Origin: Candidatus Bipolaricaulota bacterium
GTDB taxonomy: Bacteria > Bipolaricaulota > Bipolaricaulia > UBA7950 > UBA9294
DNA length: 50,883 nucleotides
Direction of reading: 5' to 3'
NCBI GenBank assembly: GCA_018817505.1
Contig: JAHITR010000056.1
Span: forward strand, 1-50,883
The stretch's first letter is position 1. The number at the start of each line of letters is the position of its first letter. A program made the position numbers and the translations under genes. Shown in pieces: positions 1-50,883 of this stretch. The notes beneath the pieces are model-generated. The model had not been told where the DNA came from, searched no databases, and was given only the letters and a program-made list of their open reading frames with translations.

Positions 1-935
1 CGGAACGGGCCGAGGTGCGCCGTAGTGTCGGCAAGCTGCCCAATATTGTCGACACTTCGGATGTGGAACCAGTACGAGCCGCTGCCCTGAGTGAAGTCCT
101 GCGTGTGAGCGCCGCTCTCGTCAAAGAAATAGCCGTCGCCCGCGCCAAGACTCGTGCTTGAGCTGGTATCCCAGTAGCCGCGGTAGCCGTCGATGCCGCT
201 GTCGCACGCCGGCCGGTCGGTGGCGCTCGTCCAATTGATGGTGACCATCGAATCTGGCAGCGTGCTAGCGTTGTACCAGACGCCGGTCGAGTGCGTGCTG
301 CTCGAGGGCGTCGGGTTGTTCGGCGTCCACGGGAAGACGAGTTCGTCGTAGTAGGTAACGCGTACTTCCACCGCGTCGACGTAAATCGCCGTGCCCCCTA
401 CGTTGGCCTTTGCCCACACGGTGAACGTCTCGTTCCCGCCGCATACTTCGGCTGGGGTGAACGCATGGATGAACGGCGGATTGTCGATCGAAACGTTGTT
501 CCAGCTCGCGTCGACGGCTGTGCCGGTCGGTAGGCTGATCGTCCAAGGTGTAGGCCCGGCGGGGGCGTCGACCGTGCCGCCGCCATTCCAGGAGAGCGCG
601 ACCTGAACCGAGCCCGGCCCGCCGTCGCTGTACCCGCGGATGCGCACCTCGAAGCCGGTAATGACAGCGGTCGCGGGGATCGTGCCCCCCAATACGAACC
701 CGTAGTCGTCGAACTCGTGCTCGTCGCCGTTGGTCGTCGTGGAGGCCCACTGGCCGTCGTACGCTGTCTGGCCGCCCGAACCGTTGGTCCAGCTGAATCC
801 TTCGTGGGAGTCGTTGTCACTCGGAGCGACCCAGCCAGTCGTACACGTTGCCCAGCCAACAGACGAGATGAGCGCTACGAAAACCACAATCGCCAAGATT
901 CGGAACCACTGCCGACAGCCTCGATACCGTAACAT
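1..935 (-). CDS. Secreted surface protein with Ig/fibronectin-like domains (N-terminal part, cut by window edge)
   Basis: The reading frame starts at ATG 935-933 behind a GAGGAGG ribosome site and stays open to base 1, so at least 311 residues are present and the C-terminus lies outside the window. Residues 1-30 form a signal peptide: basic MLRYRGCRQ, then a hydrophobic stretch ending near VGWA. Residues about 35-190 look like a beta-rich extracellular domain full of Gly, Thr, Asn and Trp. Residues about 200-311 resemble the bacterial fibronectin/Ig-like module seen in large surface proteins (W-T-x-A-x-D, SGIDGYRGYWD, FHIRSVDNIGQ, HLGPF). I infer an exported, possibly adhesive or cell-surface protein; no enzyme motif is visible. 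It is transcribed away from the tRNA gene and I found no convincing promoter. Confidence 0.7.
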   Translation of the reverse strand, partial: MLRYRGCRQWFRILAIVVFVALISSVGWATCTTGWVAPSDNDSHEGFSWTNGSGGQTAYDGQWASTTTNGDEHEFDDYGFVLGGTIPATAVITGFEVRIRGYSDGGPGSVQVALSWNGGGTVDAPAGPTPWTISLPTGTAVDASWNNVSIDNPPFIHAFTPAEVCGGNETFTVWAKANVGGTAIYVDAVEVRVTYYDELVFPWTPNNPTPSSSTHSTGVWYNASTLPDSMVTINWTSATDRPACDSGIDGYRGYWDTSSSTSLGAGDGYFFDESGAHTQDFTQGSGSYWFHIRSVDNIGQLADTTAHLGPF

Positions 936-1304
936 CCCGCGCCCTCCTCGTTCCCAGCAACTCTCAGCCATAAGAATAGTAATACCGGATCACCGATCTG
1001 GAGATCCGAGCCACGGTCTTGTCAGTTCTACTCTAGCATTTTCGGCATTCCTTAGTCTATGCAGCAAATGGCGGCAATGTCTCGTTTCGTCTCCCATTCG
1101 ATGCTTTATCCATTCCATACAATTCTCACGCCCAGCGCCTCGCCACATGCCTTCATGTGAATATAGACATTGGGCACTTACCCTCTCGCGAACGTAACCA
1201 GCATTACATTGATCATTCCGCCATCATCGCTTTCTCCAGTATAAACAGATAGTCAAGTAATGTATGTCACAGAGATCACGTCCGCCGGCTGCGCCTTCTC
1301 GGGT
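936..1304. other. Intergenic stretch between surface protein and tRNA-Leu promoter
   Basis: No gene is supported on either strand here. The stretch must carry the promoter and 5' UTR of the minus-strand surface protein, but I could not pick out a -35/-10 pair with confidence. No repeat or mobile element signature was seen. Confidence 0.5.
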
Positions 1305-1333
1305 TTGACGAGCCAGGCATCTCTTCGTATGAT
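1305..1333 (+). promoter_or_regulatory. Sigma-70-type promoter of tRNA-Leu
   Basis: A -35 box TTGACG (1305-1310) and a -10 box TATGAT (1328-1333) are separated by exactly 17 bases. The predicted start lies about 10 bases before the mature tRNA 5' end, a short leader typical of stable RNA genes. Confidence 0.7.
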
Positions 1334-1349
1334 TCGCCGTGCCTTTTGA

Positions 1350-1436
1350 GCCAGAGTGGCGGAATTGGCAGACGCGCGGGACTCAAAATCCCGTGGCCTT
1401 CGGGTCGTGTGGGTTCGACTCCCACCTCTGGTACCA
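1350..1436 (+). tRNA. tRNA-Leu, anticodon CAA
   Basis: The 87-base gene folds as a class II tRNA with a long variable arm. The acceptor arm is GCCAGAG paired with CTCTGGT (a G-U closing pair), followed by discriminator A and an encoded CCA at 1434-1436. The anticodon loop is CTCAAAA between CGGGA and TCCCG, giving anticodon CAA, which reads UUG. The T arm contains GGTTCGACTCC. The long variable arm and the A73 discriminator agree with leucine identity. Confidence 0.95.
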
Positions 1437-1438
1437 AC

Positions 1439-1460
1439 AGCCCCGCATCGCGGGGCTTTT
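1439..1460 (+). terminator. Rho-independent terminator of tRNA-Leu
   Basis: Perfect 8-bp stem AGCCCCGC/GCGGGGCT (1439-1446 with 1450-1457) with a 3-base loop, followed by TTTT then GCTTTG. It begins three bases after the CCA end of the tRNA. Confidence 0.85.
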
Positions 1461-1513
1461 GCTTTGCCATTCTTCGTCAGGGGTTGGTCTGATGTGAAAC
1501 ACATCTCTCGACG

Positions 1514-1547
1514 CGCAAAGGACAAGCGGGGCTCGATGAGCCCCGCT
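1514..1547 (-). terminator. Terminator downstream of ftsZ
   Basis: A 10-bp perfect stem, AGCGGGGCTC (1525-1534) and GAGCCCCGCT (1538-1547), has a 3-base loop. Read on the minus strand it is followed by TTGTCCTTTG. It lies just past the ftsZ stop and ends the division operon facing the tRNA gene. Confidence 0.75.
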
Positions 1548-1575
1548 CTCTGACTGATATTCAATCCGGGCTTCG

Positions 1576-2715
1576 CTACCGTTTCCTTCCGGTCTCGCGC
1601 GGCTCACCCCAGGGCGGTCGGGGAGGTTCTTCGCGACTACGGCGGTTTCGACGAAGGAAAGTGGGGATATCCAAGTCGTCAACCCCGACGCGGCTCTCTT
1701 TGCCCAGCTTGTCTAGCATCGAATCATTGGACAGCGGTGACGCGTCTTCTTCCTCGCGTCCGTACTCTACTGCAAAGCCGGTGGCAATAACGGTCAACCG
1801 GACAGACTCCATTCCTTCGCGAATTGCAGTTCCGAAAATGATGTCAGCGCGGTCAGAGACGGCCTCGCGAATCAAGGAAGCTGCCGATGTGACTTCTTCA
1901 AGTGTCAGATCAGATCCGCCGGTGATATTCATAATCACCTTGCGGGCTCCATGAATGGAACCGTCAAGAAGAGGAGAGGAAATGGCGTTTCGCGCTGCTT
2001 CTTTTGTCTTTCCTTCTCCCGTGCCCTCGCCGATGCCCATCATGGCCGTACCCGCATCGCGCATCACAGATTCAATGTCGGCAAAATCCAGGTTGATCAT
2101 CCCGGGTATGGTAATGAGATCAGAAATCCCTTCGACGCCTTGACGAAGCACTTCATCCGCGATTTCGAACGCCTTGGTAATGGGCGTATCTGTTGGTGCG
2201 ACCTTTAGCAACTTGTCGTTAGAGATGCAGATCAGCGCGTCGACGCACTGAGACAGGCGGGCAATCCCTGTTTCGGCCTTCTCCGCTCGGGCAAGACCCT
2301 CGAAGGAAAACGGCCGCGTAACGATCGCCGTCGTGAGTATGCCCGCTTCCTTGGCAATGGCGGCAATAACAGGCGCAGCGCCCGTCCCCGTTCCTCCTCC
2401 CATGCCTGCGGTGATGAACACCATATCCACACCATTGAGAAGATCGATGATGACTTCTTTGCTCTCTTCGGCTGCAAGCCGTCCAATCTCTGGATTGCCT
2501 CCGGCTCCCAGACCTGCGGTCAGCTTCCGGCCTAGCTGCAACGTGCGATGGCCTTTGACCACGTCAAGAACCTGGGCGTCGGTATTGGCAACGACTAGCT
2601 CCACGATCCGATTGTTCGAAGTGAACATGCGATCGACAGCATTGCCTCCACCACCGCCGACGCCAATGACCATCAGTCTTGCGGGCGAAGCTGCAAAATT
2701 GGTCTGCTCTGCCAT
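1576..2715 (-). CDS. ftsZ: Cell division GTPase FtsZ
   Basis: Tubulin-like GTPase that polymerises into the Z ring at mid-cell. The 379-residue protein has the G1 region VGGGGGNAV near residue 20, the tubulin signature GGGTGTG at residues 106-112 and the T7-loop region NLDFADI. The conserved C-terminal peptide DIPTFLRRNRR that binds FtsA and other partners is at 349-359. The linker before this peptide is short, about 30 residues. A basic, proline-rich tail of about 20 residues follows the peptide, longer than usual. The start is ATG 2715-2713, three bases after the ftsA stop, with a GGGG-rich ribosome site inside the ftsA end. It is the last gene of ftsQ-ftsA-ftsZ and is followed by a strong terminator. 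Confidence 0.98.
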   Translation of the reverse strand: MAEQTNFAASPARLMVIGVGGGGGNAVDRMFTSNNRIVELVVANTDAQVLDVVKGHRTLQLGRKLTAGLGAGGNPEIGRLAAEESKEVIIDLLNGVDMVFITAGMGGGTGTGAAPVIAAIAKEAGILTTAIVTRPFSFEGLARAEKAETGIARLSQCVDALICISNDKLLKVAPTDTPITKAFEIADEVLRQGVEGISDLITIPGMINLDFADIESVMRDAGTAMMGIGEGTGEGKTKEAARNAISSPLLDGSIHGARKVIMNITGGSDLTLEEVTSAASLIREAVSDRADIIFGTAIREGMESVRLTVIATGFAVEYGREEEDASPLSNDSMLDKLGKESRVGVDDLDIPTFLRRNRRSREEPPRPPWGEPRETGRKR

Positions 2716-2718
2716 CGG

Positions 2719-3954
2719 CTACCCCCGGAAGAACCGATTGAACCAAGAGAAGAGCTTGCTCACGATCGATTCGCGTCTCTTCTCGTAATATTCGGGTTTC
2801 TTGAAGTCCTTCGTCTCGATGGCGTAGCGCAGCAGGCCAATCGAGGTTGCATAGATCGGCGATTCAACGATGTCACGAAGGCCGTGAATGCCTTGTGGAA
2901 TCTTGCCTCGCCGGACAGGGATGTCATAGCGTTGTGACGCGAATTCAGTCAGGCCATTGAGAAGCGAGCATCCACCTGTAAGGACCAGCCCGGCTGGGAT
3001 GAGATCCCGATAGCCAGCGTCCTCAACTTCCTGCATGCCCAGATCGAGCAGCTCCTCAATGCGAGGCTCGATGATCTTGGCCAGCCGCTTCTTGGACACG
3101 AGCTTCTTCCCATCTCCGCCGATCGTGGCGACCTCGATCTTTTCTTCTTCACCGACGGAATCGACAAGTGCCGTTCCATGCATCTTTTTGACGAGTTCTG
3201 CTTCTTCGATCGGGGTTTGCAGCCCGACGGTAATGTCATTGGTGATGTGTTCACCAGCAATCGGAATGACCTTGGAGAACCAGATATCGCCCCCGCGGAA
3301 GACGCTAATGTCCGTCGTCCCGCCGCCGATATCCATCAAGATGACACCCAACTCCTTCTCAGCCGATGAAAGCACGGCCAGTGAAGACGCGATCGGCTCC
3401 AGAACGATCTGTTTGATCCCGATGCCCAGACTCTCCACACAGCGTACAAGGTTGTGCACGGCTGTAATCGAACCTGTCACAATGTGGACATCCACTTCAA
3501 GCCTCGTTCCCGTCATGCCAACGGGATCCGTAATGCCGTCTTGTCCATCGACAATGTATTGCCGCGGAATGATATGGATCATCTCAGACTCTGGAGGAAT
3601 CTGAATCGCTTGAGCCGTCTCCACCACCCGGCGCACATCGTCGTCGGTGATGATTCGATCGGGGCGATTAATAGAAACGGTTCCCGAATTGTTGATCGAA
3701 GCGATATGCTTGCCAGCTATCCCCACATACACAGCGTCGATTTTGACGTCTGCCATGTTTTCCGCTTCTTCGACCGACTTTCGGATAGAAGCCATGGTGC
3801 GGCCGATATCGACGACGACACCTTTCTCCAATCCGTGAGATTCGGATTTACCCATTCCGATGATCTCTACAGTACCGTCGCTGACATTCCCCACAAGTGT
3901 CACGACTTTAGTGGTGCCTACATCGATGCCGACAACCACCCTTTCCTTCCTCAT
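2719..3954 (-). CDS. ftsA: Cell division protein FtsA
   Basis: Actin-like ATPase that tethers FtsZ filaments to the inner face of the cytoplasmic membrane. The 411-residue protein shows the phosphate-1 motif GIDVGTTK near residue 9, the SHS2/1C insertion, the phosphate-2 motif DIGGGTTDIS near residue 208 and the adenosine motif VLTGGCSLLNG near residue 333. The C-terminus is an amphipathic membrane-targeting helix (KLFSWFNRFF) typical of FtsA. Its ATG overlaps the ftsQ stop (ATGA) and it ends three bases before ftsZ, so the three genes are surely co-translated. Confidence 0.97.
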   Translation of the reverse strand: MRKERVVVGIDVGTTKVVTLVGNVSDGTVEIIGMGKSESHGLEKGVVVDIGRTMASIRKSVEEAENMADVKIDAVYVGIAGKHIASINNSGTVSINRPDRIITDDDVRRVVETAQAIQIPPESEMIHIIPRQYIVDGQDGITDPVGMTGTRLEVDVHIVTGSITAVHNLVRCVESLGIGIKQIVLEPIASSLAVLSSAEKELGVILMDIGGGTTDISVFRGGDIWFSKVIPIAGEHITNDITVGLQTPIEEAELVKKMHGTALVDSVGEEEKIEVATIGGDGKKLVSKKRLAKIIEPRIEELLDLGMQEVEDAGYRDLIPAGLVLTGGCSLLNGLTEFASQRYDIPVRRGKIPQGIHGLRDIVESPIYATSIGLLRYAIETKDFKKPEYYEKRRESIVSKLFSWFNRFFRG

Positions 3955-4688
3955 CTCCTCACCGCCTTACGGGGCACGAGCGTTGCCTCTCCCCCAAATC
4001 TAACATCAATCAGTTCATAGCCATCGATCTCAATCACTCGACAAAGCGCATCCAGTGATGCTAGACGACTCTGCGTCTGCGTCAGGTCGCCCAACCACAC
4101 GCGCGTATCATTCTCTAAGATTAGCTCAATCGAGCGCAAATCCGTAACATCCACGCTCCGAACCGCAAGTTCGCACACGTTACCCACTATCATGGCAACG
4201 AGCTCGGCAACTCGTGAATCAAGGATCCGATCTCCCTTTTCCCAACCTGAGGTCTTGGCACCGACGAGCTCCAGAGACGAGGTTGCAGTCTCATCCCTTC
4301 CCACGATGACACCGTCTTCAGCAACTGCTACCCTGACGTTCTCAGTGGGATGCTGTGCCCAGGCAATGACATGCCTCTCTTCGATGACAAGTTGGATGGT
4401 ATGAGGAAAGATCCTTCGCACCGACGCTTGCTTTACCCACGGGTGCTTCTCCAACTGGCGTTGCACACGTGTCGCTGGAATGGAGAAGATCGTTTGACCG
4501 CGATGAATTTGCGAAAGGGGAACCAAGTCCGCCGCTGTGGCGTTTCGGTTTCCTGAAATCACAACCTTACGCACATCGCAAAATTGAAGCCACGGAGTGT
4601 AAAGGGCAATGATTGCAGCAGCTATGAGTACCCCCCCTGATATGAAGATCCAAACCGCACTCTGGCGCTTGGTACTCCCCTCCTTCAC
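3951..4688 (-). CDS. ftsQ: Cell division protein FtsQ/DivIB
   Basis: Bitopic divisome protein with a short cytoplasmic tail, one membrane anchor at residues about 12-31 and a POTRA domain from about residue 39 (VRKVVISGNRNATAADL, then HPWVKQASVRRIFPHTIQLVIEERH), followed by the beta domain with VDVTDLRSIEL and the end region YELIDVRFG. At 245 residues it has normal family length. The start is GTG 4688-4686, with GAGG upstream at slightly long spacing. It is the first gene behind the promoter at 4736-4764 and overlaps ftsA by four bases. Confidence 0.93.
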   Translation of the reverse strand: MKEGSTKRQSAVWIFISGGVLIAAAIIALYTPWLQFCDVRKVVISGNRNATAADLVPLSQIHRGQTIFSIPATRVQRQLEKHPWVKQASVRRIFPHTIQLVIEERHVIAWAQHPTENVRVAVAEDGVIVGRDETATSSLELVGAKTSGWEKGDRILDSRVAELVAMIVGNVCELAVRSVDVTDLRSIELILENDTRVWLGDLTQTQSRLASLDALCRVIEIDGYELIDVRFGGEATLVPRKAVRR

Positions 4689-4735
4689 CCGTCACAGACC
4701 TCATTTTCCCCTACAGCAGAGAGATTCGTGAAAAT

Positions 4736-4764
4736 GTTATACAGTTTTTGTCTTCGAATGTCAA
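4736..4764 (-). promoter_or_regulatory. Strong sigma-70 promoter of ftsQ-ftsA-ftsZ
   Basis: On the minus strand a perfect -35 box TTGACA (4764-4759) and a near-consensus -10 box TATAAC (4741-4736) are separated by 17 bases. The predicted start is about 40 bases before the ftsQ GTG. This gives the division trio its own promoter, apart from the upstream mur genes. Confidence 0.8.
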
Positions 4765-4805
4765 TTCGCTTGCCGATCCTAGCGATTTTCTGCCTCTGGG
4801 TTTGC

Positions 4806-4822
4806 GCGGTTTCGAAAACCGC
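4806..4822. other. Small hairpin between murC and ftsQ promoter
   Basis: A 7-bp inverted repeat GCGGTTT/AAACCGC with a 3-base loop lies in the 264-base gap after murC. It has no T-run on the minus strand, so it is at best a weak terminator or an mRNA 3'-end stabiliser. Confidence 0.4.
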
Positions 4823-4952
4823 TTTCTCATCAAGTGCAATCATTTCGCCTAGGCAAGCTCTGCCATAATATCAGCTGAGAGACTTTAGCTTTGATTGCAT
4901 GAGGAACTGACACTCGACATTCTGTGACGTTCTCCACAGCGTGAAGCGCAAT

Positions 4953-6341
4953 TCAGCACGCCACTTTATGCAGGAAGCTCCCGCTCTCCAGAATCTGTGC
5001 CAACCGCTCCGTGACCTTCCAAACATCGCCAGCCCCAAAGCTGATGATGAAGTCCCCCGGCTCGATGCATGCCTCGAGAACGCGAACGGTCTGATCCTTC
5101 GTTTCGATCAGACGAGCCGTACTGCTCGTGTCCTTGCGAATGGCATCCACGACCTGCCGGGAGGTCGTACCCGGAATCTCTAGTTCACAAGCGGAGTAGA
5201 TGGGATTGACAAAGACGGTATCTGCGCCAGCGAACGCAACTCCAAAGTCATCGCCCAACGCTTTCGTGCGGCTGTAGCGATGCGGCTGGAACACAGCAAT
5301 AATCCGTCTGCCAGGCCAGCCCGTTCGAATCGCCTGGATGCTTGCTTCAATCTCCTCTGGCAAATGTGCGTAGTCATCCACAACCGTGACACCGTTCTCT
5401 TCCAGAAGCTCAAAGCGTCTGTGTGGCAGTTTGAATTCCCGCAACCCGTGAATCGCCTCGGTCAAGGAGAGTCCCGCCAATTGGGCTGCAGCCAGCGCAC
5501 AAAGCGCGTTGCGGACATTGTGTTCCCCTGGTGCAGGAAGAAGCACACGATCCACCCATGTTCCGCGCTCGTAGAGATCAAACGAGGTCATCCACCGATC
5601 GTACCCGAGGTGTCTGGCCTCTAGATCGGCGGTGACGTCAACGCCCACGGTCATCGCATCGGAGAATGCCTCGGCCAGGTGCGCCACGCGAGCATCGTTG
5701 ACGCAGAGGACCTGCCGAGCCGATTGTCGTAGGTATTGAGAGAATGTTTGTTCGATGTCCTCCAGGCTTGAGTAGGTCTGCAGGTGATCCTTTCCTATAT
5801 TCGTCAGAACAGCAATCTCGGATTGAACATTCACCAGAAGGCCGTCAGACTCATCGACTTCGGCAACAAACCACTCTCCCGAGTCCAAACACGCATTTCC
5901 TCCCAAAGCGGGGCAGTCAGCACCAATGAGATAGCTCGGCCTGTGTCCGCGATGCTTGAGAATCGTCGCGATCATGGCTGTCGTCGTCGTCTTGCCATGC
6001 GTTCCAGCAACCCCCACACTACGGTGCTTCTGGAGAAGACTAGCCATGGCAATCAACCGCGGGATGACAGGAATCCCCTGCTTCTTCGCTGCCAGTACTT
6101 CTTCATGGTCAGGGGAAATGGCTGAGGATACAATGATTGCATCAAGACCGCTCACCACATGATCGGCGCTGTGTCCGAGATGGATCCTCGCGCCCTTCTC
6201 TCGAAGAATTCCTGTCTCGTGATTCGATTGGAGATCGGAACCTGAGACACGAACGCCTTGCGAAGCAAGAACTGACGCAAGTCCGCTCATGCCGATGCCT
6301 GCAATTCCGACAAAATGAACCCGCGAGCCCCTCTTCATCAC
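4953..6341 (-). CDS. murC: UDP-N-acetylmuramate--L-alanine ligase
   Basis: Cytoplasmic ATP-dependent ligase that adds the first amino acid, L-alanine, to UDP-MurNAc. The 462-residue protein has the N-terminal Rossmann motif HFVGIAGIGMSGLA, the ATP loop GTHGKTTT at residues 113-120, the central-domain region EVDESDG, and the C-terminal domain with DDYAHLPEEI and FQPHRYSRT. The start is either GTG 6341-6339, which overlaps the murG stop (GTGA), or the adjacent ATG 6338-6336. It is the last gene of the mur part of the cluster. murB and ddl, common neighbours after murC, are missing and replaced by a 264-base gap. Confidence 0.96.
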   Translation of the reverse strand: MMKRGSRVHFVGIAGIGMSGLASVLASQGVRVSGSDLQSNHETGILREKGARIHLGHSADHVVSGLDAIIVSSAISPDHEEVLAAKKQGIPVIPRLIAMASLLQKHRSVGVAGTHGKTTTTAMIATILKHRGHRPSYLIGADCPALGGNACLDSGEWFVAEVDESDGLLVNVQSEIAVLTNIGKDHLQTYSSLEDIEQTFSQYLRQSARQVLCVNDARVAHLAEAFSDAMTVGVDVTADLEARHLGYDRWMTSFDLYERGTWVDRVLLPAPGEHNVRNALCALAAAQLAGLSLTEAIHGLREFKLPHRRFELLEENGVTVVDDYAHLPEEIEASIQAIRTGWPGRRIIAVFQPHRYSRTKALGDDFGVAFAGADTVFVNPIYSACELEIPGTTSRQVVDAIRKDTSSTARLIETKDQTVRVLEACIEPGDFIISFGAGDVWKVTERLAQILESGSFLHKVAC

Positions 6342-7465
6342 AAGCGCCCCCCCCTCATCAATGAGTGAATCTCACCAAGAATAGCAGATTCTGCACTGCG
6401 CTGTCCCATACGCATGGCGTTCCCTGCCATTCGCTCAAGGCCCAACTCATCGTCCATCTGTCCCAGAATGGCGCCTACCAGCCCTTGATGAACCATCACA
6501 TCGTCGCCGGCAACGATGCATGCACGCTCTTCTTCCATCCATTCCGCGTTCTTTCGTTGATGGTCATCAGCCGCCTCTTTCCACGGAACAAGCATCGAGG
6601 CCTTGCCGCAAGAGGTAATCTCGGCCAATGATGTGGCACCGGCACGGCAGACGACTAGATCGGCAATAGCAAAGGCGGCCCCCATCTGATACACATAGCC
6701 CTTGACGACGATATTGGTCACGCCGGAAATCGCCAAATCATCGCGAATGGTGGCTTCGCTGATGTCGTCTCCGGTGATGAGTAGAATCTGAAGATCCTGA
6801 TTCCTGGCGATCATCTCTTTGCCAAGAAGAACTTGCTCTGTGATTTCAGTGGCCCCCTTGGATCCGCCAAAGACGAGAATCGTTCTTCGATTGGGTTCGA
6901 GTCCGAAGTGCCGATAAAGCGCAGGCGAGCGCTTCACATGCAGGAATTCTTCTCGAATGGGATTTCCCGTCACCACAGTTTTTCGTGCGTGAGGAAACGA
7001 GCGTTCGGATTGAGGGAACGACAGCATGACAAGGTCGACGAACCTCGAGAGCCATCGATTCGCCAATCCACCAATCACGTTTTGCTCATGAATAGCCGTG
7101 CGAATCGGGAGGACGCGACCGAGGAATGCCCCCAGGATAACGGGGCCGAAGGATGAATATCCGCCAACACCGATCACCAGTTGCGGTCGGTACCGAAGGA
7201 AGAGTAGAACGGTTTGCACGAACCCCGCCAGCAGCCTCATCACTCCAACAACATTCTTCGTCCAGTTTCCGCGGACGATGCCACTTGCTAGGATGGGATG
7301 GAAAGCGATCCAGTCGTAATCCGGTAGGACGCGAGCCTCGACGCCAGTTCTGGTCCCAATGTAGGTGAACCGAGCTGCCGGGTATTTCTTCTTCAGACCT
7401 TCACACATGGCAAGTGCAGGATAGAAGTGTCCGCCCGTTCCGCCGCCAGCCACCAAGATCCTCAT
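6338..7465 (-). CDS. murG: Lipid II synthase MurG (UDP-GlcNAc transferase)
   Basis: Membrane-associated GT-B glycosyltransferase that adds GlcNAc to lipid I on the cytoplasmic face to give lipid II. The 375-residue protein starts MRILVAGGGTGGHFYPA, the typical N-terminal glycine loop. It also has GVGGYSSFGP, HEQN, GGSKGA, and the UDP-GlcNAc site RAGATSLAEI followed by VPWKEAADDHQRKNA. The frame is open further upstream, but ATG 7465-7463 is chosen because the conserved fold starts there and the codon overlaps the ftsW stop (ATGA). It overlaps murC by four bases at its 3' end. Confidence 0.96.
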   Translation of the reverse strand: MRILVAGGGTGGHFYPALAMCEGLKKKYPAARFTYIGTRTGVEARVLPDYDWIAFHPILASGIVRGNWTKNVVGVMRLLAGFVQTVLLFLRYRPQLVIGVGGYSSFGPVILGAFLGRVLPIRTAIHEQNVIGGLANRWLSRFVDLVMLSFPQSERSFPHARKTVVTGNPIREEFLHVKRSPALYRHFGLEPNRRTILVFGGSKGATEITEQVLLGKEMIARNQDLQILLITGDDISEATIRDDLAISGVTNIVVKGYVYQMGAAFAIADLVVCRAGATSLAEITSCGKASMLVPWKEAADDHQRKNAEWMEEERACIVAGDDVMVHQGLVGAILGQMDDELGLERMAGNAMRMGQRSAESAILGEIHSLMRGGRL

Positions 7466-8544
7466 GCAGGCCCTCCCTGTTTCGACACATTGAGAAGGAC
7501 TCCCACCAGCGCCAGAGTAATAATGAGTGACGATCCGCCGTTGCTGAAGAACGGAAAGGTCAGTCCCGTCACAGGTAGTAGGCCAATGACGACGCCCAAG
7601 TTGACGAGCGTCTGGAATCCCAATGCAAATCCGATTCCCATCGCCAACAGCTTGCCCAGACGATCCGGCGCGGATTCGGCGATTCGAAATGCCCGCCAGA
7701 CGAGCGCTCCAATCAGTGCCGCGACGGCAAGAACGCCTACAAATCCCAACTCTTCGGCAAGCACGGACATGATGAAATCGTTGTGGGATTGGGGTAAGTA
7801 AAACAGCTTGGCGTGCGACGCTCCAAGTCCTCGCCCCAGGATGCCTCCTGATCCAACGGCAGTGAGCGACTGCAGGGTTTGGTATCCCGTCGATTGACTG
7901 TAGGCCTGCGGATTCAGAAACGAAAGCAATCGCGCAAAGCGATACGGCGCTAAACGAATCGCCACGAAGACCAAAGGAACGCTCGCAGAGCACACAGCCA
8001 ACAGGTGGAGAATTCGCGCTCCCGCGAAGAACAGCATGGCCAGAACCACTGCGCCGAGTACCAGAATCATTCCCAGATCCGGCTGCACAATGACAATCGC
8101 TGCCAGCAGTCCGAGCAAGATAAGGTACGGCAGTACCCCTTCAGAGAACGTTCGAATCTTGTCGCCCTTGCGACTGAGGGAATGCGCCATGAACAGAATG
8201 AGCGAAAACTTGACGGCTTCGGTCGGCTGAAAGGTGAAGGGACCTAACGGAAGCCATCGCCCGTCCGAGATCCCAATGGGAAGGATCGTCAGAACTGTGA
8301 GCAAAATTCCGCCAACAAGAAGCACATCATTCAGCAGGACGAGATTGTGATAGTCCCACGATTCCAACAGGATCAAGACAAGAATGCCTACACCAGCCGC
8401 CATCAGCTGTCGAATGAGCATCGAGGTGTCTGAACCATAATGCCGCAGGGAAAATGGGCTGCTGGCGCTATAGAGCATGATGATGCCTGAGAACAGGAGA
8501 AGCGTAGTCACAAGTATGGCTCGTCGATCGACCAATCCACCCAC
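7462..8544 (-). CDS. ftsW: Lipid II polymerase FtsW (SEDS family)
   Basis: Polytopic membrane glycosyltransferase of the SEDS family that polymerises septal peptidoglycan. The 360-residue protein has about ten membrane segments and the family regions KFSLILFMAHSLSRKGD, VQPDLGMILV, GRGLGASHAKLFYLPQSHNDFIMSVLAEELG and FPFFSNGGSSL. FtsW is preferred over RodA because it sits between murD and murG in a division cluster. The start is GTG 8544-8542 with a GGGAGGGGG ribosome site. No ftsI partner is in the window. The gap to murD is about 150 bases, with no clear terminator or promoter seen. Confidence 0.92.
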   Translation of the reverse strand: MGGLVDRRAILVTTLLLFSGIIMLYSASSPFSLRHYGSDTSMLIRQLMAAGVGILVLILLESWDYHNLVLLNDVLLVGGILLTVLTILPIGISDGRWLPLGPFTFQPTEAVKFSLILFMAHSLSRKGDKIRTFSEGVLPYLILLGLLAAIVIVQPDLGMILVLGAVVLAMLFFAGARILHLLAVCSASVPLVFVAIRLAPYRFARLLSFLNPQAYSQSTGYQTLQSLTAVGSGGILGRGLGASHAKLFYLPQSHNDFIMSVLAEELGFVGVLAVAALIGALVWRAFRIAESAPDRLGKLLAMGIGFALGFQTLVNLGVVIGLLPVTGLTFPFFSNGGSSLIITLALVGVLLNVSKQGGPA

Positions 8545-8692
8545 GCCAGGTCCCCCTCCCGCGCAATTTCATGCGTTGAATACGACAACTTAATGGGTAC
8601 GCCATCTGTCCGAGGTTGGAAAGGAAGGAGGGCCGCAGACAAGCGATGATCGGTCAGCTAGGAAACGGACGATTGTCCCCCACTCACGGTGT

Positions 8693-10027
8693 CTAGGTCC
8701 TTGATTCAGGGGGGGTGAAGCCAGGTTTGGATCGAATCAGCTCGGTAAATGCCTCGCCGCGTTGAACGTAATTGCTGAAGGCATCGAAGCTAGAGCAGGC
8801 CGGAGATAGCAGGAGAACGTCCCCCATCTGAGCGGCAGCCAATCCTCGATCCACTGCGTCCTTCATGGATTGAGCCACAGAGATCGGAACCCTCTTGGAA
8901 TTGTTCAGCGAAAACAGGACGTTCAGTTCGTCTGCAGCCTCTCCGAACAGAATGACTTCCCTCAACGTCGACTCGCCGCACTCGTCAACGAGCGCCTCGT
9001 ACCCTGCGCCCTTCGAGTGGCCGCCCAGAAGCAGGATGACGGGGTCTTGGATGGATCTCAATGCAGCGATCGTCGAGCCCGCATTGGTCGACTTCGAATC
9101 GTTGATGATAGCGACGCCACGGACACTACCGACGGGTTCCATGCGATGGGGGAGGCGAAATGTATGCGCGATGAGGGTCATGGAGACCTTCGAAACATCG
9201 AACGCTGGGACCAACGCCTGACATGCCGCAAGAGCCGCTCGCAGATTGGATTGCTCATGTGGCAGCAGTGTCTCAGCGCCTGACGGTAACTCTTGGGAAG
9301 CGTCGTCATAGAAAATGCGGCGAGCGTGTCCGTGATCGAATTGCGATGCCAGTGAGTGGGGCAGAATGGCCACATCGCCTGGCCCTTGATTGGCAAACAC
9401 GTTGGCCTTGGCTGCAGCATAAGCTTTCATGGTTCCATGCCGGTGCAAGTGGTCTGGCGTCAGCGTCAGCAGAAGGGCCACGTTAGGATGAAACTCAAGG
9501 CTCTGCTCAAGTTGATAGCTACTCATTTCTAGAACGAGCGTATCTGAAGAAGCAACTTCATGAACAAGGCTGATCAACGGCGTTCCGATGTTGCCAGCAA
9601 CCCACGCGCGATGCCCTTGTGTATGAAGAATCTTCGCAATGACTTCGACAGTTGAGCTCTTCCCATTGGTTCCCGTCACGGCGACGACAGGGCACGCTTC
9701 CATGTAACGTAGCGCAAGATCAATCTCCGAGATCACTGCCAGGCCACGCCTTCGGGCTTCGACGACGATCGGGAGATCCACGGGGATGCCTGGGCTCAGC
9801 ACAACGGTATCCGCCCTTGACAAGAGAGCTAGGGTATGGCCACAGTCCTCGAATGGGATGTCGTGCTTCTGAAGCCACATCTTTTTCTCGTGTGCAAGTG
9901 GGCCACCCTCACTAACCACAATCGGATAGCGATGGGCAACTGCGAACTCGCACACCGCCTTCCCGGTAATCCCGAACCCCAGCATGAGAAACTGCGGCCG
10001 AGAAGGTCGATCTCCATGAGCATTCAT
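8693..10027 (-). CDS. murD: UDP-N-acetylmuramoylalanine--D-glutamate ligase
   Basis: Cytoplasmic ligase that adds D-glutamate to UDP-MurNAc-L-Ala. The 444-residue protein has the N-terminal FLMLGFGITGKAV, the ATP loop GTNGKSST at residues 119-126, LEMSSYQLE, TPDHLHRHG, and the C-terminal INDSKSTNAGSTIAAL and LLLGGHSKGAGYEAL, which are characteristic of MurD. Its ATG overlaps the stop of the upstream formiminotransferase gene (ATGA), so the two are translationally coupled. Confidence 0.96.
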   Translation of the reverse strand: MNAHGDRPSRPQFLMLGFGITGKAVCEFAVAHRYPIVVSEGGPLAHEKKMWLQKHDIPFEDCGHTLALLSRADTVVLSPGIPVDLPIVVEARRRGLAVISEIDLALRYMEACPVVAVTGTNGKSSTVEVIAKILHTQGHRAWVAGNIGTPLISLVHEVASSDTLVLEMSSYQLEQSLEFHPNVALLLTLTPDHLHRHGTMKAYAAAKANVFANQGPGDVAILPHSLASQFDHGHARRIFYDDASQELPSGAETLLPHEQSNLRAALAACQALVPAFDVSKVSMTLIAHTFRLPHRMEPVGSVRGVAIINDSKSTNAGSTIAALRSIQDPVILLLGGHSKGAGYEALVDECGESTLREVILFGEAADELNVLFSLNNSKRVPISVAQSMKDAVDRGLAAAQMGDVLLLSPACSSFDAFSNYVQRGEAFTELIRSKPGFTPPESRT

Positions 10028-10911
10028 AGGGTAAGATCCGCAATGCGCAGCTCCAGCAAACGCTCCTGCGGGTCTTCTCGCATGCGCAACTGTGCAGCTG
10101 AAGCGCCCGCCAGCGCCATGCCGGGAACCAATCCCACAATCTCGGATTCCAACACATCGATGCCATGTCGATTGGCTTCACGTTCGACGGCCCGGAATGC
10201 GGTCAGGATATCTGTCGCTGCAATATCCGTGAGATTCATCGATACCTGCGTCAGCTGACGAGATGCGAGCACAAGTCCGAGAGCTTTCACGCCCGGCAGA
10301 CCACCATTGGCTTCACGCAGCGTCGTCGAGATGGTGCGGGCGATTGACACATCCGATGTGTCGAGGACAACATTAAAGGCAACAAGAACATCCCGCGCCC
10401 CAACGGCGACGGCACCCGCTGTCGGATGAGGCCGCGCAGGCCCAAAGTCAGGCAGACTGTCAGCCAGCTTCCGAGCCAATGCAGCCAATCCACCTCGGCG
10501 AATCCATGGAAGTGACGCGCGCTGCGACGATGTGGCCGCCCTCCCATAGAGGAACACCGGTAATCCCAGGCGAGTCCCCAGGATTGCGCCAACGTTTCGA
10601 GCTACGTCCACACAAATCGACATCGGAGTAGGTGCCAAAGGAACAAAGGGAATGACGTCGACAGCACCAATGCGAGGATGAACGCCTTCGTGGCGTCGTA
10701 AATCGATCAGGGCTATTGCCCTTTGCGCCAGCGCGATAGCCCCGTGAGAGATCTGCTCACAATTTCCAACCATTGTGTACACGGATCGGTTGTGATCGGG
10801 ATCGGAATGAACGTCAAGCAGATGGCATCCCGCGTTCGTAACGGCATCCGCAATCTGCTGAATGACTTCAGGGTTGCGCCCTTCACTCACATTCGGTACG
10901 CACTCGATCAA
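10024..10911 (-). CDS. Glutamate formimidoyltransferase (FtcD N-terminal type)
   Basis: Single-function member of the formiminotransferase family, which moves a formimino (or formyl) group between glutamate and tetrahydrofolate. Visible hallmarks are LIECVPNVSEGR at the start, DVHSDPDHNRSVYTMVG, RRHEGVHPRIGAVDVIPF and the repeated half ending ESEIVGLVPGMAL. The cyclodeaminase domain of the bifunctional enzyme is absent. The frame is open from TTG 10950, inside the fabZ end, but I chose TTG 10911-10909. It sits where family proteins begin and has GAGGGG/GGGG upstream; GTG 10932 is another option. It lies between fabZ and murD and overlaps murD by four bases, an odd place for a folate enzyme. 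No histidine-degradation genes are nearby. Confidence 0.85.
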   Translation of the reverse strand: MIECVPNVSEGRNPEVIQQIADAVTNAGCHLLDVHSDPDHNRSVYTMVGNCEQISHGAIALAQRAIALIDLRRHEGVHPRIGAVDVIPFVPLAPTPMSICVDVARNVGAILGTRLGLPVFLYGRAATSSQRASLPWIRRGGLAALARKLADSLPDFGPARPHPTAGAVAVGARDVLVAFNVVLDTSDVSIARTISTTLREANGGLPGVKALGLVLASRQLTQVSMNLTDIAATDILTAFRAVEREANRHGIDVLESEIVGLVPGMALAGASAAQLRMREDPQERLLELRIADLTL

Positions 10912-10936
10912 TCCGGCCCCGCCCCTCAACACATCA

Positions 10937-11365
10937 TCAATCAGGCACAACCAGGGTCACGACGGCAGAGGCAGCCAATTCGCCATCGACTGTCGCCTCA
11001 ACTGTCGCCTGCAGCAATTCTCTTTTCCTGCGCGAGATCCGCGCCTCCATGCGAAGCTGATCGCCGGGAATCACTTTGCGCCGAAATTTGGCTTTGTCGA
11101 TTCCCACGAGATAGCCGACCGATGGTGTGGCTTTCTCCTCATCCAATACAAGAAACGCCGCAGTCTGGGTCATGGCTTCAAGGATGAGAACTCCAGGCAT
11201 TATCGCCTCAAGTGGGGGAGGAAAATGTCCCTGGAAAAACGACTCATTCACAGTCACGTTCTTCAAGCCAACGACCCTCTCTTCGCTTTGCTCGACGATG
11301 CGATCAACAAGGAGAAACGGATACCTATGAGGCAGACGCTTTCGGATGGACTCAATGTCGTACAT
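10937..11365 (-). CDS. fabZ: 3-hydroxyacyl-ACP dehydratase FabZ
   Basis: Hot-dog-fold enzyme that dehydrates beta-hydroxyacyl-ACP in type II fatty acid synthesis. The 142-residue protein begins MYDIESIRKRLPHRYPFLLVDR and has the active-site helix region GHFPPPLEAIMPGVLILEAMTQ with catalytic His and Glu, then GIDKAKFRRKVIPGDQL. The frame extends upstream to 11410, but ATG 11365 has GGAG eight bases before it and matches family length. It follows skp after a gap holding a strong hairpin (11398-11430). In many diderms fabZ sits between lpxD and lpxA; here neither is present. Confidence 0.95.
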   Translation of the reverse strand: MYDIESIRKRLPHRYPFLLVDRIVEQSEERVVGLKNVTVNESFFQGHFPPPLEAIMPGVLILEAMTQTAAFLVLDEEKATPSVGYLVGIDKAKFRRKVIPGDQLRMEARISRRKRELLQATVEATVDGELAASAVVTLVVPD

Positions 11366-11397
11366 GCATGTCTCCACTCCTGCTGCCGGCGGTCTCG

Positions 11398-11430
11398 CGA
11401 GGACGGACAATCAGTGATTGCCCGTCCTCG
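11398..11430 (-). other. Strong 14-bp hairpin between skp/ompH and fabZ
   Basis: The minus-strand transcript can form a 14-bp stem (11417-11430 pairs with 11398-11411, one G-U pair) around a 5-base loop. No U-run follows, so it is not a textbook terminator. It lies between the skp stop (11452) and the fabZ ribosome site, where it could act as a processing site, partial attenuator or mRNA stabiliser. Confidence 0.6.
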
Positions 11431-11451
11431 GCAATGGCTCATTATCGACAA

Positions 11452-12198
11452 CTAGAGGTAATCGGCGATCTCAGCCTTCACCGTCTCTGTGATATCGCTG
11501 ACGGTCAAGTCATTGCGATACATGATGACGTCTTTCTTTCGGATAACGAGATCAAAGCCCTGCGCGCGCGCGACTTTCTCTGTCGCTTGCACGAGTTTTT
11601 GCGTGGCTGCCGATGTCACATAGCCGTCAAATTGCTCAAACGTTGCCGAATATACGCCCAGTCGATTCTGAAACTCGGTGGTATCGATAGCGCCCACCCG
11701 AATCGTGGATACGAGATCGTTAATGCCATCGATCAATGGCTGTGCCTGTTCCCGAAGTGTGATAAGGCTGCTGCGGAGATCCGCGAATTTGCTCGACGCA
11801 ATCATTCGATCCAGCGTTCCAGCTGCAGTCGTCATTCGTGCATCAAGCAGCTCAGCTTGAAGCACGCCGTATCGCCTGCTGGAGTCCTCCGAGGAGATCA
11901 ACCCTTGGTTGTAGTCGTTTTGGAGCTTAGTGATTTCCGCGTTCTTGTCTGTAATCTGTTGTCGCAAATCTCCCACAGCAAGAACGAAGACTGTGAAGGC
12001 TTGTTCGGCATCCATGTAGGCAATTCTCAATGACTTGGCAGTATCTGCTTGCTTGAGAGCGGTGATGTCCGCTCGAATGGCGTCCAAGTCAGCACTCGGC
12101 GCACCCGCATCACCCGAGGGAAGCACAAACTGCAACACGACGGCGCCAATCGCCAAAATGAGCGCCAACCCTGCCACGACCAATGTATTTCTGGACAT
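11452..12198 (-). CDS. Periplasmic OmpH/Skp-family chaperone
   Basis: Skp-like periplasmic chaperone that escorts unfolded outer-membrane proteins to the BAM complex. The 248-residue protein has an N-terminal signal or anchor helix (residues about 5-27, TLVVAGLALILAIGAVVLQF). A long coiled-coil body rich in Gln, Ala, Asp and Leu follows, starting with the OmpH signature RIAYMDAEQAF and LQNDYNQGLIS. The C-terminal strands ARAQGFDLVIRKKDVIMYRND and SDITETVKAEI are typical. It is longer than E. coli Skp (about 160 residues). The ribosome site AAGGAGGAG is excellent. It sits directly after bamA, its functional partner. A TATAAT-like box at 12238-12233 may add a weak promoter. Confidence 0.85.
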   Translation of the reverse strand: MSRNTLVVAGLALILAIGAVVLQFVLPSGDAGAPSADLDAIRADITALKQADTAKSLRIAYMDAEQAFTVFVLAVGDLRQQITDKNAEITKLQNDYNQGLISSEDSSRRYGVLQAELLDARMTTAAGTLDRMIASSKFADLRSSLITLREQAQPLIDGINDLVSTIRVGAIDTTEFQNRLGVYSATFEQFDGYVTSAATQKLVQATEKVARAQGFDLVIRKKDVIMYRNDLTVSDITETVKAEIADYL

Positions 12199-12262
12199 AT
12201 ATTCTCCTCCTTGTTCAATACCGTTCTCAGTGATTATAGAGCCCGTGGTTCAACTAGCCAGT

Positions 12263-14443
12263 CTAGAACATCTGACCAAATCCGAAGTCAAAAACTGGAA
12301 TCCAGGTGAACTCTTCGTTCAACATCCAAACGAAGTCAAGGCGAACGACAATACCCGCTGCATTGATGCCCAACTCAAACCCCGTTGTCGACAGCAAGTC
12401 TTCGAATCGAACCGCCGTCAGATCGAATCCCCCATCCACAAATGCCGTTGCATAGAACCCTTCTACAAGCTCGAGTCGGTACTCAACATTGGCAAACACG
12501 TATTGTCGTGCAGGCGATCCGGTTACCCCACGAATGGATGTGGAGCCTCCGAGTTCCATGAGTCTTGAAACCGGCACCCGATCGTCTCCCCAGCCCGCTT
12601 TGATCCGAATGGCTAGGGCTTGCCCGATGTCCGCAGAGATCAATGGCATCACGGCCGGAACAAAATGCGTCCAGGTGAAGTCAAACTTCGCGTATTCAAG
12701 TCCCGCGCTAAATCCACCTGCCTTTTCCATGCTAAGTCGATGACGATTGCCTTCAGTTGGGAAGAATGGGTCGTTGGTGTCGTCATAGGTCAATGTGAGG
12801 CTGATGACATCCGAGGGGGTCCAAAACGCGTCCCCGCGAACGCGCTCTTCTTCATGCCTGAAGCTGAGCCCAGCATTCGAGTAGTCGGCAACTGGATAGC
12901 TGAACGAAACCTGTCCGCCAAGGGTTGTCGTCATGATTTCAATCTCATCGACTTTGGTCTCAGTTGATTTCTGATAGAAGTCAACGCCAACTCGCGAGAA
13001 GCCAGGGAAGTAGGCGACCGTACTGTAGCCCAGGTTCCAAGTGCTCGGGTTAGTGTCATCTGGTCCGATCAGACCGCGGTTGTAGCTAAGCTCCAGATCC
13101 TGTCCAGTTCCGAAGATATTCTTTTCATTGAGGGTCAACTCGCCGAACAGCTCTCCTGTCGAGGGATCAATGGCCATCGAGCCACCGAAGCCACCCAAAT
13201 CCGATTTTTCTCTCACTGTGATGGTCACCTCAACGCCCGTCTCGCCCCACTCACGAACAATGTCCAGGGATGAGAAGTAGCCGAGAGACATCAGTTGTTG
13301 GTAGGTGACCACCAAGCTCTTTCTGTTGAAGATATTCCCAACTTCCACCGCGGCGTTGCGCTCGATCACGTAGTCGTGTGTGTGAGTGTTCCCCAGAATG
13401 GTGATTTGAGAAATCACACCCTCAGCGACATTCAGAACAAGTTCCCCGTTGTCGGCAGAGACAACGGAGATCTCGACCATGGAGTAGCCGCCACGAACAT
13501 AGCGATCGTGGATCCCCTTCACGAAAGAAAGCATGCCGAAGTTGCCTTCGATCTGTGCGGGCAGTTCGCCGACGTAGCTCAAGAGCAATTCGTCGTCGTA
13601 GACGGTGTTGCCTTGGATCGAAACTCGATCAATGGCCGCAGTTCCATCCCATAGCTTGCGCTCAGTAAGCGTCCAACGAATCCACACATTGATTGGGTCG
13701 AGTCCGATTTGTGGCTCAAGACTGAACTCTGAAAAAAAGATGGAGTCGCTGAGGGCGGTATTGGCTCGCTGAACGTCCGTCATACGCACAGGTTGCCCCA
13801 CTGGCATCTCTACCAGCTCTTGCACAACCGACTCAGGCACAGTGGCAAGACCTTTGAGCAAGCTGCCGGAATAAAGGTGTTCCATGAACGTAATGGTTAG
13901 GGTTTCTGCCACATCGACGTCGGCAATGCTGATCAACACATATCCACGCTTCTGATACTCGGCCTTGACTTCTTCCAGCCCAGCATTGAGATCATCCTGA
14001 TTCAGCACGCTTCGCTTGCGCACATCGTTGCGCCAAAGGATTTGGCGCACCTTATACGCACTCATGACGGGGGCATCGAACAACTTGACGCCAAACAGGC
14101 TGTAGTCCTGACGATTGACGTTTCCCTCGATGACAATCTTGCGAATGACGGGGTTCTCAACGACTTGGAACACAACGTTCCCGGCTTCCAAGGCGGCTCG
14201 ATCAATGGCCACTTCTTCGAACCAGCCCAAATCAAATATAGCCTGAGATGCGTCACGAATCTCAGCTTCTTCAATCTCGTCTCCAACTTCGAAAGGAACG
14301 GCTTTTAGAATGTCGCGGAGCTTGATCTCGTCGTTCCCGTTGACATCCACCCTCATCACAGTCAACGGGTATTGGACTGCCCAGCCGATTGCTGAACCCG
14401 CAATCAAGGCTGCAAGTAGCACCCCCATCGTCTTCCTCAGCAT
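12263..14443 (-). CDS. bamA: Outer membrane protein assembly factor BamA
   Basis: Omp85-family insertase that folds beta-barrel proteins into the outer membrane. The frame is open from 14557, but ATG 14443-14441 is chosen: it has GAGGAGG seven bases upstream and opens a signal peptide (LRKTMGVLLAALIAGSAIGWA). The mature part holds several POTRA domains (VMRVDVNGNDEIKLRDI, IRKIVIEGNVNRQDYSL, IDRVSIQGNTVYDDELL, ISQITILGNTHTHDYVI). It ends in a 16-strand-type barrel with the conserved GGSTSIRGV loop, the equivalent of the VRGF motif, and a C-terminal Phe (FGFGQMF), the classic outer-membrane targeting signature. At 726 residues it has usual length. It proves a diderm envelope. Confidence 0.93.
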   Translation of the reverse strand: MLRKTMGVLLAALIAGSAIGWAVQYPLTVMRVDVNGNDEIKLRDILKAVPFEVGDEIEEAEIRDASQAIFDLGWFEEVAIDRAALEAGNVVFQVVENPVIRKIVIEGNVNRQDYSLFGVKLFDAPVMSAYKVRQILWRNDVRKRSVLNQDDLNAGLEEVKAEYQKRGYVLISIADVDVAETLTITFMEHLYSGSLLKGLATVPESVVQELVEMPVGQPVRMTDVQRANTALSDSIFFSEFSLEPQIGLDPINVWIRWTLTERKLWDGTAAIDRVSIQGNTVYDDELLLSYVGELPAQIEGNFGMLSFVKGIHDRYVRGGYSMVEISVVSADNGELVLNVAEGVISQITILGNTHTHDYVIERNAAVEVGNIFNRKSLVVTYQQLMSLGYFSSLDIVREWGETGVEVTITVREKSDLGGFGGSMAIDPSTGELFGELTLNEKNIFGTGQDLELSYNRGLIGPDDTNPSTWNLGYSTVAYFPGFSRVGVDFYQKSTETKVDEIEIMTTTLGGQVSFSYPVADYSNAGLSFRHEEERVRGDAFWTPSDVISLTLTYDDTNDPFFPTEGNRHRLSMEKAGGFSAGLEYAKFDFTWTHFVPAVMPLISADIGQALAIRIKAGWGDDRVPVSRLMELGGSTSIRGVTGSPARQYVFANVEYRLELVEGFYATAFVDGGFDLTAVRFEDLLSTTGFELGINAAGIVVRLDFVWMLNEEFTWIPVFDFGFGQMF

Positions 14444-14483
14444 ACAAGTCCTCCTCTGCTGCAAAACAGTAGATACAGTAACC

Positions 14484-14512
14484 ATTTTCCCCGCCACAGA
14501 TCCAGGGGTCAA
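14484..14512 (-). promoter_or_regulatory. Possible promoter of bamA
   Basis: Minus strand TTGACC (14512-14507) and GAAAAT (14489-14484) are spaced by 17 bases, with a predicted start about 35 bases before the bamA ATG. The -10 box matches the consensus at only four of six positions. Confidence 0.35.
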
Positions 14513-14570
14513 GAATTGCCCAACAATACTGAGAACGTGTGAGATTTTCGTGAACAACCAAAGGCAGGAT

Positions 14571-16109
14571 TTAGAAGCTCCCTACGGCGTCTCCGGCGGT
14601 TCGAAGCTGAACGGCCTCCGCAAGGTGCTCCGATTGGATCGCCGGTGACTGTGCCAGGTCGGCGACCGTGCGTGCGACCCTGCGGATGCGCGCATGGGCT
14701 CTCGCACTGAGGCCAAAGCGTTCCACCGCCCGGCGAAGCAGCCGTTCCGCTGCGTCATCCAATAAGCAGTATTTGTCGAGCAGCTCACCATCCAATTGCG
14801 CATTGGAATGACACATTGAATCGTTGCGCATTCGCTCCCATTGAATCTTGCGCGCAGCAGACACGCGATCGTGAACATATCTTGAAGCTTCAGCGACATG
14901 GGCGCCGAACAAGTCATCCGCAGGAACACGAGGAACCTCGACGCACAGATCCATCCGATCAAGAAACGGACCCGACAATCGCTTCCTGTAGCGGCGAATG
15001 TCTTGGACCGAGCAAATACAGGCTTGAATCGGGTCCCCAAGAAACCCGCACGGGCACGGATTCATGGCTGCAACCAGTGTGAATGCCGATGGATAGCGAA
15101 CGGAAATCCCTGCTCGCGAGATCAGGATGGAGCGATCTTCAAGTGGCTGTCTCAGCGTTTCGAGTACGCGGCGATCAAATTCGGGAAGCTCATCGAGAAA
15201 CAGGACCCCGTGATGGGCAAGACTGATCTCCCCAGGCCCGGGAATGCCATGACCTCCGCCCACCATCCCTGCGTAGGAGATCGTATGGTGTGGTGCACGA
15301 TAGGGACGTCGCCACACCAACGATGCTCCCGGTTCGAGCATTCCGGCGGTGCTGTAAATGCGCGTTACTTCCAAGGCTTCATCAAATGACAACGGTGGTA
15401 GCAAGTCGGGGAGACAGCGCGAGAGCAAGCTCTTCCCTGATCCAGGAGGGCCAATCATCAGCAGGTTGTGCCCTCCTGCAGCGGCAATCTCAAGCGCACG
15501 TTTCGCCTGCAATTGTCCGCGAACCTCCATCAAATTATGCCGGAACGTCGGCTTCGCGGACGATTTCAACGTATCTCGATCGATTGATATTGGGGCAATC
15601 TCGATCTCTCGATTGAGAAACCTCTGCGTCTCCGCGAGAGTCTCTACCGGATACACAGGTTTGTCCGTGGCAACCGCTGCTTCGAGGGCATTGGCACGAG
15701 GGACAATCAGTCCGTCAATCCGATCCGCTGTCTCAAGCGCGATCGGGAGAACACCACGAACGCCGCGGACTTCCCCATTGAGAGAAAGCTCGCCAAGGAA
15801 GAGATAGCGAGCCGTCGTCGCTTGAACCTGCGAAGTCGCCTGAAGGATGGCAATCGCAATCGGCAGATCAAACCCAACGCCTACTTTCTTCAAATCCGCC
15901 GGAGCAAGGTTGGCCGTGATACGGCCGGCAGGAAAGTTGAATTTGGAATTCTTGATGGCACTGCGGATGCGCTCTCTGCTCTCAGATACTTCTTTTTCAG
16001 CAAGTCCAACCATATTGAACGTGGGCAGGCCGCCGGACACATCGCATTGAATCTCAATCAGTCGAGCCTCCACGCCGACCACTGCGCCGCTTATCAGTCT
16101 AGCGAACAT
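14571..16109 (-). CDS. YifB/ComM-type Mg-chelatase-like AAA+ ATPase
   Basis: AAA+ ATPase of the ComM/YifB family; ComM is a branch-migration helicase that helps integrate foreign DNA during transformation. The 512-residue protein has the ChlI-like N-terminal domain (GLPTFNMVGLAEKEVSESRERIRSAI), Walker A GPPGSGKS at residues 220-227, Walker B LFLDE near 303-307, and a C-terminal lid with SARAHARIRRVARTVADL. A four-cysteine zinc loop (CPCGFLGDPIQACIC) sits in the middle, as in ComM. Its start overlaps the yraN stop by one base (TGATG). The pairing of comM with yraN is common in bacteria, supporting a shared DNA-uptake or recombination role. Confidence 0.92.
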   Translation of the reverse strand: MFARLISGAVVGVEARLIEIQCDVSGGLPTFNMVGLAEKEVSESRERIRSAIKNSKFNFPAGRITANLAPADLKKVGVGFDLPIAIAILQATSQVQATTARYLFLGELSLNGEVRGVRGVLPIALETADRIDGLIVPRANALEAAVATDKPVYPVETLAETQRFLNREIEIAPISIDRDTLKSSAKPTFRHNLMEVRGQLQAKRALEIAAAGGHNLLMIGPPGSGKSLLSRCLPDLLPPLSFDEALEVTRIYSTAGMLEPGASLVWRRPYRAPHHTISYAGMVGGGHGIPGPGEISLAHHGVLFLDELPEFDRRVLETLRQPLEDRSILISRAGISVRYPSAFTLVAAMNPCPCGFLGDPIQACICSVQDIRRYRKRLSGPFLDRMDLCVEVPRVPADDLFGAHVAEASRYVHDRVSAARKIQWERMRNDSMCHSNAQLDGELLDKYCLLDDAAERLLRRAVERFGLSARAHARIRRVARTVADLAQSPAIQSEHLAEAVQLRTAGDAVGSF

Positions 16110-16450
16110 CAGTCCGGGACCTGAAAGGCATCTCGATAGATCCGAATGTTGCCAGGACGAATGGCCACGACGTCAAATCGTGTTGGCAGCTCGCACTGCG
16201 TCTTCTCCAAGAACGCACGCGCGGCAGAGATCAGACGAACCTGCTTAGGGTGATCGACAGCTGCTTCTGCTCCACCGAATCCATCGCTCGTTCGAGCTTT
16301 GACTTCCACGAAGACGAGAACTCCTCCATCACGCGCAATAATGTCCACTTCTCCCTTTCTCGTGCGCCAATTGCGCGCAACGACTCGATATCCCCTCTCC
16401 TTGAGGAAACGGCAAGCTCGTTCTTCTGACTCATCTCCATGCATTGGCAT
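16109..16450 (-). CDS. UPF0102 (YraN) nuclease-fold protein
   Basis: Small protein of the YraN/UPF0102 family, which has the Holliday-junction-resolvase-like endonuclease fold but no proven role. The 113-residue protein has GDESEERACRFLKERGYRVVARNWR, then the nuclease-type core GEVDIIARDGGVLVFVEVKAR with the E...D...ExK acidic pattern, and VDHPKQVRLISAARAFL. The open frame begins at GTG 16465, but that codon lies in the ribosome site (GAGGAGGGG), so ATG 16450 is chosen. It heads the long minus-strand envelope/division string and has its own promoter. Confidence 0.9.
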   Translation of the reverse strand: MPMHGDESEERACRFLKERGYRVVARNWRTRKGEVDIIARDGGVLVFVEVKARTSDGFGGAEAAVDHPKQVRLISAARAFLEKTQCELPTRFDVVAIRPGNIRIYRDAFQVPD

Positions 16451-16473
16451 CGTACCCCTCCTCACCTTGTCAT

Positions 16474-16503
16474 ATATTAGCTTCGACGCCGCTTCCCTAT
16501 CAA
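16474..16503 (-). promoter_or_regulatory. Promoter of yraN-comM and probably the envelope string
   Basis: Minus-strand TTGATA (16503-16498) and TAATAT (16479-16474) are separated by 18 bases, with a start about 15-20 bases before the yraN ATG. It is back to back with the mtaD promoter. Confidence 0.55.
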
Positions 16504-16518
16504 CTCTGTCCTGACAAA

Positions 16519-16547
16519 TTGCGAGTCACTGCGACTGGAGATATACT
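16519..16547 (+). promoter_or_regulatory. Promoter of mtaD
   Basis: TTGCGA (16519-16524) and TATACT (16542-16547) are spaced by 17 bases. The predicted start is about 20 bases before the mtaD ATG and diverges from the yraN promoter. Confidence 0.65.
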
Positions 16548-16573
16548 TGTGAAAATCAATCGAACGAGGTTTC

Positions 16574-17851
16574 ATGGGTACGATCATCCGGAATGCCCAC
16601 CCCATCGGGGCATCTTTAGCTGACACAAATCTCAGGTTTGAGGATGGGCGGATTGCTGCGTTGAACCCGCTGCAGGACCCCTCACAAACGTCCGATACAG
16701 TCATTGATGGCGCGGGCAAACTGGCAATTCCTGGATTTATTAATGCACACACACATCTCGCTATGGTTCTATTTCGCGGTTTGGCCGATGATGTGCCCCT
16801 TCAAGTATGGCTGGAAGACCATATCTGGCCGCTTGAACAGCAACTGCAACCCGAAGACGTGTACTGGTGCTCGCTGCTTGGAATCGCTGAAGGCATTCGA
16901 TCAGGAACCACGACGTTCGTCGACATGTATTTTCACAACGAGCAAATCGCCAGAGCTGTCGAAGAGTCGGGTGTTCGAGCGCTGCTGGCTTATGGGATGA
17001 TTGCCTCATCACTTCAGGATCGCGGCAGGTCCGAATTGGCCAAAACCGAATCGTTAGTTCAGAACTGGCATGGTAGGGCAAATGGCCGCATTCAAATCTC
17101 TGTCAGCCCGCATGCCGTCTATACCTGTGGCGAAGAGGTTATCCGTGCCGCCGTTGACATGGCTCACAAATACGGAACGACCCTGCACACACACGTGTCA
17201 GAAACTCGATCAGAAGTCGACGAGTGGAAAGCGAAGACTGGGATGACGCCCGTCGAATACCTACAGAGCCTCGATGTCTTCTCTGTGCCCACTTTGGCCG
17301 CTCACTGCGTTCACGTGGATGCAGATGACATTGGCATTCTTGCCGCTCATCCCGTAACGGTCGCACACTGTCCCAAGAGCAATGCCAAATTGGGCAGCGG
17401 AATCGCTCCGGTTCATGCCATGCACCAATCAGGCGTTTCTGTTGCCATCGGTACCGATGGTGCTGCGTCCAATAACCGACTGGACATAGTCGAAGAGCTT
17501 CGTGCTTGCTGGATGCTGCAACGAGCCTCCCATGAGAATCCGGCCTATATGAGTTCAACGCAGGTGATATCCATGGCCGTTCGTGCTGCACGAGGCTTGG
17601 TCGGATTACCAGAAGACGGCTTCTCCGAAGGGGCACCGGCAGACGTCGTATTGTTTGATACGAATCACGTCCACACCACACCGCCCCACGATGCAGAGGC
17701 GATGCTGGCGTACGCCGTCAATTCCAGAGATGTGACAGATGTCTATGTTGATGGAAAAGCGCTTCTAAAGAATGGAGAATTACGCACGATTGATGAAGAA
17801 CGGGTAATATCGGAAGTACGACGCCTGCTCCACAGGCTAAAAAACAGGTAA
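16574..17851 (+). CDS. mtaD: 5-methylthioadenosine/S-adenosylhomocysteine deaminase
   Basis: Amidohydrolase-superfamily metal enzyme that deaminates S-adenosylhomocysteine and methylthioadenosine (related adenosine-like substrates are possible). The 425-residue protein begins with the short beta domain, then has the metal site NAHTHLAM (His59 and His61), SGTTTFVDMY, the third and fourth metal-ligand regions HTHVSET and AHCVHVD, and the catalytic-Asp region GTDGAASNN. The C-terminal beta domain follows (GLPEDGFSEGAPADVVLFD). Length fits the family. The ribosome site is GAGG four bases from the ATG. It leads a plus-strand run into rpsO and pnp. Confidence 0.92.
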   Translation: MGTIIRNAHPIGASLADTNLRFEDGRIAALNPLQDPSQTSDTVIDGAGKLAIPGFINAHTHLAMVLFRGLADDVPLQVWLEDHIWPLEQQLQPEDVYWCSLLGIAEGIRSGTTTFVDMYFHNEQIARAVEESGVRALLAYGMIASSLQDRGRSELAKTESLVQNWHGRANGRIQISVSPHAVYTCGEEVIRAAVDMAHKYGTTLHTHVSETRSEVDEWKAKTGMTPVEYLQSLDVFSVPTLAAHCVHVDADDIGILAAHPVTVAHCPKSNAKLGSGIAPVHAMHQSGVSVAIGTDGAASNNRLDIVEELRACWMLQRASHENPAYMSSTQVISMAVRAARGLVGLPEDGFSEGAPADVVLFDTNHVHTTPPHDAEAMLAYAVNSRDVTDVYVDGKALLKNGELRTIDEERVISEVRRLLHRLKNR

Positions 17852-17908
17852 CCCTCTCTGGGAAAGCGGAATATCCCTTCCTCGGAGTCGGGAGATAAGG
17901 AGATTGAC

Positions 17909-18181
17909 ATGGGACTCAGCACAGACAAAAAGACGGAAATCGTTAAGGAATTTGGCAAGGGTGACAATGACACAGGGTCAGCAGAAGTTCAGATCGCACT
18001 GCTGACCACGCGAGTGAAGGAATTGACCGAACATCTGAACATGCACAAAAAAGATTTCAGCGCACAGCGCGGGCTACGACAAATGGTTGGCCAGCGCAGA
18101 CGATTGCTGAAATATGTCAAACGCCACGACTTGGCAACCTACCGCCAATTGCTTGAGCGGTTAGGAATCAGAGGAGTCTAG
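17909..18181 (+). CDS. rpsO: 30S ribosomal protein S15
   Basis: Small-subunit primary rRNA-binding protein that contacts the 16S central domain. The 90-residue protein is full length with the signature regions KKTEIVKEFGKGDNDTGSAEVQIALLT, LTEHLNMHKKDFSAQRGL, MVGQRRRLLKYVK and YRQLLERLGIRG. An AAGGAG ribosome site lies six bases before the ATG. It is followed seven bases later by pnp, the near-universal rpsO-pnp pair. Confidence 0.98.
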   Translation: MGLSTDKKTEIVKEFGKGDNDTGSAEVQIALLTTRVKELTEHLNMHKKDFSAQRGLRQMVGQRRRLLKYVKRHDLATYRQLLERLGIRGV

Positions 18182-18188
18182 ACACTTC

Positions 18189-20873
18189 ATGTACATTCGA
18201 GAAAGTATCGAGTTTAACGGTAAGGAACTGACACTAGAGACAGGACAAATCGCACGACAAGCAGGCGGAGCAGTGCTCGTTTCACATGGGGACTCGCAGG
18301 TCTTGGTTACCGTCGTCACGGCAAAAGCAGTCCGAGACTTGGGGTATTTCCCACTCCGCGTCGACTATGAAGAAAGATTCTATGCTGCAGGTAAAATTCC
18401 CGGCGGCTTCTTCAAGCGAGAGGGACGTCCGAGTGATGCCGCCGTCTTGATTGGACGAATGATTGATCGCCCCATTCGTCCGTTGTTCCCAAAAGCATAC
18501 GCCGACGAGGTGCAGGTCGTTGCCACCGTACTCTCAGCTGATGAGAATCACCCACCCAGCGCACTGGCCATCGTGGGGGCGTCAGCAGCGCTCATGATTT
18601 CGGACGCACCCTTCGACGGACCGGTCGCTGGTGTGAGTATCGGACGCAAGGACGGCCAGTTTGTGGTCAACCCTGATCTGGAAACGCAGGATTCATGCGG
18701 CGTCGAGATTACAGTGGCTGGGACGAAGAACACGGTCACGATGATCGAAGGCATGATGGACGAGTTGTCTGAAGTCGAAGTCATTGAGGCCATCGAAATC
18801 GCGCACACGGCCATCCGTCAGTTGATTGCGCTTCAGGAGCAGTTCGCTGCCCGAGTAAGCCCAATCAAGCAAGAGTTGCCCGAACAAGAACCCGCTGACG
18901 AGCTAACCCTGACCCAGGTTCGAAACATCATCTGGGGACAATTTGCCGCCATTCGTTCCCTACCTACAAAGAAGTCGCGTGATGATTTCATGCGCAGTTT
19001 GCACGACCAAGCTATTGAACAGCTTGTGTCAGAGCACTTGTCTGTCGAAGAGGCAGTCGATCGTGCTCAGGCCGTCCACGATGCAGTGGAGAGCCTGCTG
19101 AAGGAGTACATGCGCAAGGAAATCCTTGAGCGCGGCATCCGCTTGGATGGCCGACGTCCTGAGGAAATCCGCCCGATTAGCTGCGTTGTGGGTGTTCTTC
19201 CACGTACGCATGGATCGTCGCTGTTCACGCGAGGCGAAACCCAAAGCTTGGGCGTCGTGACGCTGGGAGCTACGCGCAATGATGAACAGATCATTGACCA
19301 GATGATGTACGACAGCCGCAAGCGATTCATGCTTCACTACAACTTCCCGCCGTACTCTGTCGGAGAAGTCGGACGCATTGGCTCGCCGTCCCGCCGTTCT
19401 GTTGGACACGGCTACTTGGCTGAGAATTCGCTGAAGGCCGCGATGCCTTCTGAGGACGACTTCCCTTATGTCGTGCGAGTTGTGTCGGAGATTTTAGAAT
19501 CCAACGGGTCCTCGTCCATGGCCACCGTATGTAGTGCCTCATTGGCCATGATGGATGCTGGCGTGCCGCTCAAGAGGCCCGTCGCTGGCATCGCCATGGG
19601 TCTCATTGAAGACCCGGTGACCAAACAACGAGTCATCCTAACCGATATTCAGGGTGCGGAAGATCATAACGGCGACATGGACTTCAAAGTCGTCGGAACG
19701 CGCCAAGGGGTCACCGGATTCCAGCTAGATGTCAAGGTCGGAGGCATCAATGCCGAGACGATGAAGCAAGCATTGGAGCAAGCCAAACGTGCGCGCATGG
19801 CCATCCTTGATGAGATGGATCGTGCCATTTCTGAGCCGCGCACAGAACTCTCTCCGTATGCGCCCAAGTTGTCGACCATTACAATTCCTACGGACAAAAT
19901 CGGCGCAGTCATCGGACCTGGCGGCAAAATGATTCGCCAGATCATCGAAGAAACAGGCGCTGAGATCGACATCTCCGATGACGGAACCGTCAAGATTGCG
20001 GGTCCGAATTCGGAAGCCGTTTACGCGGCACAAGAATGGATCAAGGACCTAACCACGGAACTCGAAGTCGGAACGATCATGAAGGTCAAGGTAACACGCA
20101 TCGTCGATTTCGGTGCCTTCGTGGGGCTGAAGAATGGTTCTGAGGGCTTGGTTCATGTTTCGAATCTTGCGTCCGGCTATGTTGACAATGTGAAGGATAT
20201 CGTCAGTCCTGGCGATGAAATCACCATTGAGGTGATTGGCGTCGACAAAATGGGCCGCCCTGATCTGAAGAAGATCGACGGTGACGGGGAGTCGAGACCC
20301 TCCTCCAAAGAAGGTCGTTCACGAGGCGACCGAGCTCATGCTGAGAAAGTGGCCCCGAAGGTCGAGGTTCATACGGGGGACATCATTGATGGCACTGTGA
20401 CCAACACGACCGACTATGGTGCGTTCGTAGAAATCGCTCCTGATGTTACGGGTCTTGTCCATATCTCGGCACTGTCTGATCAATATGTCCGACGCGTCAC
20501 TGACGTGGTGAAGCCTGGCGACCCAATCAAGGTTGAAGTGCTCAATATCGATGAGCGTGGACGCTACAAGCTACAGCGAATCGTCCCTGACTCAGAGAAG
20601 AAGCCTGTCGTGGCTGAGACAGCGGCAGATGATGAGGACAACGGCAATCACGGCAAGCGCGAACAGGCTATGCCCGTTCGGCCAGAACCTGTTCATGTGG
20701 AGCCGGTTCGTGATGAGAAAACCGTTCACGCAGAGCAGCCTGCACAACAGCAGCCAGCGCCGACTCGGGTAGCCCCCGCGCCACAAGCGAAACCAAAACA
20801 GCCAGCTGAACGAAAGATCGCTGAGCAGTCCACTCCTGAAGAGGAACCTGCTGAATTCGAGGACCGTTGGTAG
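18189..20873 (+). CDS. pnp: Polynucleotide phosphorylase with two tandem S1 domains
   Basis: Phosphorolytic 3'-5' exoribonuclease of RNA decay. RNase PH-like domain 1 (about 1-220), a helical linker (about 240-315) and catalytic RNase PH domain 2 (about 320-550) are followed by a KH domain with IGAVIGPGGKMIRQI at 571-585. The catalytic acidic cluster DIQGAEDHNGDMDF lies at 486-499. The S1 domain at about 626-697 is the usual one. A second S1 domain at about 727-797 (GDIIDGTVTNTTDYGAFVEI, GLVHISALSD) and a 97-residue charged, Pro/Gln-rich tail make the protein 894 residues, against about 700 normally. The tail could recruit degradosome partners; that is inference. It is translationally close to rpsO. 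Confidence 0.97.
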   Translation: MYIRESIEFNGKELTLETGQIARQAGGAVLVSHGDSQVLVTVVTAKAVRDLGYFPLRVDYEERFYAAGKIPGGFFKREGRPSDAAVLIGRMIDRPIRPLFPKAYADEVQVVATVLSADENHPPSALAIVGASAALMISDAPFDGPVAGVSIGRKDGQFVVNPDLETQDSCGVEITVAGTKNTVTMIEGMMDELSEVEVIEAIEIAHTAIRQLIALQEQFAARVSPIKQELPEQEPADELTLTQVRNIIWGQFAAIRSLPTKKSRDDFMRSLHDQAIEQLVSEHLSVEEAVDRAQAVHDAVESLLKEYMRKEILERGIRLDGRRPEEIRPISCVVGVLPRTHGSSLFTRGETQSLGVVTLGATRNDEQIIDQMMYDSRKRFMLHYNFPPYSVGEVGRIGSPSRRSVGHGYLAENSLKAAMPSEDDFPYVVRVVSEILESNGSSSMATVCSASLAMMDAGVPLKRPVAGIAMGLIEDPVTKQRVILTDIQGAEDHNGDMDFKVVGTRQGVTGFQLDVKVGGINAETMKQALEQAKRARMAILDEMDRAISEPRTELSPYAPKLSTITIPTDKIGAVIGPGGKMIRQIIEETGAEIDISDDGTVKIAGPNSEAVYAAQEWIKDLTTELEVGTIMKVKVTRIVDFGAFVGLKNGSEGLVHVSNLASGYVDNVKDIVSPGDEITIEVIGVDKMGRPDLKKIDGDGESRPSSKEGRSRGDRAHAEKVAPKVEVHTGDIIDGTVTNTTDYGAFVEIAPDVTGLVHISALSDQYVRRVTDVVKPGDPIKVEVLNIDERGRYKLQRIVPDSEKKPVVAETAADDEDNGNHGKREQAMPVRPEPVHVEPVRDEKTVHAEQPAQQQPAPTRVAPAPQAKPKQPAERKIAEQSTPEEEPAEFEDRW

Positions 20874-20892
20874 GAAGCGAGCATCACCATCT

Positions 20893-22146
20893 ATGATCGT
20901 TCGTGAACTCTACACCAACGCATTTGAAGCGACACTTGAAAGCGGACTGCGGATCCTCGTAGAGGAGGTTCCGCAGTCTCGCTCTGTTTCTGCTGGCGTC
21001 TGGATTCGCGGGGGCAGTCGCGAAGACCCAGAAGGGTTGTCCGGATTGGCTCACTTCATTGAGCACCTCGCCTTCAAGGGATCAGCCACGCGAGATGCGA
21101 AAGCCATTTCGTACGAAATGGATGCCGTTGGAGGGCATCTCAATGCAGCGACGGCCAAAGAATCAACGTTCTACTATGCGGACCTCCCTTCAGATGGACT
21201 GGCAACAGCCATGGCGCTCCTTGCAGACCTTGCGCTCCATCCGAGATTCGATCCATCAGATATCGATCTTGAACGAAACGTCATTCTGGAAGAGATTCGC
21301 GGGCACGAGGATGACCCCGAGCAAACCGCCTACGATTTGTTCAGCCAAGATGTCTGGCAGGGTCAACATCCGTTCGCGCGCTCCGTGGTAGGAAATCGAA
21401 CTGCCATTGAATCCGTAGGCGCAGCAGATGTGCTCGCCTTCCACAGGGCGCTGTATCAGCCTGACAACATGGTCGTTGTCGTATGTGGGGGCATCGATGC
21501 CAAGCAGGTTATTCGAATCGCCGAGGACGTCTTTCATACTGAGCCTGTCCAAGCGGTTCCTGTTCCAACCAGAACGGCTCCTGTGTTTCAACCGGGCGTC
21601 CACCACCACAAGCGCCCAACAGGAATGTCCCATATCTACATTGGGACCGACGCACCTATTGCATCGCATGATGATCGCATTCCATTGGAGGTCGCCAATT
21701 CTATTCTCGGAGATGGAACGAGCTCTCGGCTGTTCCTGAATATCAGAGAGAAACGAGGATTGGCCTATGCGGTCTCGAGCTACGTCAACAGCTTCTCAGA
21801 TGGTGGGATTTGGCTAACATATGCCGGAGTCGCACCTGAAAACACAAGCACAGTGATCGCATTGATACGCTCTGAATTTGAGAGAATGCTGTCTGAACCC
21901 ATCCCTCAAGATGAGTTGGACTTGGCTAAGGCAAAGCTGCGGGGCCATCTCATCCTAGGGCTGGAATCCAATGACCATCTCGCCTCGCGATTGGCCAACG
22001 CGTTCCTGCAGCATCGCAACATCCAATCGCCAGACGATCTTCTCGCACGGCTGGATGCGGTCACCTGCAAAAGCGCGCACGCTGCACTTGCCACCTATCT
22101 CCAACTCGAACGGATCAGCATCACCACAGTGGGGTCTGCCAAATAG
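20893..22146 (+). CDS. M16 family zinc peptidase (insulinase/processing-peptidase type)
   Basis: Inverse-zinc-motif metallopeptidase, often next to pnp in bacteria; substrates are not predictable from sequence. The 417-residue protein starts with the family region ESGLRILVEEVPQSRSVSAGVWIRGGSRED. It has the HxxEH site HFIEH (His54, Glu57, His58) and the third ligand Glu134 (NVILEEI), spaced as in the family. The C-terminal half carries REKRGLAYAVSSY, the substrate-gripping Arg/Tyr region. The ATG has no good ribosome site, only AGGAAGCGAG at long spacing, and a hairpin lies inside codons 18-29 (20945-20978). Its activity may therefore be coupled to pnp translation or tuned by structure. Confidence 0.9.
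   Translation: MIVRELYTNAFEATLESGLRILVEEVPQSRSVSAGVWIRGGSREDPEGLSGLAHFIEHLAFKGSATRDAKAISYEMDAVGGHLNAATAKESTFYYADLPSDGLATAMALLADLALHPRFDPSDIDLERNVILEEIRGHEDDPEQTAYDLFSQDVWQGQHPFARSVVGNRTAIESVGAADVLAFHRALYQPDNMVVVVCGGIDAKQVIRIAEDVFHTEPVQAVPVPTRTAPVFQPGVHHHKRPTGMSHIYIGTDAPIASHDDRIPLEVANSILGDGTSSRLFLNIREKRGLAYAVSSYVNSFSDGGIWLTYAGVAPENTSTVIALIRSEFERMLSEPIPQDELDLAKAKLRGHLILGLESNDHLASRLANAFLQHRNIQSPDDLLARLDAVTCKSAHAALATYLQLERISITTVGSAK
20945..20978 (+). other. Hairpin inside the 5' end of the M16 gene
   Basis: GACTGCGGA (20945-20953) pairs perfectly with TCCGCAGTC (20970-20978), and TCCTC (20954-20958) with GAGGA (20962-20966) around a GTA loop. Together they give a 14-bp helix with a 3-base bulge. 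The AGGAGG at 20963-20968 lies in the 3' side. Confidence 0.5.
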
Positions 22147-22188
22147 GCTCGTTGCTTGATAGAAATGGCAGGAGTACCATGTAGTATC

Positions 22189-22683
22189 ATGGCGACGGCA
22201 ATCTACCCAGGAAGCTTCGATCCAATTACCAACGGACACATCGACATTGTACGACGGGCGCACAAGCTGTTTTCCAAGCTGTACATCGCCATTGTCGCCA
22301 ATCCCAACAAGAATTCGCTATTCACAGCCGATGAGCGAGTAGAGATTACGATGGCTGCACTTGCTGAAGAGGGCATTCATGGCTTGGAGGTCATCAGCTA
22401 CCACGGCTTGCTTATTGATTGCGCGAAGCTACACGGCGCAGATGCCATCGTGCGAGGGCTGCGCGCCAACTCTGACTTCGAGTACGAGTTCCAAATGGCG
22501 CTCACCAATCGCGACTTGGCTTCAGAATTCGAATCCGTATTCTTCATGACCGCCAAGCGCTACAGCTTCCTCTCATCCTCAGTCGTCAAAGAGGTCTGCA
22601 TGTACGGCGGAGATATCTCCAACTTCGTTCCCCGCTCTGTAGAAGAGGCACTCAAAAGTAAATTTCTGCACACGAATCGCTAG
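22189..22683 (+). CDS. coaD: Phosphopantetheine adenylyltransferase
   Basis: Nucleotidyltransferase that makes dephospho-CoA from 4'-phosphopantetheine and ATP, the penultimate step of CoA synthesis. The 164-residue protein starts MATAIYPGSFDPITNGHIDI, with the adenylyl site TNGH. It has GLLIDCAKLHGADAIVRGLRANSDFEYEFQMA and FFMTAKRYSFLSSSVVKEV, all CoaD hallmarks. The frame is open upstream to 22156, but ATG 22189 is where the family begins. The nearest ribosome site (AGGAG, 22170-22174) is 14 bases away and is better placed for an out-of-frame ATG-TAG at 22179-22184. The stop is one base from that of the convergent acetyltransferase gene. Confidence 0.95.
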   Translation: MATAIYPGSFDPITNGHIDIVRRAHKLFSKLYIAIVANPNKNSLFTADERVEITMAALAEEGIHGLEVISYHGLLIDCAKLHGADAIVRGLRANSDFEYEFQMALTNRDLASEFESVFFMTAKRYSFLSSSVVKEVCMYGGDISNFVPRSVEEALKSKFLHTNR

Positions 22684-22684
22684 T

Positions 22685-23170
22685 TCATCCGCCATCGCCT
22701 GTTGCATCAAGCACAGATTCGATGCTGACCATGATGTCAGTGAATCCGTGGCTTCTGTAAAAATTGCGCGCGCGATCGTTTGCGGGCACAACCGATGTCC
22801 TTAGACTCACAGCGCCGTGCTTCGCGCCCCACGATCGAGCCGCATTCATCAAGGCTGATCCAATGCCATGTCCCCGTTGCGCTTCGCTTACAATCATTTC
22901 CTGAATGTAGACGTATCGCTTCTGCACGAGAATCGGAAGATCCTTGGTGGTGAAGATGCGTAGCTCGATCAGCCCAACAAGCTCACCGCCGTCATCGGCA
23001 ACGAGAAACTGCGCATCCTGCGCTTCGAGTAGAGCGCGAATCCTCGACTCCTGCGTCGCGCTTACCTGGAAGAATTCGGGCAACAGATCCGCGTGGAAGA
23101 CGTTCTGCTCATCAAGCAGTTGGCACAGCGCCGTCGTGTCCGATGGCACAGCTGGACGGATGGTCATCAT
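22685..23170 (-). CDS. GNAT family N-acetyltransferase
   Basis: Acetyl-CoA-dependent N-acetyltransferase of unknown substrate. The 161-residue protein opens MMTIRPAVPSDTTALCQLL, a standard GNAT beginning. It has YIQEMIVSEAQRGHGIGSALMNAA, with the acetyl-CoA motif QRGHGIG, then SVVPANDRARNFYRSHGF. The start ATG 23170 has AAGGAG six bases upstream; the open frame reaches 23209 without a better site. It stands alone, converging on coaD. Confidence 0.88.
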   Translation of the reverse strand: MMTIRPAVPSDTTALCQLLDEQNVFHADLLPEFFQVSATQESRIRALLEAQDAQFLVADDGGELVGLIELRIFTTKDLPILVQKRYVYIQEMIVSEAQRGHGIGSALMNAARSWGAKHGAVSLRTSVVPANDRARNFYRSHGFTDIMVSIESVLDATGDGG

Positions 23171-23322
23171 CTTCGACTCCTTCAGAGGCTCGCACGTAGT
23201 TGAGCGCAAGCTGTGTGCCGGCTGAGCCGGGGCTTCATCAGGTCAGTAGAGCTTGCAGGCCGAAGCATCACCCCACCGGAACACCGTTACATTGGCCCGC
23301 CCCATCTGATGGCAGCAATTGG

Positions 23323-23526
23323 CTATTGCGATGCGTTTCGTCGCCGAACAAGTCCGAGAATACACAGCGCTGAGCCGACACCCGCAGGCAAGCCGAAACA
23401 AAAGCCAATCACAAACGGCGCGACGCGGGATGAAAAAAACCAATCAAGCATCAACAACAAGATAATGCCAAGCGCGCCTATTGTTGCCAGCATCGAGCCC
23501 CAAGCAAGCATTTTGGTTGTGTTCAC
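23323..23526 (-). CDS. Small two-helix membrane protein
   Basis: A 67-residue protein with two likely membrane helices (about 9-27, WGSMLATIGALGIILLLML, and about 35-58, VAPFVIGFCFGLPAGVGSALCILGL) and a basic C-terminus (VRRRNASQ). The GTG at 23526-23524 is the start because AAGGAG lies five bases upstream; the frame is open to 23703 without another good site. I do not recognise the family. It stands between two acetyltransferase genes on the same strand. Confidence 0.6.
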   Translation of the reverse strand: MNTTKMLAWGSMLATIGALGIILLLMLDWFFSSRVAPFVIGFCFGLPAGVGSALCILGLVRRRNASQ

Positions 23527-23732
23527 GGCTGCTCCTTTGCGACTTTGCGTACATCGCGACAAAGCGAAACCCATGATGGAACACAGGTCGTGTCCAAAGC
23601 GCCAGCCCATTTGGTCGCCCGCTGCCATCATTCTACACGACATCCAGGCCAGTATTCGCCCTCTTGAATGGCAAGCCCCGGACAATGGGGCGCTGGTCAT
23701 CACGTCATCCTGGGGCCAAGCCCCGCACGGCC

Positions 23733-24329
23733 TTACGATCGAAGGTAAATCAGATAGCTCTGATCGGACCCTGGAATCGGAAATCGCCAGGTCTCAGCAA
23801 AGCCCAGGTCATTGAACAGAGTGCATTGGGCACGATCAGCGGTGTTCGTTCCCAATGCCATTTGCGAAACCGCCCAATGCATGTCGAACCAATCGATGAT
23901 GTGCTGAGCAAATCTTCGATCCAGCCCGTCAGCAAGCCTTGACTCCCGAATCCAGAACGTTACGCAAGCATCGCTTTGCCTGACTCGCTTCAGATCACGG
24001 ACCTCTGCACCCATGGCGATCAACACAGACTTCAGGCCGTGCACATAAACGCAGCCAAGACACGACGTCTGTGTCGGATCCATGACCGTAAACGTGAAGG
24101 CTTCTCTCATTTCATGCTCCAATTCGTGTCGTTCAAGGTCAGCACGATTTCGACCAACCGTGAAGTCATCGGTCGGCCATTCGCTTTGATCCCACATGCG
24201 TAGCATGATCCGGCTCGACATGAGCGCTTCGAAATCAGCCGCCGCATCCGAGGCATGAATCGGCCGAACGATCACTTCACTTTGTTCCAACCAAGCGGGA
24301 ACTGCCAACCCTTCTGGATAGAAAGCCAT
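23733..24329 (-). CDS. GNAT-like N-acetyltransferase
   Basis: A 198-residue protein resembling divergent GNAT acetyltransferases: SEVIVRPIHASDAAADFEALMSS near the N-terminus, TFTVMDPTQTSCLGCVYVH and VTFWIRESRLADGLDRRF in the core, and ALGTNTADRAQCTLFNDLGFAETWRF near the C-terminus. The usual Q/RxxGxG/A acetyl-CoA loop is degraded here to RLADGLD, so activity is less certain. The start ATG 24329 has AGGAGG nine bases upstream. It is divergent from the reductive-dehalogenase-like gene. Confidence 0.7.
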   Translation of the reverse strand: MAFYPEGLAVPAWLEQSEVIVRPIHASDAAADFEALMSSRIMLRMWDQSEWPTDDFTVGRNRADLERHELEHEMREAFTFTVMDPTQTSCLGCVYVHGLKSVLIAMGAEVRDLKRVRQSDACVTFWIRESRLADGLDRRFAQHIIDWFDMHWAVSQMALGTNTADRAQCTLFNDLGFAETWRFPIPGSDQSYLIYLRS

Positions 24330-24654
24330 TCTTGATATCCTCCTGCTCTATTCAATCCCGTCACTTGATCGCGAATCGTCGATCAGTTGGAATCGCCGCG
24401 CCGTCTCAGGCGGTCAAGCCGATTCAAAGTGTATATCACTGCACACGCCCTATCGGTTCGCACCGCTCATTTGCTCCGCCTGTTGGCATATCGTGCCATT
24501 CCCATGACGTGTGCGTTTCTCATTTTGCGCAGCAGGTTCGCTCTTCTCGTTTGCGACGCGTCGGCCCCTCCACTAGGATTGCACATGACCTGTCGATCCA
24601 TACGAACAACATCTGTGAAGTTGCATCCGCACGCAGCCATTCAGGAGGGCAGAT
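24330..24654. other. Divergent intergenic region upstream of the RdhA-like gene
   Basis: 325 bases without a supported gene. It carries the leader of the minus-strand acetyltransferase and the candidate promoter of the plus-strand Fe-S protein gene. No repeat or RNA element was recognised. Confidence 0.5.
24551..24579 (+). promoter_or_regulatory. Possible promoter of the RdhA-like gene
   Basis: TTGCGA (24551-24556) and TAGGAT (24574-24579) are 17 bases apart and lie about 75 bases before the TTG start. Confidence 0.4.
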
Positions 24655-25644
24655 TTGACGAAGAAAGTCGACCAACCGACATACGAGATCGATTCTGCAG
24701 TTCATGGACGCTTTGACGAGCGAAACACCATCTTCATGCGCCGATTTTGGGATCATGCAGCCAGCTTCCACGGCGTTGAGTATCGAGACCGCGCCGCAGA
24801 ACGCATTGCCACCGGGGAACCTGGCTATTCGAGGATCGAGTTCGCCCGCATTCTAGCGTCATGGACAGTTCATGACTGTTTTGGCGGAGCGTTTTCTTGG
24901 AGCAGATTGGGAGAGGCTGACCCCAGCATGATGCAGTTTGATCGCTACGCAGATGATCCAGACGAGATGACTAGGCAGGTCAAGAAAACAGCCAAGCTAT
25001 TTGGCGCCAGCCTCGTTGGCATTTGCGAGGTCAACAAGCAATGGATCTATTCTCACAATCGCAGTGGCGACGCCGTGGCCATTCCGTCAGAGTGCACAAC
25101 CGCCATTGTGATGGCCATTGAGATGGACAAGGAAGGCGTGGCCACATCACCCGAATATGCGTCCGCAGTTGCTACCGGGGTCGGATACTCGAAGATGGCC
25201 TTTGCCATCGCTAGCCTGTCAGAGTTTCTACGAAACCTTCGTTACAAGGCCCTGCCCATGGGTAATGACACAGCTCTCAGCATCCCGCTGGCCATCGATG
25301 CTGGATTGGGGCAATTGGGGCGCAATGGCCTGTTGGTCACACCCGAGTTTGGTCCACGTATTCGACTGTGCAAGGTTCTTACAGACATGCCGCTGGTTGT
25401 CGATCAGCCTATCGATTTTGGTCTCACCACGTTCTGCAAAACATGTGACCGATGTAGCACGGCATGCGAAGCCGATGCGATCAGCACCGAGCCCGAGCCG
25501 ACCTTCGAGATCGCATGCCCCTCAAACAATCCTGGAATCAAACGCTGGGCTGTCAATGCTGACGGCTGCTACAACTTCTGGGCCAAGAACTCGGCGGCCT
25601 GTTCCAACTGCATTGCCGCGTGCCCGTTTTCAAAGATCGGCTAG
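24655..25644 (+). CDS. Reductive-dehalogenase-like Fe-S protein (no Tat signal)
   Basis: The 329-residue protein matches the cobalamin/Fe-S core of reductive dehalogenases: GYSKMAFAIASLSEFLRNL, ALPMGNDTALSIPLAIDAGLGQLGRNG, VTPEFGPRIRLCKVLTD and PIDFGLTTFC. Two [4Fe-4S] sets are complete: Cys261, 264, 267 and 271, then Cys305, 316, 319 and 323. There is no twin-arginine signal, and the protein stops six residues after the last cysteine, lacking the usual C-terminal extension. No rdhB anchor gene is adjacent. The start is TTG 24655 with AGGAGG six bases upstream. I infer a cytoplasmic corrinoid-dependent reductase; substrate unknown, dehalogenation unproven. Confidence 0.78.
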   Translation: MTKKVDQPTYEIDSAVHGRFDERNTIFMRRFWDHAASFHGVEYRDRAAERIATGEPGYSRIEFARILASWTVHDCFGGAFSWSRLGEADPSMMQFDRYADDPDEMTRQVKKTAKLFGASLVGICEVNKQWIYSHNRSGDAVAIPSECTTAIVMAIEMDKEGVATSPEYASAVATGVGYSKMAFAIASLSEFLRNLRYKALPMGNDTALSIPLAIDAGLGQLGRNGLLVTPEFGPRIRLCKVLTDMPLVVDQPIDFGLTTFCKTCDRCSTACEADAISTEPEPTFEIACPSNNPGIKRWAVNADGCYNFWAKNSAACSNCIAACPFSKIG

Positions 25645-25904
25645 CCAGTGTCCCCGAGTAGGTCAAAGCAACAGACGATCGTTAGTCAGGCGATTAACCC
25701 GCGTGAAGCACCCCGTCTTTGGCTCGCGAGCTAGCTTGCCAGCCACGCACAGCACCGCCCCAGCGGCAAGTCCAGAGAGCAGAAACGAACTTCGCCTATC
25801 GGATAGCCCATCACCTGACGACCTTCGATCGATGCAGATACATGGCAGGATTCAGACGGGTTCCTACTGCAGGGAGCGCTCAATTCTCCCCCAGCCGAAA
25901 CACG

Positions 25905-26276
25905 CTAGAACCAGGCTCCCCAAGCAATCAAAGCCGCAGCGCCCGCGAAGATAACCGGACACAGCTTGAACGCAGTGAATCCGACTCTGAAGCCTGTGAA
26001 CAATGACACAACGGCAAGGACAAGCAATGTGGCAATCGACACGGTATAGACAGCCGAAGCAAGGACCGTTGCTGGCTCAATCAGCGCAGCAACGGTGACG
26101 AAGCTAGCGATGGATAGAAGCGCCACACCCTCAACAATCCATTCCATCCGAATGATGTGCGAATTGTCGTCTGACAATCTGCTAAACCCTTTCACGACGC
26201 CCTGGGTGGCGAGCAGATGAGCGATGCCCCACAGCCCCGTTATGCCAGCAGCAATGTAAAGCAACATGGGATGCAT
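25905..26276 (-). CDS. Four-helix membrane protein, unknown function
   Basis: A 123-residue hydrophobic protein with about four membrane segments (about 4-20, 45-65, 70-95, 103-121). It has a short polar loop, VVKGFSRLSDDNSHIIRMEWIVEG, between the first two. I have the impression of similar uncharacterised proteins elsewhere but cannot name a family. ATG 26276 has AGGAGG seven bases upstream. It is followed upstream on the same strand by another small membrane protein and an AraC regulator. Confidence 0.65.
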   Translation of the reverse strand: MHPMLLYIAAGITGLWGIAHLLATQGVVKGFSRLSDDNSHIIRMEWIVEGVALLSIASFVTVAALIEPATVLASAVYTVSIATLLVLAVVSLFTGFRVGFTAFKLCPVIFAGAAALIAWGAWF

Positions 26277-26364
26277 GTTTTGCCCTCCTAACGCAAGTCA
26301 ACGGCAGCGCAACTGATATCGATCTCCAAGTGCCTTCTCGCCCCCACCCAGCGAAAGTGAAGCA

Positions 26365-26751
26365 TCAAGATCGCGCCACGATGACATAGCATACGACGAG
26401 AATCGCCGCAGTCGGCGTCATAATGAGTTTCTCAAACGAGCTTTTAGATAGTAGGTTCATGGCGATATTCAGCGTGAAGTATCCGCTGAATAACCACGCC
26501 AGTATGCGCACGACTTGGGGATCTGCTCCCGGAGGCATCAAGTTGGCACGCGCGAGGACCATCCAAATGGCCAATGCCAGGATAAAGACAGCGGCTAGGC
26601 TCGCCCAACGCAAATTCGCAGGCAGAACTCGATGCTCGCCACCCCACGCTGCTTTCCCTAGAGGGAGACCCAAAGCAAGGAGCACTTGAAAGCTCATCAG
26701 CAAGACCAGCAGGCAGGTCGCAGCAGTAGCCCCCCCTTTGATTGCGTTCAT
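26365..26751 (-). CDS. Four-helix membrane protein, unknown function
   Basis: A 128-residue protein with about four membrane segments: TCLLVLLMSFQVLLALGLPLG, ASLAAVFILALAIWMVLA, ILAWLFSGYFTLNIAMNL and TPTAAILVVCYVIVA. Although the frame is open to 26919, ATG 26751 is chosen for its GGAGG ribosome site six bases upstream. No family recognised. It lies 146 bases downstream of the AraC-type regulator on the same strand. Confidence 0.62.
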   Translation of the reverse strand: MNAIKGGATAATCLLVLLMSFQVLLALGLPLGKAAWGGEHRVLPANLRWASLAAVFILALAIWMVLARANLMPPGADPQVVRILAWLFSGYFTLNIAMNLLSKSSFEKLIMTPTAAILVVCYVIVARS

Positions 26752-26896
26752 GAATTCCTCCCCAATCCCTAAGCACCCCTTGATGGCCACGAGCAGTCCT
26801 TGCGCAGCGGGGCAGTCACCTTCAATAGCATCACATTGTGCGGAATTACTCCAAGAGGTCAAATCCGGGAACCTCGGTTCGACTCGGACGAGTCCT

Positions 26897-27691
26897 CTAG
26901 TCCGAGCCCATACGAGCAACGTGTAGCGGCGTCATGCCTACAAGAGAGGAAAACTCATCGCAGAGATGGGCTTGATCATAGTAGCCGAGCGACACAGCAA
27001 GCTTTGCTAAATCTGGAGTCTGATTCCTCGAGTGAAGCAACACCAAGGCACGATTCATGCGCACGATTCGAGCATAGAATTTGACGGGCACCCCCATCCA
27101 GCTTTGGAACTCTCGCTGAATCTGCCGGCATGTGATGCCGATGTCACTACACAATCGATCAATTCGGATATTCCCATGTGCTGCTTGAATGCACTCAACC
27201 GCCCGAGAGAGATAGAGAGGTGGAGTAGGCGACTTCATCTGGACAATCGACAGCAGGAGTCGCTCGATGACATCTTGCCGAGTCTCGATCGGCACTTCGT
27301 CTTCAAGAAAGCTCGCCCGCAACAGAGCCAACTTGCGTGAGACAGCACCCAGATCCACAAACTGATTGGCGACTTGCTGCGCATGGAGGCAGAACAGTGC
27401 ACGAAACCCGAGGGGTTTGAACTGAACCGAAACGTAGTCCACCGGGCCAGCTGGCAGCAACGTCACCGGCAGAGTCCGTATGCCCGTCACAAAATCACCG
27501 CGAATCGTTTCACACGTTCCTCGGGGATTTTGAACCGCCGTATCGCCCCTAAAACTGAACACGCAGGTGAAGCTTGCATCTGGAGGTAATCGATAGGGCA
27601 TCGGATCGCCGTGACTCGTCAGTGTCCAGATCGAATCGACATACGGCGACAGGGCAGCGTTTCGAGGAAGAAAACTGGATGACTGTTCCAT
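26897..27691 (-). CDS. AraC-family transcriptional regulator
   Basis: The 264-residue protein has an N-terminal sensing domain (about 1-160, FLPRNAALSPYVDSIWTLTSH, typical of the AraC subgroup with a beta-barrel-like effector domain). The C-terminal double helix-turn-helix follows (about 165-262): NIRIDRLCSDIGITCRQIQREFQSWMGVPVKFY, then LAKLAVSLGYYDQAHLCDEFSSLVGMTPLHVA. It probably regulates itself or nearby genes such as the small membrane protein downstream or the divergent M28 peptidase gene. The ribosome site before ATG 27691 is weak. Confidence 0.85.
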   Translation of the reverse strand: MEQSSSFLPRNAALSPYVDSIWTLTSHGDPMPYRLPPDASFTCVFSFRGDTAVQNPRGTCETIRGDFVTGIRTLPVTLLPAGPVDYVSVQFKPLGFRALFCLHAQQVANQFVDLGAVSRKLALLRASFLEDEVPIETRQDVIERLLLSIVQMKSPTPPLYLSRAVECIQAAHGNIRIDRLCSDIGITCRQIQREFQSWMGVPVKFYARIVRMNRALVLLHSRNQTPDLAKLAVSLGYYDQAHLCDEFSSLVGMTPLHVARMGSD

Positions 27692-27872
27692 CGTCTCATT
27701 CTAAAAAGTCACGCCACGTATGCAAGCTTCTTCGTCACATGTCGCATTTCGCCAATACGCGACACCTGCTTCGCGCTAGACTGCTTGAGTGACATGGCGT
27801 CTGAAGAGCTTTGCTTCCCGAATCGTCGGATCATGGCTCATTCAGACAGTCTGCCATCATAAGGAGGATGGA

Positions 27873-29087
27873 ATGCATCACGAAGAAGTTATCACCGAGG
27901 CAGAAGGATGGCTCCACACGTTGACGCGCGTTGTGCCAAATCGGCGCACAGGATCGTCGGGCAATCGCGATGCATGTGCACTCTTCGCCGATACCCTAGA
28001 GCCGTTGGGCTACTTGGTCGACACGACACCATTCTCGACCCTCGACTACGTGCGCGGAGACGTGTCGCTCATTTGCCGGAATCACACCTTCGAACTCTCG
28101 ATCAGTCCCTACTCTCTGCCTTGTGACGTAGCAGCGGCGATGGTCGTAGTTTCCACAGTCCGTGAGCTGGAGGCATGCACTTGTGCCGACAGAGTTCTGT
28201 TGATGACGGGCGAGATTTGTGCGGAACAGCTCATGCCAAAGAACTTCGTGTTCTACAATCCCAGCCATCACAAGCACATCCTCGCGCTGTTGGAAGAAAA
28301 GCGCCCGGCCGCCATCATCACGGCAACAAAGAAAAATCCCGGTTTGGTCGGCGCCCTCGATCCATTTCCACTGATCGTAGATGGCGATTTTTCCATTCCC
28401 TGCGCATTTTGTACAGATGCAGTCGGCACCCAGATCGCCAGTCACCTCCAAGAGCAGTTCGCGATGAAGATATCCGCTGAGCGCATCCCGACGATTTCAT
28501 GGAATGTGCTTGCTCGCAAGAATCCACACGCCAAATCGAAGGTCGTTATTACAGCACATATCGATGCCTACGAAGACGCGCCTGGCGCATGCGACAATGC
28601 TTCAGGCATCATCGTCCTATTGTTGCTCGCCAAGTCGTTGGCCGATTATGACGGCCCCTTGGGCATTGAGGTCGTCGCCCTAAACGGTGAAGACCACTAC
28701 AGCGCGGCCGGACAGATGGACTACCTTGCCAGATATGGCAATGATCTTGAGCAGGTGGTGCTTGCCATCAACATCGACGATGTCGGGTACATCCGCGGCC
28801 GATCAGCCTATTCGAGCTATCAGTGCTCCACAGGAATTAAACAGAGAGCAGCTGAAGTGTTCGCCGCATTTGATGGGATCGTCGAGGGTGCGCCGTGGCC
28901 CAACGGAGATCACATGCTATTCGTGCAACAAGGAGTTCCCGCTCTGGCCGTCACCTCAGAGAACCTCTCAGAGCTGATGTCGATGATTACCCACACGAAC
29001 AAGGACACTCCCGATCAGGTTGATTGTGAGAAGCTCGTCGAAGTCGCTCAGGCGTTGGAACGCCTCATTCATCGCTTGCCTTGCTGA
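27873..29087 (+). CDS. M28 family zinc aminopeptidase
   Basis: The 404-residue protein has the M28 co-catalytic zinc site: ITAHIDAY (His), PGACDNASG (bridging Asp), NGEDHYSAAGQM (catalytic Glu followed by Asp where most relatives have Glu), INIDDVGY (Asp) and MITHTNKDTPDQVD (final His). No signal peptide is seen, so it is probably cytoplasmic. The open frame begins at 27789, but ATG 27873 has AAGGAGG just upstream and fits the domain start (HHEEVITEAEGWLHTLT). It is divergent from the AraC gene. The Glu-to-Asp change may alter metal affinity. Confidence 0.82.
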   Translation: MHHEEVITEAEGWLHTLTRVVPNRRTGSSGNRDACALFADTLEPLGYLVDTTPFSTLDYVRGDVSLICRNHTFELSISPYSLPCDVAAAMVVVSTVRELEACTCADRVLLMTGEICAEQLMPKNFVFYNPSHHKHILALLEEKRPAAIITATKKNPGLVGALDPFPLIVDGDFSIPCAFCTDAVGTQIASHLQEQFAMKISAERIPTISWNVLARKNPHAKSKVVITAHIDAYEDAPGACDNASGIIVLLLLAKSLADYDGPLGIEVVALNGEDHYSAAGQMDYLARYGNDLEQVVLAINIDDVGYIRGRSAYSSYQCSTGIKQRAAEVFAAFDGIVEGAPWPNGDHMLFVQQGVPALAVTSENLSELMSMITHTNKDTPDQVDCEKLVEVAQALERLIHRLPC

Positions 29088-29482
29088 CCAAGGCACTTGG
29101 CATCTTCCCGTTTCTACGTTCCTGAGCACCTTGTGAACTTTGCTGGATCGCAACCCCAGTTTGATCAACCCGTCTCAACCTTGGTGTTGAAGCTGGCCAT
29201 TTGCAGTGCCGACGCCCACGATGACTGGCGTGCATTCACGGCCTGTACGACTTCGCCCTCAGGGCTGTGGGATGTGCTGAGCCAGCAACACATGGAAGCA
29301 TTGAAACCCTATTCCTGTTGCCCATTGGGGCGCTCATCGCGGGCATCGGGTGGTTGCGCCGCACAACGCGCCAACTGAGCTCGCAACAGATCATTGAAGC
29401 TGCGATGCCCCCCCCTTCCCCCCGCGCCAAACGATTCGTCCTATCTGGGAAGGCTGAAGCACTCGGATCGGGATCCCTCCGC
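29088..29482. other. Gene-free stretch between convergent genes
   Basis: 395 bases between the stops of the M28 gene and the VIT1-like gene. Short open frames exist on both strands but none has a ribosome site or recognisable protein. A C-rich run (eight then six C around 29407-29422) is present. No convincing terminator was found. Confidence 0.45.
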
Positions 29483-29959
29483 CTAGGCCCCCAATGAAGC
29501 AACCCAACTGCCAAGCCACTGAGTGATCGCAATGACAGCAATAGCGATCAAGATATGTTCACCGATGATCTTCCACGGTTGCTTGTGTTGAGCTCTGGCC
29601 ATGAAGTAACTCAACGTGATCAGTACTGAGAATCCCCACGCGATGCTTACGATAATCGCTGTCTGAAGGGGGAGGAAGATAACCGGCACGATGAACGTCA
29701 AGGCAAAGATCGATTTCGCCAAGAATGTCGCGATCGTGGCACCCCAGATCTGCTTGGTCGTATGCACGTTTTCCGACTCCTCAGACACATGAATGCCGAG
29801 GGCATCAGAAAAGGCATCGGCAATGGCAATCGTCAACACGCCACCCAGAACGACGAGCTTGGATCCCGTGCCAGAGTTCAGTCCCACCATCAACCCCAAT
29901 GTCGTGATGACAGCCGACGTCAACCCGAACGAAATCCCCGTGCGCAGTGACTCCTTCAT
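29483..29959 (-). CDS. VIT1/CCC1-like membrane protein
   Basis: The 158-residue integral membrane protein resembles a short VIT1/CCC1-type iron/manganese carrier: RTGISFGLTSAVITTLGLMVGLNSGTG, then IAIADAFSDALGIHVSEESE, and three further hydrophobic segments. Full-length family members are about 220-240 residues with a cytoplasmic metal-binding loop that is nearly absent here, so transport of iron or manganese is only an inference. The start ATG 29959 has GAGG four to five bases upstream. Confidence 0.65.
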   Translation of the reverse strand: MKESLRTGISFGLTSAVITTLGLMVGLNSGTGSKLVVLGGVLTIAIADAFSDALGIHVSEESENVHTTKQIWGATIATFLAKSIFALTFIVPVIFLPLQTAIIVSIAWGFSVLITLSYFMARAQHKQPWKIIGEHILIAIAVIAITQWLGSWVASLGA

Positions 29960-30177
29960 TTGTCCTCACCTTCCCGATTCGCGTCAGTTGGATTCACCCC
30001 CTGATCTGAATATCTATCATACATGACGAACGTTTGGGAGTCCCCGCCCACATTCCAATCTAGAGGCTGAACGACAGGATACTGGAGGATGACGGCAGTC
30101 GGTTGAGATGCACGTCATTCTGCGTGTACTCTGTAGCAAATCCGCACCCAACATTCACCACTTCAGGAGGCAACTCA

Positions 30178-31140
30178 ATGTCGTGCAGACCCCTGCAGCA
30201 TACAACGCTTGAGGGACATCGCATCGTCTTTAACTACGCGACCCTGGCCGCCGGCCGCCTTGCCGAGCTCCAAGCATTCATGGACGAGCTGATTGAACAA
30301 GAGCGAATCAGTCAGCAAGAGACGTTTCAGGAATACGTGCGCGATGCACACTTCGCCTTGCCTCCCGAGTTCCCAGACGCAAAGTCCGTGGTCGTCTTTG
30401 CACTATATACGCCGCTGGTGAGGGCAATCTTCCACTTCAATGGTAGGAGCGCTGATCTTCTTATCCCACCGCAATACTACGGATTGGGACTGCCCAAGGA
30501 TGCGGCCTCTAGGATCGTTCTGAATGAAATCCTTTCTTCTGGCAGCAGTCGACTCGAACGGTTGCCCCACGCACATCTCAAACTGCTGGCAGTGCGCAGT
30601 GGTCTTGCTCAATATGGGCGCAACAACATTGCCTATGTTGAAGGAATGGGATCCTTCATCACACTCGCCGCCTTCGTCACGAACGAGACACTCGCAGACG
30701 AATGGACTGATCTTGAGATGATGCCGTTATGTGAAACTTGCACGATTTGCCTCGACGGTTGTCCGACGGGGGCAATTCGCGCGGACGAATATGTCATCGA
30801 TGCGGGCAAGTGTCTCACGCTCTACAACGAGATGTCAGGAGATTTCCCCGACTGGATTCCGGCGGACATCCACAACGCGTTCATCGGATGCATGCGCTGT
30901 CAGCTGCCTTGTCCAGCCAATCATGCGGTCGTGAAGGATGCCGGACGGCTGCCCGACGTTTCCGAGAGCGAGACACGCGCCATCTTGTGTGGAGACCCTT
31001 CAGCGCCTGAGATCGCATCGGTTGCCGAGAAACTACGGATAAGCCTCGCAGATGTAGAAACTCTGCGTGTTGTGTCGAGGAATGTGCGAGCGCTCCTCGA
31101 TCCCACGTCGTTGTCGGCACCAAAGCTTGACAGCGCCTAG
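30178..31140 (+). CDS. QueG-like double [4Fe-4S] cluster protein
   Basis: The 320-residue protein belongs to the wider epoxyqueuosine-reductase/RdhA-like Fe-S group. The middle holds AHLKLLAVRSGLAQYGRNNIAYVEGMGSFITLAAFVTNE, the cobalamin-pocket region of QueG-like proteins. Cys185, 188, 191, 195 (ending CP) with Cys212, 238, 241 and 245 (CP) form two [4Fe-4S] sites. The N-terminal QueG catalytic region is not clearly conserved, so true queuosine synthesis is doubtful. The start ATG 30178 has AGGAGG seven bases upstream; the open frame begins at 30103. Its TAG overlaps the stop of the convergent peptidase gene. Confidence 0.8.
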   Translation: MSCRPLQHTTLEGHRIVFNYATLAAGRLAELQAFMDELIEQERISQQETFQEYVRDAHFALPPEFPDAKSVVVFALYTPLVRAIFHFNGRSADLLIPPQYYGLGLPKDAASRIVLNEILSSGSSRLERLPHAHLKLLAVRSGLAQYGRNNIAYVEGMGSFITLAAFVTNETLADEWTDLEMMPLCETCTICLDGCPTGAIRADEYVIDAGKCLTLYNEMSGDFPDWIPADIHNAFIGCMRCQLPCPANHAVVKDAGRLPDVSESETRAILCGDPSAPEIASVAEKLRISLADVETLRVVSRNVRALLDPTSLSAPKLDSA

Positions 31141-31751
31141 CTCGCCAGAAGATGTTGAATAGAGATCGTCAGTGCCGCTCTCATCATCGACAACGGCACA
31201 GAGGGAAGATAGTCATTGCCCTCAATAACTTGTGCCGTGGTCATCGGCAAGTGGAGAAATCCCGCCTTCACCTCCGACTGTTGTCGTTTTGCGCTGTGCA
31301 AAGCGGTGTAGAGAATATGATTGCACAAATGCGTGCCCGCGTGATGTGATAGTTTGCTGGGGATCATAGCCGCACGCAGCTTGGCAACAAGCGCCAGTTG
31401 ATCGGGCAGCGTCGCCCAATAGGCAGGAGGCCCCTCGGGATCGATCATCTCACCTTTGAAACTGTTGATGGCAAGGGTCTCCAACGTCACCATCGGACGC
31501 CGCGCGGCTTGGCCACAGAACAGGCACATGTCTGGAGAAACGGCACTCATCACACGATGATAGCTCTCAAGCATCGTCCGCTGTTGCGCGGCAGAGTCAT
31601 CATTGTCGAAGTCAATGATTTCGAAAGCCAACGATTTCCGAAGACCTTCAAGCTCGTCAGGCAACTTCGCCTTCATGGATTCGATCAGCTGATGGGTCGA
31701 ATTCGTGGGGAACTCGTCAAATGGCGGATACCCGGTAATCAGCAGCTTCAT
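31137..31751 (-). CDS. Pyroglutamyl-peptidase I (C15)
   Basis: Cysteine peptidase that removes N-terminal pyroglutamate from peptides. The 204-residue protein starts MKLLITGYPPFDEFPTNST. It has the C15 triad in context: Glu91 in VTLETLAINSF, Cys143 in AGTHLCNHILY and His167 in AGFLHLP. Length fits the family. It is cytoplasmic, with no signal. It is convergent with the QueG-like gene and shares its stop sequence CTAG. Confidence 0.88.
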   Translation of the reverse strand: MKLLITGYPPFDEFPTNSTHQLIESMKAKLPDELEGLRKSLAFEIIDFDNDDSAAQQRTMLESYHRVMSAVSPDMCLFCGQAARRPMVTLETLAINSFKGEMIDPEGPPAYWATLPDQLALVAKLRAAMIPSKLSHHAGTHLCNHILYTALHSAKRQQSEVKAGFLHLPMTTAQVIEGNDYLPSVPLSMMRAALTISIQHLLAS

Positions 31752-31781
31752 TCACTCTCCTCTCTCGTCCTATCAATCCCT

Positions 31782-32354
31782 CTACTTCAGTCCCAAGCGC
31801 TCACCGCGTTCAAGCTTCTCCGTCGCCTCTTTTGTACGCCGCTGTCGCGTCTCTGCCCGCACGGCAGTGGCAATCCAGACGACGTACTGCTTCTGATAGG
31901 TCGGCGCCAGCTTGTGAAACTGCTCCAATGCTTTTGGATGAGCCTCAAGAGATTGCTTCAGCTCGGCGGGCCATTCATCGGTTGACAGCTGAGGTCGAAG
32001 TCGCTTCCGATCCCACTCTCCTGACGCTCTTGCCTCGCTGACGCAGAGCATTCCCGCTTCAGTCATCAGATCTTCTGAAATCATCTTCTCAACTCGTTTC
32101 TTGTTCGCTTCAGACCAAACACTGCCCGATCGTCGAGGCGAGAATTTGCGGGCGTAGTCATCATCATCGATGCGTTTGATGAGGCTGTCGATCCATCCAA
32201 AACACAACGCGTCTTCGACGCTCTCGTCATAAGACAATATCGACTGCCCCGTGCAAGCCTTGGGAAAGACCAACCAGATATCCCCTTCACGTTGGTGGTG
32301 CTTCGCCAGCCAGGCTCTCCATTGAGCTCTTGACTTGACTCGCAGTGTCTTCAT
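31782..32354 (-). CDS. YdeI/OmpD-associated (OmdA) family protein
   Basis: The 190-residue protein has the YdeI/OmdA pattern: RAQWRAWLAKHHQREGDIWLVFPK, LSYDESVEDALCFGWIDSLIKRIDDDDYARKFSPRRSGSVWSEANKKRVEKMI and the C-terminal LKQSLEAHPKALEQFHKLAPTYQKQYVVWI. Relatives have been linked to bacteriocin or peptide protection, but the biochemistry is unknown. It is 30 bases upstream of the pyroglutamyl-peptidase gene on the same strand, so the two are probably co-transcribed. Confidence 0.85.
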   Translation of the reverse strand: MKTLRVKSRAQWRAWLAKHHQREGDIWLVFPKACTGQSILSYDESVEDALCFGWIDSLIKRIDDDDYARKFSPRRSGSVWSEANKKRVEKMISEDLMTEAGMLCVSEARASGEWDRKRLRPQLSTDEWPAELKQSLEAHPKALEQFHKLAPTYQKQYVVWIATAVRAETRQRRTKEATEKLERGERLGLK

Positions 32355-32494
32355 GCAACATCACCTTCACTCGCCAATGTAGCACATAACAGACGTTCAG
32401 TTGTCCACGGCCCTAGGTCTTTGTCCTCAGCGATCGAGCCCTCCAGTACGATACAATGGACGACCTGGATAATGGGGGACATGGAGAGAAAGCT

Positions 32495-32752
32495 ATGAGC
32501 AAAGAGGGCGAAGCACTGGAGAAGGCATATTCAAATCGGCTACTGCTCAGTGCACGAGCCTGTCCCTTCTGCGGGGGCGAAACACTGGGCATGTTCCCAG
32601 GTCCGCCATCGCCGATCATGCCAGGAGACACGCTGCGAGTCGTCTGCTCACAATGCCTCTGTCACGGGCCGATCGGCGAGTCCGCACAACGGGCTGTCGC
32701 CAAATGGAATGGCGACTTCAACCCCACACATCGCAAGAATGACATCGCCTAG
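32495..32752 (+). CDS. Lar-like zinc-ribbon protein
   Basis: An 85-residue protein with CPFCGGETLG and VVCSQCLCHGPIGESAQRAVAKWN, the pattern of Lar-type restriction-alleviation and related phage zinc ribbons (Cys23, 26, 51 and 54 probably bind zinc). Lar family proteins are mainly phage-borne, and I see no phage genes around it. The start ATG 32495 has GGAGA seven bases upstream. The function here is unknown; it could be an orphan anti-restriction or nucleic-acid-binding protein. Confidence 0.68.
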   Translation: MSKEGEALEKAYSNRLLLSARACPFCGGETLGMFPGPPSPIMPGDTLRVVCSQCLCHGPIGESAQRAVAKWNGDFNPTHRKNDIA

Positions 32753-32800
32753 GGTTCGCCCCGATCCCACAAGCCCTGTTGTGAATCGCAGATCGCGCAC

Positions 32801-32846
32801 GGCTTGGCCATCTGGCCCTCTTTGCCTGTGCGCGAGGGGCCAAGCC
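32801..32846. repeat. Inverted repeat between convergent genes
   Basis: GGCTTGGCC (32801-32809) and GGCCAAGCC (32838-32846) are perfect 9-bp inverted copies around a 28-base spacer, between the lar-like gene and the lipoprotein gene. No T-run follows on either strand. It may be a bidirectional 3'-end structure. Confidence 0.4.
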
Positions 32847-32883
32847 AAATCCACTCCGCTCTAGGGGTGTCCGCGCCGAGCCT

Positions 32884-33492
32884 CTACGGGCTTTGGTTGG
32901 TGCTTATCGTGCCGCATGTGAAGAAGTGAAACTTGTAGTTCCCCAGATACTGGTGCCATTCGGGTTCAGGAGTGTCGGTTCCCCGATGCTCCCATGAAAA
33001 CGATGATGAGTAGCGAACGAATTCCCCTTCTGCGTTCACCAACTCAGCTTGCTCGTAGCTCAAGATTCGATACAGATAGGGGACACCATTTTCCAGGGAA
33101 TGGAACGATGTGCAGGGCTCCAAAGGAAGGAGCACACAAATCGGCAGCGGTGCAAGATCTGCCAGCGGTGACTCCTGCTCTGTTAGGAGCGCCGCCTGCA
33201 CTGAGGGAGAATCAACCGTCAAGAAGACGCTCACCACGGTTTCATCTGCTCCATTCAGGCCCGTCGATGTGAAGAACCTCAGATTGTCGTAATCGAGTGT
33301 GTCGCCCGTTTCATCAAGCAACGCTTCAATGGGAGCACAGCGCTCCTTCACGCGATCAATGAGTGCTTGACGATCGAACACAGTGCTCGACTTCATCGAC
33401 GTCGAATCTGAGTTTTGCTGAAGAAAGCACCCCGCCAATACTCCCAAAGCTGCCAACGCCAGTGCCATGACTATCACGTTTCGCCGTTTCAT
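32884..33492 (-). CDS. Lipoprotein of unknown function
   Basis: A 202-residue protein with a lipoprotein signal: basic MKRRN, a hydrophobic run and lipobox VLAGC with the modified Cys at residue 22. The mature part has no recognised domain. It contains LPICVLLPLEPCTSFHSLENGVPYLYRIL and an aromatic C-terminal region with another Cys. ATG 33492 is chosen for its GGGAGGG ribosome site. It is probably attached to the periplasmic side of a membrane. Confidence 0.75.
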   Translation of the reverse strand: MKRRNVIVMALALAALGVLAGCFLQQNSDSTSMKSSTVFDRQALIDRVKERCAPIEALLDETGDTLDYDNLRFFTSTGLNGADETVVSVFLTVDSPSVQAALLTEQESPLADLAPLPICVLLPLEPCTSFHSLENGVPYLYRILSYEQAELVNAEGEFVRYSSSFSWEHRGTDTPEPEWHQYLGNYKFHFFTCGTISTNQSP

Positions 33493-33998
33493 CGTATGCC
33501 CTCCCGTTTCGTGCGGTCGCACGCTCTCTCTTCCCCGTCGCGAGGCTGGGAAGGCGTTCGACGCGAACTCGATTCCACGCTTCGCCACTCCCCCAGTCGT
33601 TTCACTGCTGCTTAGCATCGTCACTTCTGGTTTTCTATTCCCTTGTGTTGATGCCTCAACATATGCACGACATCCTACCTCGCTTCATCGTGTTCTCACC
33701 AATGTCGATGGTATTCTTTCGGCGCCTTTCCCACCAGTTCTCAGGTGTGGCAAGGCACTCCTCGGGATGACCGCTTCGATTCGCGTCCCGGCTACAAGAC
33801 AATGAACGTCCAACAGCGCTTAACCTGGAGCTTGCACAGAAGTCAGCGGGGCCTCACGAACCATCGCTGGCACCGTTCGATCCGCCTTGAGGCATCCTCA
33901 ATCCAGCTGAAGAACCACTTCCAAGCAACGGTTCAGCAAAGTCAAGTCTGCGTGGCGCGCTTCCATTTCGAATGGCGATGTCCCGCGAAGGCGATATC

Positions 33999-34026
33999 TT
34001 GAGAAGGCTCCACCGTGTTATATAAT
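33999..34026 (+). promoter_or_regulatory. Promoter of the ArsR-MFS operon
   Basis: TTGAGA (33999-34004) and a perfect TATAAT (34021-34026), 16 bases apart. The predicted start near 34033 lies inside the inverted repeat. Confidence 0.75.
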
Positions 34027-34042
34027 CATTCAGTTATATAAC
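34017..34042 (+). promoter_or_regulatory. Operator-like inverted repeat overlapping the ArsR-MFS promoter
   Basis: GTTATATAA (34017-34025) and TTATATAAC (34034-34042) are perfect 9-bp inverted copies with an 8-base spacer. They cover the -10 box and the predicted start. A-T-rich dyads at this spot are typical ArsR/SmtB-family operators, so self-repression is likely. Confidence 0.7.
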
Positions 34043-34059
34043 AGGAGGATTCCTAGCCC

Positions 34060-35142
34060 ATGTCCCATACCAGCGAAACGCGCCCGAGCATCGAGATCCG
34101 TACCTGGCCAGGACTGGCAGTTTGCTCGGCATTGCAGATGATCCTGTTCACCGATGAGTTGCCAGGCATCGGCGAAGACTTCGAGCGCATGGGGCGTGGA
34201 ATTAACTCGGATTTTGCCAACTCAATCTTGCTGTTCTCGCTGACAAATATGCCCGAAGCACTGACGGATATGGCACTTCGTTCCCTTGTCATCCATCTGG
34301 AACCTGAACCGTTCTTGAATTGGGTGGACAACGTCAACGCGAACACGCTGGCGACCTGTGCCAATAACGCGAAGCATGGCGACAAAACGCATCGGTATGA
34401 GGAGATTCAATCAACAGAAGTCCCGCAATCAGAGGACCCGGCATCATGGGTACAATCAAAAGCCACTGCCAGTCAGCGAATCCAGGCTCGACGGCTCCTA
34501 GCGAACCCCTCTGCGCTCAAGGCGATGGCCTGCAAGACGCTTCGCACCTTTTGGTCCCCCCACTTCCGGCCGATCTACGCCAGTCACGACGCAGCAGTTC
34601 GTGCAATCGCCAACGAACCTCACCCGCTCCTGTCGCGCAAGGATCTGCCCTCACTTCTTGACGGGTTCACCGGACGCTCCATCGATCCCGCGGCAGACTG
34701 GGCAATCCCCCATGAGCGTATTCTCCTCGTGCCCTTACCCTTCATGGGGCCGTACGTGGTACTGATGAATGCGACCGCTCCTGAACCCATGGCCATTTTC
34801 GGGTTCGATGCACAACGTGCGGTGGATCTGAGAACAACCTCACTGGCCACACCCGATCTGACAAAACTGAAAGCACTGGCTGACGAAACGCGGCTGGAGA
34901 TTCTTCGCTTTGTGAGTCGAAGTGAACGTTTCGGGGGAGAAATCGTTACTCACTTGGGAATCAGCCAGCCAGGCGTTTCGAAGCATCTGCGCCTGCTGGC
35001 GGCGTCAGGACTGCTAAACGTTCGGCAAGAAGGGACATCCAAGTACTACTCGACGTGCGATGGTGGGCTGGATGCCATCGCAGATGAGATACGTCAGTTG
35101 AAAGCGGACTCAAAGGATTTGAGGAGAGGTGGGTCATCGTGA
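34060..35142 (+). CDS. ArsR-type regulator with large N-terminal domain
   Basis: The 360-residue protein carries an ArsR winged helix-turn-helix at its C-terminus (about 268-345: LKALADETRLEILRFVSR, GGEIVTHLGISQPGVSKHLRLLAASGLLNVRQEGTSKYYS). A long N-terminal region of about 260 residues probably senses an effector. That layout is seen in the DUF5937-type ArsR proteins. No metal-binding CxC motif is present in the HTH region, so the signal is unlikely to be arsenite or cadmium. AGGAGG precedes ATG 34060. It overlaps the MFS gene by four bases and sits behind a promoter covered by a dyad, so it should control both genes. Confidence 0.85.
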   Translation: MSHTSETRPSIEIRTWPGLAVCSALQMILFTDELPGIGEDFERMGRGINSDFANSILLFSLTNMPEALTDMALRSLVIHLEPEPFLNWVDNVNANTLATCANNAKHGDKTHRYEEIQSTEVPQSEDPASWVQSKATASQRIQARRLLANPSALKAMACKTLRTFWSPHFRPIYASHDAAVRAIANEPHPLLSRKDLPSLLDGFTGRSIDPAADWAIPHERILLVPLPFMGPYVVLMNATAPEPMAIFGFDAQRAVDLRTTSLATPDLTKLKALADETRLEILRFVSRSERFGGEIVTHLGISQPGVSKHLRLLAASGLLNVRQEGTSKYYSTCDGGLDAIADEIRQLKADSKDLRRGGSS

Positions 35143-36506
35143 ATCCGAACAAGACGAGCTGGAATGGTCGCTTCGAAGGCATGTTGGGTTTCTCCCTCGT
35201 CTGGCTCGGTCAATTTGTCTCGCTCATAGGCTCTCAGATGACGCGCTTCGGATTGTCGATCTGGGCGTGGCAAGTGACAGGGCGAGCCACTGCCCTTGCG
35301 TTAGTTGGCGTGTTCTCACTTGTACCAATGCTTGTCTTCAGCCCCATTGCCGGAGCCGTGGTGGATCGCTGGAGCCGCAAGAAGCTGATGATTCTTGGCG
35401 ATCTCGTCGCCGGGCTATCCACGATCTTCTTACTTGTCCTGTTCCTAATCGGAAAGATGGAGATCTGGCATATTTATTTCGTCGCCGTCGTTATTGGTGC
35501 GGGCGAAGCATTTCAGCGACCAGCGTACATGGCTGCCATCTCCACGATGATCCCCAAGAAGCATTACGGACGTGCGCAAGGCATGGTTGGCATGGTGGCG
35601 TCTGCGACGTCCATTATTGCGCCGATGGCTGCCGGCGCACTGCTCGGGTTCATTGGCATCCAGGGCATCATGACCATCGACATTGCCACGTTCCTATTCG
35701 CCGTCTCCATGCTGGGCATCGTTCACATTCCACGGCCAGCAGAAAGCAGCGAGGGGAAGAGGGCACGCGGCAGTATGTGGCGCGAGTCTGCATTCGGATT
35801 TCATTTCCTATGGGAACGAAAACCGCTTCTGTACCTGCTGATGTCCTTTGCCACACTCAATCTCACACTCACGTTTGCCTTCTCCATCCTCGCTCCGATG
35901 ATTCTGGCACGCACGGGCACGAATGAGTTCCTTCTGGGCGCCGTGCAGATGTTTTTCGGCATCGGCGGCGTAGCTGGAGGTGCCGTCATGTCGATTTTCG
36001 GGGCGCCGAGGAAACGCATTCGCGGTTTGTACTTGAGCATTCTCGGCTCGATGCTGCTTGGACCGACGCTGTTGGGTATCGGCAACAGCTTGCCAGTCTG
36101 GGCTGCCGGCGCGTTCTGCGTCGTCTTCTTCTCCCAAATCGCCAGCGGAACGAGCGGCGTCATCTGGCAAACCAAGGTGCCGCACGACGTTCAAGGCCGC
36201 GTGTTCGCCTATCGGGGAATGATCGCATCGATCGCATCGCCCATCGGAATGATATTGGCGGGCACATTGGCCGACTATGTGTTCGAGCCGATGATGCAGG
36301 TTGGCAACTGGGGCGCCGATGTCTTTGGTCGACTTGTCGGAACTGGTCCCGGCGCAGGCATGGGATTGATGATGGTGTTGGCCGGAACCGTAGGCCTTAT
36401 CTTGGGGCTGACCGGATTCATCGTCCCAGCCATTCGCAATCTGGAGACACTCATTCCTGAATGTGAGACCGAGCCCGATCCTAGCGAGGGGAAAGTGGCA
36501 GCGTAA
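35139..36506 (+). CDS. MFS exporter
   Basis: The 455-residue protein has about twelve membrane segments and the motif-A type loop GAVVDRWSRKKLMILGD. It resembles the MefA/enterobactin-exporter-like MFS group (FSLVWLGQFVSLIGSQMTRFGLSIWAW at the start, GVIWQTKVPHDVQGRVFAYRGMI in the middle). It probably exports a drug or small natural product. Its GTG start overlaps the stop of the ArsR-like gene (GTGA), so it is translationally coupled to its presumed repressor. Confidence 0.9.
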   Translation: MNPNKTSWNGRFEGMLGFSLVWLGQFVSLIGSQMTRFGLSIWAWQVTGRATALALVGVFSLVPMLVFSPIAGAVVDRWSRKKLMILGDLVAGLSTIFLLVLFLIGKMEIWHIYFVAVVIGAGEAFQRPAYMAAISTMIPKKHYGRAQGMVGMVASATSIIAPMAAGALLGFIGIQGIMTIDIATFLFAVSMLGIVHIPRPAESSEGKRARGSMWRESAFGFHFLWERKPLLYLLMSFATLNLTLTFAFSILAPMILARTGTNEFLLGAVQMFFGIGGVAGGAVMSIFGAPRKRIRGLYLSILGSMLLGPTLLGIGNSLPVWAAGAFCVVFFSQIASGTSGVIWQTKVPHDVQGRVFAYRGMIASIASPIGMILAGTLADYVFEPMMQVGNWGADVFGRLVGTGPGAGMGLMMVLAGTVGLILGLTGFIVPAIRNLETLIPECETEPDPSEGKVAA

Positions 36507-36584
36507 TCCTGCGTTGATCACTGACTAGTAGCCCACAGCACACTTGCGCCGAGCTGCCGCAAGCATGACCAAGCGTTCCCACAC

Positions 36585-37295
36585 TCACACAATCAGCTGT
36601 TTGCCGATCATCCCCACCATGAATCCGAGCACAGCGCCAAGCGCTGGCGTCCAATGTCTTCGCATTCTGGATTCAGGCGCAATGTGCTGGAAGATGAGAT
36701 ACATGATGCCCCCTGCTGCGAAGCTCATGATGCCAGCGGTCAGTCCGGCCCTGTCCTGCAAAACAAGATACCCCAATCCAGCTGCGGCAGGACCCAGTAG
36801 ACTCACGGCAAGAAGAGTGGCCAGGGCTCTGCGAGGCTTCATTCCTGAGGCACTGATCTCCCGGAAGGAATTGAATCCCTCAGGCAGGTTTTGCGCACCA
36901 ATGAATGCAGCGAGTAAAAGACCCAACCGATGATCGTGGACAAACACCGCGCCTAGCGAAATGGCTTCAGGCACGTAATCCATCAGCATGGCGAGGAACT
37001 GCGCCTTGGGGCCACCCTTCTTGCTCATCCAAACATCCAGAATGCAGAAGGCGACGCCGCCAACAGAGAATGTTGTAATCAAAACGACAGGACTGAGCGT
37101 GGCAATCCCTACAGGGGCAAGAGCAAAAGCGACTGCCGCAAGAAGAATGCCACCTCCGAAAGCAACCACGCCGTGAATAAATTCGCGTTTCGATTCTGTT
37201 TCAGCGGTCCCTTCAAGCCATGCCAGAAATCCGCCAACAAAGGCAAGGAACCCGGCCAGCCACGAAGCTGCAACCACGACTAGCAATGGGCTCAT
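36585..37295 (-). CDS. ZIP family metal transporter
   Basis: The 236-residue protein has about eight membrane segments. Two ZIP transport-site motifs are visible: DYVPEAISLGAVF in helix IV, where Asp replaces the usual His/Asn start, and AQNLPEGFNSF in helix V, where Asn replaces His. HIAPES follows in a later helix. Such substitutions occur in bacterial ZIP relatives, so uptake or release of Zn, Fe or Mn is possible but not certain. No regulator lies beside it. Confidence 0.83.
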   Translation of the reverse strand: MSPLLVVVAASWLAGFLAFVGGFLAWLEGTAETESKREFIHGVVAFGGGILLAAVAFALAPVGIATLSPVVLITTFSVGGVAFCILDVWMSKKGGPKAQFLAMLMDYVPEAISLGAVFVHDHRLGLLLAAFIGAQNLPEGFNSFREISASGMKPRRALATLLAVSLLGPAAAGLGYLVLQDRAGLTAGIMSFAAGGIMYLIFQHIAPESRMRRHWTPALGAVLGFMVGMIGKQLIV

Positions 37296-37345
37296 CGTTC
37301 AGTCCATTTCCAGGATTTAGCCGTTCGCACGAAGATGAACATCGC

Positions 37346-37765
37346 CTACAATCCACGAGGCGTAATCTGATATGAGAACGTGTAGCCCGCCTTGACTGTC
37401 TCATTCTCGATGAAAGCCCGGACTCTGGAAAAGTCGAACGTGTAGCTGTAGTGAGCACCGAACAGCTTCGACTGTTCTTCAATCGAACCCTGCCTCGGCC
37501 CCGTGCCCGTCCTGTAGCTCTCCTTCTTGAATCCAGTGCCGGCATCTCCCCCGGAAACGCCAGAACCTGATTCCTTGAGCATCTCTGTGAAGCGCAGCTC
37601 TTTGACGTCGTCATCCACGCGAAACTTTGCGCAGTAGGTCAGCTTCTTCTTTGACAGAAATGCCTTTCTCTCGGCGACAACAGCCTCAAATGAGTAAACG
37701 CCTCGCTTCTCGTTCATTGTAGCGGGCAACCCCTTGACGAATGTCTTAATCCCGTCGATCAGCAT
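37346..37765 (-). CDS. Hypothetical protein, possibly cytoplasmic
   Basis: A 139-residue protein without a signal or membrane segment. ATG 37765 is chosen because AAGGAGG lies eight bases upstream. Residues 1-60 are mixed alpha/beta (LIDGIKTFVKGLPATMNEKRGVYSFEAVVAER). Residues about 85-115 are Gly/Ser/Lys-rich, including SGSGVSGGDAGTGFKKE, and look like a flexible linker. The last 30 residues are aromatic (YSYTFDFSRVRAFIENE). I do not recognise the family. Confidence 0.6.
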   Translation of the reverse strand: MLIDGIKTFVKGLPATMNEKRGVYSFEAVVAERKAFLSKKKLTYCAKFRVDDDVKELRFTEMLKESGSGVSGGDAGTGFKKESYRTGTGPRQGSIEEQSKLFGAHYSYTFDFSRVRAFIENETVKAGYTFSYQITPRGL

Positions 37766-37857
37766 GGAAACATCCTCCTTGTAGCTGTTTCGCGAATCAT
37801 AGCGTCTTCGCGGGTTTCTTGGAAGATCGCGTCGCCAGCGCACGACAAGTAGCTACG

Positions 37858-38379
37858 TCACTTCGGGATTGACTGGATCGACTGAAGGGTTCTTCTCACT
37901 TCTGTGCCGAGAATGAAATCATGCACGGTTCGCTTGCCTTTCGTGATGACGACAACGCACAAGTACAGCACAAGCAGCCCGTTGGCAGCAATAAGCCCGA
38001 CCGCTTGCCCCACGCCTCCGATTTGCTCAGCCAACGCAAATCCGAACACGTGCGCCATCTCCCAAGGGAGGAGCTTCAGTGCGGTTCGTGCAAGGGATGT
38101 TGCCAGCCCGAGTCGCTGGCCATCCATCGATACCACCTGCAGTTTGAGTAGCCGCTTTCCAAGAGTCTCACCGCGAGGAGAGGCATCACAGAGAGCAAAA
38201 TAGGCCCAGACAGGAATCGAGAATCCCAGGACGATTGCCTGCCAAACCTCCCCAGGAGTCTCTGGCACAAGACCCGTCAGCTTCTCGGCAACAAATACCA
38301 TCGGCGCAAGGATAGCAAACAACAATGCGACGTCAATCCCGTAGGCGAATAGGCGTCTGGCAGCCAGACGAAAGCTCAC
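37858..38379 (-). CDS. RDD family membrane protein
   Basis: A 173-residue protein with the RDD pattern: FRLAARRLFAYGIDVALLFAIL in the first helix (Arg and Asp conserved), SPRGETLGKRLLKLQVVSMDGQRLGLATSLART in the middle and KGKRTVHDFILGTEV at the end. About four membrane segments. The GTG at 38379-38377 is the likely start because AAGGAG lies six bases upstream. RDD proteins are of uncertain function; some are linked to ion exchange. Confidence 0.82.
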   Translation of the reverse strand: MSFRLAARRLFAYGIDVALLFAILAPMVFVAEKLTGLVPETPGEVWQAIVLGFSIPVWAYFALCDASPRGETLGKRLLKLQVVSMDGQRLGLATSLARTALKLLPWEMAHVFGFALAEQIGGVGQAVGLIAANGLLVLYLCVVVITKGKRTVHDFILGTEVRRTLQSIQSIPK

Positions 38380-38532
38380 GTTATTCTCCTTTCGATACTT
38401 CCTGCCCTTTTGTCGCGGCACCATCACTCAGATGGAGGCCTGCCTTCAGTGGAACCGATCGTACCGTCCTCGACCGCTTCATCGCCACAATGCGTAACAA
38501 GTGTCGTCATGCGCGTTGTGGGTGTTTGTTGC

Positions 38533-38823
38533 CTAGGAAGAAGTCCAGCTCTGTTGCTGTGCTGCCCTGTGCTCGGCGATCAGGCTTTTGGGCATCATGC
38601 GGATGGCCAGCCAGACCAGCAAAGGCAAAATCAGCAAGTCATCAAGCTGGCCAAGCACCGGAATGAAATCGGGAATCAAGTCAATCGGCGACAGCGCGTA
38701 GGCCACCGCAGCCGCTAACATCCAGCGAGCCATCCGAGGGCAGCGAGCATCTGCCATCACCGCTCGGTAAACGCCGATTTCGTCCTTGATTCTCTTCACG
38801 ACATGCGTCAATCGTTGTTTCAT
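38533..38823 (-). CDS. YkvA/DUF1232 family membrane protein
   Basis: A 96-residue protein with the DUF1232 core MARWMLAAAVAYALSPIDLIPDFIPVLGQLDDLLILPLLVWLAIRMMP. It has two membrane helices around the SPIDLIPDFIP motif and a short charged C-terminus. Function unknown across the family. The ribosome site is AAGGTG close to the ATG. Confidence 0.88.
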   Translation of the reverse strand: MKQRLTHVVKRIKDEIGVYRAVMADARCPRMARWMLAAAVAYALSPIDLIPDFIPVLGQLDDLLILPLLVWLAIRMMPKSLIAEHRAAQQQSWTSS

Positions 38824-39017
38824 CGCACCTTGTGGCTCGCAAACGTATTTTCATGCCTCGATCCCGCTTCAGCATCGCAACAGCTGCGCAAGCATGGGAA
38901 TCGATTCGAGATTCTGCAGAACAGGTCAATCGCCTCGTGAGGCGGGGGAGACCCGCTTCGCGCATGTGCATCCGCCTGCGTCGCGGGCGGCACAGTGTGC
39001 AATCTGACCAACAGCGA

Positions 39018-39464
39018 CTAGGCGTGCTCACCCAGCTGCGTTTGCTCTGCTCGGGCTACGTCTGCGCGAGCGTCGGCAAGGGCGGTGAGCTTGCGGAGCG
39101 CGCGCTTGTTGTCTCCGGCGATAATGGCAGCCACTAGGTCCCCTTCTGCCTCAGCCACAGCAAGTCGCCGATAGTAGTCCATCGACTCCTTGAGATGAGC
39201 GACGACGATTCGCCCCGTAATCAAGGGATGGTTGTTCGTAATGTTGGCTTCTGGATAGCGAGTGCCATGCTCCAACTCGACATCAAGTCCCGCCTTGAAC
39301 GTGTGAGTGTCAATCTCCATCGCCGCCACATTGAGAACGCGAAGAATCGTTTCTGCCTCAGCCATTGAGATGGCGCGCTCGTCAAGAACCGACCAATCCT
39401 GAAGACCCAATTCGTGACAAACCCGTCGAACCTCTTCCTTGGTAATATACTCGGGAATCTTCAT
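39018..39464 (-). CDS. DUF5661-type protein
   Basis: A 148-residue soluble protein whose middle, FKAGLDVELEHGTRYPEANITNNHPLITGRIVVAHLKESMDYYRRL, matches the DUF5661 group (also common in phage and metagenome contigs). The C-terminal 40 residues are charged and helical (ALRKLTALADARADVARAEQTQLGE). ATG 39464 is chosen for its GAGGAGG ribosome site. Function unknown. Confidence 0.7.
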   Translation of the reverse strand: MKIPEYITKEEVRRVCHELGLQDWSVLDERAISMAEAETILRVLNVAAMEIDTHTFKAGLDVELEHGTRYPEANITNNHPLITGRIVVAHLKESMDYYRRLAVAEAEGDLVAAIIAGDNKRALRKLTALADARADVARAEQTQLGEHA

Positions 39465-39727
39465 CAGTGGTTCCTCCTCACATCCGCGCCTGCTCCGGGC
39501 AAGGCTGACGTCTCGTCCAAAACAAGAGCTAGACATCATAGAGCGAAGATGGAATCCGATCAATTGAGGTCCGCGGGATGTGCGCCACATGCACGTTGGC
39601 ATTTTGGGGCGGGAACAATCTGGTTGTGCAGTCTGATATCAACGTTTGCTGAGCCTATCCAAAGGAACCTATGTAGCGAATCCGGGCACAAGAGCCTGAT
39701 CGTGTCAGGTCGTGGGAAACAGAATGC

Positions 39728-40456
39728 CTAGAGATGAGGGTTTTCGAAACTAACGACACACCATTGTTCTGGTCGGAATGCAGCTTCCGGCGGCAGTGGG
39801 CCGGCCTCGATTCCGACAACCGTATTCAGTGGCCAAGTGAGCGTTTGCTGAGTAGCTGCTCGGTGCACGTCAAATCGAAACAGAATCCGCATGGGCTGAT
39901 GGTCAACCACCATGCGGTATTCCATTTGCTCCGGCTCTCCTAGATTGACGACCGTGGCCAGCCAGCCATTCGCCCCAAGAAAAGCCTCCCGCTCCGCAAG
40001 TGCTGTGTCAGAGAATCCAAGCGTACGGCAGCTCCAGACGAAGGGAGTCTCCAGGCTCCAAACTCCCTCATGAAGCCGATAGATTGCAGGGCCAAGTGCG
40101 TGCGACGCATGGAGGATTTCGATTGTGTCATCGCGGGCGATGTAGATATTGCCCACCACTTGAGAACCGGTCTGCGCCTTCACTCCAAGATACAGGGACC
40201 CGTCAGCATGCTTTGCATAGAGGAATGCGTCATTGGCAAGTGACAGCACAAGCGAATCAGCCCACTCGCCCGCGCCAACGATGCCATCGAGTACCGGTGC
40301 TGTCCCGGCTGGCATCGTGAGCCGATGTCCGTCTTCTCCCATGGCGATCACCATTCCTCCAAGAATGAGAACCACGCACAAGGCGACCGCAACATGATAT
40401 TTCCACTTGGACGTCTCGAGGCAACAGCCTCCGAGGCTACGATGAATCTCAGTCAT
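39728..40456 (-). CDS. Membrane-anchored or secreted CBM9-like protein
   Basis: A 242-residue protein with a membrane anchor or signal at about 18-40 (YHVAVALCVVLILGGMVIAMG). An extracytoplasmic domain starts APVLDGIVGAGEWADSL, the opening of CBM9/DOMON-like sugar-binding domains. It continues with DAFLYAKHADGSLYLGVKA and NIYIARDDTIEIL. Three cysteines are scattered. The start ATG 40456 has GGAGG six bases upstream. It may bind a carbohydrate or heme-like ligand outside the cytoplasm; this is inference. Confidence 0.68.
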   Translation of the reverse strand: MTEIHRSLGGCCLETSKWKYHVAVALCVVLILGGMVIAMGEDGHRLTMPAGTAPVLDGIVGAGEWADSLVLSLANDAFLYAKHADGSLYLGVKAQTGSQVVGNIYIARDDTIEILHASHALGPAIYRLHEGVWSLETPFVWSCRTLGFSDTALAEREAFLGANGWLATVVNLGEPEQMEYRMVVDHQPMRILFRFDVHRAATQQTLTWPLNTVVGIEAGPLPPEAAFRPEQWCVVSFENPHL

Positions 40457-40564
40457 CTGCTTCCTCCGCGCGTCGGCCCAAGCGGAAAAAAGCACGTCAA
40501 GACTTGCATCAGGGCAAAGCGTTTCGTTGAAGAGCCCTGAGTCTCCCGCTGCTAGCCGAATGAT

Positions 40565-40819
40565 CTACGGAGCCCACCGCTTTAGTTTGGGGATCTTCTT
40601 CGCGAACAGCCCAGCAACAAACCCGGGCAACTTCATCTGCTCCTGCATCATTGTTTTGACCTTGGCAACCATCTCGTCGCGCGTGATGTTTGGCTCAGTG
40701 AATTGCCCGTCTTGGTAGCAGTAGCTACAGTACTCGGTGCTTCTCGTGCCATCGGCATTCGTTCCGCCACCCTTGGGATCCTTCTTCATCGGCATGCTGC
40801 AGCTTTGACAACTACTCAT
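40565..40819 (-). CDS. Small zinc-ribbon protein
   Basis: An 84-residue protein beginning MSSCQSCSMPMKKDPKGGG, with a second pair in TEYCSYCYQDG. This is the four-cysteine pattern of the putative zinc-ribbon family often annotated as transcriptional-regulator-like. A basic C-terminus (LFAKKIPKLKRW) follows a helical segment. AAGGAG lies five bases before ATG 40819. Exact function unknown. Confidence 0.78.
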   Translation of the reverse strand: MSSCQSCSMPMKKDPKGGGTNADGTRSTEYCSYCYQDGQFTEPNITRDEMVAKVKTMMQEQMKLPGFVAGLFAKKIPKLKRWAP

Positions 40820-41106
40820 CGTGTCTCCTTCTGCCGCGTCTCCTTCTAGATTTTGCAGGGGCAACTCCTAGCTCACAATCCTCGTCAGATGCGGCGAAGC
40901 ATCCTACTGCCATGGATCCACGCGAACAAACACGGACCCAATCCTCTGAATTGGAGATACTGCCAAACGGGGGAGAATCACGCTCCCAGAGCTACGCAGT
41001 CCGGTGACAAATCGACTGCCGCTGATTGGGTCGCTGGGGCGGCTGGAGTCGATGAAATGCGCGGCAATCCCAGAACGCGATTCGCAGACGAGTGGAAGCC
41101 CCTCAC

Positions 41107-41907
41107 TTAGAAGATCAGCGCTCCGTTGGAGACCATGAGCACGAGCACGGGCAACATCGCATCGAGTGCGAAGTGCGCCCCCATGAGGAAGGGCAACGTG
41201 GTCGGCCTCCGGTCGATGACAATACCCATCCATAACGCAAAGGGAAGGTATTTTAGGGCGAGCCATAGATCGTAGCGCCAGTCAAGTTGAAAGCTGAAGA
41301 ACATGTGCTGGATCGAGAGCACTGTCCCGACAATCACGATCGTCGCCCATCGGTTTGTACCCGTAGCGCGTAGCCTCGGAGCCACATAACCCCAATAGGT
41401 AGGCAGTTCAGCCAATGCGTGCGTGATCGGCATTAGCACAACAAGTGGATAGATCGCTGCCAGCGGCAGTGCTTGAATCAGCATCGGATTAGTATGTCCG
41501 GAGTCTCCCCATAATGCCTTCGCTAGAAGAAGCCCCGGAGGCTGCGCCAACGCCGCAGTCACCGCGATCGCGCCAAACGCCCATGCGAGATCGACCTTCC
41601 AGGTTGAACGGTTGACAAAGTATATGTCGCGGAGACGCACGCCCTCTGACCGCCCGAAAAGGGCCATCAGGATGATACTGACAACGTTCACCACCGTGAC
41701 AAACCAGAGCCACCACGCCGCCGCTGCACGGATCGCCCCACTCTTCCCGACAACGGCAAATACGCCAGCCAGCGCAAGCAGCAGGGCGAACGAAAGCGCG
41801 GAGCGGACAGCGAGCATTCCCCACACGCGGCCCATGTGGATTCGACCGTCCGCAACCTGAACAGCAAGTGACTCAGGCGAGTTTGGCATTGCAGCTTGAC
41901 TGTTCAC
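41107..41907 (-). CDS. CPBP-like membrane protease relative
   Basis: A 266-residue polytopic protein resembling the CPBP/Abi intramembrane protease family in order of motifs: HALAELPTYWGYVAPRL where active members have EExxxR, SIQHMFF for the FxxxH motif and AHFALDAM for HxxxD/N. The catalytic Glu pair and Arg are not intact, so it may be inactive or act otherwise. I use GTG 41907, which has GGAG upstream; the frame is open to 42048 and the true start may be the ATG at 41880. Confidence 0.65.
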   Translation of the reverse strand: MNSQAAMPNSPESLAVQVADGRIHMGRVWGMLAVRSALSFALLLALAGVFAVVGKSGAIRAAAAWWLWFVTVVNVVSIILMALFGRSEGVRLRDIYFVNRSTWKVDLAWAFGAIAVTAALAQPPGLLLAKALWGDSGHTNPMLIQALPLAAIYPLVVLMPITHALAELPTYWGYVAPRLRATGTNRWATIVIVGTVLSIQHMFFSFQLDWRYDLWLALKYLPFALWMGIVIDRRPTTLPFLMGAHFALDAMLPVLVLMVSNGALIF

Positions 41908-42220
41908 AGTTCTCCTTTCACTATTTTTCCTGGCGACGATCACGCAGCTCAGTCTGCAGGGCATGCGGCAAGAATTGTCCGGGAGATGCTGGCTGGTTCG
42001 CTGTTCATCCCAAGTTTCGTGCCGAGTTCGTGAACCCAACATGCACATTCGTCAGGTCGTTCGCTGCCTCGTAGCAGGAACTGGCTGCTTCAATCGGCGC
42101 TATGTTGCCGCTTCTCCCATACGGCGGCCTTCGTAGGCCAACCGCGTCGAAGCAACAAAGAGTGACCCGGAATTCCCAGCCATGAAAGGCATGCCGCGTG
42201 GCACGTAGGGGAACGTTCGA
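41908..42220. other. Gene-free stretch between the CPBP-like gene and the nitroreductase
   Basis: 313 bases with no supported gene. It should contain the promoter of the CPBP-like gene; I could not assign one. No repeat of note. Confidence 0.45.
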
Positions 42221-42787
42221 TCAGCTCTCCTCAGGGATCCCGTCCCATGATTCGTATCGGACAATCTCATTCATGGTCTTCCTCGGGCGCGGAGCCGGTC
42301 GATTTTCGGAGTAGCCGACCGTAATAACCGCGACCACGTATTTGTCTTCGGGAATGGCAAGCACCGGTCGGATCTCCGATTGTGTAAACCAGGCGACCCA
42401 ACACGTTGACAATCCAATCGCTTGTGCCTGCAGCACGAGGTGCTCTATGGCAATCGCTGTACAGCGAATGACGCGCTTGACTTCTGGCTCTGTGCTGTGT
42501 TCGTCAATGGACAGCTCTCGAACCTCGGAATACTGAGCTTGTACGTCAGCGATGCAGACGATGTGGACCGGCGCTTGGTTCATCCATTGTTGATTGTGAC
42601 AGGCCTGGACAATTCGCGCTCTTGCCTCGTCCGAGCGAACGACAATGAATCGCCAGGGTTGCGTATTGGATCCCGATGGAGCAAGCCGAGCCGCTTCAAG
42701 GATTTCCTCAACGACGCCTGTGGGCACTTCCTGATTGGTATACGTCCGGATGCTTCGACGATCTTGAATCACTTCGAAAATGCTCAT
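42221..42787 (-). CDS. Nitroreductase family flavoprotein
   Basis: The 188-residue FMN-dependent oxidoreductase has EVIQDRRSIRTYTNQEVP (FMN phosphate contacts) and ARLAPSGSNTQPWRFIVVR, both nitroreductase hallmarks. GLSTCWVAWFTQSEIRPVLAIPEDKYVVAVITVGY follows near the C-terminus. The substrate (nitro compound, quinone or other) is unknown. ATG 42787 has AAGGAAG five bases upstream. It lies 171 bases downstream of the aconitase-X module on the same strand but is probably separate. Confidence 0.9.
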   Translation of the reverse strand: MSIFEVIQDRRSIRTYTNQEVPTGVVEEILEAARLAPSGSNTQPWRFIVVRSDEARARIVQACHNQQWMNQAPVHIVCIADVQAQYSEVRELSIDEHSTEPEVKRVIRCTAIAIEHLVLQAQAIGLSTCWVAWFTQSEIRPVLAIPEDKYVVAVITVGYSENRPAPRPRKTMNEIVRYESWDGIPEES

Positions 42788-42958
42788 TGGTTCTTCCTTT
42801 GTCGCAGTCCTTGATTGATCTTGCCCCGGAGAGTCTTGCCTCATCTTCTGAGTCCAGCTCGCAGTCTATACCGATTTTCACCAGAACTCGAATCCAATGA
42901 GGCGAAAAGCCCACGGCAATCGGTCTCGAGGAATCGCAGAGGGTGAAGACACCCTCAC

Positions 42959-43378
42959 CTACTCTGCAGAACAGATGTTTCCGTCAGCCGTGATATGAAT
43001 TGCCGCTCCATCAGAGAGTGAAGAAAACCCGTCTTCGGATACGAGCAGGACAGGCAACACCACATCATACAACTCCCTCGCGATGATCGAGCCGAGCGCC
43101 AGAATGGGTGACGGATAGCGCGTGATGATGGCTGCTGGACCCTTGCCAATCCGGACGAGTTCCAACAGGACGGCACTGCCTGTACTCGAACCCTTTTCCG
43201 AAGGGAGAACGAACACTCTGCCAACGACGGACTCTCCAAACCGATCATGACGATGATCAATGATCTCTCCCGTCTGGGGATCAATGCCGCCCCATAGACT
43301 AAGCGGACGTCGGGATAGAAGGATCGATCCGTGCGTTTCTCCCGGGATGATCGGACATGCTGTGGCAAGAACTACCAT
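42959..43378 (-). CDS. Aconitase X small (swivel) subunit
   Basis: The 139-residue protein matches the swivel-domain subunit of aconitase X (DUF126): LWGGIDPQTGEIIDHRHDRFGESVVGRVFVLPSEKGSSTGSAVLLELVRIGKGPAAIITRYPSPILALGSIIARELY, including the substrate-binding Ser loop GSSTGS. It works with the large subunit encoded just upstream, with which it overlaps by seven bases. The module is expected to dehydrate a hydroxylated substrate, most likely cis-3-hydroxy-L-proline given the third gene. Confidence 0.88.
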   Translation of the reverse strand: MVVLATACPIIPGETHGSILLSRRPLSLWGGIDPQTGEIIDHRHDRFGESVVGRVFVLPSEKGSSTGSAVLLELVRIGKGPAAIITRYPSPILALGSIIARELYDVVLPVLLVSEDGFSSLSDGAAIHITADGNICSAE

Positions 43379-44643
43379 GGATTGCTCCTTCCCGGGGCCT
43401 TGCCAGTCACAGCGGCACTAACACAGCTTCGAAGCGAGCCAAAATGCACACGTACGTCCAGTTCTCCCGGAGCGTAGTACGCGCACTTGCCGGAGTTCGT
43501 CATGATCGCTTGAGCGTCGTGCGCCACCACGGGCGAGTGGAAGGGACACGTATCTCGCACCAGAGTGACGCCGAATTGTTGGAGTGGATTGAGAAGGCCT
43601 CCCCGTCGCGCCAATTCGATGCTGGTGGCGCTCGCGAACGCGAGGAACTGCACATTTTCATGCACGCCGGAAGCACCGCTGTCGCGAATCGCCTCAACTA
43701 GCGCCTCGAATTCCGCGTAGCTGAGGTGAGGACATCCGAGGATCACCACACCGATGGATTCACCCTCAACGGAATCGGACAGCTCATCCCATGCGTCCCG
43801 CAGCTGCCGCGGTCCGACACGGCAGGACTCGAGCGGATCTTGTCCCTGGCAAGCAGACGGCAAGTCAGGTGCTTCGGGGGTCAAGCCCGCGATGTGAAAC
43901 AGCCCGACTGATCCTGCTGAAGCGGCCGCAGCACCAAACGCCTTGAACATGTCGTTGGAGGGGCGCATGGGCGGCAGGCCATCGATCACAGGAACGTTTT
44001 CCCCTACAAGGCTTCCGACCAGCGAGCCAAACGCTGCCCAGGCCGCCGGAGTCGCCCAATCCGCTGGGGTCGTCTCCTCGAGGTGAAGATGAAACGTTGC
44101 GCGGCGGTTCTCAAGACAATGCAGTCCAGAAAACGGCGCACGGCCGGTGATGGCCGCGCAGATATCCAGATAGTCGGCGTAGCGGTTTGTGCGCGCACCA
44201 AGAACTGAATTGGCATAGACGACAGCGTTGGATTCTCCCCAGGCGATCTGCTGACCGAACCGTGGCGTCAAATACCCCTGATAAGGCGCACACGTCCACG
44301 CGGGGATACATCCCAGCTTCAGATAGGCATTTGCGATTTGGGTCGAGACCTGGGCGAACTCACACGGAACGCCAAGCGCTTCCCAGTTCTCCAAATCGAG
44401 CGACACCATGCTTAGCGTTGTGGGAACGGAGACGCGTCCTTCGTGCATGGCCAGATGGTTTACGAGATCTAGACTCGACTGGCTCATCAACGCGCAGGCA
44501 TCGATATGTGCCTGTTCGACGGAGACCAACTCGTCCGCGCCGACAGCCTCTGCCATGCGCACGATCACCGACATGGCAAATCGTGCCGCTTCGCCTCGGC
44601 TTCCATCGAGCATGGCACGATCCGATCGCTCAAGCCTCACCAT
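43372..44643 (-). CDS. Aconitase X large (catalytic) subunit
   Basis: The 423-residue protein matches the DUF521/aconitase-X catalytic subunit. It contains VSVPTTLSMVSLDLENW near residue 70, then TCAPYQGYLTPRFGQQIAWGESNAVVYANSVLGARTNR. Three conserved cysteines are candidate Fe-S ligands: Cys118 (TCAPY), Cys304 (GCPH) and Cys366 (DTCPF). The frame is open to 44928, but ATG 44643 begins where the family does (MVRLERSDRAMLDGSRG) and has GAGG upstream. It is 28 bases from the ornithine-cyclodeaminase-like gene, so the three genes form one operon. Phosphomevalonate dehydratase is the alternative role but less likely here. Confidence 0.9.
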   Translation of the reverse strand: MVRLERSDRAMLDGSRGEAARFAMSVIVRMAEAVGADELVSVEQAHIDACALMSQSSLDLVNHLAMHEGRVSVPTTLSMVSLDLENWEALGVPCEFAQVSTQIANAYLKLGCIPAWTCAPYQGYLTPRFGQQIAWGESNAVVYANSVLGARTNRYADYLDICAAITGRAPFSGLHCLENRRATFHLHLEETTPADWATPAAWAAFGSLVGSLVGENVPVIDGLPPMRPSNDMFKAFGAAAASAGSVGLFHIAGLTPEAPDLPSACQGQDPLESCRVGPRQLRDAWDELSDSVEGESIGVVILGCPHLSYAEFEALVEAIRDSGASGVHENVQFLAFASATSIELARRGGLLNPLQQFGVTLVRDTCPFHSPVVAHDAQAIMTNSGKCAYYAPGELDVRVHFGSLRSCVSAAVTGKAPGRSNPW

Positions 44644-44671
44644 GCTCGCCTCTTGAACCTTGCCATCACAC

Positions 44672-45655
44672 TCATCGCGGCCACGCCGTGCCAATTCCGA
44701 GCTGTTGCGCGCGATCGACGACTTCCTTGGCCACAACGACGTCTTCCAAGGCGATTCCGAGATTGCAGGCAAACGTACGTTGGGAAGAATCCGTCCGTCC
44801 AGTCTGTTTGCCGGAAACCAGATCAGCCAATTCCAGGACGATTGCCGGAAGGCCTGGCAAATACCCTTCCCGTTGATGTGACGAGACCTGCGCGACATCG
44901 TCCGTGCACAATACGTCCATCTCAGCAAGCGCTTTCGGATGCCAGTAAGAGGCGTAGTCGATCGAAACGGCGAACGCTCCCTGTCGTAGCCAGCCTGACT
45001 GAATTGTCGCGTGTGGAGGATTGGTGATGGGGCCAGCCGTCACCACCATATCGCACGTCTCGACCACTTGGCGAGCCGAGCTTGCTGGCACGACATCAAT
45101 GCCATGCAGATCAAACATTTCTGCAACAAACCGCTGGGTGATGTCTGTGTTGAGATCGAATGCGACCACACGACGCAGGGCGAACTCGCTGGCGAATGCG
45201 TTCACATGACTGCGGCCCTGCACCCCACAGCCAAGGATACCAAGTGTGTCTGAATCGGGTCGCGCGAGGAACCGTGCGGCCAGAACTGAAGCCGCTGCTG
45301 TGCGAGCTGCGGTAATCACGGTCCCATCGAGCACCGCCTTGGGCAACCCCGTATTGCAGTCATTGACAATCATCAGACCGCTCACTTGAGGAAGTCCAAG
45401 GGATGCGTTTCCTGGATAAGCAGCTACCCATTTGACTCCAGCGGCCGACATCGCAGGGACGCTGGCTGGCATGGCGTGCAAGAAGGATCCGCTCTTGGGA
45501 TGAATCCCCAGTTTCGGCGGCATCTCCGTCTCGCCCTGTGCCTTGTGGCCAAACATCGCCTCAAGCAATTGAAGGAGTTCGGAAGGTGCGGGCAAGACAC
45601 AGGCAACGTCTGCGGCTGACAGGTAGATCAATTCATCTCGGTTCAATACACACAT
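44672..45655 (-). CDS. Ornithine cyclodeaminase/mu-crystallin family reductase
   Basis: The 327-residue NAD(P)-dependent protein has the Rossmann loop GILGCGVQGRSH near residue 138 and the family regions VKWVAAYPGNASLGLPQVSGLMIVND and DGTVITAARTAAASVLAARFLA. In bacteria, relatives beside aconitase X reduce delta-1-pyrroline-2-carboxylate to L-proline, which fits this operon: aconitase X would make the pyrroline from cis-3-hydroxy-L-proline. True ornithine cyclodeaminase activity is possible but not favoured. First gene of the operon. Confidence 0.88.
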   Translation of the reverse strand: MCVLNRDELIYLSAADVACVLPAPSELLQLLEAMFGHKAQGETEMPPKLGIHPKSGSFLHAMPASVPAMSAAGVKWVAAYPGNASLGLPQVSGLMIVNDCNTGLPKAVLDGTVITAARTAAASVLAARFLARPDSDTLGILGCGVQGRSHVNAFASEFALRRVVAFDLNTDITQRFVAEMFDLHGIDVVPASSARQVVETCDMVVTAGPITNPPHATIQSGWLRQGAFAVSIDYASYWHPKALAEMDVLCTDDVAQVSSHQREGYLPGLPAIVLELADLVSGKQTGRTDSSQRTFACNLGIALEDVVVAKEVVDRAQQLGIGTAWPR

Positions 45656-45986
45656 CTCCCGTCGATCAGAAGGATTGTGCCAGCTGGGTTGGGTAAGGGC
45701 AAGGGATCGTCCTCGGCTGCCAGAAAGAGCCAGTGGCAGATCACAGGATCAAAGAATACCTGCCCCAACTCACAAGAATCAGAGCCTCGTCTTCAGCTGA
45801 TGTTGGCAGTCTGGATGCCGGAGAGATAGAAGAACAAGACGTAACCATTCGCATTGCACCCAGGCATGGTTCGTCCCACCCGAGATTGCAGTTGCACTTG
45901 CCTCACCTAGAGTCAATGAGTCGACCGTGTAGACGTGTTGGGATGGCTGCTGTATAGTTGCTCGCTTTTTGCGAGGAGTGGATCCC
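45656..45986. other. Divergent intergenic region before the ABC exporter
   Basis: 331 bases. The right end holds a candidate promoter and a small CTCGC/GCGAG dyad (45961-45975) before the ABC ATPase gene. The left part carries the unassigned promoter of the aconitase-X operon. No gene supported. Confidence 0.5.
45930..45958 (+). promoter_or_regulatory. Possible promoter of the ABC exporter operon
   Basis: TAGACG (45930-45935) and TATAGT (45953-45958) are 17 bases apart. The predicted start falls in the CTCGC-TTTTT-GCGAG dyad just before the AGGAG ribosome site. Confidence 0.45.
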
Positions 45987-46910
45987 ATGATTCGAGCAGA
46001 TCGACTGACGAGAGCGTTCGGCACGCGCGTGGCCGTGGACGCACTGACGTTTGAGGCTCAGCCAGGGGAGATCCTCGGATTGCTCGGACCGAATGGCGCA
46101 GGCAAGACGACAACGCTTCGCATGCTGGCAGGGATTATCGCCCCGACCTCGGGCACCGCGTCGGTAGCTGGAATCGATCCAGGCCAACACCTCGAGCGGA
46201 TTCATGAGCACATCGGCTTCTTGACCGAATCTCCGGGCTTTTATGAGCGTCTGTCTGCGGCCCGCAATCTCGCCTACTTCGCCGCCTTCTACCCGAATCT
46301 TGATGTGGCCAACGCAGTGAGAGCAAGTCTAAGAACGATGGGATTGCTCGATCGTGCCCACGACAAGGTAGGCACGTTTTCCAAGGGGATGAAGCAGAAG
46401 CTCGCTCTGGCAAGAACGCTGCTCCATCAGCCCGAGGTGCTGTTTCTCGATGAACCGACGTCTGGACTGGATCCTGAGGCCGCCAAGAACCTTCGCGAGC
46501 TTATCCTGCAGCTCAAAGGGGAGGGGCGAACGATTCTGTTGTCGACGCACAATCTGTCCGAAGCCGAGGCAATTTGCGACCGCATCGGCGTCTTCCAAAC
46601 ACGGTTGGTCGCCCTTGACACAACGGAGGCGCTTCGCGATCGCCAATTCGCACCCCAAGTCCGAGTCGAAATCCGCAACATGACGAATGACTTGATCGCC
46701 GCCATCTCCGCCGAAGTTTTTGTCAACACGGCTTCACGTGACCTCCAAGATCCGTCGACGTTGATCGTTTCTCTGCAAGACATCGACCGGGATCGCCCCA
46801 AACTGGTGTCCCGCTTGGTCTCGCTGGGAGCAGAGGTCCTGCAAGTTCGCGAGGATGAGCGCTCGTTGGAAGACGTTTACCTCAGCCTTGTGAGGGAGGA
46901 CACGCCATGA
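45987..46910 (+). CDS. ABC exporter ATP-binding protein
   Basis: The 307-residue ATPase has Walker A GPNGAGKTTT, the signature FSKGMKQKLALARTLL, Walker B VLFLDEPTSGLDPEA and the switch His LLSTHNLSEAE. It belongs to the ABC-2/NatA-like exporter class. A long C-terminal extension (about 215-307) is common in this class. The start ATG 45987 has AGGAG eight bases upstream. It overlaps the permease gene by four bases. Confidence 0.93.
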   Translation: MIRADRLTRAFGTRVAVDALTFEAQPGEILGLLGPNGAGKTTTLRMLAGIIAPTSGTASVAGIDPGQHLERIHEHIGFLTESPGFYERLSAARNLAYFAAFYPNLDVANAVRASLRTMGLLDRAHDKVGTFSKGMKQKLALARTLLHQPEVLFLDEPTSGLDPEAAKNLRELILQLKGEGRTILLSTHNLSEAEAICDRIGVFQTRLVALDTTEALRDRQFAPQVRVEIRNMTNDLIAAISAEVFVNTASRDLQDPSTLIVSLQDIDRDRPKLVSRLVSLGAEVLQVREDERSLEDVYLSLVREDTP

Positions 46911-47680
46911 GATACCGCATAACCAACGTCTTGCGAATGGAATGGGCGGGTATGGCTCGGACACCGAGCAGTCTCTTGTTCCTGGTGGTGATTCCCATCA
47001 TCCTGATCGGTCAGGCGCTGTTGCTCTCCTGGCTTCTTCCGCGCTACGTCAATCCCTCTCTCATCGCAGTGACGATTCCACAGGGAAGCAATCTCGATGC
47101 CACGGACGGCTTCCGCCTGCTCATCCTTAGCCAATTCCAGTTCTTCGTCCTGCTGATTCCCGCAATGATCGCCAATGTGTTCGCCACGCAGAGCATTGTC
47201 GAGGAGAAGATGAACCGAACATTGGAGCCGTTGCTGGCCACCCCCGTGCGCACCTGGGAATTGCTGGTCGGCAAGATTTTCGCCGGGGCCGTTCCGGCAT
47301 TGGCCGCGGCCTGGGCAAGTACGGGGCTATTCATCCTGCTGGCCACGTTGCTGGGGTGGAGATCACTGTTCCCCTACGTCCTGAACGCGACGTGGGCCAT
47401 CTCGCTGTTTGTGTTGATGCCCGCTGTCTCTCTGCTGAGCTTTGCCGTCGGGGTGATCGGCTCCTCCCGCGCTCGCGACGCCAAGGGAGCCCAGGGCCTG
47501 GCCGTGCTCGTCGTGCTGCCGATCTTTGCGTTGATCTTCCTGCAGGTCAGCGGATTGATGTGGTTCACCCCGCTATCGACCACGCTCCTGTCGCTTGGCT
47601 TCATCGCGATTGACGTGCTGATGGTACGTATCGCCGTGCGGCTGTTCGCCCGCGAGTCCATCGTCATCCGCTGGCGATAG
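46907..47680 (+). CDS. ABC-2 type exporter permease
   Basis: The 257-residue membrane protein has about six helices and an ABC-2 profile: a short cytoplasmic start (RITNVLRMEWAGMARTPSSLL), a first extracytoplasmic loop, and the helix region SIVEEKMNRTLEPLLATPVRTWELLVGKI, the conserved coupling area. It pairs with the ATPase encoded just upstream (ATGA overlap). The exported substrate is unknown. Confidence 0.9.
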   Translation: MRYRITNVLRMEWAGMARTPSSLLFLVVIPIILIGQALLLSWLLPRYVNPSLIAVTIPQGSNLDATDGFRLLILSQFQFFVLLIPAMIANVFATQSIVEEKMNRTLEPLLATPVRTWELLVGKIFAGAVPALAAAWASTGLFILLATLLGWRSLFPYVLNATWAISLFVLMPAVSLLSFAVGVIGSSRARDAKGAQGLAVLVVLPIFALIFLQVSGLMWFTPLSTTLLSLGFIAIDVLMVRIAVRLFARESIVIRWR

Positions 47681-47830
47681 TCCGCAGCGTCAACGATTCC
47701 TCTTCAAGCTCTTCGCGGTAGCGTTCTGTTCTCGATGCCCCGCAAGGTCAAAGAACAAGCCGTGGCCCCGAGGCATCGAGAGCCATCCAACTGGCGGCGC
47801 GGACGCCGTCAGGCTGCAGTCTGCAGCGAC

Positions 47831-49132
47831 TCATAGATTCGTGCGCAAGGCTGCTTGCACCTTGGCCATGTGCTCGTCGCTCACATCGGCTTTCAGGGCG
47901 AAGTCCGGCCAGTGCCGCATCACGGCGATCACGCGATCGATCATCTCGTTTGCGCGTGCTTGCTTGATGCCGGCGGCGCTTGCCAGGGCGATCAGATCTT
48001 CGCGATCCATGTCCACCCACTTGCCGTGGATGCTCATCTGGTGTCGGTTTGTCCACGCGCCTGCAGGGTTGTAGGCGTAGGTGATGTCAAACGCGGGAGA
48101 CAATCGCCATTCGCCGCGCCGATTCATCAGGAAGGCGATGTTCTTGACGTGATCGTCTTGGTTGCGGCCGACGACATTGAATACCGCGCGTAGCACCTGC
48201 TGTTCCAAGTCCTCACGCGGCAGGCTCAGCTGCCGCATCACCTGGATTGCTTGCTCGTAGGAATACGCGCCTGCGTGATTGAAGTCGACGTGTGCGATGG
48301 CGCCCAACGACTGAAGGTGGCGTTTGCCTCCGTCGGCCGTCCGGTCGAACCGCTTGGTCATGAAGTGGCTACGCCCGCCTTCATGGAGAAGTCGGCACGG
48401 CATCATGTGAATGCCCGCCTCAACTGCCATGAGATGGTAGGCGTATTCGATCTTCCCGTACCCCTTGGGGTCTGCCAGCTCCTTGTCACGATTGTTGGAG
48501 ATGCCATCGAACTTGAGCAGCCAGTGCTCGAAGCCTGCGGCAGCATCGATCTGACCCGAGCGAAACTCACCAGTTTCAGGATTCCAGGCAAGAATTGCCT
48601 TAGCGCGTGCCCCCCCGGCTGACGTTCCAACTCGAAGAATGTCTTGCATCGCCTTGCCATCGTCTTCGCCCGCCAGCACACCGCTGAGACTAGAGCGTTC
48701 GTCAAGCACTCGATTCACAAGCTCAACCAGATTGGCAAGATCGATCGTGCTAGTGCTCGAAGGCGGGCCGAGCACGGCCGGTTCGAATTCGAGCGCCCCC
48801 ATGCCCCGATGGCCAACGTAGCACAGGCGCTCCACCGGATGGAAGCTGCCCGGTGCCCGCCCTTGGGCAGCGAGCCATGCATCAATGAGGGCATTGCCGA
48901 ATCGATCCGGGAGGGAGTCGGCAAGCAACCCGGGCAATCCTCGAAACGTGCCTCGGGCGAGTGCCGGAAATTCGTACGGGAACTCGGCAAGCGGCATCAT
49001 CAGTGGCGCCAGTTGAATGCCGCTGTTCAAGAACTCCGGCGTGTACTGGAAGACGGCGACTTCCCGATCATCCAACCAGGTGACCGCGCCGATGGCTCGC
49101 CCCCACAGGATGACGCGCGCGTCGTTATTCAT
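47831..49132 (-). CDS. hipA: HipA-type serine/threonine kinase toxin
   Basis: The 433-residue protein has an N-terminal HipA domain (ILWGRAIGAVTWLDDREVAVFQYTPEFLNSG, RGLPGLLADSLPDRFGN). Its kinase core has the glycine-rich loop GTSAGGARAK at 169-178, with Ser171 at the autophosphorylation position. The catalytic Asp326 lies in NQDDHVKN and the metal-binding Asp349 in SPAFDITYAY. It probably phosphorylates a tRNA synthetase to slow growth, as E. coli HipA does. ATG 49132 overlaps the hipB stop by eight bases; the longer upstream frame lies wholly inside hipB. Confidence 0.92.
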   Translation of the reverse strand: MNNDARVILWGRAIGAVTWLDDREVAVFQYTPEFLNSGIQLAPLMMPLAEFPYEFPALARGTFRGLPGLLADSLPDRFGNALIDAWLAAQGRAPGSFHPVERLCYVGHRGMGALEFEPAVLGPPSSTSTIDLANLVELVNRVLDERSSLSGVLAGEDDGKAMQDILRVGTSAGGARAKAILAWNPETGEFRSGQIDAAAGFEHWLLKFDGISNNRDKELADPKGYGKIEYAYHLMAVEAGIHMMPCRLLHEGGRSHFMTKRFDRTADGGKRHLQSLGAIAHVDFNHAGAYSYEQAIQVMRQLSLPREDLEQQVLRAVFNVVGRNQDDHVKNIAFLMNRRGEWRLSPAFDITYAYNPAGAWTNRHQMSIHGKWVDMDREDLIALASAAGIKQARANEMIDRVIAVMRHWPDFALKADVSDEHMAKVQAALRTNL

Positions 49133-49493
49133 GGCCGGCCTTGTCGTCGCCCCATGCCCACGTCGCGTCCTCGCTCTTGGATTGAGTGGGCCGCGCACGC
49201 TTGCGTTCCTTGCCCGTTCTGCCCATGCGTTCGACAGGCCGCACCGTCGGATCGGGAAGTAGTGACTCCAGGTTTCCTTGGACACCCAGAGCGGCGAGAA
49301 CGCGGATGAAGGTGTCCAGGGACACGCCTTGACCCTTCTCAAGGCGCCGGATGGTTCTGAGCGACACGCCGGATTCCTTGGCAACCTGAGCCTGCGTCAT
49401 GTTGCGGGCAAGCCGAATGTGCTCCAGTTGGCTGCCAAGCGCAGCCTCGATTTGATCACTCGCTGCAAGAGAGAAATCTATTTTATAGGCCAT
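49125..49493 (-). CDS. hipB: HipB-type antitoxin (XRE repressor)
   Basis: The 122-residue protein has an XRE helix-turn-helix at about residues 25-72 (LEHIRLARNMTQAQVAKESGVSLRTIRRLEKGQGVSLDTFIRVLAALG). A charged C-terminal tail of about 45 residues may contact HipA. The start is ATG 49493 (a TTG is just before it) with GAGG upstream. It is the first gene of hipBA and should bind the operator at 49517-49532, repressing its own promoter. Confidence 0.9.
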   Translation of the reverse strand: MAYKIDFSLAASDQIEAALGSQLEHIRLARNMTQAQVAKESGVSLRTIRRLEKGQGVSLDTFIRVLAALGVQGNLESLLPDPTVRPVERMGRTGKERKRARPTQSKSEDATWAWGDDKAGHE

Positions 49494-49516
49494 CAATTGC
49501 CTCTTTGAATTCGTTT

Positions 49517-49532
49517 TGCCATCTTATCGGCA
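49517..49532 (-). promoter_or_regulatory. Candidate HipB operator
   Basis: TGCC-N8-GGCA dyad (TGCCATCTTATCGGCA) immediately downstream of the -10 box and overlapping the expected start. The 4-8-4 layout resembles the E. coli HipB operator TATCC-N8-GGATA. Confidence 0.6.
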
Positions 49533-49561
49533 TAATATGTCCTCTTGCGTACCTTTGTCAA
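49532..49561 (-). promoter_or_regulatory. hipBA promoter
   Basis: Minus-strand perfect -35 TTGACA (49561-49556) and -10 TATTAT (49537-49532) are separated by 18 bases, about 40 bases before the hipB ATG. Confidence 0.75.
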
Positions 49562-50005
49562 GACACATCAATCAGCTTCTATCAGCCATTTATTGCCTCC
49601 TGGACGCCCGCAACAGCGATTAGTGGCCTGATCTTGCCGCTTAAATACCGTCCGCGTTTCCAGAAGATCGAGAGCCTGGAGATGCAGATACGCCGGAGGG
49701 CTCACACCATGAAGGGCACGAAAGGATTGAGCAGGGGAAGAACTGCCACGTGAGAAGGTCCGGTCAGAAGCTTCTCCAACCAACTCAAGGAGTTGGCAGG
49801 CGTATGGAGGCGCAGAGGCGGAGCACAGATTTCCTGCCATGGACAACGGGGAATGCCAAAGCCATCAAGCACTTCGTCATGCTCCTCATGGTGTAGTCCC
49901 GCGTCAGTCGGCTGGCAAAACTCAGGGAACAAGATTCCCCCCCAAGATTGGGTTTGATTTCACAAGCCACAACGCTAGAGTGCTATTCGTGATTAGGGAG
50001 GCAGA

Positions 50006-50464
50006 ATGAATGCAGAGAATGAGATCCCTCGGCCCGACGAACAAGATTCGACCAAGTCATCCAGACGGCATGGCATCGGACGTGTCCTAGCAGTACTACT
50101 CGCAGGTGCAATCGCCCTTGTTGGCGGCTTCGTGAACGGATCCAACTATGGCGGCAACTACGCCCCTGATCTCTCCTTTCTTGGATCGCCAGGCTATGAA
50201 GGAGGAGCCCTCATGGGCGGGATGGTAGCGGCAGTTACCATACTGCTGATCGCCGGACTCTCAATTGGTCTGCAACGCCGCGGCGTTGCAGCGCTTTCCA
50301 CTGTCGGCGCGCTTGCCGGGATTGTGTTAGTTCCGCCGATGCTATTCCCATCGATCGCCCCATCCGAAGCCCTTTTCGCGCTGAGTTACATAGGAAGCGG
50401 CGTTGTTGGCGCACTCATTGGTACAGCAATCGGTGCGTTGGTATTCTCACCAAGAGGGCAATGA
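50006..50464 (+). CDS. Four-helix membrane protein, unknown function
   Basis: The 152-residue protein has a charged cytoplasmic start (about 1-22) and about four glycine-rich membrane helices: RVLAVLLAGAIALVGGFVNG, GGMVAAVTILLIAGLSIGLQ, LSTVGALAGIVLVPPMLF and GSGVVGALIGTAIGALVF. A Tyr/Asn/Gly loop (GSNYGGNYAPDLSFLG) lies between the first two. The ribosome site GGGAGG sits four bases before the ATG. No family recognised. Confidence 0.68.
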   Translation: MNAENEIPRPDEQDSTKSSRRHGIGRVLAVLLAGAIALVGGFVNGSNYGGNYAPDLSFLGSPGYEGGALMGGMVAAVTILLIAGLSIGLQRRGVAALSTVGALAGIVLVPPMLFPSIAPSEALFALSYIGSGVVGALIGTAIGALVFSPRGQ

Positions 50465-50531
50465 TCTGGCTTGATGAATTTGCTTGCAAGACCCTCACCG
50501 TCAAGAATCCAGACTGACAGCGGAGTCTAAG

Positions 50532-50883
50532 TTACTTCTCCAGTTCAATGCCGTTCTTCGCGCACCACTCTAGCATGGCCGCGTGTAACCGCTCCGCTTG
50601 ATAGCCATTCCACTCGTCAAGCAAGCCGTTGTGCTGAAGCAGATTACGGAAGCGGCCATAGGCTCCGCTACGACGAAAGAAGTCCCGGACCACGTTCAGA
50701 GCACCAGGCAAACGTTGCGCAACGAACTCAAACACCAGCTCCCGCCCCAAATCGAGATCGCTTGGGTGAGGGATCTTGAGATAATCGTCACTCTCTTCGA
50801 AATCGTCGGGCAATTCATCGGAGTCGCCGAGTTCGGAGGTGATATACCCTTCGCCCGTTCTCAGATTCAGGTACGCAGAGTGC
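50532..50883 (-). CDS. UPF0158 family protein (C-terminal part, cut by window edge)
   Basis: The frame is open to the right edge of the window, so the start lies outside. Reading in gives YLNLRTGEGYITSELGDSDELP, then a region with YLKIPHPSDLDLGRELVFEFVAQ and NGLLDEWNGYQAERLHAAMLEWCAKNGIELEK. This is the pattern of the UPF0158 family (a strand carrying the TGE motif and a C-terminal helical region). Function unknown. Confidence 0.7.
   Translation of the reverse strand, partial: HSAYLNLRTGEGYITSELGDSDELPDDFEESDDYLKIPHPSDLDLGRELVFEFVAQRLPGALNVVRDFFRRSGAYGRFRNLLQHNGLLDEWNGYQAERLHAAMLEWCAKNGIELEK

Follow-up and report, generated by a model that had tools for sequence, protein, structure and literature searches.

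A putative Asgard-type reductive dehalogenase, compact and probably cytoplasmic, from a Candidatus Bipolaricaulota bacterium

What does a protein of the respiratory reductive dehalogenase (RdhA) family do in a bacterium of a candidate phylum if it carries no Tat signal, has no recognisable RdhB partner and ends a few residues after its last cluster cysteine? The question is raised by a gene on a contig of 50,883 nucleotides from a metagenome-assembled genome (MAG) of Bipolaricaulota; the contig was analysed over its whole length and is called the window below. A preliminary description, made from the letters of the sequence, had taken the product for a cytoplasmic, non-respiratory corrinoid reductase. 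From sequence comparison we conclude, with a probability of about 0.72, that the gene encodes a soluble, cytoplasmic, cobamide-dependent reductive dehalogenase (RDase) of the kind described in Asgard archaea.

The open reading frame comprises 329 codons without an internal stop and begins, as the preliminary description had recognised, with a TTG codon behind a strong ribosome site (Table 1). Its RdhA-like character, likewise proposed there, is borne out by the RDH model TIGR02486, which the protein matches with 197.8 bits (NCBI cut-off 160.35, E 3.9e-58) and which yields 177.4 bits for the RDase in the genome search. Two Pfam models pass narrowly, PF13486 with 25.4 against a cut-off of 24.3 and PF12838 with 27.2 against 27; in the six-frame search of the genome, PF13486 stays below its own cut-off at 19.9 bits. 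The closest solved structures are RDases of the PceA type (8q4h, E 2.5e-54; 4uqu, E 9.6e-52), and the strongest match to a QueG structure is far weaker (5d6s, E 2.1e-8). Because a structure predicted from nine aligned sequences reached a mean pLDDT of only 35.3, the fold of the protein rests on sequence. Two scans of viral contigs, meant to deepen the alignment, found no relatives. A second protein of the QueG/RDH superfamily with a double [4Fe-4S] domain is encoded 4.5 kb downstream of the RDase (30103-31140, + strand). It scores 67.8 bits with the QueG model TIGR00276 and 38.1 bits with TIGR02486, both under the cut-offs, and is by that measure neither QueG nor RdhA.

The conserved active-site residues of PceA are Tyr246, Asn272 and Arg305 (Manoharan et al. 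2019, PMC6737245), and all three have an identical counterpart in the window protein. The two sets of [4Fe-4S] cysteines noticed earlier are complete (Table 1). At the position of PceA Arg305, all four rows of another Bipolaricaulota family, f6, have a lysine (L016, L043, L044 and L046).

Table 1. Positions of the RDase gene and its features in the window, and of the RDase gene clusters of family f6
Feature	Position	Strand	Basis
RdhA-family reductive dehalogenase of the Asgard type, 329 aa, with TTG start	24655..25644	+	TIGR02486, tree, purifying selection
AGGAGG ribosome site, 6 bases 5' of TTG	24643..24648	+	sequence
Shortened insertion between WIYS and AIP anchors, codons 134-141, 8 residues	25054..25077	+	alignment, count
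Tyr178, equivalent of PceA Tyr246	25186..25188	+	phmmer alignment to PDB 4uqu
Asn204, equivalent of PceA Asn272	25264..25266	+	phmmer alignment to PDB 4uqu
Arg237, equivalent of PceA Arg305	25363..25365	+	phmmer alignment to PDB 4uqu
First [4Fe-4S] set, Cys261/264/267/271	25435..25467	+	sequence, alignment
Second [4Fe-4S] set, Cys305/316/319/323	25567..25623	+	sequence, alignment
Six-residue end PFSKIG and stop after Cys323, without C-terminal unit	25624..25644	+	sequence
f6: RDase, then Gfo/Idh/MocA, then xylose-isomerase-like gene	L118 10238-12621		gene order (Pfam for one of the four f6 loci)
f6: same gene order	L121 1159-3541		gene order (Pfam for one of the four f6 loci)
f6: same gene order	L119 4482-6803	-	gene order (Pfam for one of the four f6 loci)
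f6: same gene order	L120 9273-11594		gene order (Pfam for one of the four f6 loci)

No hydrophobic stretch is found in the first 60 residues of the window protein, where the 19-residue Kyte-Doolittle maximum is -0.21, compared with 1.56 and 1.41 at the N-termini of two respiratory references; over the whole protein the maximum is 1.13, and no membrane-like stretch occurs anywhere. No hydrophobic run follows the Arg-Arg pair of residues 29-30, which all nine compared proteins conserve, and the frame is open for only 12 codons 5' of the TTG. We judged the absence of a Tat signal by hydrophobicity because a pattern for the Arg-Arg motif missed the PceA control; it also matched several rows without a hydrophobic N-terminus. 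For RdhB, a tblastn search of the window with two RdhB proteins returned nothing credible (best E 0.58), a weak probe since the two RdhBs match each other only at E 0.10-0.36, and a genome search, run without a positive control, was empty. Between positions 22600 and 28700, four open reading frames of at least 50 aa contain a membrane-like stretch (19-residue mean of at least 1.6); none of the four, on either strand, has an EXE motif of the kind described in PMC6797604, and none lies downstream of the RDase on the + strand within this interval. Thus the missing Tat signal of the preliminary description was confirmed, and its statement on RdhB agrees with the neighbourhood of the gene, within the reach of the weak tblastn probe. 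As judged from its sequence, the protein is very probably cytoplasmic.

The preliminary description had also spoken of a cut-off C-terminus. The stop six residues past the last cysteine is indeed there, and the end is short; the word cut-off is misleading, since the short end is found throughout the clade. In all 17 intact copies from f6 and the family of the window, f1 (15 genomes, the window included), 4-14 residues follow the last cysteine, compared with 67 and 74 residues in the two respiratory RdhA references. The 17 copies are those that remain of 21 f1/f6 copies after exclusion of G003 (locus L022/L009, with an in-frame TAG), G021 (a frameshift and a lost cluster cysteine), G010:C35 (gene incomplete because the contig stops there) and G030:C124 (no match in the same frame for residues 1-67). 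Asgard proteins extend further: six Loki homologues have 16 residues past the last cysteine, and among the best-scoring 30 loci from the phylum of the Loki genome there are 23 in three and 50-64 in 27. In that phylum, TIGR02486 matches 111 of 195 genomes at 1e-30; among the 114 matches, 52 go no further than model position 284 and 62 reach at least position 307. Between its WIYS and AIP anchors the window protein has an insertion of 8 residues, compared with 34 in a Sulfurospirillum PceA relative and 32 in two Loki rows. We therefore regard the short build as a feature of the clade and not as an accident.

The closest public relatives of the gene are L022 (84% identity), L023 (75%) and L030 (70%), the latter two from Candidatus Bipolaricaulota, followed by six contigs of Lokiarchaeota/Lokiarchaeia with 46-47%. 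Compared with L022, L023 and L030, pN is 0.09, 0.15 and 0.21, respectively, and pS is 0.71-0.77, with synonymous sites near saturation; the gene is under strong purifying selection. Among 100 genomes of the phylum, 19 have a homologue with an E-value no worse than 1e-20, namely 13 of 33 genomes of f1, 4 of 6 of f6 and two of f4, the last with a different, hybrid-like type. Upstream gene order, together with one downstream gene, is common to L022 and the window, and we take the genes concerned to be a Mg-chelatase-like gene, an amidohydrolase, pnp, an M16 peptidase and coaD. Since L022 keeps the same gene order, the window contig is consistent with its bin, which is 92.4% complete and 5.0% contaminated.

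Some of the relatives deserve a remark of their own. The homologue at L022 8001-8984 (the same locus as L009) has an in-frame TAG between the cluster sets, at a codon that specifies serine in the window protein, and the remainder of the gene looks to be under purifying selection. Together with the frameshift in the homologue of G021, this may mean that the gene is dispensable in some lineages, or may reflect assembly errors. Several genomes have more than one RDase copy: G010 and G030 two each, and G019 three, of which two are close together on one strand (L112 2102-3106 and 4134-5165, - strand) and the third lies elsewhere. In another Bipolaricaulota family (L047 and L048, from G068 and G085), RDases are encoded in open frames of 454 residues with strongly hydrophobic N-termini and resemble the hybrid RDases of PMC6797604; Bipolaricaulota has no entry in the portion of the hybrid-RDase listing available from that source.

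A maximum-likelihood tree of 68 rows, rooted on two QueG rows and with several long branches flagged by the tool, unites the 17 short-ended Bipolaricaulota rows in one clade (support 100/99). This clade groups with 36 Asgard rows (92/96, just under the star threshold of the tool), PceA and Dehalococcoides RdhA stand next outside, and all 55 rows together receive 85/94; the NpRdhA/BhbA types and two hybrids are placed elsewhere. The label Asgard was assigned, for 30 of the rows, on the basis of their origin as best-scoring loci from the phylum of the genome to which the Lokiarchaeota contig belongs. How the Bipolaricaulota branch is arranged relative to the Loki and the other Asgard branches, and hence the direction of any transfer, does not emerge from the tree. 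Further RDH/QueG-superfamily proteins of Lokiarchaeal genomes (L063-L068, approximately 290-350 aa) form a tree group of six of their own.

RDases without TAT signal and RdhB were published in 2019 for Loki- and Thorarchaeota (Manoharan et al., PMC6737245), and because this kind is already described in Asgard archaea, the unknown reductase of the preliminary description can be sharpened to an Asgard-type RDase. Two RDases of these groups, A0A532THV6 from Lokiarchaeota and A0A5C9E7E1 from Thorarchaeota, are listed as active when heterologously expressed (PMC13101508, 2026), a paper that also describes anoxic production of RDases in E. coli with the btu operon for B12 uptake. The primary report on the Lokiarchaeota enzyme is, to go by a citation list, probably that of Ng and Silver 2024. 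MAGs from Aarhus Bay encode RDases with incomplete or missing TAT (PMC12090745). The available portions of four open-licence articles in PubMed Central (PMC12766754, PMC10570749, PMC9979476 and PMC10681998) assign no RDase to Bipolaricaulota or Acetothermia. The novelty lies in the phylum of the host and in the compact build, and not in the absence of TAT and RdhB, which is known from the Asgard enzymes.

With the Asgard RDases the window protein shares this absence as well as the Tyr/Asn/Arg triad and both [4Fe-4S] sets, at 37.5-48.6% identity to the 36 rows. It differs in its bacterial host phylum, its gene neighbourhood and the shorter insertion and C-terminal end, and has no extra N-terminal 4Fe-4S domain as reported for Thor enzymes (PMC6737245). 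With respiratory RdhA it has in common the core, as far as sequence tells, the cluster cysteines and the PceA triad (34% identity to Sulfurospirillum PceA, 26% to Dehalococcoides RdhA); Tat-like N-terminus and C-terminal unit are missing, RdhB was not found and the insertion is shorter. RDases of the NpRdhA/BhbA type carry an N-terminal duplicate and a fused reductase; those compared measure 1069-1072 aa, against 329 aa here, and occupy a separate branch of the tree. Such catabolic RDases are cytoplasmic (PMC13101508) and, like the window protein, have no Tat signal. The hybrid RDases of Atashgahi 2019 (PMC6797604), which have transmembrane helices at the N-terminus, are likewise RdhB-less and from uncultured phyla, but a membrane-like stretch is absent from the window protein.

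In the window, no operon partner of the RDase was recognised. Upstream, a GNAT-family gene and an open reading frame without Pfam match are on the other strand, as are, downstream, two further frames without Pfam match and an AraC-type regulator; the next gene on the + strand encodes an M28 peptidase and starts at 27789. Neither a transporter nor an electron carrier was recognised beside the RDase. A search for sigma-70-like promoters found none (0.8 expected by chance), Rfam elements in the window amount to one tRNA, and five terminator-like hits all lie inside the RDase gene or on the other strand.

As to the supply of cobamide, the genome of the window encodes one clear protein with a B12-binding domain. 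Within f1, such proteins score over cut-off in 10 of the 13 genomes with RDase and in 4 of the 20 without (Fisher p 0.0018), and at E 1e-3 in 10 of 13 and 5 of 20, respectively (p 0.0047), where both p values ignore relatedness and completeness of the genomes. The three RDase genomes without a B12-binding-domain protein are G021, whose RDase gene is broken, G003, which has the in-frame TAG, and G011. CobS was found in none of the 33 f1 genomes compared with 10 of 14 controls, and the cobalamin riboswitch in one of 33 compared with 8 of 14, in a search that scored no more than 54 candidates in any genome. The cobamide is therefore probably imported, or else made by another route.

For the function of the protein, we infer cobamide binding, location, electron donor and dehalogenation as follows. 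By analogy with PceA, a cobamide would lie over Tyr178, Asn204 and Arg237; the two [4Fe-4S] clusters would hand single electrons to its cobalt, and the reduced cobalt would strip the halogen from an organohalide entering the cell. As neither RdhB nor a Tat signal nor a fused reductase domain was found, the electron donor would be a ferredoxin or flavodoxin of the cytoplasm. The substrate may, as a guess from the behaviour of other expressed RDases, be halophenol-like. What was tested thus supports the preliminary description also in its view of a cytoplasmic, non-respiratory corrinoid reductase, with location, cofactor binding and activity as putative properties.

Other explanations of the gene have to be weighed against this one. 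QueG, the epoxyqueuosine reductase, belongs to the same superfamily, and TIGR00276 matches residues 206-278 of the window protein, so that a divergent QueG might be considered; the score of 44.1 bits is far under the cut-off of 200, and the residues typical of PceA are kept. No QueG over cut-off exists anywhere in the genome of the window. QueA makes the substrate of QueG and was detected in 9 of 14 control genomes but in none of the 33 of f1, MAGs being incomplete. The two QueG rows are far off in the tree, so a nesting within ordinary QueG, on which the preliminary description would have fallen, is not observed. Within the limits set by incomplete MAGs, a role as QueG is excluded, and we give it next to no credence. 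Hardly more credible is the view that the gene is a respiratory RdhA in decay or shortened by truncation, or that its 3' end is a sequencing artefact, although the TAG in L022 and the frameshift in G021 could be cited for it. The open reading frame in the window is intact and under strong purifying selection, and a 3'-terminal frameshift, which the preliminary description had named as a danger to its reading, is ruled out, as is a truncation, by the 17 intact copies, all of which end alike.

It is also unlikely that the protein, though descended from reductive dehalogenases, is a cytoplasmic corrinoid/Fe-S reductase acting on a substrate without halogen, for example in a reductive deoxygenation or a cyclitol or sugar step; what speaks for this comes from the sister lineages. 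Downstream of the RDase and on the same strand, a Gfo/Idh/MocA oxidoreductase gene is present in all six Loki and all four f6 loci (in L025 the locus stops within this gene; one Loki and one f6 copy have a Pfam assignment), at a distance of 32, 32, 569 and 789 bases in the four f6 loci. In f6 the xylose-isomerase-like gene follows, and a nearby gene presumably encodes, by our reading of the sequence, a regulator of the LacI type. A gene for a DegT-type aminotransferase comes next, on the other strand, in three of the Loki loci. The lysine in place of Arg305 in f6 also fits a different substrate. Manoharan et al. discuss arginyl-tRNA synthetase, agmatinase and deoxyhypusine synthase as neighbours of Loki RDases (PMC6737245). 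Against a non-halogenated substrate, the window protein keeps the complete dehalogenase triad, and neither probe detected Gfo/Idh in the window or the f1 loci examined. Moreover, the Gfo/Idh proteins of Loki and f6 are merely 21-26% identical and hence no shared inherited pair; their position beside the RDase would reflect either recruitment on two occasions or, the family being very large, mere chance. For these lineages the neighbour points, if weakly, to a sugar-like substrate. Going further, it is conceivable, though improbable, that the TAT-less RDases of Bipolaricaulota and Asgard archaea serve an intracellular sugar- or cyclitol-like step, in which a halogen or other leaving group is removed, and not organohalide respiration or detoxification, with Gfo/Idh/MocA recruited twice and the RDases having crossed between bacteria of one phylum and the Asgard archaea of anoxic sediments.

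If the window gene encodes an Asgard-type RDase, as we favour, the TAT-less, RdhB-less enzymes described from Asgard archaea are widened to a candidate bacterial phylum, in which they form a conserved clade. An RDase hit alone is accordingly no ground for calling Bipolaricaulota organohalide respirers. The compact frame of approximately 330 residues may help heterologous expression, and may help to show what the C-terminal unit and the insertion of the larger enzymes do.
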